Origin: a bacterium
GTDB taxonomy: Bacteria; Desulfobacterota; S145-22
Direction of reading: 5' to 3'
Length of the DNA: 34,330 nucleotides
Assembly: GCA_026986155.1 (NCBI GenBank)
Contig: JALSPC010000121.1
Coordinates: forward strand, 1 to 34,330
Shown here: piece after piece, positions 1 through 34,330 of the stretch
Layout of the letters: each line of letters starts with the position of its first letter
Position numbering within the stretch: the stretch's first letter is position 1
Made by a program: the position numbers and the translations under genes
Notes under the pieces: generated by a model
The model's database searches: none
What the model was told of the DNA's origin: nothing
What the model saw: the letters and a program-made list of their open reading frames with translations, nothing else

Positions 1-390
1 CAAGGCGACATGCTCTTCCTCCCCCCCGGCACCTCCCAGATGATGCGCCTGCACGGGGCTTTCGTTTCCGGAGCGGAGATCAACAAGATCGTCCAGTTCC
101 TTAAGAAACAGTCGAAACCTGACTACGTGGATCTCGTCCAGGTGGAAGAGGCCGGAAAGTCCCGCGGGAGCTTCCAGGAATACGACGACGGATACGACGA
201 GAAATACGACGAGGCGGTGGCCTTCGTGACCGAGGCGGGCCAGGCCTCCATTTCCATGGTCCAGCGGAGATTCCGCATCGGGTACAACCGGGCGGCCCGC
301 ATTATCGAAAAGATGGAAGAAGACGGAGTCGTGGGACCGGCCGACGGCGCCAAGCCCCGGAAGGTCCTGGCCCCCAAAATCTACAAGTGA
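1..390 (+). CDS. ftsK: DNA translocase FtsK, C-terminal end (partial)
   Basis: The reading frame is open from the first base, so the gene begins outside the window. FtsK is a membrane-anchored hexameric ATPase that pumps DNA at the septum and activates XerCD recombination at dif. The visible part opens with the end of the RecA-like motor (GDMLFLPPGTS, then RLHGAFVS), which is characteristic of FtsK/SpoIIIE. A short acidic linker follows. The last ~65 residues form the gamma winged-helix domain that reads KOPS sequences (SISMVQRRFRIGYNRAARII, then MEEDGVVGPADGAKPRKVL). The TGA stop is followed 11 bases later by lolA. An FtsK-LolA neighbourhood is common in proteobacteria. Confidence 0.95.
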   Translation, partial: QGDMLFLPPGTSQMMRLHGAFVSGAEINKIVQFLKKQSKPDYVDLVQVEEAGKSRGSFQEYDDGYDEKYDEAVAFVTEAGQASISMVQRRFRIGYNRAARIIEKMEEDGVVGPADGAKPRKVLAPKIYK

Positions 391-401
391 AGGAAACATC
401 C

Positions 402-1088
402 ATGACAAAAACGTTTTTGACTATGGCGGGAAAACGCGTCGCGTGGCTTTGGGCGGCCTTGTTTGTCGTTCTCCTCGTCCTTCCCCTCCAGGCGCAGCCC
501 GTAAAGAACGGCGGTGATTATCTTAACCGCATCGAAAAACGCTACGGCGTCGTTGGCACCTTCCGGGCGAAGTTCGTCCAGGTATCCAAGGCCCCGGGCG
601 TGGTCAGGACGGAACGGGCCAGCGGCATTGTCTATCTCAGAAAAGACGGGAAATTCAGATGGGATTACGACAAGCCGGAGGTGGTTCTCATCGTGAGCGA
701 CGGAAAGACCCTCTGGATCTACCAGGCGGAAGACAAACAGGTCATGGTCGATGAGGCCTTCGGGAAAAAGATGAAGCGTTTTCCCTACACCTTCCTCAAG
801 GGGATGCAGCGGCTCCATGAGGACTTCGATGCCCGGGTCCTGTCCGGAAACGGGCCTTTCGTCACCCTGGAGCTAATTCCGAAAAAGTCCCTCAAGCAAA
901 TCCAGAAGATGTTCATCACCTTTGACAGCACAACCCTCCTGATTCACAAGATACGCTGGACCTCCGCCCAGGAAGTGGAAACCGTCATCACCTTCGACGA
1001 TATTGACATCACCTCCAAAATCCCCGATAGTGTGTTCCATTTCGACCCCCCGGAGGGGGTGGACATCGTCAAGGCGGACACGCCGTAA
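402..1088 (+). CDS. lolA: Outer-membrane lipoprotein carrier protein LolA
   Basis: Periplasmic chaperone that takes lipoproteins from LolCDE in the inner membrane and delivers them to the outer membrane. The first ~36 residues form a signal peptide: basic start, a hydrophobic core (WLWAALFVVLLVLPL) and a plausible cleavage site after LQA. The mature part has LolA-family features such as GTFRAKFVQVS, ASGIVYLRKDGKFRWDYD and a late VFHFDPPEGVDIV. The 228-residue length is normal. A GTG at 387 overlaps the ftsK stop in the same frame, but the ATG at 402 has AGGAA six bases upstream and gives the better signal peptide. The presence of LolA implies a Gram-negative envelope. mgtE follows after 13 bases. 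Confidence 0.93.
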   Translation: MTKTFLTMAGKRVAWLWAALFVVLLVLPLQAQPVKNGGDYLNRIEKRYGVVGTFRAKFVQVSKAPGVVRTERASGIVYLRKDGKFRWDYDKPEVVLIVSDGKTLWIYQAEDKQVMVDEAFGKKMKRFPYTFLKGMQRLHEDFDARVLSGNGPFVTLELIPKKSLKQIQKMFITFDSTTLLIHKIRWTSAQEVETVITFDDIDITSKIPDSVFHFDPPEGVDIVKADTP

Positions 1089-1101
1089 GAGTGAGGAAGG
1101 C

Positions 1102-2466
1102 ATGGTAAAACCGAAACCCCAGGTGCTGCTCGACTCTGTCCGGAAACTGACCCGGCGACAGGCGACGGGCCCCTTGACCAACATCCTGAAAAAATCGCAC
1201 CCCGCCGACATCGCCGAGGTCATCAAATACCTGACGGACTCCGAGAAGAAATTGGTCTTCGGCCTCATCAACGACCCGGAAAAGGCCGCAGACGTCCTCT
1301 CTGAGTTGGATATCTCCGACAGCCTTCATCTCTTGAGCGGGATGACGGAGGAACAGATCAGCACCATCCTGAACGAGATGTCCTCCGACGACGCGGCGGA
1401 GTTGATTTCCAACCTCCCCGAGGAGATCTCGGCCCGTGTGCTCCAGTTGATGGAACACGAGGACCAGAAGGACGTGGAGGATCTCCTCCAATACGACGAG
1501 AAGACAGCCGGCCGTATCATGACCACGGAGTTCTTCGCGCTCCACGAGGACACCACGGCCGAGGACGCCATGAAGGCCATTCGCGAAAATTCCGAGGCGG
1601 AAATGGTCTTCTACATCTACGTGGTCGACGAGCGCAACCACCTGGTGGGGGTAGTCTCTCTGCGTCAGCTCGTGGTGGTTCCGCCGAAAACCAAACTCAA
1701 GGATATCATGATCACGGATGTCATCTCGGTCGCCACCGACACGGACCAGGAAGAGGTGGCACGGATCGTGGAACGCTACAACTTCCTGGCCATCCCCGTC
1801 GTGGACGAAAGAAACCACCTCATGGGAATCATCACCGTGGACGATGTCATCGACGTCCTGCGTGAAGAGGCCACGGAAGACATCATGAAGATGGTGGGAA
1901 CCAAGGAAGAGGAGTTCGTCTACCACGACAAGGTCACGCGAGTGGCCCGGCTCCGCCTCCCTTGGCTCATCACCAACCTGTTCGGAGGCCTCGTGACGGG
2001 TTACCTTCTCTGGCTCTTCAAAGTCACCATTAAGGACATGCTCGCGCTGATCACCTTCGTCCCCGTCATCACGGGGATGGGGGGCAATGTGGGTGTCCAG
2101 TCTTCTTCCATCATGGTGCGGGGATTCGCCACGGGAAAGGTCAACTTCGGCCGCGTCAAGCAGTTCCTGCTGCGGGAAATCATGATCGGGTTTCTCATGG
2201 GAACCATTTGCGGTATCGTCGTCGGCCTGGTGGGGTATGTCTGGCACCACAACTTCACCCTGGGGCTCGTGGTCGGCATCGCCATGATGGCGGCCATGAC
2301 CGTGGCGGCCACCATGGGGACTCTCGTTCCCACCTTTTTCCGGAAGATCCACGTGGATCCCGCCATCGCCTCCGGCCCTTTCGTCACCACCTCCAACGAC
2401 ATTGTGGGTATCCTCATCTACCTGGGAACGGCGACCCTGATTCTTCGCTATTTCCACATGATCTGA
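1102..2466 (+). CDS. mgtE: Magnesium transporter MgtE
   Basis: Inner-membrane Mg2+ channel gated by cytosolic Mg2+. Domains in order: MgtE N domain of acidic helical repeats (about 35-135), a CBS pair (about 137-260, with YIYVVDERNHLVGVVSLRQL and AIPVVDERNHLMGIITVDDV), a connecting helix, and a five-helix membrane domain (about 287-454) with PVITGMGGNVGVQ, which carries the conserved pore region. At 454 residues it has the family length. The open frame extends upstream to 1003, overlapping lolA. The ATG at 1102 is preferred because GAGGAAGG lies just before it and the protein then starts where MgtE proteins normally do. No Mg2+ riboswitch fits in the 13-base gap upstream. Confidence 0.95.
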   Translation: MVKPKPQVLLDSVRKLTRRQATGPLTNILKKSHPADIAEVIKYLTDSEKKLVFGLINDPEKAADVLSELDISDSLHLLSGMTEEQISTILNEMSSDDAAELISNLPEEISARVLQLMEHEDQKDVEDLLQYDEKTAGRIMTTEFFALHEDTTAEDAMKAIRENSEAEMVFYIYVVDERNHLVGVVSLRQLVVVPPKTKLKDIMITDVISVATDTDQEEVARIVERYNFLAIPVVDERNHLMGIITVDDVIDVLREEATEDIMKMVGTKEEEFVYHDKVTRVARLRLPWLITNLFGGLVTGYLLWLFKVTIKDMLALITFVPVITGMGGNVGVQSSSIMVRGFATGKVNFGRVKQFLLREIMIGFLMGTICGIVVGLVGYVWHHNFTLGLVVGIAMMAAMTVAATMGTLVPTFFRKIHVDPAIASGPFVTTSNDIVGILIYLGTATLILRYFHMI

Positions 2467-2573
2467 CCATGTCACCGGAAAAAGCCAGGCCTGAAAAAAC
2501 ACTTTTAGGTGCCGGCACTGATTCACTGCCCCCCTTTGCCGGGGTCGTTACAGACAGCGCGGTTTAGGAAACG

Positions 2574-3329
2574 ATGACCATGGAAGGCATCGTGCTCCGG
2601 CGCATCGACTACGGGGAATCGGACCAGGTCGTCAAGATTTTTCTCAAGGAACTCGGGTGTGTTTCCGGCATCGCCAAGGGCATCAAACGGAGCAAAAAGC
2701 GGTTTCCCCACCGCCTCGAGCCCTTCCGGGTCTTCGATTTCACCCTAGGTCGAAAAAAACCGGGACAAGGTCTCTATTTTATCCAGGCGGCGGACCAGCT
2801 CCGCGACTTCGAGGGGATCAAGGAAGACATTCAAAAGATCGCCCTGGGAAACCTCATCCTTGAGATGGTTCTCGTCTCCGTCAAGGAAGAGCACGCCCAT
2901 CCCGATCTCTACGCCTTCATTCTGGAGTGTTTTCAGGCGTTGTGCGACGCAGGTGAGATCGCCCCCCTTTGGTTTTACGCGGAAATCCATATCATGCGCC
3001 TGCTGGGATTCTCCCCCAACTTCGAGACCTGTCTCACGTGCAAAAGCCCCATTCAGAAAAGCGAGGATAACATCTTCGACGCGTCCGGCGGCGGCGTTGT
3101 CTGTCCGAGGTGCCGGCCGCGCCACTTGGACACAACGCGTCCCGTCACTTCCGGGCCCCTGGGCGTCCTCCAGTTCCTGAAGAGGGTTCCGCCAGGCGCC
3201 GTCTCCCGCGTCCGGATCTCGGATACCGCGCGGGAGGAAATCGCGTCCCTGCTTGCCGCGTTCATCACCTACCACCTGGAACGGCCCCTCAAGTCTCTCC
3301 CGTTTCTCTCGGAACTGATGGCGGGGTAG
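2574..3329 (+). CDS. recO: DNA repair protein RecO
   Basis: Recombination mediator of the RecFOR pathway that helps load RecA on SSB-coated single-stranded DNA. The N-terminal OB fold is clear (EGIVLRRIDYGESDQVVKIF, then GIAKGIKRSKKRF), followed by the helical domain. A four-cysteine zinc site is visible: Cys153-x2-Cys156 (CLTC) and Cys177-x2-Cys180 (CPRC). At 251 residues it has the usual length. A second in-frame ATG lies two codons downstream (2580) and cannot be excluded as the start. The gene ends 18 bases before the convergent decarboxylase gene. Confidence 0.93.
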   Translation: MTMEGIVLRRIDYGESDQVVKIFLKELGCVSGIAKGIKRSKKRFPHRLEPFRVFDFTLGRKKPGQGLYFIQAADQLRDFEGIKEDIQKIALGNLILEMVLVSVKEEHAHPDLYAFILECFQALCDAGEIAPLWFYAEIHIMRLLGFSPNFETCLTCKSPIQKSEDNIFDASGGGVVCPRCRPRHLDTTRPVTSGPLGVLQFLKRVPPGAVSRVRISDTAREEIASLLAAFITYHLERPLKSLPFLSELMAG

Positions 3330-3347
3330 AAGACCAAACGATGCGGT

Positions 3348-4688
3348 CTATCCAGCCAGATCCCCGATAATTTCGTAGATTTTGTCCACCCAGTCCAGGT
3401 GCTCCGGCTTCATCAGGCAGGAACGAAGGCAGGTCACCGTCTCTCCGTCTCGCTCGACACCCGCCATCGGGCCCTCGAAGAATTTCACGGGGAGGGCGGC
3501 CAGCGCCAGGTGAAGTTCACGCTCTGCCGCCGCCTCGAACATGGCGGCGGAGGCCCGAGATATCTCGGATACCTTTCCCCGCTTAGGCGCCCAGATGACG
3601 ATATCCAGCTCCGGGGGGAAGGCGGTGACAAACCGGGAATCCGCGGATAACTTATCATACAGTTTCACCGCCGCCGCGCGACATCTCTCGAGCATTCCCG
3701 CGAACACGCCGCCCCGCACGAGGGGAAATAGACGCTGCGTGGCCCACAGGGCGACCGCCGAGGCCCCCGCCCGGGAACATTCCAGGCTTATCTCCCCCAG
3801 GTGCAGTTCCTTAGAGCTGAAGTAGGTATAGGGCGAATCGTGCTTGTAAAAACGCCCCACGGATGGGTCTCTGAAGAGGACACACCCGCACCCGTACGGC
3901 TGGAGACCGTGCTTGTGGGGGTCGACGACGATGGAGTCCACCGCGCCGAGGCGCCGGTAGGCTGCCATGGTCTCCTCCGGCAGGTTCTCCGCCAGGGTGA
4001 AGTAACCACCGTAGGCCGCGTCCGCGTGGAGACGGAACCCGTATTTCTCCTTGAGGCCAAGGATCTCCGGCAAGGGATCCACGGAGCCTGTGGCCGTCGT
4101 GCCAAGAGTGGCCACCACGGTTCCCACCTCTTCCTTCTTCAGCAGGTCTTCCAAAACATTCAGGTCCATTCGCGCCCGCTCATCCGTCGCCACGGCGCGA
4201 AACGGCAGCTTGAGAACCTGCGTGAGGCGGTTGTGGGTGTAATGGGCCTGTTCGGAGGCCACGATGAGCTTGCCGGGTGCAAGAAGCCCCGAGATCCAGA
4301 GGGCCTCCATGTTGGCCAAGGTCCCGCCTCCCGTCAGGTGCCCCAGGTGCGACTCCCATCCGAACATCTTGGCGATTTCCGCGACCGCCTCCTTCTCCAT
4401 GTGGGAGCTGGCGCGTCCCCCGTCCAGGGCGTGGTTGTTCGGGTTGATCCACATGGCCAGCATGTAGGCAAGGTGCGCGATAGGATGCGGGGGTTTCAAC
4501 ATCTGTCCCGCGTAAAGGGGGTGAAAATAGGGATAGTTGTCCCGCAGACGCTCGGCCGTTTCCCTCAGGACGGCAACCAGTGATTCATGCTCCACCTCGA
4601 AAGAAACGTCGGGGAGATGGGAAAAGCCCTCTTCCAGCACCCTTACCGCCTCCTCAAGAAGCGGAATTCCTCGTTTGTCCAGCTTCAT
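3348..4688 (-). CDS. PLP-dependent group II amino-acid decarboxylase
   Basis: Pyridoxal-phosphate enzyme of the glutamate/aromatic amino-acid/diaminobutyrate decarboxylase group, 446 residues. Visible hallmarks are GHLTGGGTLANMEAL (phosphate-binding turn), HADAAYGG (His221 stacking on PLP and Asp223 binding the pyridine nitrogen) and DPHKHG with Lys259 as the Schiff-base lysine. The substrate cannot be read from the sequence: tyrosine, aspartate, glutamate and diaminobutyrate are all possible. The ATG at 4688 has GAGGAG seven bases upstream, and a good sigma-70-like promoter lies at 4721-4749. It is divergent from the speD operon, so an amine-metabolism role is natural. Because formylmethanofuran-dehydrogenase-like genes lie downstream of speE, a role like the tyrosine decarboxylase MfnA (methanofuran synthesis) is an alternative, which is inference only. 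Confidence 0.88.
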   Translation of the reverse strand: MKLDKRGIPLLEEAVRVLEEGFSHLPDVSFEVEHESLVAVLRETAERLRDNYPYFHPLYAGQMLKPPHPIAHLAYMLAMWINPNNHALDGGRASSHMEKEAVAEIAKMFGWESHLGHLTGGGTLANMEALWISGLLAPGKLIVASEQAHYTHNRLTQVLKLPFRAVATDERARMDLNVLEDLLKKEEVGTVVATLGTTATGSVDPLPEILGLKEKYGFRLHADAAYGGYFTLAENLPEETMAAYRRLGAVDSIVVDPHKHGLQPYGCGCVLFRDPSVGRFYKHDSPYTYFSSKELHLGEISLECSRAGASAVALWATQRLFPLVRGGVFAGMLERCRAAAVKLYDKLSADSRFVTAFPPELDIVIWAPKRGKVSEISRASAAMFEAAAERELHLALAALPVKFFEGPMAGVERDGETVTCLRSCLMKPEHLDWVDKIYEIIGDLAG

Positions 4689-4720
4689 GTCGTTTCTCCT
4701 CGTTCGTGAAGTTTCGCCCT

Positions 4721-4749
4721 TATCTATCCGACATCCCTGAGGTTGTCAA
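4721..4749 (-). promoter_or_regulatory. Sigma-70-like promoter for the decarboxylase
   Basis: Read on the minus strand: a perfect -35 TTGACA (4749-4744), a 17-base spacer and TAGATA as -10 (4726-4721). This would place the transcript start about 25 bases before the ATG at 4688. It lies back-to-back with the speD promoter. Confidence 0.65.
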
Positions 4750-4773
4750 TGAAAGGCTTTCTGTAAAAATTAC

Positions 4774-4801
4774 TTGACAAATCCCATTCAGACATTATAC
4801 T
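4774..4801 (+). promoter_or_regulatory. Sigma-70-like promoter for the speD operon
   Basis: TTGACA (4774-4779), a 16-base spacer and TATACT (4796-4801). Predicted start near 4808, giving a leader of about 50 bases before the TTG start of speD. The leader carries GCGCACC twice (near 4804 and 4829). The -35 elements of the two divergent promoters are about 25 bases apart, so a shared regulator could act on both. Confidence 0.7.
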
Positions 4802-4858
4802 TTGCGCACCGCTTAACGCGCGTCGCGCACCAACCTGAAAAAACGGGAGGGCACATGA

Positions 4859-5287
4859 TTGAAAGCTTTAGGACGCCACGTTTTGACTGAGTTCTACGGG
4901 TGTAAATCAAAGCTGCTTGATGATCTGGAGACCATCAAGTCCCTCATGGAACAGGCCGCCCTTTTCAGCGGCGCAACCATCATAGACAGTCGTTTTCATC
5001 GTTTCAATCCCTACGGCATCAGTGGCGTCGTCATCATCGCAGAATCGCACCTGGCCATTCACACGTGGCCGGAATTCGATTACGCCTCCATCGACATCTA
5101 TACCTGCGGCACCACCGTGAATCCCTGGAAGGCTTATGAATTCTTGAAAGAACACCTCGAGCCCCAAACCGACACGAAGCTGGAACTCCTTCGGGGCAGC
5201 GTCGAGGATCCCTCGCCGGAGCGGTGCCACCGCATCGCCGATCCCGTCGATCCCAGGATTGTCCCCATCACGGGAACCTCCTTTTAG
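4859..5287 (+). CDS. speD: S-adenosylmethionine decarboxylase proenzyme, prokaryotic class 1B type
   Basis: Makes decarboxylated S-adenosylmethionine, the aminopropyl donor for spermidine synthase. The 142-residue proenzyme cleaves itself to form a pyruvoyl cofactor. The processing motif AESHLAIHTWPE contains Ser63. His68 and Cys83 (in YTCG) fall at the positions of the catalytic residues known for the Thermotoga maritima enzyme. The start is TTG at 4859, with GGGAGG eight bases upstream. A nearby ATG at 4855 is in another frame. The start sequence MKALGRHVLTEFYGC is typical for the family. It is the first gene of an operon with pyruvoyl arginine decarboxylase and speE. Confidence 0.95.
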   Translation: MKALGRHVLTEFYGCKSKLLDDLETIKSLMEQAALFSGATIIDSRFHRFNPYGISGVVIIAESHLAIHTWPEFDYASIDIYTCGTTVNPWKAYEFLKEHLEPQTDTKLELLRGSVEDPSPERCHRIADPVDPRIVPITGTSF

Positions 5288-5291
5288 GGCC

Positions 5292-5762
5292 ATGTTCGAC
5301 ACGACCTACCGTCACTTCTTCTTCGCGTCGGGCCACGCCGAGGGCGCCACGCCGCTCAACGCGTTCGACGGGGCGCTCCTCGCTTCCGGCATCGGCAACA
5401 CTAACCTGATAAAAATCAGCAGCATCCTGCCCCCGGGCTGTATATTCCTGAGCCCTCCCCCACCCGTGGCGCCGGGAAAACTTGTTCCCGTGGCCTACGG
5501 CACCATCTTCAGCGATATCCCGGGGGAACGGATCGCCGCGGGCGTCGCGGTGGCTATCCCGGAAGATCCGTCCCTGCCGGGCGTCATTATGGAATACTCT
5601 TCCCGCGGGCACAAGGAAGAAATCGAGACCATCGTCCGGGACATGGCAAAGGAGGCCTTCCGCGTGCGGGACTTTCCCCTGAAGGACGTCATGAGCAGGG
5701 CCGTGGACTACGTATCCAAGGGCTCCGGCGCGGTCTTCGCCGGCGTCGTTCTATGGGAGTGA
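5292..5762 (+). CDS. Pyruvoyl-dependent arginine decarboxylase (PvlArgDC)
   Basis: Converts arginine to agmatine with a pyruvoyl cofactor made by self-cleavage, the enzyme type first known from methanogens. The processing region is TNLIKISSILPPGC, with the Ser43-Ser44 pair as the expected cleavage site. SRGHKEEIE and the overall 156-residue length fit the family. The ATG at 5292 begins four bases after the speD stop. Upstream in-frame TTG (5259) would overlap speD and adds residues unlike the family. The ribosome-binding site is weak, so translation may be coupled to speD. It lies between speD and speE, which supports polyamine synthesis. No agmatinase or agmatine deiminase gene is in the window, so the route from agmatine onward is not settled. 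Confidence 0.92.
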   Translation: MFDTTYRHFFFASGHAEGATPLNAFDGALLASGIGNTNLIKISSILPPGCIFLSPPPPVAPGKLVPVAYGTIFSDIPGERIAAGVAVAIPEDPSLPGVIMEYSSRGHKEEIETIVRDMAKEAFRVRDFPLKDVMSRAVDYVSKGSGAVFAGVVLWE

Positions 5763-5765
5763 AAC

Positions 5766-6638
5766 ATGGAACTCTGGTTCAAGGAGATCGATGAATCCGA
5801 AAGCGGGCTGACCTTCAGGGTCAAAAAGGTCCTGTTCACGAAGCAGACCCCCTACCAACGCCTCGACGTCTTCGAGACGGAATTCTACGGCAACGTCCTG
5901 GTCCTGGACGGGGCCGTTCAGATAACCGAGAAGGATGAGTTTGTCTATCACGAGATGCTAGCCCACGTTCCCCTCTACACCCATCCCGCGCCCAAGAACG
6001 TCCTTGTCATCGGCGGGGGGGACGGCGGAACCGTCCGGGAGGCGGTCAAGCACGCTGACGTGGAGCACGTGGACCTGGTGGAGATCGACGAAACCGTCAT
6101 CGAGGTTTCCCGAACCTACTTCCCGGAGGTCTCCCGCGAACTGGACAACCCAAAACTCACCATTTTACTCATGGACGGCATCGAATACGTCAAGTCGAAG
6201 AAAGCTCATTACGACGTTATCCTCATCGATTCCACCGACCCCGTCGGCCCCGCGGAGGGGCTCATCTCGGCCGCGTTCTACCGGGACGCCGCCGACGCCC
6301 TCAAGGACAACGGCGTCATGGCCGTTCAGGCGGAATCCCCCTTCTTCTACCCCGGCTGGGTCAGGAAGATCTGCCAGAACCTGAAAACCGCCTTCCCCGT
6401 CGTAAAGCTCTACCTCTCCTTCACCCCCACCTACCCCGGCGGCATGTGGACCTTCGGTTTCGCCTCCAAAGGGCTTGACCCGGTCGAGGATTTTGACCCG
6501 TCCCGGGTCCCGTCCGACGCAGACTTCAGGTATTACACGCCCGGCCTGCACCGCGCCGCCTTTCAGCTCCCCGCCTTCGCGGAGGAGCTCTGCGGGCAAA
6601 ACACTCCGCGCATTCGCGTCGGGAAAAGCCGCCATTAG
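5766..6638 (+). CDS. speE: Polyamine aminopropyltransferase (spermidine synthase)
   Basis: Transfers the aminopropyl group from decarboxylated AdoMet to putrescine or a related amine. Family features in order: N-terminal strands with TPYQRLDVFET, LDGAVQITEKDEFVYHEML, the nucleotide-binding VLVIGGGDGGTVREA, the acidic VDLVEID, and DVILIDSTDPVGPAEGL, which contains the catalytic aspartate region. At 290 residues it has the normal length. It begins three bases after the arginine decarboxylase stop. Because the pathway here produces agmatine and no ureohydrolase is adjacent, the enzyme might act on agmatine, as in some thermophiles. The sequence alone cannot decide this. The next gene, fwdB-like, follows after 20 bases. 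Confidence 0.95.
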   Translation: MELWFKEIDESESGLTFRVKKVLFTKQTPYQRLDVFETEFYGNVLVLDGAVQITEKDEFVYHEMLAHVPLYTHPAPKNVLVIGGGDGGTVREAVKHADVEHVDLVEIDETVIEVSRTYFPEVSRELDNPKLTILLMDGIEYVKSKKAHYDVILIDSTDPVGPAEGLISAAFYRDAADALKDNGVMAVQAESPFFYPGWVRKICQNLKTAFPVVKLYLSFTPTYPGGMWTFGFASKGLDPVEDFDPSRVPSDADFRYYTPGLHRAAFQLPAFAEELCGQNTPRIRVGKSRH

Positions 6639-6658
6639 GACTTTTAAAGGGAATTTCA

Positions 6659-7969
6659 TTGCCTGAAGACGCCATCATCAAGGAGGAAGACCGCTTTCAC
6701 GAGGCCGAAGGCGAGCCCATCAACTCCGCCGTATGTCCGGGATGCGGCTGTCTCTGCGAGGATATCGATCTCACGATAGAAGACGGCAAGGTCGTTCAGA
6801 TTTTTAACGCCTGTTCCTGGGGATTATCAAAATTCCACTTAGGGCACCGGTTCCTGAGGAAACCCAAACGCGCCAAATGTGTCTTCCCCTCGCGCGAAGA
6901 CCCCTCTGGGCGCGCCCTTCCCATTTCCTTTGAAGAGGCTATCAACAACGCCACGGCGCGTCTGAAAGCGGCGAAGCGTGTGGTCATGTCCGGCCTGTGC
7001 CAAACCACGTTCGACGCGCAGCTTGCGGCCATCTCCCTCATGAAACGCCTCGACGCCGTTGTCTATCCCTCGGAAGGCATGCTGCTGACCCCTTTTTTCA
7101 AGGCCCTTAAATCGCTGCCCTACCGGACGGCCACCCTCGAAGAGGTCCGCCAACTGGCCACCACCGTCATATTCTGGGGTGTCAATCCTCTCCACAGCTG
7201 TCCACGGCTGGTCACGAGATACGCCGTCTTCGTGGCGGGTATCAACGCCCCGGACCGGCATATCAGCCGCAAGGTCTTCTACGCGGACCCTTACGAAAAC
7301 GATACGGGCGGCTTCGCGCTTCGAATTCCTCTCACGGCCGAAAACGAAAGGGACATATTATCCACTCTCACGGACGTCATCGAAGAGGAATCTTTCTCCA
7401 TTCCCAAGGATCTGGAGGCGGTCGCGCGCGCCATCGAGGCCAGCCCCTTTGTAGCCCTTTTCGTGGGACGAGGGATCGCGTATCAGGAAAACCCGCAGGC
7501 CCTTATGGACGGTCTCGTGAGATTGTCCAACGCCATTTCCCGGCGGAGAGCGTGCGCCCTGCTGCCCGCCGTCTCGGATTTCAACGCCATGGGATTCTAC
7601 TTCGCCCTCCTGCAAAGCGGTATAGATCCGGCGGGGGATCCCCGCGTTAAGGGAGACCTGCGGGAATATGAACCGGCCAAAGGGGATGTCCTGTTATGCG
7701 TCGGATCCGACCCCATCTGGTTCTTCACGGAGGCGCAAATCACGGCCCTCCGGTCCATGGAAATTCCCGTCATCGCCGTTTCCGCGCTTCGGAATCAAAC
7801 GACCCACGCGGCGTCCCTCGTGATCCCCGTGGCCGAAAGCGGCGTGGAGGCGGAGGGGCTCACCTACCGGATGGACGGCATTCCCATCTGGCTGAAAAAG
7901 AGCCTCCCTTCCGCGCAACCCACGGATCTCGCCGTTCTTACCGCCCTGGAAAAGGGACTCGGGGATTGA
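6659..7969 (+). CDS. Formylmethanofuran dehydrogenase subunit B-like molybdopterin-fold protein
   Basis: Homologous to FwdB/FmdB/FhcB, 436 residues, which is the normal subunit B length. A [4Fe-4S] site is visible: Cys26-x2-Cys29-x3-Cys33-x18-Cys52 (VCPGCGCLC then NACSWGLSKF). The family signature WGVNPLHSCPRLVTRYAVF follows near residue 180. In archaeal FwdB a Cys or Sec near residue 118 binds Mo or W. Here the region reads SGLCQTTFDAQ, with one cysteine (Cys114) close to but probably not at that position. Subunits C and D, which complete the pterin site and tunnel, are absent from the window. Start TTG at 6659 has AAAGG eight bases upstream. It may be a structural or electron-transfer homologue, as FhcB is in methylotrophs. 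The substrate is unknown. Confidence 0.85.
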   Translation: MPEDAIIKEEDRFHEAEGEPINSAVCPGCGCLCEDIDLTIEDGKVVQIFNACSWGLSKFHLGHRFLRKPKRAKCVFPSREDPSGRALPISFEEAINNATARLKAAKRVVMSGLCQTTFDAQLAAISLMKRLDAVVYPSEGMLLTPFFKALKSLPYRTATLEEVRQLATTVIFWGVNPLHSCPRLVTRYAVFVAGINAPDRHISRKVFYADPYENDTGGFALRIPLTAENERDILSTLTDVIEEESFSIPKDLEAVARAIEASPFVALFVGRGIAYQENPQALMDGLVRLSNAISRRRACALLPAVSDFNAMGFYFALLQSGIDPAGDPRVKGDLREYEPAKGDVLLCVGSDPIWFFTEAQITALRSMEIPVIAVSALRNQTTHAASLVIPVAESGVEAEGLTYRMDGIPIWLKKSLPSAQPTDLAVLTALEKGLGD

Positions 7970-7970
7970 C

Positions 7971-8435
7971 ATGGCGGGCATGAAGGTTCTCGATGTCTAC
8001 CGCCTCCTCCCCCGGACCAACTGCCATCAATGCGGCATGGTCTGCATGGCCTTCGCCTCCGCCCTGCTGATGGGAAAGGCACGGCCCGAGGACTGCCCGC
8101 CCCTCGTGGAGGAAGAAAAACACGCGGAGGCCTACGAAAAACTCCGGGAGGCCTTCGGAGACAAGGGGGAACGGGAAGCCACCGGCCTGAGCATCGACCG
8201 GGACAAGTGCGATGGATGCGGCATCTGCGCCGCCGTCTGCGAAATCAGCCTGGAGAAAAGCCAGGAACTGGTCAACGGCAAGGGATCCCGCCGGGCGGAG
8301 TCTCCCGTCATCGCCATCGTGGACGGTCTCATCACCATCAAGAATCCCGACGCCTGCCGACGGGTCGTTCCGGACGCCCCCACGTGCAACGCCTGCGTGG
8401 ATCTCTGTCCCATGAAGGCCCTCACCTTCCTGTAA
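7971..8435 (+). CDS. Small protein with one Fe-S domain and two ferredoxin-like clusters
   Basis: This 154-residue protein has 12 cysteines in three groups. The first, Cys18-x2-Cys21-x3-Cys25-x16-Cys42 (RLLPRTNCHQCGMVCMAFAS), resembles the Fe-S domain found in acetyl-CoA decarbonylase/synthase gamma subunit and RnfB. The second is a classic ferredoxin motif, Cys80-x2-Cys83-x2-Cys86-x3-Cys90. The third is Cys129-x9-Cys139-x2-Cys142-x3-Cys146-Pro, with an unusually long first gap. No membrane segment or signal peptide is seen, so it is likely cytosolic and moves electrons for its neighbours. It starts one base after the FwdB-like stop; a second ATG lies at 7980. The FwdA-like gene follows 16 bases later. 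Confidence 0.82.
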   Translation: MAGMKVLDVYRLLPRTNCHQCGMVCMAFASALLMGKARPEDCPPLVEEEKHAEAYEKLREAFGDKGEREATGLSIDRDKCDGCGICAAVCEISLEKSQELVNGKGSRRAESPVIAIVDGLITIKNPDACRRVVPDAPTCNACVDLCPMKALTFL

Positions 8436-8451
8436 GGATTACGGAAACACC

Positions 8452-9810
8452 ATGAAATTGGTCATCAGGAACGCCACCATCTACGACCCGAAAAACGGCA
8501 TCGACGGCCTGCGGGGCGACATCTATCTGAAAGGCGGAAAGATCTCCCGGCCCTTCAAGAAAGCGGACAGGGAGATCGACGCCACGGGGCTCTGGGCCCT
8601 GCCCGGCGGCATCGAGGTGGGTGTTCCCCTCGCCTCCCCCGGACTCATGCTCTACGCCCATAAGATGGCCCTCCCCGGTCCCGCGGAAATCAGCCGGCAA
8701 TACGCGCGGATGGGCTACACCCACTTCCACGAATCGATGATGTTTCCCACCACGGCTCCGGCGGTTCACCACACCCTGTCCGCCCTGCCCTACCAGGATA
8801 CCTCCGCGTCGATCTGCCTAACCCTGAGGGAATTCGGGACCCTGATCGGCTCCGACATCCCGCCCGAGTGGACGGTTCGATTCCTGTGGAGCTGCGCCCA
8901 GCGGTTCAGGGCCCTCACCGTTCGGCTGCCTGAAACAAGCGCTCACTTCAAGGAAAGCGCCCTGGCGCGCTACAACATCCCGGCCCAGAAGGTCCTCGCA
9001 TACCTCTCGCGCCTTCCCCTCTCCCTCCCCCTCTTCGTGGAACTGAACGCCCGCCTCCTCGACGAGGATCTCCCTCACATGTCGCTCCTTCACTACAGCC
9101 ACCTGGGGCGGGCCATCGATGGGGAATACGCCTACAAGCAGGTATCGGCCTTCATCTCGGAAAAGGGCGTCACGGGCGACATGGGCCTGGCCCCCGCGGA
9201 CCCCCACAGCCAATTAAAAACGGAAGCGGAAATCGGCGCGGGAGAAGACGTGGCCGTCCACGCGGGCATGCACACCCCCCTCCGTTATCTCTCAGTCTCC
9301 CGGAACCCCCAGAGCGCGTTCGTTGCGAGGCTGGCAACCCACCCGGATTTCAAAGGCCATCTTGCCTTTTCCTCCCTCTGCCTGGGAGCGGAGGCGGGAA
9401 AATTCTATCCTATGCTTTTCCGAAGACTCTTCGAGGCGGATGACACCTACACCGTGGGGGACTTCGTGCTCCAGACCCGCGTTCTGCCCGCCCGGTTGCT
9501 GGGCTTGGACAACAAGGGCCATCTAGGCGTCGGCGCGGCCGGCGACCTCGCCCTCTATGCCCCGGAAAGTGGGACCTCTCCCGGCGACATTCTCGGCCGG
9601 TGCCACACCCTCGTAAAAAACGGCATTCCCGTCATGGAAAAAAACACCTTCTTGGACAGCGTTCCCTATCCAGAAACGCGGACTTATTACCGCGCCCATG
9701 CCCTGTCGGAGCGAGACCTGGCCATGTTCGCCGGGTATTTCAAGCGGTATCCCCGTCTCGAGCATCTGGACGTCCCTGAGGTCCTGGGAAGGTGGCAGAC
9801 GGTTCGTTAG
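8452..9810 (+). CDS. Degenerate formylmethanofuran dehydrogenase subunit A-like amidohydrolase
   Basis: Amidohydrolase-fold protein resembling FwdA/FhcA. The start (RNATIYDPKNGIDGLRGDIYLKGGKI) and end (ARLLGLDNKGHLGVGAAGDLALYAP) are typical of the fold. FwdA normally hydrolyses an N-formyl group at a two-zinc site. Here the HxH motif expected after PGG is replaced by GGIEVGVPL. The later His-x-His strand appears as LFVELNARL. The Asp-His-Pro motif region appears as DVAVHAGMHTPLRYL. At 452 residues it is about 100 shorter than usual FwdA. It therefore looks like a non-hydrolytic or altered-site homologue, although placing each ligand needs an alignment. It is the last gene of the speD operon and is followed by the convergent GNAT gene. 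Confidence 0.82.
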   Translation: MKLVIRNATIYDPKNGIDGLRGDIYLKGGKISRPFKKADREIDATGLWALPGGIEVGVPLASPGLMLYAHKMALPGPAEISRQYARMGYTHFHESMMFPTTAPAVHHTLSALPYQDTSASICLTLREFGTLIGSDIPPEWTVRFLWSCAQRFRALTVRLPETSAHFKESALARYNIPAQKVLAYLSRLPLSLPLFVELNARLLDEDLPHMSLLHYSHLGRAIDGEYAYKQVSAFISEKGVTGDMGLAPADPHSQLKTEAEIGAGEDVAVHAGMHTPLRYLSVSRNPQSAFVARLATHPDFKGHLAFSSLCLGAEAGKFYPMLFRRLFEADDTYTVGDFVLQTRVLPARLLGLDNKGHLGVGAAGDLALYAPESGTSPGDILGRCHTLVKNGIPVMEKNTFLDSVPYPETRTYYRAHALSERDLAMFAGYFKRYPRLEHLDVPEVLGRWQTVR

Positions 9811-9907
9811 GTATCAGAAGGGTCGTGCGGAGACCTCGAAAATCAATACATGAAGAAAAAGGATGTGAAGAAACGAAAAGTGCCGGCTGAATTCGCGTTG
9901 TTATGGA

Positions 9908-10315
9908 TTAATGGTCATTTCCGCTATAAATCCACATCGGTTCTGTTTTGCCCGCCCGCTCAAACCCCATGCGTTTATAAAATTCGATGGCGTTCCCGTC
10001 CGCCACAAGTATCTGCTGGTGGAAAGATTTATACTTCTGTTGCAAACATTTCATCATCGCGCGCCCTATCCCTTGTCCCTGATATTCCGGATGAACCAGC
10101 AAATGCGGGTAATAGACGACCAGGCAACCGTCAGACAAGGCATTACCGATTCCGACGAGTTTTCCTGAGATCCTTGCCGTAACCAACGAATCTGAATTCC
10201 TGAGAGCCGGGATCAGCAGCTCCGGTTTCTCGGCCGAGGACCAGTCATTGGCCTTGTAAATTTCTATCACCTCTTCCGTTTCAATCTCATCGTCAAGGCT
10301 TAGTTCCAAACGCAC
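9908..10315 (-). CDS. GNAT-family N-acetyltransferase
   Basis: A 135-residue cytosolic acetyl-CoA-dependent acetyltransferase. The acetyl-CoA-binding motif A is clear: HLLVHPEYQGQGIGRAMMKCL, with the pyrophosphate loop Q-G-Q-G-I-G. Motif B follows as NAIEFYKRMGFERAG. The acceptor substrate cannot be predicted. The start is GTG at 10315, with AAGGAG five bases upstream. It is 14 bases downstream of the QueG-like gene and probably cotranscribed with it. Codon use and base composition look less GC-rich than in the neighbouring genes, which fits an acquired segment. Confidence 0.85.
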   Translation of the reverse strand: MRLELSLDDEIETEEVIEIYKANDWSSAEKPELLIPALRNSDSLVTARISGKLVGIGNALSDGCLVVYYPHLLVHPEYQGQGIGRAMMKCLQQKYKSFHQQILVADGNAIEFYKRMGFERAGKTEPMWIYSGNDH

Positions 10316-10329
10316 GTTTGCTCCTTCCC

Positions 10330-11247
10330 TTAGGGATTTGTCTGCCGACCCTTTCTGCCTCTCTTTTCATTTTCCAAAGCTATCAGGACATTACGATGAA
10401 AAAATTCATACGGAATTCCCGTGTTGAGGCGACCTAATGTTTCGATATATTCTTTTTCAGACAATTCGGCCAAGTGGGGGAGGTAGAAAAATTCTTCCCA
10501 CGCCTTCATCTGACGCTGAAACTTTTTTGTCATTGCCGTATCCAAAGGATTGCCCAGGTGCTTTTTGTTCCACGGACAGGCTTCCTGGCATATCTCACAA
10601 TCAGCCACCCTGTTTCCCATGATAACCCGGGCTTCTTCGGGCAGCTCCTCGACCTGTAATGAATTTGAGAGGCATTTTTTCCTGTCCAGCACATAAGGCT
10701 GATCCAACGCCCCCATGGGGCAAGCTTGTCGGCACCGATCACATTCTCGGCATCGGTTTGGCTCCAGCTCGGTGTTGTGCGCCAAATCGGCATCGGTTAT
10801 TATCCCGCCGAGGGCGAGAAATGTCCCGTATTTCCTGGATATGAGCAGTGAATGCTTGCCCTGCCACCCAAGACCGGCCCTTACCGCGGCAAGTTTGAGG
10901 GGGAGGATGGAGCCTTCATCGGAAGAACTGTCACAGACAACCGCTTGAAAGCCTTCTTCCCTTAAATAGGCCGCAATGGGCTCCAGGGGTTTTACGACGT
11001 CAAGAAAAAACCCTGACAGGTAGAGCCGGCTTGTTCTCCCGTATTTGGGATTTTCCCAGGCGGGAAAGGTCAGCCCCCCGATATAGATACCCGCAACAAT
11101 AATTGTTTTTGCGTTCGGCAAGGAAATTTTAGGGTCTCTTCGGCGTGAGTCTCTCAATGCGTAGTTTGAGAAAGGTGAGGCCTCGGCAAAACCCAACGCA
11201 TCGATTCCGGTAGAATCGGCAAGGCGACTGATTTCATCCGATAACAA
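10330..11247 (-). CDS. Epoxyqueuosine reductase (QueG)-like double [4Fe-4S] protein
   Basis: A 305-residue cytosolic iron-sulfur protein related to QueG, which reduces epoxyqueuosine in tRNA using cobalamin and two [4Fe-4S] clusters. The N-terminal half has the family region LPNAKTIIVAGIYIGG and GLGWQGKHSLLISRKYGTF. The cluster motifs are CRECDRCRQACPMGAL and, after a distant cysteine, DCEICQEACPWNKKH. It lacks the C-terminal HEAT-repeat region of full QueG (about 380 residues), so it may be a QueG paralogue with another substrate. The start is TTG at 11247, with GGAG nine bases upstream. The composition is visibly more AT-rich than in the flanks. The GNAT gene follows directly. Confidence 0.8.
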   Translation of the reverse strand: MLSDEISRLADSTGIDALGFAEASPFSNYALRDSRRRDPKISLPNAKTIIVAGIYIGGLTFPAWENPKYGRTSRLYLSGFFLDVVKPLEPIAAYLREEGFQAVVCDSSSDEGSILPLKLAAVRAGLGWQGKHSLLISRKYGTFLALGGIITDADLAHNTELEPNRCRECDRCRQACPMGALDQPYVLDRKKCLSNSLQVEELPEEARVIMGNRVADCEICQEACPWNKKHLGNPLDTAMTKKFQRQMKAWEEFFYLPHLAELSEKEYIETLGRLNTGIPYEFFHRNVLIALENEKRGRKGRQTNP

Positions 11248-11319
11248 TTTTCTGCTCCGTTTTCAGCTTCCTTCGGGTTGGGATCGTTAGCATAAAATAC
11301 ACAACCAAGGGATGAATCT

Positions 11320-11338
11320 CCTCCCGTAGAGCGGGAGG
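11320..11338. repeat. Perfect 7-bp hairpin typical of an IS200/IS605-type end
   Basis: CCTCCCG, a five-base loop TAGAG, then CGGGAGG. A second short GC hairpin (CCCC AA GGGG) follows at about 11350-11362. Both lie just downstream of the broken tnpA. IS200/IS605 elements carry subterminal palindromes at their ends, so this is probably the surviving end of that element. It could also act as a terminator. Confidence 0.5.
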
Positions 11339-11390
11339 CTTCAGATGGCCCCCCAAGGGGAGCCTCAGTTGGGAAAGCCCTCGAATAATT

Positions 11391-11680
11391 TTAGATATTC
11401 CTCTTTGTCAAGATTAGCTCTCCCTGCCTCTCTTCCATGGACTCCTGCTCACGTATATATCTCCGCTCCTCTCTCTCGTCCAATCCAACAGTAAGTACTC
11501 ACGCTGTAACCCCTCGCCCAAAAATGCAATCCCGTTGCTCGCTTCTCTCACAATAGCCGCCTGCGAATCCTTACCGCACTCTTCCCTTTGATATAACCTA
11601 TCGCAAACGCCACACTGTATTTCGGGGGAATGCTGAGACACATATGCACATAGTCCGCCATTAAATATCATTCCTCAATC
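11391..11680 (-). pseudogene. IS200/IS605-family transposase TnpA remnant
   Basis: Translating the minus strand in two frames recovers the C-terminal half of a Y1-type tnpA. From about 11658 it reads ADYVHMCLSIPPKYSVAFAI, then GYIKGKSAVRIRRRLL. An in-frame TGA lies at 11550-11548, followed by EKRATGLHFWARGYSVST. Around 11480 a four-base insertion (TACT duplicated) shifts the frame. The text resumes as VGLDEREERRYIREQESMEE and RQGELI to a TAA at 11391. The first half of the gene, with its HUH motif, is missing. The element is therefore dead by one nonsense codon, one frameshift and a truncation. The 11681-11813 stretch upstream shows nothing recognisable. Confidence 0.75.
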
Positions 11681-11813
11681 TATTGATGGATTCGCAAAAA
11701 GTCATATTTTGCCATAATCGGCCTTGTAACATGCGGAAATTATTATGTACAAAATTCAAAAATCAATCATTCTCCGGCTTTTTGCGAGAGCATCAAACTT
11801 TGTTTGTAGCCCT

Positions 11814-11987
11814 CTATCCCAGCCGCTCCTTTAAGCGGCGGATTTCTTCTTCCAGCTCCTCGATTCGCTGTATCTGGTGGGGCCGGATGGAATGGGCGGG
11901 AAGGCTTGCCTCCAGGTCCGCAAGCAGCCGTTCCTTTTTCTCAAGTTCCTTTTGAAGCGCTTCGCGCTCGGAAGATGGTGTATTCAT
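11814..11987 (-). CDS. Small coiled-coil protein with SLPAHSIRPHQ motif
   Basis: A 57-residue reading frame: MNTPSSEREALQKELEKKER, then LLADLEASLPAHSIRPHQIQ, then RIEELEEEIRRLKERLG. Two charged helices flank a central LPAHSIRPHQ turn, suggesting a short antiparallel helical hairpin. Small proteins of this pattern occur in many anaerobes from memory, but no function is known to me. The ATG at 11987 has GAGGAG five bases upstream. The gene overlaps the last 47 bases of ptsI in another frame, so it is probably translated from the same transcript. The heptad-rich sequence and good ribosome-binding site argue that it is real. Confidence 0.65.
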   Translation of the reverse strand: MNTPSSEREALQKELEKKERLLADLEASLPAHSIRPHQIQRIEELEEEIRRLKERLG

Positions 11988-13773
11988 ACCCGCTCCTCGC
12001 GTCTTTAACCGACAAAAAGTTCTTTTCCATGAGGTTGTTGACCTCGTCCGGCGTGCCCAGCCTAAGGGCCTCTTCCACCAGTGCCTCGGCCTCGCTCAAG
12101 GTGACGGAACGAAGGACGCGTTTTACCTCGGGGATGGAGAGGGACTTCATGCTCAGGTCCCGTATGCCGCAACCCAGGAGAAGAACCGCGTAGATGGGAT
12201 CGCCCGCGATCTCCCCGCAGACGGAACAGGGCTTGTCCGCCTGGTTGCTGATGTCGGCCACACGCTTGATGAGCCACAGGATCGCCGGGTTGTAAGGGCG
12301 GTAGAAGGCCGCCACCTTCTCGTTGTCCCGGTCCACCGCCAGGGTATATTGAACCAGGTCGTTGGTTCCGATGCTGAAGAAATCGGTCTCCCGGATGAGT
12401 TTATCCGCCAGGATCGCGGCGGAAGGCACCTCGATCATGACTCCCGTCTTGATGTCCTCGTCGTAAGGAATTCCCCGGAGCATCAATTCATGCTTGACCT
12501 CGGCGAAGATCTCATTGACCGCCCGGAGCTCTTCCAGGCTCGAGATCATGGGATAGAGCACCCGAATCTTCCCGAAGGCGCTGGCACGCAAAAGGGCCCT
12601 GAGCTGCACCTTAAAGACGTCTACTTCTTCCAGGGAAATACGGATAGACCGCCAGCCGAGGAAGGGATTCACCTCCCGTTTTATCTTCTGGAAGGGCAGA
12701 AACTTGTCGCCCCCCAGATCCAGGGTCCGGATGGTCGCTTCCTTTCCCTTCAGCGCCTCCGCCACCGTCCGATAGATGCGAAACTGCTCTTCCTCCGTCA
12801 GAAGACGCTCGCTCAACAGGAACGGCAGCTCCGTCCGGAAGAGCCCAACGCCCTCCGCCCCGTACTTGATGGCCACCCCCACGTCCGGGGCCTTGACGAT
12901 GTTCGAGTAGAGGTGGAAGGCCACTTCGTCCCTCGTCATTGAGGGAAGCTTGGAGATCTTCTCCAGCTCCTTACGGTAGGCGGCGTAGTCCTCCTGGATC
13001 TTCTTGTATTCCTTGATCACGGAGGGCTTGGGGTTGATGAAGACGAGCCCCAGGTTGCCGTCTACGATAATCCGGTCGTTGGTTCTTACCTTCCGAAGGA
13101 TGTTCTCCACACCCACCACCGTGGGGACCCCCATGGAGCGGGCCAGGATGGCGGCGTGGGAGGTCTCGCCCCCTACCTCGGTCACCATGCCCTTGATTTT
13201 CTTCGGGTCGAAGTGAATCGTGTCCGACGGTGTCAGTTCGTGGGCAAAGACCACGCCCCGTTTGTTGAAGAGAACCTTTCGGGTGTCCAGCTGCAGGAGC
13301 CGGTGGATGACGCGCTTGCCGATGTCCTCGATGTCCTTCCCCCGCTCCCGGAGATAGTCGTCCTCGATGGTCTTGAACTTCTCCATGAAGGCGCGGATGC
13401 CGCGGAGAATGATGAATTCCGCGTTGAGCCTCTCGTCCTTCACCATCCGCGGAACGTTGTCCTGAAAGAAGGGATCGTCGATAATCATCAGGTGGCTCTT
13501 GATGATTTCCGCCTCTTCTTCCCCGATATCCCGCCGGATGCGCCGCTCACTCTCCTCTAACTGCCGCTTGACCTCCTCCAGGGCCTCGCGATAACGGACG
13601 ATCTCCTGCTCGATTTCATTGTCCTTGAGGCGGTAAGGGATAATCTCGGCCAGTTCGCTGATGTAGATGTCGGCCTTTCCGATGGCGATCCCCTCAGCGA
13701 CGGGAAGTCCCTTGTACATGTTCTCGGAAACGCTGATCTTTCTCTCGTCTTTTTTCAAACGGTACGGTGCCAT
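11941..13773 (-). CDS. ptsI: Phosphoenolpyruvate-protein phosphotransferase (PTS enzyme I)
   Basis: First enzyme of the PTS: it moves phosphate from PEP to HPr. The 610-residue protein has the N-terminal HPr-binding helices (about 55-160), the mobile phosphohistidine domain with GGETSHAAILARSMGVPTVV (His206 is the phosphorylated residue) and the C-terminal PEP-binding barrel with GAEGVGLFRTE, MIEVPSAA, FFSIGTNDLVQYTLAVDR and the conserved cysteine in PCSVCGE. It is longer than the usual ~575 residues: about 18 residues precede YKGLPVAEGIAIG, and the last ~20 overlap the next small gene. The chosen ATG at 13773 has GAGG upstream. An internal ATG at 13719 is possible. It begins seven bases after map. 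No EII or HPr gene is in the window, and a regulatory PTS is common in such bacteria. Confidence 0.94.
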   Translation of the reverse strand: MAPYRLKKDERKISVSENMYKGLPVAEGIAIGKADIYISELAEIIPYRLKDNEIEQEIVRYREALEEVKRQLEESERRIRRDIGEEEAEIIKSHLMIIDDPFFQDNVPRMVKDERLNAEFIILRGIRAFMEKFKTIEDDYLRERGKDIEDIGKRVIHRLLQLDTRKVLFNKRGVVFAHELTPSDTIHFDPKKIKGMVTEVGGETSHAAILARSMGVPTVVGVENILRKVRTNDRIIVDGNLGLVFINPKPSVIKEYKKIQEDYAAYRKELEKISKLPSMTRDEVAFHLYSNIVKAPDVGVAIKYGAEGVGLFRTELPFLLSERLLTEEEQFRIYRTVAEALKGKEATIRTLDLGGDKFLPFQKIKREVNPFLGWRSIRISLEEVDVFKVQLRALLRASAFGKIRVLYPMISSLEELRAVNEIFAEVKHELMLRGIPYDEDIKTGVMIEVPSAAILADKLIRETDFFSIGTNDLVQYTLAVDRDNEKVAAFYRPYNPAILWLIKRVADISNQADKPCSVCGEIAGDPIYAVLLLGCGIRDLSMKSLSIPEVKRVLRSVTLSEAEALVEEALRLGTPDEVNNLMEKNFLSVKDARSGYEYTIFRARSASKGT

Positions 13774-13780
13774 CGCGACC

Positions 13781-14527
13781 TCAAAGCCTTGTCAGGATTT
13801 CCGGCCCGTTGCCGGTGATAATGATGGTATGCTCGAAGTGGGCGGAACGCTTCCCGTCTGCCGTGACAACGGTCCACCCGTCCTTCTTGACCTTGACCCG
13901 CCAGGTTCCCTCGTTCACCATGGGTTCGATGGCGAGGGCCATCCCCTCTTCCAACTTGGGCCCCTGGTGGGGCGGGCCGTAGTTGGGCACCTGTGGGTCC
14001 TCGTGGAGCTGCCGCCCGATCCCGTGGCCCACGAAGTCCCTCACGACGGAGAATCCCGCCGTCTCCACGTGCCGTTGAACGGCGTGGGAGATGTCGTAGA
14101 GGCGGTTTCCCGCCACCGCCTGGGAGATCCCCTCGAAGAGAGACGCCTGCGTCACCTCCATGAGCCGCGCCGCCTCCGAATCGACCCTGCCCACGGCGAA
14201 GGTCTTGGCGGCGTCACCGTAAAACCCGTCCATGACGACCCCGAGATCGATGCCGATAATGTCGCCCTCTTTCAGCCGCCTGCCGCCCGGAATCCCGTGC
14301 ACCACCTCCTCGTTGATGGAGGCACAGATGGTCGCCGGAAAGCCGTGATAGCCCTTGAAGGCGGGCTTGCCGCCCCGTTTCAGGATGAAGGTCTCCGCCT
14401 TCTCGTCGAGTTCCCTCGTGGTGACCCCGGGCCGCACCAAGCCTTCCAGGTAGTCGAGCAGTTCCGCCACGACGCGGTTCGGTTTCCGCATGCGGGCGAT
14501 TTCCTCCTGAGACTTGATAACGATCAT
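13781..14527 (-). CDS. map: Methionine aminopeptidase, type I
   Basis: Removes the initiator methionine from new proteins. The five metal ligands are visible: two aspartates in [19 protein letters not shown], the histidine in [20 protein letters not shown], a glutamate in AIEPMVNEG and a glutamate in [11 protein letters not shown]. The substrate histidine is in [12 protein letters not shown]. At 248 residues with no N-terminal zinc-finger extension, it is a bacterial type Ia form. The ATG at 14527 has a modest GGAACGG site upstream. It lies between the histidine-ladder small protein (22 bases upstream) and ptsI (7 bases downstream). Confidence 0.95.
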
Positions 14528-14549
14528 ACCCGTTCCATGGGTGAGGGGG

Positions 14550-14759
14550 TCAAAGTTTTTCTATCTTCTTGACGGCGTCTTCGAAAAGGGGCGTGCAGGC
14601 CTCAAAATGTGACACCACCTTCCGCAAGTCGCCCGCTATCTCTTTTAATCCCGCCGATTCACACAGCTCCACCCATTTCTCGTGCTCTTTCACGTGGTCC
14701 AGGTTGTGTTCGAGCAGGTGGGGCAGCAGGTGCTTCAATTTGGCAATCTTATCATTCAT
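14550..14759 (-). CDS. Histidine-ladder small protein, likely metal-binding partner of CooT
   Basis: A 69-residue all-helical protein. The first helix has His10, His14, His18, His22 and His26 at exact four-residue steps ([18 protein letters not shown]), so all five lie near one face. Further possible ligands are Cys33, His51 and Cys55. No transmembrane segment or signal peptide is seen. The ATG overlaps the cooT stop as ATGA, so the two are translationally coupled. This points to nickel handling for carbon monoxide dehydrogenase or another nickel enzyme. I recall similar small proteins next to cooT in other anaerobes, but cannot name a characterised member. Function as nickel carrier or store is inference. 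Confidence 0.75.
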
Positions 14760-14962
14760 GACCGTTTCTCGCTTGTCTTTTTCAAGACGGCGTAATGTTT
14801 CATGAAATCGAGATCCATGATTTCATAGCCGTTCAGTTCCTTTTCGTCGCCCAGGATATCCATGACCACGATCTTTCCGTTTTTTACGGTCACGTGGGCC
14901 GCATCTTCCATGATGACCTTCCCGGGATCTATCTTGCCATCATACAGTGTCGATAAACACAT
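14756..14962 (-). CDS. cooT: CooT-family nickel-binding protein
   Basis: A 68-residue homologue of CooT, a small dimer that binds nickel through its N-terminal Cys2 and supports maturation of Ni carbon monoxide dehydrogenase. The start MCLSTLYDGK fits the family and the rest follows the pattern (VIMEDAAHVTVKNGKIVVMD, then LGDEKELNGYEIMDLDFMKH). The open frame reaches a GTG at 14977, but the ATG at 14962 is preferred: GAGGG lies eight bases upstream and only this start leaves the metal-binding cysteine at position 2. Its stop overlaps the start of the histidine-rich protein. No CODH gene is in the window, so the client must be elsewhere. Confidence 0.87.
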   Translation of the reverse strand: MCLSTLYDGKIDPGKVIMEDAAHVTVKNGKIVVMDILGDEKELNGYEIMDLDFMKHYAVLKKTSEKRS

Positions 14963-15000
14963 CTTTTTTGCCCTCACTAATTTCGATTGTCCTGAAGGGC

Positions 15001-15045
15001 GGCCGCTTAGCGGCCTTGAAGGTAAAAGTAGTTTATTTTTACCTT
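15001..15045. repeat. Two adjacent hairpins between trxB and cooT
   Basis: GGCCGC TTA GCGGCC at 15001-15015 and AAGGTAAAA, nine-base loop, TTTTACCTT at 15019-15045 are both perfect inverted repeats. Together they fill much of the 126-base gap after the trxB stop. Neither is followed by a T run on the minus strand, so a simple intrinsic terminator is doubtful. They could stabilise the trxB mRNA end or attenuate reading into cooT. Confidence 0.5.
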
Positions 15046-15064
15046 TTACCCTCCTCCTGTCTTG

Positions 15065-15085
15065 TACCTTCTACCTTTTACCTTC
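15065..15085. repeat. Tandem heptanucleotide repeat after trxB
   Basis: Three consecutive TACCTTY units (TACCTTC, TACCTTT, TACCTTC), followed by a degenerate fourth running into the trxB stop. Related TACCTTTTACC also occurs at 15040-15050, next to the hairpin arm. Likely a short-sequence repeat. No coding role. Confidence 0.55.
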
Positions 15086-15088
15086 CAC

Positions 15089-16021
15089 CTACTTATATGC
15101 GATTCCCTTCTTTTCTTCAACAAATTGCTGGGCGGCAAAGGCGGCCGTCGCCCCTTCCCCGCACGCCGTGACGACCTGGCGCAGCACCTTCTTCCGGACG
15201 TCTCCGCAGGCGAAAATACCCTTCAGGGAGGTCTGCATCTCGTCGTTGGTCAGGATGTAACCCCGCCCGTCCATATCCACCTTTCCCTTGAGAAACTGGC
15301 TGTTGGGGATGTTTCCCACGTAGATAAAAATCCCCTTGCACGGCAACTCCCGGGTCTCGCCGGTCTTCAGATTCTTCAAGCGCACCCCTTCCACGGCCTG
15401 GTCTCCGAGAATCTCCTCCACCACCGAGTCCCAGATAAATTCGATCTTCTCGTTCTCGAAGGCCTTCTCCTGGATGGCCTTGGCCGCCCGCAAGCGGTCC
15501 CTCCGGTGGACGATGGTAACCTTTTTCGCGAATTTTGTCAGGAACATGCCCTCTTCCACCGCCGCGTCACCGCCCCCGATCACCACCAGTTCCTCGCCCC
15601 TGAAGAAGGCCCCGTCGCAGGTGGCGCAGTACGAAACCCCTTTGCCCCGGAGTTTCTCCTCGCCCGGGACGCCGAGCTGAGCCACCGTGGCCCCCGCGGC
15701 AATGATGACGGCGTGGGCCGTGTAGCGCCCTTCCCCGCCCACCACGGCAAAACCATCGTCCAGCACCTCCAGGTCTACCGCCTCGTCCGTCTTTATTTCC
15801 AGCCCGAAACGGGTTGCCTGGTCCTTCATGGACATCATCAACTGGGGCCCCGAAACCCCTTCCACGAAGCCAGGATAGTTGTCGATCCAAAACGTCGTCG
15901 CCGCCTGCCCCCCTGGCAGGAGCTTCTCCAGGAGCAGGGTCTTCATGTCCCCGCGCGCGGCGTAGAGCCCCGCCGTCAATCCCCCGGGGCCTCCTCCCAC
16001 GATTACGATATCATAATCCAT
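15089..16021 (-). CDS. trxB: Thioredoxin-disulfide reductase
   Basis: FAD flavoenzyme that reduces thioredoxin with NAD(P)H. Domains in order: N-terminal FAD site (DIVIVGGGPGGLTAGLYAAR), the redox pair Cys132-x-x-Cys135 in YCATCDGAFF, the nucleotide-binding VVIGGGDAAVEEG with HRRDRLRA (basic residues suit NADPH), and the C-terminal FAD motif IFACGDVRKKVLRQVVTACG. At 310 residues it is standard length. The frame runs up to 16060, but the ATG at 16021 has GAGGAGG eight bases upstream and gives the normal MDYDIVIVGGG start. A promoter is visible at 16064-16092. Confidence 0.95.
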   Translation of the reverse strand: MDYDIVIVGGGPGGLTAGLYAARGDMKTLLLEKLLPGGQAATTFWIDNYPGFVEGVSGPQLMMSMKDQATRFGLEIKTDEAVDLEVLDDGFAVVGGEGRYTAHAVIIAAGATVAQLGVPGEEKLRGKGVSYCATCDGAFFRGEELVVIGGGDAAVEEGMFLTKFAKKVTIVHRRDRLRAAKAIQEKAFENEKIEFIWDSVVEEILGDQAVEGVRLKNLKTGETRELPCKGIFIYVGNIPNSQFLKGKVDMDGRGYILTNDEMQTSLKGIFACGDVRKKVLRQVVTACGEGATAAFAAQQFVEEKKGIAYK

Positions 16022-16063
16022 TCCATCTGCCTCCTCGTCCACGGTGTTCATTATCCGCAATTA

Positions 16064-16092
16064 AATATAAGTTTGATATGCCAAACAATCAA
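16064..16092 (-). promoter_or_regulatory. Promoter of trxB with a dyad in its spacer
   Basis: On the minus strand: TTGATT (16092-16087), 17-base spacer, TATATT (16069-16064). The spacer itself is GTTTG-N6-CAAAC (16071-16086), a perfect dyad that would sit between -35 and -10 and could be a repressor or activator site. Confidence 0.6.
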
Positions 16093-16147
16093 GGTATATC
16101 GTGAGTTTTAACGAAATTTTCATTCTCCACGTTTGGGGATCCATGGG

Positions 16148-17002
16148 TCAACCCTGTAAATTCAACAAGTGCCGGGCATTTTCACCGCAGATCATCCGGA
16201 CCTTTTCCTCGTCCGCCACGGCATCGGTCACCTGCGCGAGGTAACGCCCCGGACGGATCAAGGGGAAATCGGTGCCCAGAAGGATCCGGTCGTGGCCTAT
16301 GATTCTCCCCGCCACGTCGAAGATCTCCGGCCGGTAAAGGAAGGGAGAGGCGGCCGTGTCGTAATAGACGTTCCGGAAAAGGGCCTTCAGCTCCTTCATC
16401 AGTTCAAAGAAGAGAATCCCCCCGCCCCAGTGGGCCAGGATAATGGTGTTTTCAGGGAAACTCCGCACCAAAAGCTCAATCTCCGTCAGATTTTTCATGC
16501 TCTTGCCGGGATAGACGTGCCCCACCGGTTCGTTGGTGTGAATCAGAAGCGGCAGACCCGCCTCTTTCAGGATATCCATGACGGGACGAAGACGGTCGAT
16601 GATCTCCCCGTCGATGACCCGGTCGTAGAAGGCGATCTCCCCGATCCCCTTCGCCCCCTTCGCGATACAGCGGGACGTCTCCGCGCCGGCGCCGGGCGCC
16701 AGCGGGTTGAGACAGGCAAAGGGAACCAAACGGTCCGGATGCCCGGCAGCCGCCTCCAGGACGTAGTCGTTGTGCTCCCGGTTGATGCCCTGGTCCGTCC
16801 AGGGAAACCCAAAGACCACCGAAACGGCCACGGCGTCCGCGTCCATGGCCTGGAGTATCTCCCCGGCGTTTACCATGCGGGCCTTTTCGTTTCCGTAGAT
16901 CTCCTTGAAGACGTCGTCCCTCTCCGCGTAGCCCCAGCGGTCGCTCTGCACCCAGTCGGGAAAGATGTGGGTATGGACGTCCACCATCCAGGGGGCGGTC
17001 AT
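16148..17002 (-). CDS. Amidohydrolase-family (amidohydrolase 2) metal-dependent hydrolase
   Basis: A 284-residue barrel enzyme of the aminocarboxymuconate-semialdehyde-decarboxylase-like amidohydrolase group, acting as hydrolase or decarboxylase on an unknown substrate. Metal ligands are intact: HxH at His10/His12 (MVDVHTHIFP), a histidine in LLIHTNEPVGH, a histidine in IILAHWGGG and the aspartate in LLGTDFPL. The open frame extends to 17212, overlapping the flavin reductase. The ATG at 17002 is chosen because it overlaps the flavin reductase stop as ATGA and starts just before the first metal motif. The coupling to a flavin reductase suggests a shared pathway. Confidence 0.85.
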   Translation of the reverse strand: MTAPWMVDVHTHIFPDWVQSDRWGYAERDDVFKEIYGNEKARMVNAGEILQAMDADAVAVSVVFGFPWTDQGINREHNDYVLEAAAGHPDRLVPFACLNPLAPGAGAETSRCIAKGAKGIGEIAFYDRVIDGEIIDRLRPVMDILKEAGLPLLIHTNEPVGHVYPGKSMKNLTEIELLVRSFPENTIILAHWGGGILFFELMKELKALFRNVYYDTAASPFLYRPEIFDVAGRIIGHDRILLGTDFPLIRPGRYLAQVTDAVADEEKVRMICGENARHLLNLQG

Positions 17003-17568
17003 GCCATCTTCCCCTTTGAAAACCCGTATCGTCCCAGCTTTTCTCCAATGGCGCGGTAGTCGTGGACGCCGGGGCAGTAGGCGAGCGCCGCGAATTTTTC
17101 CATGGTGATTCTCCCCTTCTCGTCGAGGACCGCCTCGTCCCGGTGCGCGGTCAGGATCTCTCCCACGAACAGGGTGTGGCTTCCCAGCGCCAGGGTATGA
17201 ACGAGGCGGCATTCCAGATTAATAGGACATTCCTTGATAAGCGGCGGTTTCACCCGGGAGGCCGCCTCAGGCGTCAGGCCCGTCAGGGCGAACTTGTCCA
17301 CGTCCCTGCCCGATGCCACCCCGCATACATCCACCGCTTTGATGATCCCCGCGTGAGGGATGTTGACGCAGAAGGCCCGCGTCTCCATCAAGAGCCCGTA
17401 ACTGTGCCGGCCGGGGCGAATCCCTATCCCCACCATGGGCGGCTCGGAATTGACGACACCCGCCCAGGCGAGGGTGATGATGTTGGGCGGCCCATCCGCG
17501 CCTTGGGTGGTGACCAGCACCACCGGCGTTGGAATCAGGTCTGTCGTGGCTTTGACTTCCTTTTTCAT
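16999..17568 (-). CDS. Flavin reductase-like FMN-binding protein (flavoredoxin type)
   Basis: A 189-residue protein of the flavin reductase-like/flavoredoxin family, cytosolic and FMN-binding. Recognisable parts are TPVVLVTTQGADGPPNIITL, WAGVVNSEPPMVGIGIRPGR, HSYGLLMETRAFCVNIP and a late IECRL-like strand (INLECRLVHTLALGSHTLFV). The ATG at 17568 has AGGGGG six bases upstream. The frame could extend to 17604, but that would overlap yciO. It begins 10 bases after the yciO stop and its own stop overlaps the amidohydrolase start. In sulfate reducers flavoredoxin acts in electron transfer. The partner here is unknown. Confidence 0.85.
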   Translation of the reverse strand: MKKEVKATTDLIPTPVVLVTTQGADGPPNIITLAWAGVVNSEPPMVGIGIRPGRHSYGLLMETRAFCVNIPHAGIIKAVDVCGVASGRDVDKFALTGLTPEAASRVKPPLIKECPINLECRLVHTLALGSHTLFVGEILTAHRDEAVLDEKGRITMEKFAALAYCPGVHDYRAIGEKLGRYGFSKGKMA

Positions 17569-17578
17569 CTCATTCCCC

Positions 17579-18196
17579 CTACTCTTCCTCGAACATGGAG
17601 ACATCCCCCTTGCCCTTGCGTATCACCACGGGGGCGTCCCCCGTCAGATCGATGACGGAGGAGTGTTCCGCCGCGATAACACCTCCGTCGATGATGTAGG
17701 CCAGTTGGTGCCCGTAGGTTTCCTTGATAAGCTCCGGATCGTCGAAGAGCTGGTCCTCGTTGTGGGTGATGCTGGTATTGATAACGGGATGTCCCAGGGC
17801 GGCGACCATCTCCAGGCAGATGCGGTTGTCCGGGACGCGGATGCCGACGGTTTTCTGCTTCGTCTGGACGATCCTTGGAACGAGTTTCGTGGCCTGGAGC
17901 ACAAAGGTATAGGGGCCCGGCAGGAGACGTTTCATAATCTTGTAGGCGTAGTCCTGCACGTAGGCGTATCGGCTGATATCAATCAGGTCGGAACAGATGA
18001 AGCTCAGGGGCTTGTTCCGCTGTTTTCCCTTTATCTGGTAAACCTTCTCGATGGCGTTCTTGTTGAAGAGATCACAGCCTATGCCGTAAACGGTATCGGT
18101 GGGATAGGCAATGACCTCCCCTTTGGTCAGGGCCTCGACCACCTTGTTGATGAGCCTTCCCTGGGGATTGTCGGGATTGATTTTCAAAATCTGCAT
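17579..18196 (-). CDS. yciO: YciO/YrdC/Sua5-family protein (threonylcarbamoyl-AMP synthase-like)
   Basis: A 205-residue YrdC-fold protein. The start MQILKINPDNPQGRLINKVV and the region MKRLLPGPYTFVLQATK resemble E. coli YciO (206 residues) more than TsaC. Other fold signatures are VIAYPTDTVYGIGCDLFNKN, QRNKPLSFIC, VGIRVPDN, INTSITHNED and SSVIDLTGDAPVVIRKGKGD. TsaC makes threonylcarbamoyl-AMP for tRNA t6A. YciO has been considered a related but distinct protein. If no other TsaC/Sua5 is in the genome, this gene would be the t6A enzyme. The ATG at 18196 lies 48 bases after argJ. Confidence 0.88.
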   Translation of the reverse strand: MQILKINPDNPQGRLINKVVEALTKGEVIAYPTDTVYGIGCDLFNKNAIEKVYQIKGKQRNKPLSFICSDLIDISRYAYVQDYAYKIMKRLLPGPYTFVLQATKLVPRIVQTKQKTVGIRVPDNRICLEMVAALGHPVINTSITHNEDQLFDDPELIKETYGHQLAYIIDGGVIAAEHSSVIDLTGDAPVVIRKGKGDVSMFEEE

Positions 18197-18244
18197 GCGT
18201 CACTCCTTTCGGGTTGCTGAGTTCAAGCGATTTAGTCCTTCCCT

Positions 18245-19417
18245 CTACGAGCGATAATCGGCGTTAATCTTCACGTAGTCCACGGAGAGGTCCGAGGTGA
18301 CAAACCGCCAGGCGGCCTTGCCCCGGTTCAGCGTAATCCGCAGGGTGTAATCACGTTTCTTCATGACCCCGGCGGCCGCGCGCTCCGCCTCTTTTCCCTT
18401 CCAGCGTCCCCCGGAAACCAAGACCGTATCATCAAAGGCGATGTCTATCCCCTCGGGGTCAATCTTCGCGCCGGAATAGCCGACGGCCGCCATAATCCGG
18501 CCCCAGTTGGGGTCCTCGCCGAAGAAGGCCGTTTTCACGAGGGGAGAATGCCCCACCGATTCTGCGACCCTGCGCGCGTCTTCCGGCGTTTCGGCGCCCT
18601 CCACTTGGAGGGTCACTACCTTCGTGACCCCTTCCCCATTGTCCACGATCTTGTAGGCGAGGGTCTTCATCATGGCCTCGAGACGCGACGCGACGGCCCG
18701 GACGAGGCCGCCCGTCTCCCGGACGCCGCCATTGTCCAGGACCAGGACCGTGTCGTTGGTGCTCTGGTCTCCGTCCACCGTGATGCGGTTGAAGCTCTCC
18801 TCCACAGCACGTTTCGTGATCCCATGAAGGGCACTAGCGGAAAGCCCCGCGTTCGTGAAGAAAAATCCCAGCATGGTGGCCATCTCGGGGTGGATCATCC
18901 CCGCGCCCTTAACAACTCCCCCCATTTCCACGTTCGGGAAACCTTCCAGGGCGGCCGTCTCCCACTTGGGGTAACGGTCCGTGGTCATGATGGCCTTTGC
19001 CACTTCCTCGAGGGTCGCGCTCCCCAGCCCGTCCACCAAGGCGGGAAGAACCGCCGTCATCTTTTCCACCGGAAGGGGCTGTCCAATGACCCCCGTGGAG
19101 GCCATGAGGACCTGTTCTTCAGGCACGTCCAGGAGGCGAGCCACCTCGCCGCAGAGTGCCAAGGTATCCGCCATGCCCCGCTGTCCGTTGCAGGCGTTGG
19201 CGTTGCCGCTGTTGACCAGGATCGCCGACAGGGGGGCGCCCTTCTCAAGACGCGCCATCCCGAGGCGAACCGGCGCCGCCTTGACCTGGTTCGTCGTGAA
19301 CGTTCCCGCCCACCGCGCGGGCGGGTCCGCCATCATCAGCGCCATATCGGGACGCCCCGTCTCCTTTATCCCCGCGCAAGCGGTGGAGAATCTGAACCCG
19401 GTCACGTCACGGACCAT
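18245..19417 (-). CDS. argJ: Arginine biosynthesis bifunctional protein ArgJ
   Basis: Ornithine acetyltransferase, possibly also N-acetylglutamate synthase, which recycles the acetyl group in arginine synthesis. The precursor splits itself before a threonine. The site is GAGMIHPEMATMLGFFF, with Thr181 as the catalytic N-terminus of the beta chain. Other signatures: TFTTNQVKAAPVRLG, ILVNSGNANACNGQRG, STGVIGQPLP, VDGDQSTNDTVLVL and EDPNWGRIMAAVGYSGA. At 390 residues it is a normal length. The ATG at 19417 sits only three bases after the secA stop, with its ribosome-binding site inside the secA end. It supplies arginine, which the arginine decarboxylase in this window consumes. Confidence 0.96.
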   Translation of the reverse strand: MVRDVTGFRFSTACAGIKETGRPDMALMMADPPARWAGTFTTNQVKAAPVRLGMARLEKGAPLSAILVNSGNANACNGQRGMADTLALCGEVARLLDVPEEQVLMASTGVIGQPLPVEKMTAVLPALVDGLGSATLEEVAKAIMTTDRYPKWETAALEGFPNVEMGGVVKGAGMIHPEMATMLGFFFTNAGLSASALHGITKRAVEESFNRITVDGDQSTNDTVLVLDNGGVRETGGLVRAVASRLEAMMKTLAYKIVDNGEGVTKVVTLQVEGAETPEDARRVAESVGHSPLVKTAFFGEDPNWGRIMAAVGYSGAKIDPEGIDIAFDDTVLVSGGRWKGKEAERAAAGVMKKRDYTLRITLNRGKAAWRFVTSDLSVDYVKINADYRS

Positions 19418-19420
19418 GGC

Positions 19421-22123
19421 TCACAGCCCCCGGCCACAGCATTTCTTATATTTCTTTCCGCTTCCGCAGGGACAAGGGTCGTTGCGGCCGATCTTCTTTC
19501 CCGCACGTCGGTATGTAACCGGCTTGTCCCCGCCCCCCGAGGCCTCCGGCGGCGGGGCGAACTCCCCGGCCTGGGCCATGGGACGCTGCATCATCTGCCC
19601 CCGCCCCAGGCTGATGGCGCTCTCGTCGGCCATGGGCAGGTAGGTGAGGTCTTCCACCACCTCCTCGCGCTCGATCTCCACGGCGAAAAGCTTTTCCACG
19701 GCGTCCTGCTTGATGCGGAAAATCATCTCTTCGAACATGTCAAAGGCGTCCCGCTGGTAGACGCGGAGGGGATCCTGCTGGCCGTAGCCCTGCAGCCCGA
19801 TGCCCTCCCGCAGCTGGTCGATGGCTAGGAGGTGGTCCTTCCAGTTCATGTCGATGGACTGGAGGAGGATCATCTTCTCCAAAAATCGCATGATCTCTTC
19901 GCCGTATTCCTTCTCTTTATGGGCGTAAAATCGCTCTATTTTCTCCTCCGCCATCTCCTGAAGGCCCTCCAGGGCGGCATTCTCCTTCTCCTCGTCCGTC
20001 AGGTCGAGTCGAACGTGAAACTGCTTGAAGAGGGCGTCCTGAATCCCCTTCCAGTTCCACTCTTCCGGATAGGTCTTCTCGTCCACGAAGGGAGCCAGGA
20101 TTTCCGGGACGATCTCGACGGCCATGTCCATGATTTCGTCCCGAAGGTTCTCGGAGGTCAGCACCTCCTTGCGCCAGCCGTAGATGACTTCCCTTTGCTT
20201 GTTCATTACGTCGTCATACTCGAGGAGCTGTTTCCGTATCTCGAAGTTTTGGGCCTCGACCCGCTTCTGGGCGTTCTCGATGGCCTTGGTGATGAACTTG
20301 TGCTCGATGGGCTCTCCCTCCTCGATCCCCAACTTATCCATTACATTGGAAATCCGCTCCGACCCGAAGATCCGGAGCAGATCATCCTCCAAGGATAGGT
20401 AGAACCTGGAGGATCCCGGGTCGCCCTGGCGTCCCGAACGGCCCCGCAACTGGTTGTCGATGCGTCGGCTCTCGTGCCGTTCCGTCCCAATGATATGGAG
20501 ACCGCCCAGGGCGATGACCTCATCGTGCTCCTTCCTTGTCAGTTGCCTGGCCTCCTCATAAATCCTTTCCTTCTCCGCCTCGCCCATGTCCGGCTTGATC
20601 TTTTTCTCCGCGATCATCTTGTAGTTGCCGCCCAGGACGATGTCGGTCCCGCGTCCCGCCATGTTGGTGGAGATGGTCACCGCCTTTTTCCGGCCCGCCT
20701 GGGCCACGATCTCCGCCTCCCGTTCGTGGTGTTTCGCGTTCAGGACGTTGTGGGGGACGCCCCGTTTCTTGAGCATGGAACTGAGCTTCTCCGACTTCTC
20801 GATGGAGATGGTGCCGACGAGCACGGGTTGGCCCCGCTTGTGGCAGTCCGTAATTTCCTCCACAACGGCCTTAAACTTCTCCTTCTCCGTCTTGTAGATG
20901 ACGTCCTGGTGGTCTTTTCGTATCATCGGCTTGTTGGTGGGAATCACCACCACGTCCAGATTGTAGATCTTCTTGAATTCCACCGCCTCCGTGTCCGCCG
21001 TTCCCGTCATTCCCGACAGCTTGTCATACATGCGGAAGTAGTTCTGGAAGGAAATGGTCGCCAGGGTCTGGTTCTCGTTCTCTATCTTCACCTTCTCCTT
21101 GGCCTCCAAGGCCTGGTGGAGCCCGTCGCTGTAGCGCCGGCCGGGCATGAGCCGCCCGGTGAATTCGTCCACGATGATGACCTCGCCGTTTTTCACCACG
21201 TAGTCCACGTCCCGCTTGAAGAGGGTGTGGGCCTTCAGGGCCTGGTTCACGTGGTGAAGGGTGTCGATGTGCCGGGGGTCGTAGAGGTTGTCGATCTTCA
21301 GCAGGCGTTCCACCTTCAGGACCCCTTCCTCCGTCAGGACGGAGGAATTCGCCTTTTCGTCGATGGTGTAGTCAACATCCTTCTTCAGAAAGGGAATGAT
21401 CCGGTCGATGGTGTAATACTTCTCCGTGGACTCCTCGGCCGGGCCGGAGATGATCAGCGGCGTCCGCGCCTCGTCGATGAGGATGCTGTCCACCTCGTCA
21501 ATGATGGCGTAGTTCAACTCGCGCTGGACGAACTCCTCAATGTCGAACTTCATATTGTCCCGGAGGTAATCGAAGCCGAACTCGTTGTTGGTTCCGTAGG
21601 TGATGTCAGCGCCGTAGGCCTTCTTCCGCTCCTCGTCGGAAAGCTCGTGGGTCACCACGCCCACGGAAAATCCGAGGAACCGGTAGATGGCCCCCATCCA
21701 CTCGGCGTCGCGCTTGGCCAGATAGTCGTTGACCGTGACCACGTGCACGCCCCTGCCCGTCAGTGCATTGAGGCAGACGGGAAGGGTTGCCACGAGGGTC
21801 TTCCCCTCGCCGGTCTTCATCTCCGCGATTTTCCCCTCGTGCAGAACGATGCCCCCGACGAGCTGGACATCGAAATGTCGCTCTCCCAGGATCCGTCGCG
21901 CCGTCTCCCGCACCAGGGCGAAGACCTCGGGAAGGATGTCGTCGAGGGGCTCTCCGTTTTCCACCCGCTGGCGATACTCCGCCATCTTGCGTTTCAGGTC
22001 GTCGTCCGAGAGGGGTTGGACCTGAGATTCCAGTTCGTTTATGCGCGCGACGATGGGAGAAATTCGCTTGAGTTCCCGCTCGTTCTTGCTGCCTACCACC
22101 TTCAAAAGCAACTTGGATAACAT
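19421..22123 (-). CDS. secA: Preprotein translocase ATPase SecA
   Basis: Motor ATPase that drives secreted proteins through SecYEG. The 900-residue protein shows the DEAD-like NBD1 with Walker A near 103-109 (KTGEGKT) and [20 protein letters not shown], the preprotein cross-linking domain, NBD2 with [12 protein letters not shown] and [20 protein letters not shown], the helical wing/scaffold domain, and a C-terminal zinc SEC-C motif [19 protein letters not shown] for SecB/ribosome binding. The ATG at 22123 begins the canonical SecA start. Upstream lies the M23 peptidase gene on the same strand, and argJ follows almost directly. Confidence 0.98.
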
Positions 22124-22221
22124 GACGGTTTACCACCCGTGTTTGAATGTATTTACCTGCGACGTGGATACGTCGATCCACCCTCGCGTATTTTCCCTTT
22201 GAAAAGAAAAATTAAAGGAAA

Positions 22222-23139
22222 TCAGTTTAAAATATATCGTCTGGGGTTGACGGGCACCCCGTTTAACCGTACCTCGTAGTGAAGATGGGGCCCCGTTGAT
22301 CGCCCCGTATTTCCAATCTCCGCAATTTTTTCACCTCTTTTGACATGTTGGCCCACCTTCACGAGAATCTTGGACAGGTGGCCGAACCGGGTCGTAATCC
22401 CGTGTCCGTGGTCAATGATAATCAGGTTTCCAAACCCGCCTTTTCTCCCCGTAAAGACCACGAGCCCGTTGGCCGGTGCGATCACGGGCGTCCCCTTGCG
22501 ATTGGCGATGTCCAAGCCTTCATGGAACTGTTTGTGGCCCGTGAACGGTGATATTCGGTAGCCGAACCCCGAGGTCTCGAACCCGTAGGCGGGCCGGATG
22601 GAGGGCGTCGAATCGAGCAGGTCCTTCCGACTTATCAGCTTGTCATGCAGCTCTTTTAGACTTTTCTGCTCGAACTTGGAAAGCTTCTCCAACCGGAACA
22701 GGTCGTAGTGAAGCTGCCGGATCCGCTCCGATTCCTCGGGCGGGAGCGTATTGACCATCTCGGCCGAGGACGCGCCCAGATCCTCGGGAATCCCCCCCAC
22801 GCCCCAGAGGTTCTCTCCCTCCCGCACGGCGGGCTTGAGGTTGGCGATGACCCGGAGCTTCTCGTCCAGCTTCCTCACCTTCGCCACCTGGGCTTGAATT
22901 TCCCTAACCTTTTTTTCGAGCGTGGCCACTTGACTCTTGTAAACGCCAGCCGATTTCACCGCCTTTCTATACCCAAGTTCGTGATTCGCGTAATTGTAGA
23001 TGACAAGCCCTGACAATCCGCAAAAGGAGGGAATAATCAAGACAATAAGCCAAATGAGTATCTTTGGAATCTTGAAATGTCTGACCCTGGTCTTCTTGGA
23101 ATTTCCCTGAAAAACAACTACTTCATAATACTTTGCCAC
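22222..23139 (-). CDS. M23-family (LytM-type) peptidoglycan endopeptidase
   Basis: A membrane-anchored murein hydrolase or hydrolase activator, 305 residues. A short basic cytosolic start is followed by one membrane helix (about 28-52: ILIWLIVLIIPSFCGLSGLV), a periplasmic coiled coil (VATLEKKVREIQAQVAKVRK) and a C-terminal LytM domain. That domain carries the zinc ligands HEGLDIA (His and Asp) and HLHYEV (HxH), plus GHGITTRFGHLSKILVKVGQ, so it looks catalytically complete. GTG at 23139 is chosen as start: it has GGGAGG upstream, while the ATG at 23163 has no ribosome-binding site and would precede the predicted transcript start. Confidence 0.9.
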   Translation of the reverse strand: MAKYYEVVVFQGNSKKTRVRHFKIPKILIWLIVLIIPSFCGLSGLVIYNYANHELGYRKAVKSAGVYKSQVATLEKKVREIQAQVAKVRKLDEKLRVIANLKPAVREGENLWGVGGIPEDLGASSAEMVNTLPPEESERIRQLHYDLFRLEKLSKFEQKSLKELHDKLISRKDLLDSTPSIRPAYGFETSGFGYRISPFTGHKQFHEGLDIANRKGTPVIAPANGLVVFTGRKGGFGNLIIIDHGHGITTRFGHLSKILVKVGQHVKRGEKIAEIGNTGRSTGPHLHYEVRLNGVPVNPRRYILN

Positions 23140-23163
23140 CCTGCCTCCCTCCGTGGTCAGCAT

Positions 23164-23192
23164 TTTTTAACAAACATGCAGCTTGTTGTCAA
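23164..23192 (-). promoter_or_regulatory. Promoter candidate for the M23 peptidase gene
   Basis: Minus strand: perfect TTGACA (23192-23187), 17-base spacer, TAAAAA (23169-23164; four of six consensus bases). The start would be near 23157, about 18 bases before the GTG at 23139, which supports that start codon. Confidence 0.5.
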
Positions 23193-23288
23193 GGCTCTGG
23201 AGGCACGTATCGTTTCGCAACGTCCGGTGAGTTGGAACGAATTCCCCCCCAAGGGCCGCCCAAGAATGGAAGCTTGTGAAAAATTTCC

Positions 23289-23318
23289 TTGACTTTTTTC
23301 AGCAATATAAGATATTTT
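23289..23318 (+). promoter_or_regulatory. Promoter candidate for etfBA and the Fe-S oxidoreductase
   Basis: TTGACT (23289-23294) with an AT-rich block that offers ATATTT at a 17-base or TATTTT at an 18-base spacing. This leaves a leader of about 65 bases ending in AAAGGAGG before the etfB ATG. Confidence 0.5.
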
Positions 23319-23387
23319 AACGGGTGTTAAGTTTTTTGGATGAAGTGCTTCCGAGTCTAAGCGGAAAAAGGGAAAGGAGGTCATAGA

Positions 23388-24167
23388 ATGAATTCAGTAG
23401 TATGCGTGAAACAGGTGCCTGATACGGAGACATTGATCAAGCTCAATGCCGATGGGACGGGGATCGTCACAGACGGTGTGAAGTGGATCATGAACCCCTT
23501 CGACGAATACGCCGTGGAAGAGGCGGTTCGAAAGAAGGAAAAGACCGGCGGGACGGTGACCCTGGTCTCCCTCGGGCCCGACCGGGCGCTGGATGCCATC
23601 CGCTCCGGCCTTGCCATGGGAGCGGACACGGCCGTGCACATCAACGACGCGGATTTCGCCGCCAAGGCGGATCCCTATGCCACGGCGCAGGCGCTGGCCG
23701 CCGCCATCAAGGAACTGGAATACGACGCGATTTTTTGCGGGAAGCAGGCGGTGGACGACGACGCCGGGCAGGTGGCGGCCTACCTGGGAGAACTCCTGGA
23801 CCTGCCGGTGATCACCCTGGTCATCAAGCTCGAACTCTCCGACGACGGGAAGACAGCCATTGCCACCCGCGAGATAGAGGGAGGGCACGCCGTCATTGAG
23901 GTGCCGCTTCCCGCCATCTTTACCGCGCAGAAGGGCCTCAACGAGCCCCGTTACGCCTCCCTGCCTCAGATCATGAAGGCGAAGAAAAAGCCGGTCACGG
24001 TGAAAACAGTGGCGGACCTGGGCGTGAGCGCGGAGCCCATGACCGTTATCAAGGGCATGAGCCTCCCGCCGGAACGGCAGGCCGGGAAGATGATCGAGGG
24101 CGCCGACGCCGCGGCGAAGGCCGCCGCCCTTGCCAAGGCCTTGCGCGAAGAAGCGGAAGTTATCTAA
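23388..24167 (+). CDS. etfB: Electron transfer flavoprotein, beta subunit
   Basis: The AMP-binding subunit of the EtfAB heterodimer, which takes electrons from acyl-CoA dehydrogenases or related flavoenzymes. The start MNSVVCVKQVPDTETLIKLN is typical. WIMNPFDEYAVEEAVR, FCGKQAVDDDAGQVAAYLGE (nucleotide site) and VEVPLPAIFTAQKGLNEPRY-like text follow. At 259 residues it has the normal length. AGGAGG lies seven bases before the ATG. It is the first gene of etfB-etfA-oxidoreductase, so the electrons most likely flow on to the membrane protein encoded downstream. Confidence 0.96.
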   Translation: MNSVVCVKQVPDTETLIKLNADGTGIVTDGVKWIMNPFDEYAVEEAVRKKEKTGGTVTLVSLGPDRALDAIRSGLAMGADTAVHINDADFAAKADPYATAQALAAAIKELEYDAIFCGKQAVDDDAGQVAAYLGELLDLPVITLVIKLELSDDGKTAIATREIEGGHAVIEVPLPAIFTAQKGLNEPRYASLPQIMKAKKKPVTVKTVADLGVSAEPMTVIKGMSLPPERQAGKMIEGADAAAKAAALAKALREEAEVI

Positions 24168-24188
24168 GACTACAAGGAGGTGATGAAA

Positions 24189-25160
24189 ATGCCGGATATC
24201 CTGGTTTATGCGGAAGTTCAGAAGGGTGAGATAAAGAAAGGCGCGTTCGAGATTGCGAGCAAGGCGAAGGCCCTGGGCGGGCAGGTCTCCGCGTGCATCA
24301 TCGGAAAGGGCGTGGAGGGTCTTGCCGGGGAACTTGGCAAATACGGCGCGGATAAGATCTACGTGGTAGATGGCCCTGAATTTGAAAACTACTTGACTGA
24401 ACCCTATGTTCAGGCCCTGGCCCACGTGGCGGGGCTGGTGAACCCGTCCATCATCTTCCTCAGCGCCTCGGCGCAGGGGAAGGACCTGACCCCCGCCCTG
24501 GCGGCAAGGCTGAAGGTGGGCGCCCTCTCTGACTGCGTCGAGCTGTCCCTGGAGGGGGACAAGGTCATCGCGAAACGACCCATGTTCGCGGGGAAGGCCT
24601 ACGCCACGGTCGAGGCCCTGGGCAGCCCCCAGGTGATTTCCATTCGTCCCAACTCCCTGGGGGTGGAGGAGATCGCCGGCGCCGGCGCCGTGGAGAAGGT
24701 GGACGTGAACCTCGATACCTCCAAAATTAAGGCCGTCGTGAAGTCGGTCGAGGTGAGGGAATCGGAAGAACCCGATCAGACGGAGGCCGAGATCATCGTG
24801 TCCGGCGGCCGCGGCATGGAGGGCGCGGAGAACTTCAGGCTCCTCGAGGAACTGGCCCGCGCGTTCGGTCCCACGGCGACCGTCGGCGCGTCCCGCGCGG
24901 CGGTGGACGCGGGCTGGATCGACCACGGTTACCAGATAGGCCAGACGGGAAAGACCGTCAGCCCGAACCTCTACATCGCGGCGGGTATCTCCGGCGCCAT
25001 TCAGCACCTGGCGGGGATGAATACCTCCAAGGTCATCGTGGCCATCAACAAGGACCCCGAGGCGCCCATCTTCTCAAAGGCCGACTACGGGGTGGTGGGC
25101 GATCTCTTCGAGATCCTTCCCAAACTCACCGAAGAGATTAAAAAGATCAAGGGACAGTAA
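24189..25160 (+). CDS. etfA: Electron transfer flavoprotein, alpha subunit
   Basis: The FAD-binding subunit of EtfAB, 323 residues. The N-terminal domain (ILVYAEVQKGEIKKGAFEIA) is followed by the C-terminal FAD domain with IIVSGGRGMEGAENFRLLEE, VGASRAAVDAGWIDHGYQIG, QTGKTVSPNLYIAAGISGAI, QHLAGMNTSKVIVAINKDP and EAPIFSKADYGVVGDLFEILP. The frame also has GTG at 24180 and ATG at 24183. The ATG at 24189 is best because AGGAGG (24175-24180) lies eight bases before it. No ferredoxin domain is fused. A perfect hairpin separates it from the oxidoreductase gene. Confidence 0.96.
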   Translation: MPDILVYAEVQKGEIKKGAFEIASKAKALGGQVSACIIGKGVEGLAGELGKYGADKIYVVDGPEFENYLTEPYVQALAHVAGLVNPSIIFLSASAQGKDLTPALAARLKVGALSDCVELSLEGDKVIAKRPMFAGKAYATVEALGSPQVISIRPNSLGVEEIAGAGAVEKVDVNLDTSKIKAVVKSVEVRESEEPDQTEAEIIVSGGRGMEGAENFRLLEELARAFGPTATVGASRAAVDAGWIDHGYQIGQTGKTVSPNLYIAAGISGAIQHLAGMNTSKVIVAINKDPEAPIFSKADYGVVGDLFEILPKLTEEIKKIKGQ

Positions 25161-25169
25161 ACTTACATC

Positions 25170-25195
25170 GCGGGATGGGGAGTTCCCCATCCCGC
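25170..25195 (+). repeat. Perfect 11-bp intercistronic hairpin between etfA and the oxidoreductase gene
   Basis: GCGGGATGGGG, loop AGTT, CCCCATCCCGC. It begins nine bases after the etfA stop and has no following T run, so it looks more like an mRNA stabiliser or processing point than a terminator. Confidence 0.6.
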
Positions 25196-25223
25196 CTCCC
25201 ATTTCCAGATTCAGGGGGTGTCT

Positions 25224-27341
25224 ATGCCCGGAGCCGAGATAACCAGGGAACTGTATTGGAACGTGGTAGGGACGGGGTTTCCCGTCGCCAGGGTCTTAAG
25301 CTACATACTCGCCCTCGCGGCCATCGTCCTTTTCGTGAAGGGTCTCTTTCGAAGAGGCGGATTCTTCGACGCCGTGAAGATGATGAAACTGGCCTCCGGG
25401 CCCGACGTCCCGAGGACAGACAACGCGGGGCAGCGTCTGAAATACGCCGTCGCGGAGGTCTTCGGCCACCGGAAGATCCTCCGGGAACCCTACCAGGGGG
25501 TCGCCCACCTCTTCATCTTCTGGGGATTCATCGCCCTCTTCTTCGGGACCTTCATGGACTTCGTCCAGGGAGATATCATCGAACCCCTCTTCCACGCCAA
25601 CATCCTCCAGGGCGGGTTTTACCTCTTCTTCTCTCTTATTACGGACCTGGGCGGGATTATGGTTATTGCGGGTATCATCATGTTTCTCGTCCGGCGCTAC
25701 GCCGGAAGGCCGAAATGGCTCGACGACAAACCGGAAGACCGCATCATCCTCTGGCTGATTCTCGCCATCGTCGTGACAGGGTTTCTCATCGAGGGATTGC
25801 GCCTGCAGGCGACGGAGATGCAACCCGGGCATCCTATGCATCCCTACGCGTGGTACTCGTTCGGGGGCCATCTCTTCGCCCTGCCCTTCGCCTGGATGAG
25901 CGTCCAGGCGGCGAAAGGGCTGCACCGGTTCGTCTGGTGGCTGCACCTCTTCATCGTCATGGGCTTTATCGTTTACGTGGCCTACTCGAAACTACTCCAT
26001 ATTTTTACTGTCCCGGTCAATATCTACATGCGCAACATGACCGAAAACCCCGCGCCCCTGAAGCCGATTCCCCCCGAGACCTTCGAGACCGCCGAGACCT
26101 TCGGAGTTCACCTTCTGGAGGAATACTCCTGGAAAGATCTTTTTGATTCAGAAGTCTGCATGCGATGCGGCCGATGCGTGGCCGTTTGTCCCGCCTTCAA
26201 CACGGACAAGCCGCTTAAACCCAGGGACGTCATCCAGAACCTGCGGGAACACCTGGAGGCCAAGGTCAAGCTCTCCCTCGACGCCGACGGCAAGGTGCGG
26301 GTGATCCACGAGGAATCCTACGAGGGCCCCGGGCTCATCGGAGAGGTCATCGAAAAGGATGCCATCTGGGCCTGCACCACCTGCATGGCGTGCATCGAGG
26401 CGTGTCCCGCCTACATCTCCCAGTTCCCCAAGCTCATCGACCTGCGGCGGTATCTCACCATGATGGAATCCGATTTCCCCGCCGAGGTCCAGGAGGTCTT
26501 CCGGGGCATGGAAAACAACTCCAATCCCTGGAACATCGGATCCCACGCCCGAGCCGACTGGGCCAAGGAACTAAACGTTCCCCTCATGTCCCAGAAGGGC
26601 GAGGCGGAATACCTCTTCTACGTGGGATGCGCGGGGGCCTTTGACGATCTCAACAAGAAGGTGGCAATCGCCCTGGCCAAGATATTCAACGCGGCGGGCC
26701 TCGATTACGCCATTCTCGGCACGGAGGAAGGCTGCTGCGGCGACTCCGCGAAGAAGATCGGCAACGAGTACCTCTTCCAGATGCTGGCCGAAACCAACAT
26801 GGAGGTCTTCAACAACTACAAGGTGAAGAAGATTATCACCCTCTGCCCGCACGGTTACAACACCCTCAAGTATGATTACAAGGAACTGGGCGGCGATTAC
26901 GAGGTTTACCACTACACGGAGATCCTCGATGACCTCATCCGAAGCGGGAAGATTACCCTGAAGAACCCCGTCGACAACCTGTGCGCGATTTCCTACCACG
27001 ACTCCTGCTACCTGGGCCGCTACAACGGCATCTACGAACAGCCGCGCAACATCCTGAAGGCCCTGGGTTTAGGCGCCCCCGTGGAGATGGCCAGTCACCA
27101 CGAGAAGAGTCTCTGTTGCGGCGCGGGAGGCGGCCGGATGTGGATGGAAGAGACCCTGGGCACGCGGATCAACCAGAAGCGCACCCAGGAGGCCGCGGAC
27201 GCCGGCGCGAAGACCGTCTGCACCGCCTGCCCGTTCTGCTACACCATGCTTTCCGACGGCATCAAGGAACTGGGAAAAGGGGAAGAGATGCGGGCCGTGG
27301 ATATCGCTCAGCTGGTTGCGAAGGCGGCCGGGTTGGAATAG
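25224..27341 (+). CDS. Membrane Fe-S oxidoreductase, ETF:quinone oxidoreductase type (EtfD/EMO-like)
   Basis: A 705-residue membrane protein expected to pass electrons from EtfAB to (methyl)menaquinone. Order: an N-terminal NarI-like cytochrome b domain with about six membrane helices (residues 20-265) and several histidines suitable for heme; two [4Fe-4S] motifs (Cys312 CMRCGRCVAVCP; then CTTCMACIEACP); and two CCG domains (EEGCCGDSAKKIGNE and SLCCGAGGGRMWMEE) typical of a noncubane cluster of the HdrB/GlpC type. The ATG at 25224 has AGGGGGT five bases upstream; a GTG at 25218 is also in frame. Position directly after etfBA is the classic context in fatty-acid- and benzoate-degrading anaerobes. 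Confidence 0.92.
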   Translation: MPGAEITRELYWNVVGTGFPVARVLSYILALAAIVLFVKGLFRRGGFFDAVKMMKLASGPDVPRTDNAGQRLKYAVAEVFGHRKILREPYQGVAHLFIFWGFIALFFGTFMDFVQGDIIEPLFHANILQGGFYLFFSLITDLGGIMVIAGIIMFLVRRYAGRPKWLDDKPEDRIILWLILAIVVTGFLIEGLRLQATEMQPGHPMHPYAWYSFGGHLFALPFAWMSVQAAKGLHRFVWWLHLFIVMGFIVYVAYSKLLHIFTVPVNIYMRNMTENPAPLKPIPPETFETAETFGVHLLEEYSWKDLFDSEVCMRCGRCVAVCPAFNTDKPLKPRDVIQNLREHLEAKVKLSLDADGKVRVIHEESYEGPGLIGEVIEKDAIWACTTCMACIEACPAYISQFPKLIDLRRYLTMMESDFPAEVQEVFRGMENNSNPWNIGSHARADWAKELNVPLMSQKGEAEYLFYVGCAGAFDDLNKKVAIALAKIFNAAGLDYAILGTEEGCCGDSAKKIGNEYLFQMLAETNMEVFNNYKVKKIITLCPHGYNTLKYDYKELGGDYEVYHYTEILDDLIRSGKITLKNPVDNLCAISYHDSCYLGRYNGIYEQPRNILKALGLGAPVEMASHHEKSLCCGAGGGRMWMEETLGTRINQKRTQEAADAGAKTVCTACPFCYTMLSDGIKELGKGEEMRAVDIAQLVAKAAGLE

Positions 27342-27383
27342 AGCAAATTCATTATTGATACACGGCCCAAGGCGCGGGGTGTT

Positions 27384-27428
27384 CATGCCTGCCTTTCGAG
27401 AATAGGCATCAGGGCTGAGGCATTTTTT
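27384..27428 (+). terminator. Candidate terminator after the oxidoreductase gene
   Basis: ATGCCT with AGGCAT (27385-27408), and an alternative pairing with a second AGGC directly before a T6 run (27423-27428). The pairing is short and imperfect, so this is only a candidate. Confidence 0.35.
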
Positions 27429-27456
27429 CAAAACCAGTCGATGAGACGTTATTCTT

Positions 27457-27492
27457 GCGGTGGTTGCCCCATCTGAAACGGGCAACCACCGC
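27457..27492. repeat. Perfect 13-bp inverted repeat in the etf/kinase intergenic region
   Basis: GCGGTGGTTGCCC, ten-base loop, GGGCAACCACCGC. It lies in a 290-base gap without genes (27342-27630). A weak T-rich stretch follows on the plus strand. It may be a terminator stem or a dispersed palindromic repeat. The rest of this gap holds the candidate terminator and the kinase promoter. Confidence 0.6.
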
Positions 27493-27591
27493 TGATTTGG
27501 GTTTGAGAAAGACAAATTCTTTTAAGTCTGTCGCACAAATATCCCCTTTACGCGCGCCGGATAGTTAGAACTCATAACAATTCTTATATCC

Positions 27592-27620
27592 TTGACAAGC
27601 CTTTTGAGGTGTCGCATAAT
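27592..27620 (+). promoter_or_regulatory. Strong sigma-70-like promoter next to the kinase start codon
   Basis: Perfect TTGACA (27592-27597), 17-base spacer, CATAAT (27615-27620). The transcript would begin about 3-5 bases before the ATG at 27631, leaving almost no leader. Confidence 0.6.
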
Positions 27621-27630
27621 AAAGGTCGCG

Positions 27631-30600
27631 ATGGGAAAGAGTGACCCTCCTGCCGACATCCTAAAAATCATAGATTCGCATTCCTCTGACTGGCTTATCT
27701 ACCGCGCGGCCAGCGGTGAAATTCTCTATTCCTCCTCTTCCGCCGCGAAAGAAATCACCGGGTATGGGAGGGAAGATTTTCTTTCACAATCCGACTTTTT
27801 CTTTCAAATTATTCATCCCGATGACAGAAATCGCATCATCCACGAATTTAACGCCAGCTTGAAAAATCCTTCCCCCGGTGCGCAAGTGTTTCGTATCGTA
27901 CACAAGAATGGGGAAGCGAGATGGATCTCTCACAGATGCAGCCCGGTCTTTGACGAGGCGGGAAACGTCATCGGGCGGGTCAGCAGCAACCTGGATATCA
28001 CGAAGGAAAAACGGGCGGAGATGGAGCTTCTGGAAAACGAGTCTCGCTTCAAGACCATTCTGAACGTCCTGCCGGATATCATCTTTGTTCTCGACGACAA
28101 GTCTCGCTTCGTCGATTGTTACCCGCCGAAATCGCCCCTCCTTCTGAGACCCTGCGATGAGGTCATTGGCTCTTCCGCTCGCGATATCCTGCCCGAGTTT
28201 TTGGCAAATCTCGCCGAAAAAAAGGTTAAAGAAACCCTTGAATCCGGGCATATACAGGTCTTTGAATACAATCTCGAGGTCTCGGGAGAAATAAAATGGT
28301 TTGAGGCGCGGATGGTGCCCAAGGGGAAACGTCAGGTTCTCACCATCATCCGGGATATCACCAAACAAAAGCGCGCCGAAGCGGCGCTGCGCGAGAGCGA
28401 GGAAAAATACAGGCAAGCCGCCAAGCTCTACCGGCTCATGGCGGACAATATCCCAGATCTGGTTTGGGCGAAAGACCTTGAATGCAGATATATCTTCACC
28501 AACAGAGCCATCTGCGAAAAACTTCTGAACGCCAGCGATACCGACGAGCCCATTGGCAAAACCGACCTGTTTTTCGCAAACCGCGAGCGCCATCGTCACC
28601 CGGAACGAAAAGATTGGCACACCTTCGGCGAGATATGCGTGAATTCCGATGAAATTGTTCTGAACACCCAAAAAGCGCGGCGTTTCGATGAATACGGGAA
28701 CGTCAAGGGGCAGTTTCTCTACCTGGATGTGTTTAAGGCGCCGATCTTCGATGAAACAGGCAAGATAATCGGCACGGTCGGACACGGCCGAATTGTCACC
28801 AAAGAGAAGGAGGTGGAGAAGAGAGTTGCCGAAAGCGAAAAACGCTATCGGCAACTCTTTGAAAATTCCCCCGATCCCATCTTCATCAATAGCCTCGACG
28901 GCCGTATCCTCGATATGAATCCCGCGGCCCTGAAGCTCTTCAGGCTGTCAAGCCTTGAAGAGACGAAATCCATTAAGGTGGCGGACCTTTATCAAAACCC
29001 TGAAGAACGCCCGGAGTTCATTGAGATTCTCAAGAAAAAAGGCTCCGTCAAGGATTATGAACTGAATCTCAAAACGCTGGACGGCTCTGACATGGTTGTC
29101 CTCCTTACCGCCACACTCATCACGGATGAGAAGAACCATCCCTTCGCCATTGAAGGAATCTTACGCGACATAACCCAGCAGAAGGCGCAGGAGAGATACC
29201 TCATTCAACTGGCCACCGTTATCGAACAGGCCTCTCAGAGCATTCTCATCACGGACATGGAGGGGAACATCGTATACGCGAACCCCGCGTTTGAAAAAAC
29301 TACGGGATATGCCCTGCGGGAAGTCAGGGGCAAAAACCCCCGAATCCTTCAAAGCGGTCATCACGACAAGTCTTTTTACCGAAACCTCTGGCACACCCTT
29401 ACCTCTGGGAAAACCTGGTTCGGGACATTCCTCAACAAGCGGAAGGACGGCACGCTTTACTACGAAAAGGCGGCCATTTTCCCCATCAAGGACGCTAAAG
29501 GCAACATCATCAACTTCGCGGCCGTCAAGCAAGATATCACGGGAGAGAAAAAATTGGAGACCCGCTTAATCCAGGTGCAAAAAATGGAAACCGTGGGGCA
29601 GCTCGCCGGAGGGATCGCCCACGATTTCAACAACCTCCTCAACATTATCAAGGGCTACTGCGAACTGGGGCTCTCTCGCATTCCCCAGAACGCGCCGGGT
29701 TTTCGGGAGCTTTCCACCATCCAGGAAGTGGAGATAAGGGCGGAAACCCTCGTGAACCAATTGCTGGCCTTCAGCCGAAAACAGACCGTGGAACCCCGCG
29801 TCATCGACATCAATCGCGTCGTCACCGAACTTGGAAAGATGCTTCGCCGAATCATTAGTGAAAACATCCAGTTTGAAACGAGCCTCACGCCGGATCTACC
29901 CTTTATCAAAGCAGATCCGTCTCAGATTGAACAGGTTATCATGAATCTCGTTGTCAACGCTCGCGACGCGATTGCGGCCAAACGCGACAAAACATCGGCG
30001 GGAAAAATCCTTCTTGAAACATCCCATGTCACCCTCGACAAGGCCTATGTGGGAACCCACCTGGAAGTCAAGCCTGGGGATTATATCCTTATCTCGGTAA
30101 GCGATACGGGTATCGGCATGGACGAAGAAACCCGTCAGAGGGTTTTTGAGCCCTTCTTTACCACAAAAGAGACAAAGAAAGGGACCGGATTGGGTCTTTC
30201 GACCGTGTATGGAATCGTCAAACAAAACCTCGGGTATATAAACGTTTACAGTGAACCAGGTCGGGGAACAACCTTCAAGATTTACTGGCCCGCTACCCAT
30301 CTAAAAGCCACGGATGAAGTGGATTCCCATTCCATGGAGATTTCCCGGCAGGGCAAGGGATTAATTCTCTTTGTTGAAGATGAAACCCAACTGCGAGAAC
30401 TCGCGGCGGGCGCCCTCCGAGCGCGCGGCTACAAAGTCATGGAGGCCGCCAATGGGTTAGAGGCCCTGAATCTCCTGAAATGCTCCGATAAATCCTTTAA
30501 TCTCATCATCACGGATGTCATCATGCCGGTTATGAATGGGGACGAGCTCGCGCGTCAAGCGGCGGAAATATGCCCGGATATCAAGATTCTCTTTACCTCG

Positions 30601-30714
30601 GGATACACAAACAATCATATCCTCAACCATGGTGCCATTAAAGAAGGCATTCATTTTCTCGCAAAACCCTATTCTCTAACAGACCTCATATCTAAAATCC
30701 AAGAAAACCTTTAA
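27631..30714 (+). CDS. Five-PAS hybrid sensor histidine kinase with C-terminal receiver
   Basis: A 1027-residue cytosolic sensor with no membrane helices. Order: five PAS/PAC units (about 12-128, 135-248, 262-395, 403-516, 525-638), each ending in a DITK/DITQ/DITG-like segment; HisKA with the phospho-accepting His664 in AGGIAHDFNNLLN; a HATPase domain with NLVVNARDAI, DTGIGMDEET and GTGLGLSTVYGIVKQ; and a receiver domain (about 905-1025) with the acidic pair in FVEDE, the phospho-Asp in IITDVIMPVMNGDEL and a final lysine in LAKPYS. The ATG at 27631 has AAAGG five bases upstream. The alternative TTG at 27592 lies in the promoter -35. No cognate output regulator is adjacent. The ligand is unknown, and PAS domains often sense redox or small molecules. 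Confidence 0.93.
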   Translation: MGKSDPPADILKIIDSHSSDWLIYRAASGEILYSSSSAAKEITGYGREDFLSQSDFFFQIIHPDDRNRIIHEFNASLKNPSPGAQVFRIVHKNGEARWISHRCSPVFDEAGNVIGRVSSNLDITKEKRAEMELLENESRFKTILNVLPDIIFVLDDKSRFVDCYPPKSPLLLRPCDEVIGSSARDILPEFLANLAEKKVKETLESGHIQVFEYNLEVSGEIKWFEARMVPKGKRQVLTIIRDITKQKRAEAALRESEEKYRQAAKLYRLMADNIPDLVWAKDLECRYIFTNRAICEKLLNASDTDEPIGKTDLFFANRERHRHPERKDWHTFGEICVNSDEIVLNTQKARRFDEYGNVKGQFLYLDVFKAPIFDETGKIIGTVGHGRIVTKEKEVEKRVAESEKRYRQLFENSPDPIFINSLDGRILDMNPAALKLFRLSSLEETKSIKVADLYQNPEERPEFIEILKKKGSVKDYELNLKTLDGSDMVVLLTATLITDEKNHPFAIEGILRDITQQKAQERYLIQLATVIEQASQSILITDMEGNIVYANPAFEKTTGYALREVRGKNPRILQSGHHDKSFYRNLWHTLTSGKTWFGTFLNKRKDGTLYYEKAAIFPIKDAKGNIINFAAVKQDITGEKKLETRLIQVQKMETVGQLAGGIAHDFNNLLNIIKGYCELGLSRIPQNAPGFRELSTIQEVEIRAETLVNQLLAFSRKQTVEPRVIDINRVVTELGKMLRRIISENIQFETSLTPDLPFIKADPSQIEQVIMNLVVNARDAIAAKRDKTSAGKILLETSHVTLDKAYVGTHLEVKPGDYILISVSDTGIGMDEETRQRVFEPFFTTKETKKGTGLGLSTVYGIVKQNLGYINVYSEPGRGTTFKIYWPATHLKATDEVDSHSMEISRQGKGLILFVEDETQLRELAAGALRARGYKVMEAANGLEALNLLKCSDKSFNLIITDVIMPVMNGDELARQAAEICPDIKILFTSGYTNNHILNHGAIKEGIHFLAKPYSLTDLISKIQENL

Positions 30715-30717
30715 ATT

Positions 30718-30769
30718 AACAGAGGCGATTTTAAGGTTTTTTTCATTACCCTTGAAAATTGCGTCTGTT
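30718..30769 (+). repeat. Imperfect 19-bp inverted repeat after the kinase gene
   Basis: AACAGAGGCGATTTTAAGG pairs with CCTTGAAAATTGCGTCTGTT with a few mismatches or bulges; a T7 run (30737-30743) is in the loop. Likely a terminator-like or processing structure between the kinase and plsY. Confidence 0.4.
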
Positions 30770-31409
30770 TGGTGTTAACTGGAGAAACAACACGAAAGGG
30801 AGGTTCAAGGTCTCGCTTATAGGATTGGTTGTTTTCGCTTATCTTCTCGGTTCCGTCCCCTCCGGGCCAATCCTCGCGCGGCTGACGGGCGCGCCGGACC
30901 CGCGAAAGGTGGGAAGCGGCAACATCGGCGCTACCAACGTGCTGCGCAGCGGGGGCAAGGCGTTGGGAATCGCCACGTTAATCCTTGACATCCTCAAGGG
31001 CCTCATCCCCGCCCTCCTCGCGGTTCGTTTTCTCGAAAATCTCACCGCCATCGCCCTCGTGGGGTTTCTTGCCTTCCTGGGCCATCTTTTCCCCATTTAC
31101 CTGAAATTCAGGGGAGGCAAGGGCGTAGCCACCGCCATCGGCGTCACGCTTATTCTCATGCCCAAGGCATTGGGGGTGACGCTGCTCTGTTTCTTCGCGG
31201 TCGCCTTCCTGAGCCGCATGGTGTCCGCGGCATCCATCACGGCCAGTCTCCTGTTGCCTTTTTGGGGCTGGGTCTGGGGCTACCCCCGCCCGTATGTCAT
31301 CCTCTCCGCCGCCATGGCGCTCCTCATCACCATCCGTCACAGGGCAAACATCCAAAGAATCCTGAACGGAACGGAATCGAAACTGGGAAAAGATTCCAAA
31401 ACCGGGTAG
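30759..31409 (+). CDS. plsY: Glycerol-3-phosphate acyltransferase PlsY
   Basis: Inner-membrane enzyme that makes lysophosphatidic acid from acyl-phosphate and glycerol 3-phosphate. Family motifs: AYLLGSVPSGPILAR, DPRKVGSGNIGATNVLR, FLAFLGHLFPIYLKFRGGKG and TIRHRANIQRILNGTE. Several hydrophobic helices span the length. The start is uncertain. The listed TTG at 30759 is the longest option, lies in the inverted repeat and has no ribosome-binding site. The TTG at 30825 would cut into the first helix. AAAGGGAGG (30796-30803) sits six bases before a GTC at 30810, which is exactly where homologues would begin. The true start may be non-standard or a base may be miscalled. Confidence 0.92.
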   Translation: MRLFGVNWRNNTKGRFKVSLIGLVVFAYLLGSVPSGPILARLTGAPDPRKVGSGNIGATNVLRSGGKALGIATLILDILKGLIPALLAVRFLENLTAIALVGFLAFLGHLFPIYLKFRGGKGVATAIGVTLILMPKALGVTLLCFFAVAFLSRMVSAASITASLLLPFWGWVWGYPRPYVILSAAMALLITIRHRANIQRILNGTESKLGKDSKTG

Positions 31410-31491
31410 AGATGGGTTTCGTTTTATCCCTTGATTCTTTATCTTCCGCGCCCCCTTTTTCAAGAAGGGACGTGCCTGAATGAGAGAGACT

Positions 31492-32523
31492 TCATGCCAT
31501 ATCGGGATTATCTCTTACCGGGCCGCGGTTTCCCGCTTCGGGACGGCCGTGACCAGCCTGGACGAATTGATCGCCCGCGAGAAGGCCACATAGTTTTTCT
31601 ATCCTTGTTCTTTCCCTCGCTACCAGCCTTTCTCCTTGCTCCCTCAATTTCAAGAGGTTAAGGGGCGAGGTGTCGTCCATGTCGTCGTCCGCGAGGTTCA
31701 GGTCCGCCTGGAACCGGAAGTAGTGATCCCCGTCCAGGAGCTGCCGCAGTTGATAGTCCACCGTGTCGCTGACGCCGTCCATCATCACGTCGAGGATCCG
31801 GGGCGCCCAGCCGGCCTTTCCCCAGCCCGAGGCCTTTTCGTAGGGGATGGGACGGTCCTGTTTTCCCGTGCCGAGGGAAACAAGCACGATTTCACCGGCT
31901 TCGAAGAACGCCCGCGCCTCCACAAAGGCGCAGAGGGCGGGATTGTTGGCGAACACGCCGCCGTCGATAAGGGCATAGGATCTTCCCGTCCGCGAGGTGA
32001 CCTTCGCGGGTTCGAAATAGGCCGGGGCGGCCGAGGTGGCCCGGGCCGCCTGCCACAGGGGGTAGTCGTAGGCGGCATCCGACACGGCCCGGTGGCTCTT
32101 GAAAAAGAAGGGGAAGCGCCGTTCGATCTCGTAGGCGGGGATCAAAAGGGGCGTGAGGGTCTCGGACAGGGAGGTGATTCCGAAAAAGCGCATCAGTTCC
32201 CGCTCGATGGCATGGGCGGGATACTTCTCCTCCGCCCAGCCGCCCAGTGTAAATAAACGGCGCAGGGGGGAAAGGTGGAAGATCTCCGGGCCCTTTTTTT
32301 CGTAGAACCGGGCCATATCCCGCGCCGCATATCTTGGCCCGCCGGAGGCACCCGGTGTGGCAAGCCCGCAGGCGATAATCCCGCCCGTGGAGGTTCCGGC
32401 CATGAGGTCGAAAAGGGCGGAGATGGATTGTTTCGTTATCTTCTCAATTTCACGCAAGACGACGGCGGGAATGATCCCGCGTATCCCCCCGCCGTCGACG
32501 GACAAGATCCTGAAAGGTCGCAC
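31492..32523 (-). CDS. Patatin-like phospholipase
   Basis: A 343-residue lipid acyl hydrolase with a Ser-Asp dyad. The oxyanion motif DGGGIRG is at residues 10-16, the nucleophile Ser45 is in GTSTGG, and the catalytic aspartate is Asp187 in LIDGGVFANNPAL. No signal peptide or membrane helix is visible, so it is probably cytosolic or peripheral. The GTG at 32523 has AGGAAGG five bases upstream and lies nine bases after the cupin stop, so the gene is the third of a gamma-CA-cupin-patatin operon. Patatins of this kind also serve as defence effectors (CapV), but no nucleotide cyclase is near, so a housekeeping lipase is more likely. Confidence 0.9.
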   Translation of the reverse strand: MRPFRILSVDGGGIRGIIPAVVLREIEKITKQSISALFDLMAGTSTGGIIACGLATPGASGGPRYAARDMARFYEKKGPEIFHLSPLRRLFTLGGWAEEKYPAHAIERELMRFFGITSLSETLTPLLIPAYEIERRFPFFFKSHRAVSDAAYDYPLWQAARATSAAPAYFEPAKVTSRTGRSYALIDGGVFANNPALCAFVEARAFFEAGEIVLVSLGTGKQDRPIPYEKASGWGKAGWAPRILDVMMDGVSDTVDYQLRQLLDGDHYFRFQADLNLADDDMDDTSPLNLLKLREQGERLVARERTRIEKLCGLLAGDQFVQAGHGRPEAGNRGPVRDNPDMA

Positions 32524-32532
32524 GGCCCCTTC

Positions 32533-32898
32533 CTACATCATCATGTCTCCGGGTTTCAGATCCGGGCGGGAGGCCACGACGATGATGACACAAGGTTGAG
32601 TGCCCGTGTTGACAAGGCCATGCAGGGAGCCGGTGGGAATCCAGATGGCGCAGCCTGATTCCACCTCGCGCCGTTCGCCGTCCACCCGCATCTCTCCCTT
32701 CCCCTCGAGGATGAAGTAGATCTCCTCCATGACGTCGCGATGGGGTTCGATCTCGTTGCCGGGAGGGAGGATGGCGATGGCGAAAAAGCCCAGTTCCTTC
32801 AGGACGCGGCCGTCCAGGACCATCTCCGCCAGGGCGCCGCCGTGGGCGATATAGCGGGTTTCCGTCACTTCCTCGTCGTTGATATGCCGGACAATCAT
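32533..32898 (-). CDS. Single-domain cupin protein
   Basis: A 121-residue beta-barrel protein. The first cupin motif is PPGNEIEPHRDVMEEIYFIL followed by EG, with His and Glu as likely metal ligands, and the second is IPTGSLHGLVNTG. It resembles small cupins that act as isomerases, sugar-binding proteins or dioxygenase-like enzymes; the substrate cannot be told. The ATG overlaps the stop of the gamma-carbonic-anhydrase-like gene as ATGA, so the two are translationally coupled. The C-terminus DLKPGDMMM is unusually methionine-rich. Confidence 0.85.
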   Translation of the reverse strand: MIVRHINDEEVTETRYIAHGGALAEMVLDGRVLKELGFFAIAILPPGNEIEPHRDVMEEIYFILEGKGEMRVDGERREVESGCAIWIPTGSLHGLVNTGTQPCVIIVVASRPDLKPGDMMM

Positions 32899-33428
32899 CC
32901 CTTGCCACCTATCCTTTCCAGCCTGGAATCGTAGGTTTCCGCCAGGTCCGCGTAGACCTGTTTCACCCTGTTGAAATGCGCCCGTTTCGCCGCGTCTATG
33001 GTCTTTATCACCCGCGCGGGGGTCCCGGCCACGAGGGTGTTGGCCGGCACCACGGTGCCGGACGTCACGACGGCGCCTTCAGCCACCACCGCGCCCCTGC
33101 CGATGACCGCGTCGAATCCCACCACGGCGCCCATGCCGATAACCGCCTCGTCCTGGATCTCCCTGCCGTGCACGATGGCCCCGTGTCCCAAGGTGACGCG
33201 GCTGCCGATGGTCAGGAGGCCGGACGGTTTCGCGTGACAAAGACACCCCTCTTCCACCGCCGTCTCATTCCCGACGATGATGTCGCCGTAATCACCGCGA
33301 AGGATGGCGCCGAATCCCACGTAGCACCGGTCACCCATACGCACGCCGCCGATGACATCCGCGGTCTCCGCCACGAAACAGTTCCGCCCGATTTCCGGCC
33401 TTTTGCCGTCAAACGCATAGAGGGGCAT
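32895..33428 (-). CDS. Gamma carbonic anhydrase-like hexapeptide-repeat protein
   Basis: A 177-residue left-handed beta-helix protein of the YrdA/PaaY/Cam group. Repeats of the form V-x-I-G-x-x run through residues 20-145. The three expected zinc histidines are present as His65 (CHAKPSG), His82 and His87 (TLGHGAIVHG), so a metal site is likely. The C-terminus is helical. Real activity in this family varies: carbonic anhydrase, or thioesterase-like PaaY. The frame opens to a TTG at 33446, but the ATG at 33428 has AAGGG eight bases upstream and gives the standard MPLYAFDGKRPEIG start. Confidence 0.9.
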   Translation of the reverse strand: MPLYAFDGKRPEIGRNCFVAETADVIGGVRMGDRCYVGFGAILRGDYGDIIVGNETAVEEGCLCHAKPSGLLTIGSRVTLGHGAIVHGREIQDEAVIGMGAVVGFDAVIGRGAVVAEGAVVTSGTVVPANTLVAGTPARVIKTIDAAKRAHFNRVKQVYADLAETYDSRLERIGGKG

Positions 33429-33503
33429 CGCTTTAACCCTTGACAAAAAATGCGTTTTTATCCATCATCGGGAAGCTTATCATGGGGGAAACGTGTTGAC
33501 AAG

Positions 33504-33767
33504 ATGGAACGTGACACCATCCAGAGGCTCTACCGAATCGACCGGAGGGATATCAGCACCCTGAAATTCCTCCTCGAATCCTACGAGGGCATCGCTATCT
33601 CCCGGACGATTGACGATCGGATCGCCCTGGTCGAGATGATGATTCCCCCCGGATTCCATCGAACCTTCATGGGGCTCGTGGCGGATATCGCGAAAGAAAC
33701 GGGCATGGCCCCCGTGACCACCGGCTACCCAATTGGAGAAACGCATGACCCTGACGAAACTGCTTAA
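33504..33767 (+). CDS. DUF4911 domain-containing protein
   Basis: A small 87-residue protein with the typical DUF4911 sequence: IDRRDISTLKFLLESYEGIA, then a segment ending in MMIPPGFHRTFMGL. Its function is unknown. Such proteins are frequent in Desulfobacterota, which supports the taxonomic guess. The ATG at 33504 lacks a strong ribosome-binding site; an in-frame ATG at 33450 would add 18 unlikely residues. It overlaps the start of the TldD/PmbA gene by 23 bases, so translation may be coupled. Confidence 0.82.
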   Translation: MERDTIQRLYRIDRRDISTLKFLLESYEGIAISRTIDDRIALVEMMIPPGFHRTFMGLVADIAKETGMAPVTTGYPIGETHDPDETA

Positions 33768-34330
33768 TTTACCTTTGGAAAAAGCCCTCTCTCACAGCCT
33801 GCGGCGGGGCGGAGAGTTTGCCGACCTTTTCTACGAGACGCGGACAGAGACAACCCTGTCTTTTGAGGACGGGAGGCTCGAAAAGGCCATCTCCGGCACA
33901 GACGCGGGGCTCGGCCTTCGCGTCATCAACAACTTCCACGCCTTTTACGCCTACACGAACGTCATGACGGAATCCTCGCTGATGCGGCTGGCGACGCTGC
34001 TTTCCGAGATGGTGGCGCTGAACAAGCGCCCCTCGCCTCCTCCCCGGCTCTCCCCGCTTACGTCCCACACCCATGTCATCAAGATCCCCCCCGACGCCAT
34101 GGCCCTCGATGCCAAGGCCGTCATTCTGAAAGAGGCCGACGCGGCCGCTCGTGCGGTGGACGGCCGCATCCGCCAGGTCAAGGTTATCTACCGGGACGAG
34201 GAGAGGGAGATCTACACCCTCAATTCCCTCGGGGAACAGGCCTCCGAGAGACGCGTCCAGACGGTCTTTCTGGTCCACGTGGTCGCCACCGACGGCGAGA
34301 CCATGGAGACGGGTTACGAGATGGCGGGCG
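33745..34330 (+). CDS. TldD/PmbA-family metalloprotease, N-terminal part (partial)
   Basis: The frame is open to the end of the window. The 195 visible residues match the N-terminal domain of TldD/PmbA proteins: YADL-like FADLFYETRTETTLSFEDGR, LEKAISGTDAGLGLRVIN, FYAYTNVMTESSLMRLA, then IKIPPDAMALDAKAVILKEA. TldD and PmbA form a heterodimeric protease that trims peptides. The zinc motif (HExxxH) lies beyond the window, so TldD versus PmbA cannot be settled; the start MTLTKLLNLPLEKALSHSL fits TldD better. GGAG lies six bases before the ATG at 33745. Confidence 0.88.
   Translation, partial: MTLTKLLNLPLEKALSHSLRRGGEFADLFYETRTETTLSFEDGRLEKAISGTDAGLGLRVINNFHAFYAYTNVMTESSLMRLATLLSEMVALNKRPSPPPRLSPLTSHTHVIKIPPDAMALDAKAVILKEADAAARAVDGRIRQVKVIYRDEEREIYTLNSLGEQASERRVQTVFLVHVVATDGETMETGYEMAG

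Follow-up and report, generated by a model that had tools for sequence, protein, structure and literature searches.

A tail-less CooJ-like protein encoded with CooT as a probable nickel chaperone

The window analysed here, a stretch of 34,330 nucleotides, corresponds to the complete contig G000:C121 in a desulfobacterotal draft genome of 2.68 Mb that is 93% complete. On its minus strand a cooT gene is followed by a gene for a histidine-rich protein of 69 amino acids (Table 1). The preliminary description of this DNA had noted that the start of the second gene overlaps the cooT stop, and the four-base ATGA at the junction bears this out. The encoded CooT begins with MCLSTLY and thus carries an N-terminal Met-Cys. 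Both genes belong to a block, trxB-cooT-cooJ-map-ptsI, which is kept, in the same arrangement as in the window, in all five relatives from the family of this genome (f1, six genomes in total). No CODH gene lies beside the cooT/cooJ-like pair in its own genome, where the neighbours are housekeeping genes. Plus-strand open reading frames over this region were rejected as antisense shadows, the minus-strand genes being the conserved ones.

Table 1 Genes and sequence features around the cooT/cooJ-like pair. Positions are those of the window.
Feature	Position	Strand	Description and basis
ptsI	11941-13773	-	named by eye
map	13781-14527	-	type I methionyl aminopeptidase, kept downstream neighbour; TIGR00500; synteny
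tail-less CooJ-like protein gene	14550-14759	-	69 aa, predicted two-helix hairpin; 6hk5 homology, model, homologues
five-histidine ladder	14682-14732	-	codons 10-26; present in 6/6 f1 genomes
HLLEHNLDH	14694-14720	-	codons 14-22, aligned to CooJ nickel motif H(W/F)X2HX3H; HFLDHVEGH in 6hk5
ATGA	14756-14759	-	cooT stop/cooJ-like start overlap, 4 bases; read from sequence
cooT	14756-14962	-	68 aa; PF10133 48.4 bits, cut-off 27; all six f1 genomes keep cooT
trxB	15089-16060	-	thioredoxin reductase, kept upstream neighbour; TIGR01292; synteny

The 69-residue protein contains histidines at positions 10, 14, 18, 22, 26 and 51, the first five of which form the ladder of i+4 steps that had first drawn attention to it. 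When six histidines were placed randomly in 69 positions, five at this spacing arose in only 6 of 400,000 trials, hence the pattern is not due to chance. All six f1 genomes keep it. The protein was modelled as a hairpin of two helices (residues 2-35 and 39-67) with a mean pLDDT of 96.9, which places the whole ladder on one predicted helix. On an ideal helix each i+4 step turns 40 degrees, so that adjacent ladder histidines share a face, yet the stripe winds slowly. From His10 to His26 the winding amounts to about 160 degrees over 24 Å. The earlier proposal that all five lie on one face therefore holds for neighbouring residues but not for the ends of the ladder, as there is no single flat face. 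Both cysteines of the protein, Cys33 and Cys55, are kept in all six f1 genomes as well; since the gene adjoins that for thioredoxin reductase, a redox link is conceivable.

Pfam and NCBIfam contain no family for this protein, and its relatives gave only scattered weak matches. Neither a single-sequence search of the PDB nor our first and most remote profile (A1) found CooJ; 6 of 20,000 shuffled CooJ fragments reached the score obtained with A1, so that CooJ was not separated from them. A profile centred on the cooT-linked members was thus needed. With hmmsearch against the PDB, such a profile matched 6hk5 (CooJ) at an E-value of 0.0048 over profile positions 6-64, and a second profile (A7) matched it at 0.019, with HFLDHVEGH of CooJ in register with the family motif. 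No shuffled CooJ fragment (0/20,000) scored as high with either of these two profiles. Since Rhodospirillum rubrum with its CooT was not recovered among the genome contigs, nor a relative among the plasmids, its CooJ was represented in all comparisons by the 6hk5 fragment only. Profile-profile comparison (hhalign) with this fragment gave a probability of 88, an E-value of 3.1e-6 and 13% identity. In both PDB profile searches some unrelated helical proteins outscored CooJ, but they did so only over helix 2 and without the histidine helix. In a Foldseek search with the model, 6hk5_E ranked sixth (TM 0.73/0.78) amid generic hairpins that matched equally well, so the predicted fold agrees with homology to CooJ without proving it. 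The match is weak for any single sequence and is carried by the family profile. Judged by these sequence comparisons, the 69-residue protein is homologous to the core domain of CooJ rather than an unfamiliar ladder protein.

Alfano et al. (in 2019) are said to have defined CooJ homologues by the motif H(W/F)X2HX3H together with a variable histidine tail, and the core of the present family fits this motif. All three motif histidines are present in the 69-residue protein as His14, His18 and His22 (HLLEHNLDH compared to HFLDHVEGH). The aromatic residue after the first of them is absent and replaced by Leu15. Across the family this residue is Trp in 143 of 153 cores and Leu in 8 of 153, and the Leu-type cores include one that is both His-tailed and cooT-linked (L064). 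The histidine-rich C-terminal tail is also lacking, as the chain ends at residue 69 with no histidine beyond position 51. Because tail and motif aromatic are missing, we refer to the protein as a CooJ-like core-domain homologue of a tail-less kind and do not count it as CooJ proper. Tail-less relatives adjoin cooT elsewhere too (e.g. L119, L084 and L153), which indicates that the published pair of features, motif and tail, leaves part of the family uncovered.

The protein itself occurs in all six f1 genomes, where the five relatives are 70-83% identical to it, and our first search also recovered remote relatives across the phylum. Profile searches detected CooJ-like proteins in 109 of the 297 sampled genomes of the phylum, and further ones in Chloroflexota, Planctomycetota, Spirochaetota and others. 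In alignments the family core reads H-[W/L]-x2-H-N-x2-H...W. The conservation of the five histidines in homologues, the lack of which the preliminary description named as a refutation, is divided: His14, His18 and His22 recur throughout the family, whereas only the f1 clade has both His10 and His26 (6/153 distinct cores; 6/6 f1 genomes). Most of the 153 distinct cores have Phe or Tyr at position 26 and Val or Ile at position 10; His10 without His26 recurs in a few other lineages. Many of the relatives bear histidine-rich tails. His-tailed CooJ-like proteins of Desulfobulbales, Scalindua/Brocadia and Chloroflexota (e.g. L156, L157 and L185) share the core and the cooT-then-cooJ-like gene order with the 69-residue protein, whereas they possess the aromatic residue, a C- or N-terminal His tail and Phe or Tyr at position 26. 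One of them, L157, is a cable-bacterium contig, and CooJ has been reported in cable bacteria (PMC11247825).

The gene neighbourhood links this family to CooT. Immediately upstream of the CooJ-like gene and on the same strand, cooT was found in 73 of the 80 named loci, which come from several phyla and were chosen via cooT-linked seeds, so that this proportion is an overestimate. Among loci L063-L118, which underwent less selection, cooT lies upstream in 16 and downstream in 4 of 56 cases. At the level of genomes, CooT occurs in 105/109 genomes with and 65/188 without the CooJ-like family (297 genomes, p 4e-29), any CODH, i.e. CooS or CdhA over the cut-off, in 102/109 and 99/188, respectively (297 genomes, p 1e-14), and the association with CooT persists inside CODH-bearing genomes (p 8e-13), all three p-values being uncorrected for shared descent. 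A co-occurrence with CODH, which had been suggested as a check from the outset, was thus found. Eighteen genomes with the CooJ-like family seemed to be free of CooS; 11 of them turned out to bear a cdhA-type CODH over the cut-off, and in 7 of the 109 no CODH was found.

The genome to which the window belongs contains two CooS genes, one of them beside ACS and a CooC-like ATPase, the latter assigned from its position and a MinD-type match, and it also encodes a NiFe hydrogenase and HypA. It has two further CooT paralogues, at G000:C15:14085-14258 (L061 8059-8259) and G000:C196:3745-3927 (L062), neither of which adjoins a CooJ-like gene; each of the six f1 genomes retains all three paralogues. 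As a separate observation, the hydrogenase large-subunit frames in G141:C148, G113:C55 and G169:C169 contain one in-frame TGA each, as expected for selenocysteine-containing NiFeSe hydrogenases.

In R. rubrum, CooJ and CooT are nickel proteins that are required for CODH when nickel is low; CooJ shares an operon with cooT and has 16 histidines in its C-terminal domain, and CooT binds one nickel per dimer through Cys2 (PMC6006190). The His-rich C-terminal tail of CooJ is described in the literature (PMC6006190, PMC6344411). The title of PDB 6hk5 names a high-affinity nickel site in a truncated form of CooJ, which indicates that the site is independent of the full tail. Our protein resembles R. 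rubrum CooJ in the similar length of the predicted helical hairpin, the HX3HX3H in register, the partnership with cooT and the presence of CODH in the genome. It differs by the missing tail, by a Leu where the motif calls for Trp/Phe, by the additional in-helix His10 and His26, by a gene position away from the CODH operon and by an identity of only about 13%. CooT (PF10133) is alike as a nickel-binding CODH accessory protein encoded by the partner gene, while its small beta fold and Cys2 ligand set it apart and it has no similarity to the 69-residue protein. Other His-rich nickel proteins (Hpn, HypB and SlyD tails) are alike in that a small protein with a link to nickel contains many histidines (PMC8704837), but theirs are flexible histidine runs, whereas the 69-residue protein has no run and its histidines are placed on a predicted helix; the likeness would be one of role only.

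The homology to the CooJ core, the alignment of His14, His18 and His22 with the nickel motif of CooJ and the tracking of CooT and CODH lead us to read the 69-residue protein as a CooJ-like nickel chaperone that has no tail and is produced alongside CooT; we assign this reading a probability of roughly 0.7. The preliminary description had already paired the protein with CooT and suggested a metal-related role without recognising CooJ; through the sequence relationship to CooJ, both the pairing and a probable role in nickel handling are now well supported. The protein would dimerise as CooJ does, and His14, His18 and His22 of the paired helices would bind Ni(II), while His10 and His26 might extend this three-His site or provide a weaker second one. 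CooT would hold one nickel per dimer via Cys2, as in R. rubrum, and the two proteins together may keep nickel ready for a CooC-assisted insertion into the C-cluster, the likely clients being the two CODHs of the host. Against the chaperone reading stand the absent tail and motif aromatic, the low identity to CooJ, the generic hairpins that fit the model equally well, the failure of profile A1 to separate CooJ from shuffled fragments, the location of the CODH genes elsewhere and the 7/109 genomes in which no CODH was found.

The conserved trxB-cooT-cooJ-map-ptsI block, with no CODH gene nearby and with a metalloenzyme as the map product, would also suit a CooT-linked general metal buffer that supplies several clients, for instance nickel to hydrogenase or zinc or cobalt, and is not dedicated to CODH. 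The NiFe hydrogenase and HypA of the same genome fit this explanation, as do the few family-bearing genomes found without CODH, e.g. G036 and G175, which both have hydrogenases. We nevertheless consider it not very likely, as the co-occurrence with CODH is strong (102/109 compared to 99/188) and the Coo hydrogenase is not among the clients of CooC, CooT and CooJ in R. rubrum (PMC6006190).

Alternatively, the whole five-histidine ladder could be a multi-site nickel store or relay in place of the flexible tail of CooJ. The five histidines are kept in 6/6 genomes at 70-83% protein identity, and His at position 10 was seen in tail-less members only (13/56 compared to 0/97 tailed ones), which suggests a replacement of the tail by helix histidines. 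The tree, however, which is based on few columns and has weak forks, contains only about five changes and no usable independent pairs, and neither supports nor refutes such a replacement. In addition, the ladder turns through about 160 degrees between its two end histidines, and the solved relative 6hk5 has one high-affinity site in the same region, so that we regard a multi-site store or relay as unlikely. It may be speculated, at similarly low odds, that in the f1 clade the in-helix ladder replaced the flexible tail and united nickel storage and transfer on one ordered folded site, where Cys33, Cys55 and the adjacent thioredoxin reductase may bring the release of nickel under redox control. 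A helical remnant of the hemerythrin or ferritin type, in which the histidines bind iron or are merely structural, is highly improbable: two relatives weakly match the hemerythrin HHE model (E 5e-4) and sulerythrin matches helix 2 of one profile (E 1.7e-4), but the latter match omits the histidine helix and is lost when the larger profile A7 is used (E 0.7), no match spans the metal-ligand helix, the 69-residue protein has no Pfam family, four-helix bundle or E/ExxH ligand set, and the linkage to cooT would be left unexplained.

With the tail-less chaperone as the preferred reading, the locus exposes a large unannotated CooT-linked family that includes tail-less forms. An eLife survey of 2026, based on manual seeds and PSI-BLAST, counted 68 CooJ candidates located in CODH operons (PMC13056359). 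CooJ is regarded as rare, yet CooJ-like proteins occur in 109 of the 297 phylum genomes without being covered by a Pfam or NCBIfam model. Tailed and tail-less members offer a natural comparison for asking whether the CooJ tail as a store and the helix site as a means of delivery are separate functions.

Partial extra CooJ-like copies, broken or cut at contig ends, were seen in one relative, G005 (C145, C77 and C256; L026, L027 and L028), a bin with 7% contamination. In L020 (919-1737) and L113 (2965-3783, minus strand) a CooJ-like core with cooT upstream runs in frame into a domain that by eye resembles TrmO/TsaA (tRNA methyltransferase), possibly as a fusion. In L042 (1123-1704), L043 and L057 the core is followed in one frame by a short His-rich linker and a conserved Cys-containing domain (MCGGCENINTC...). 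Three Chloroflexota loci (L163, L136 and L184) combine an N-terminal zinc-ribbon-like stretch with CxxC pairs, a His-rich run and the CooJ-like hairpin core, an arrangement that is undescribed for CooJ in the literature examined.
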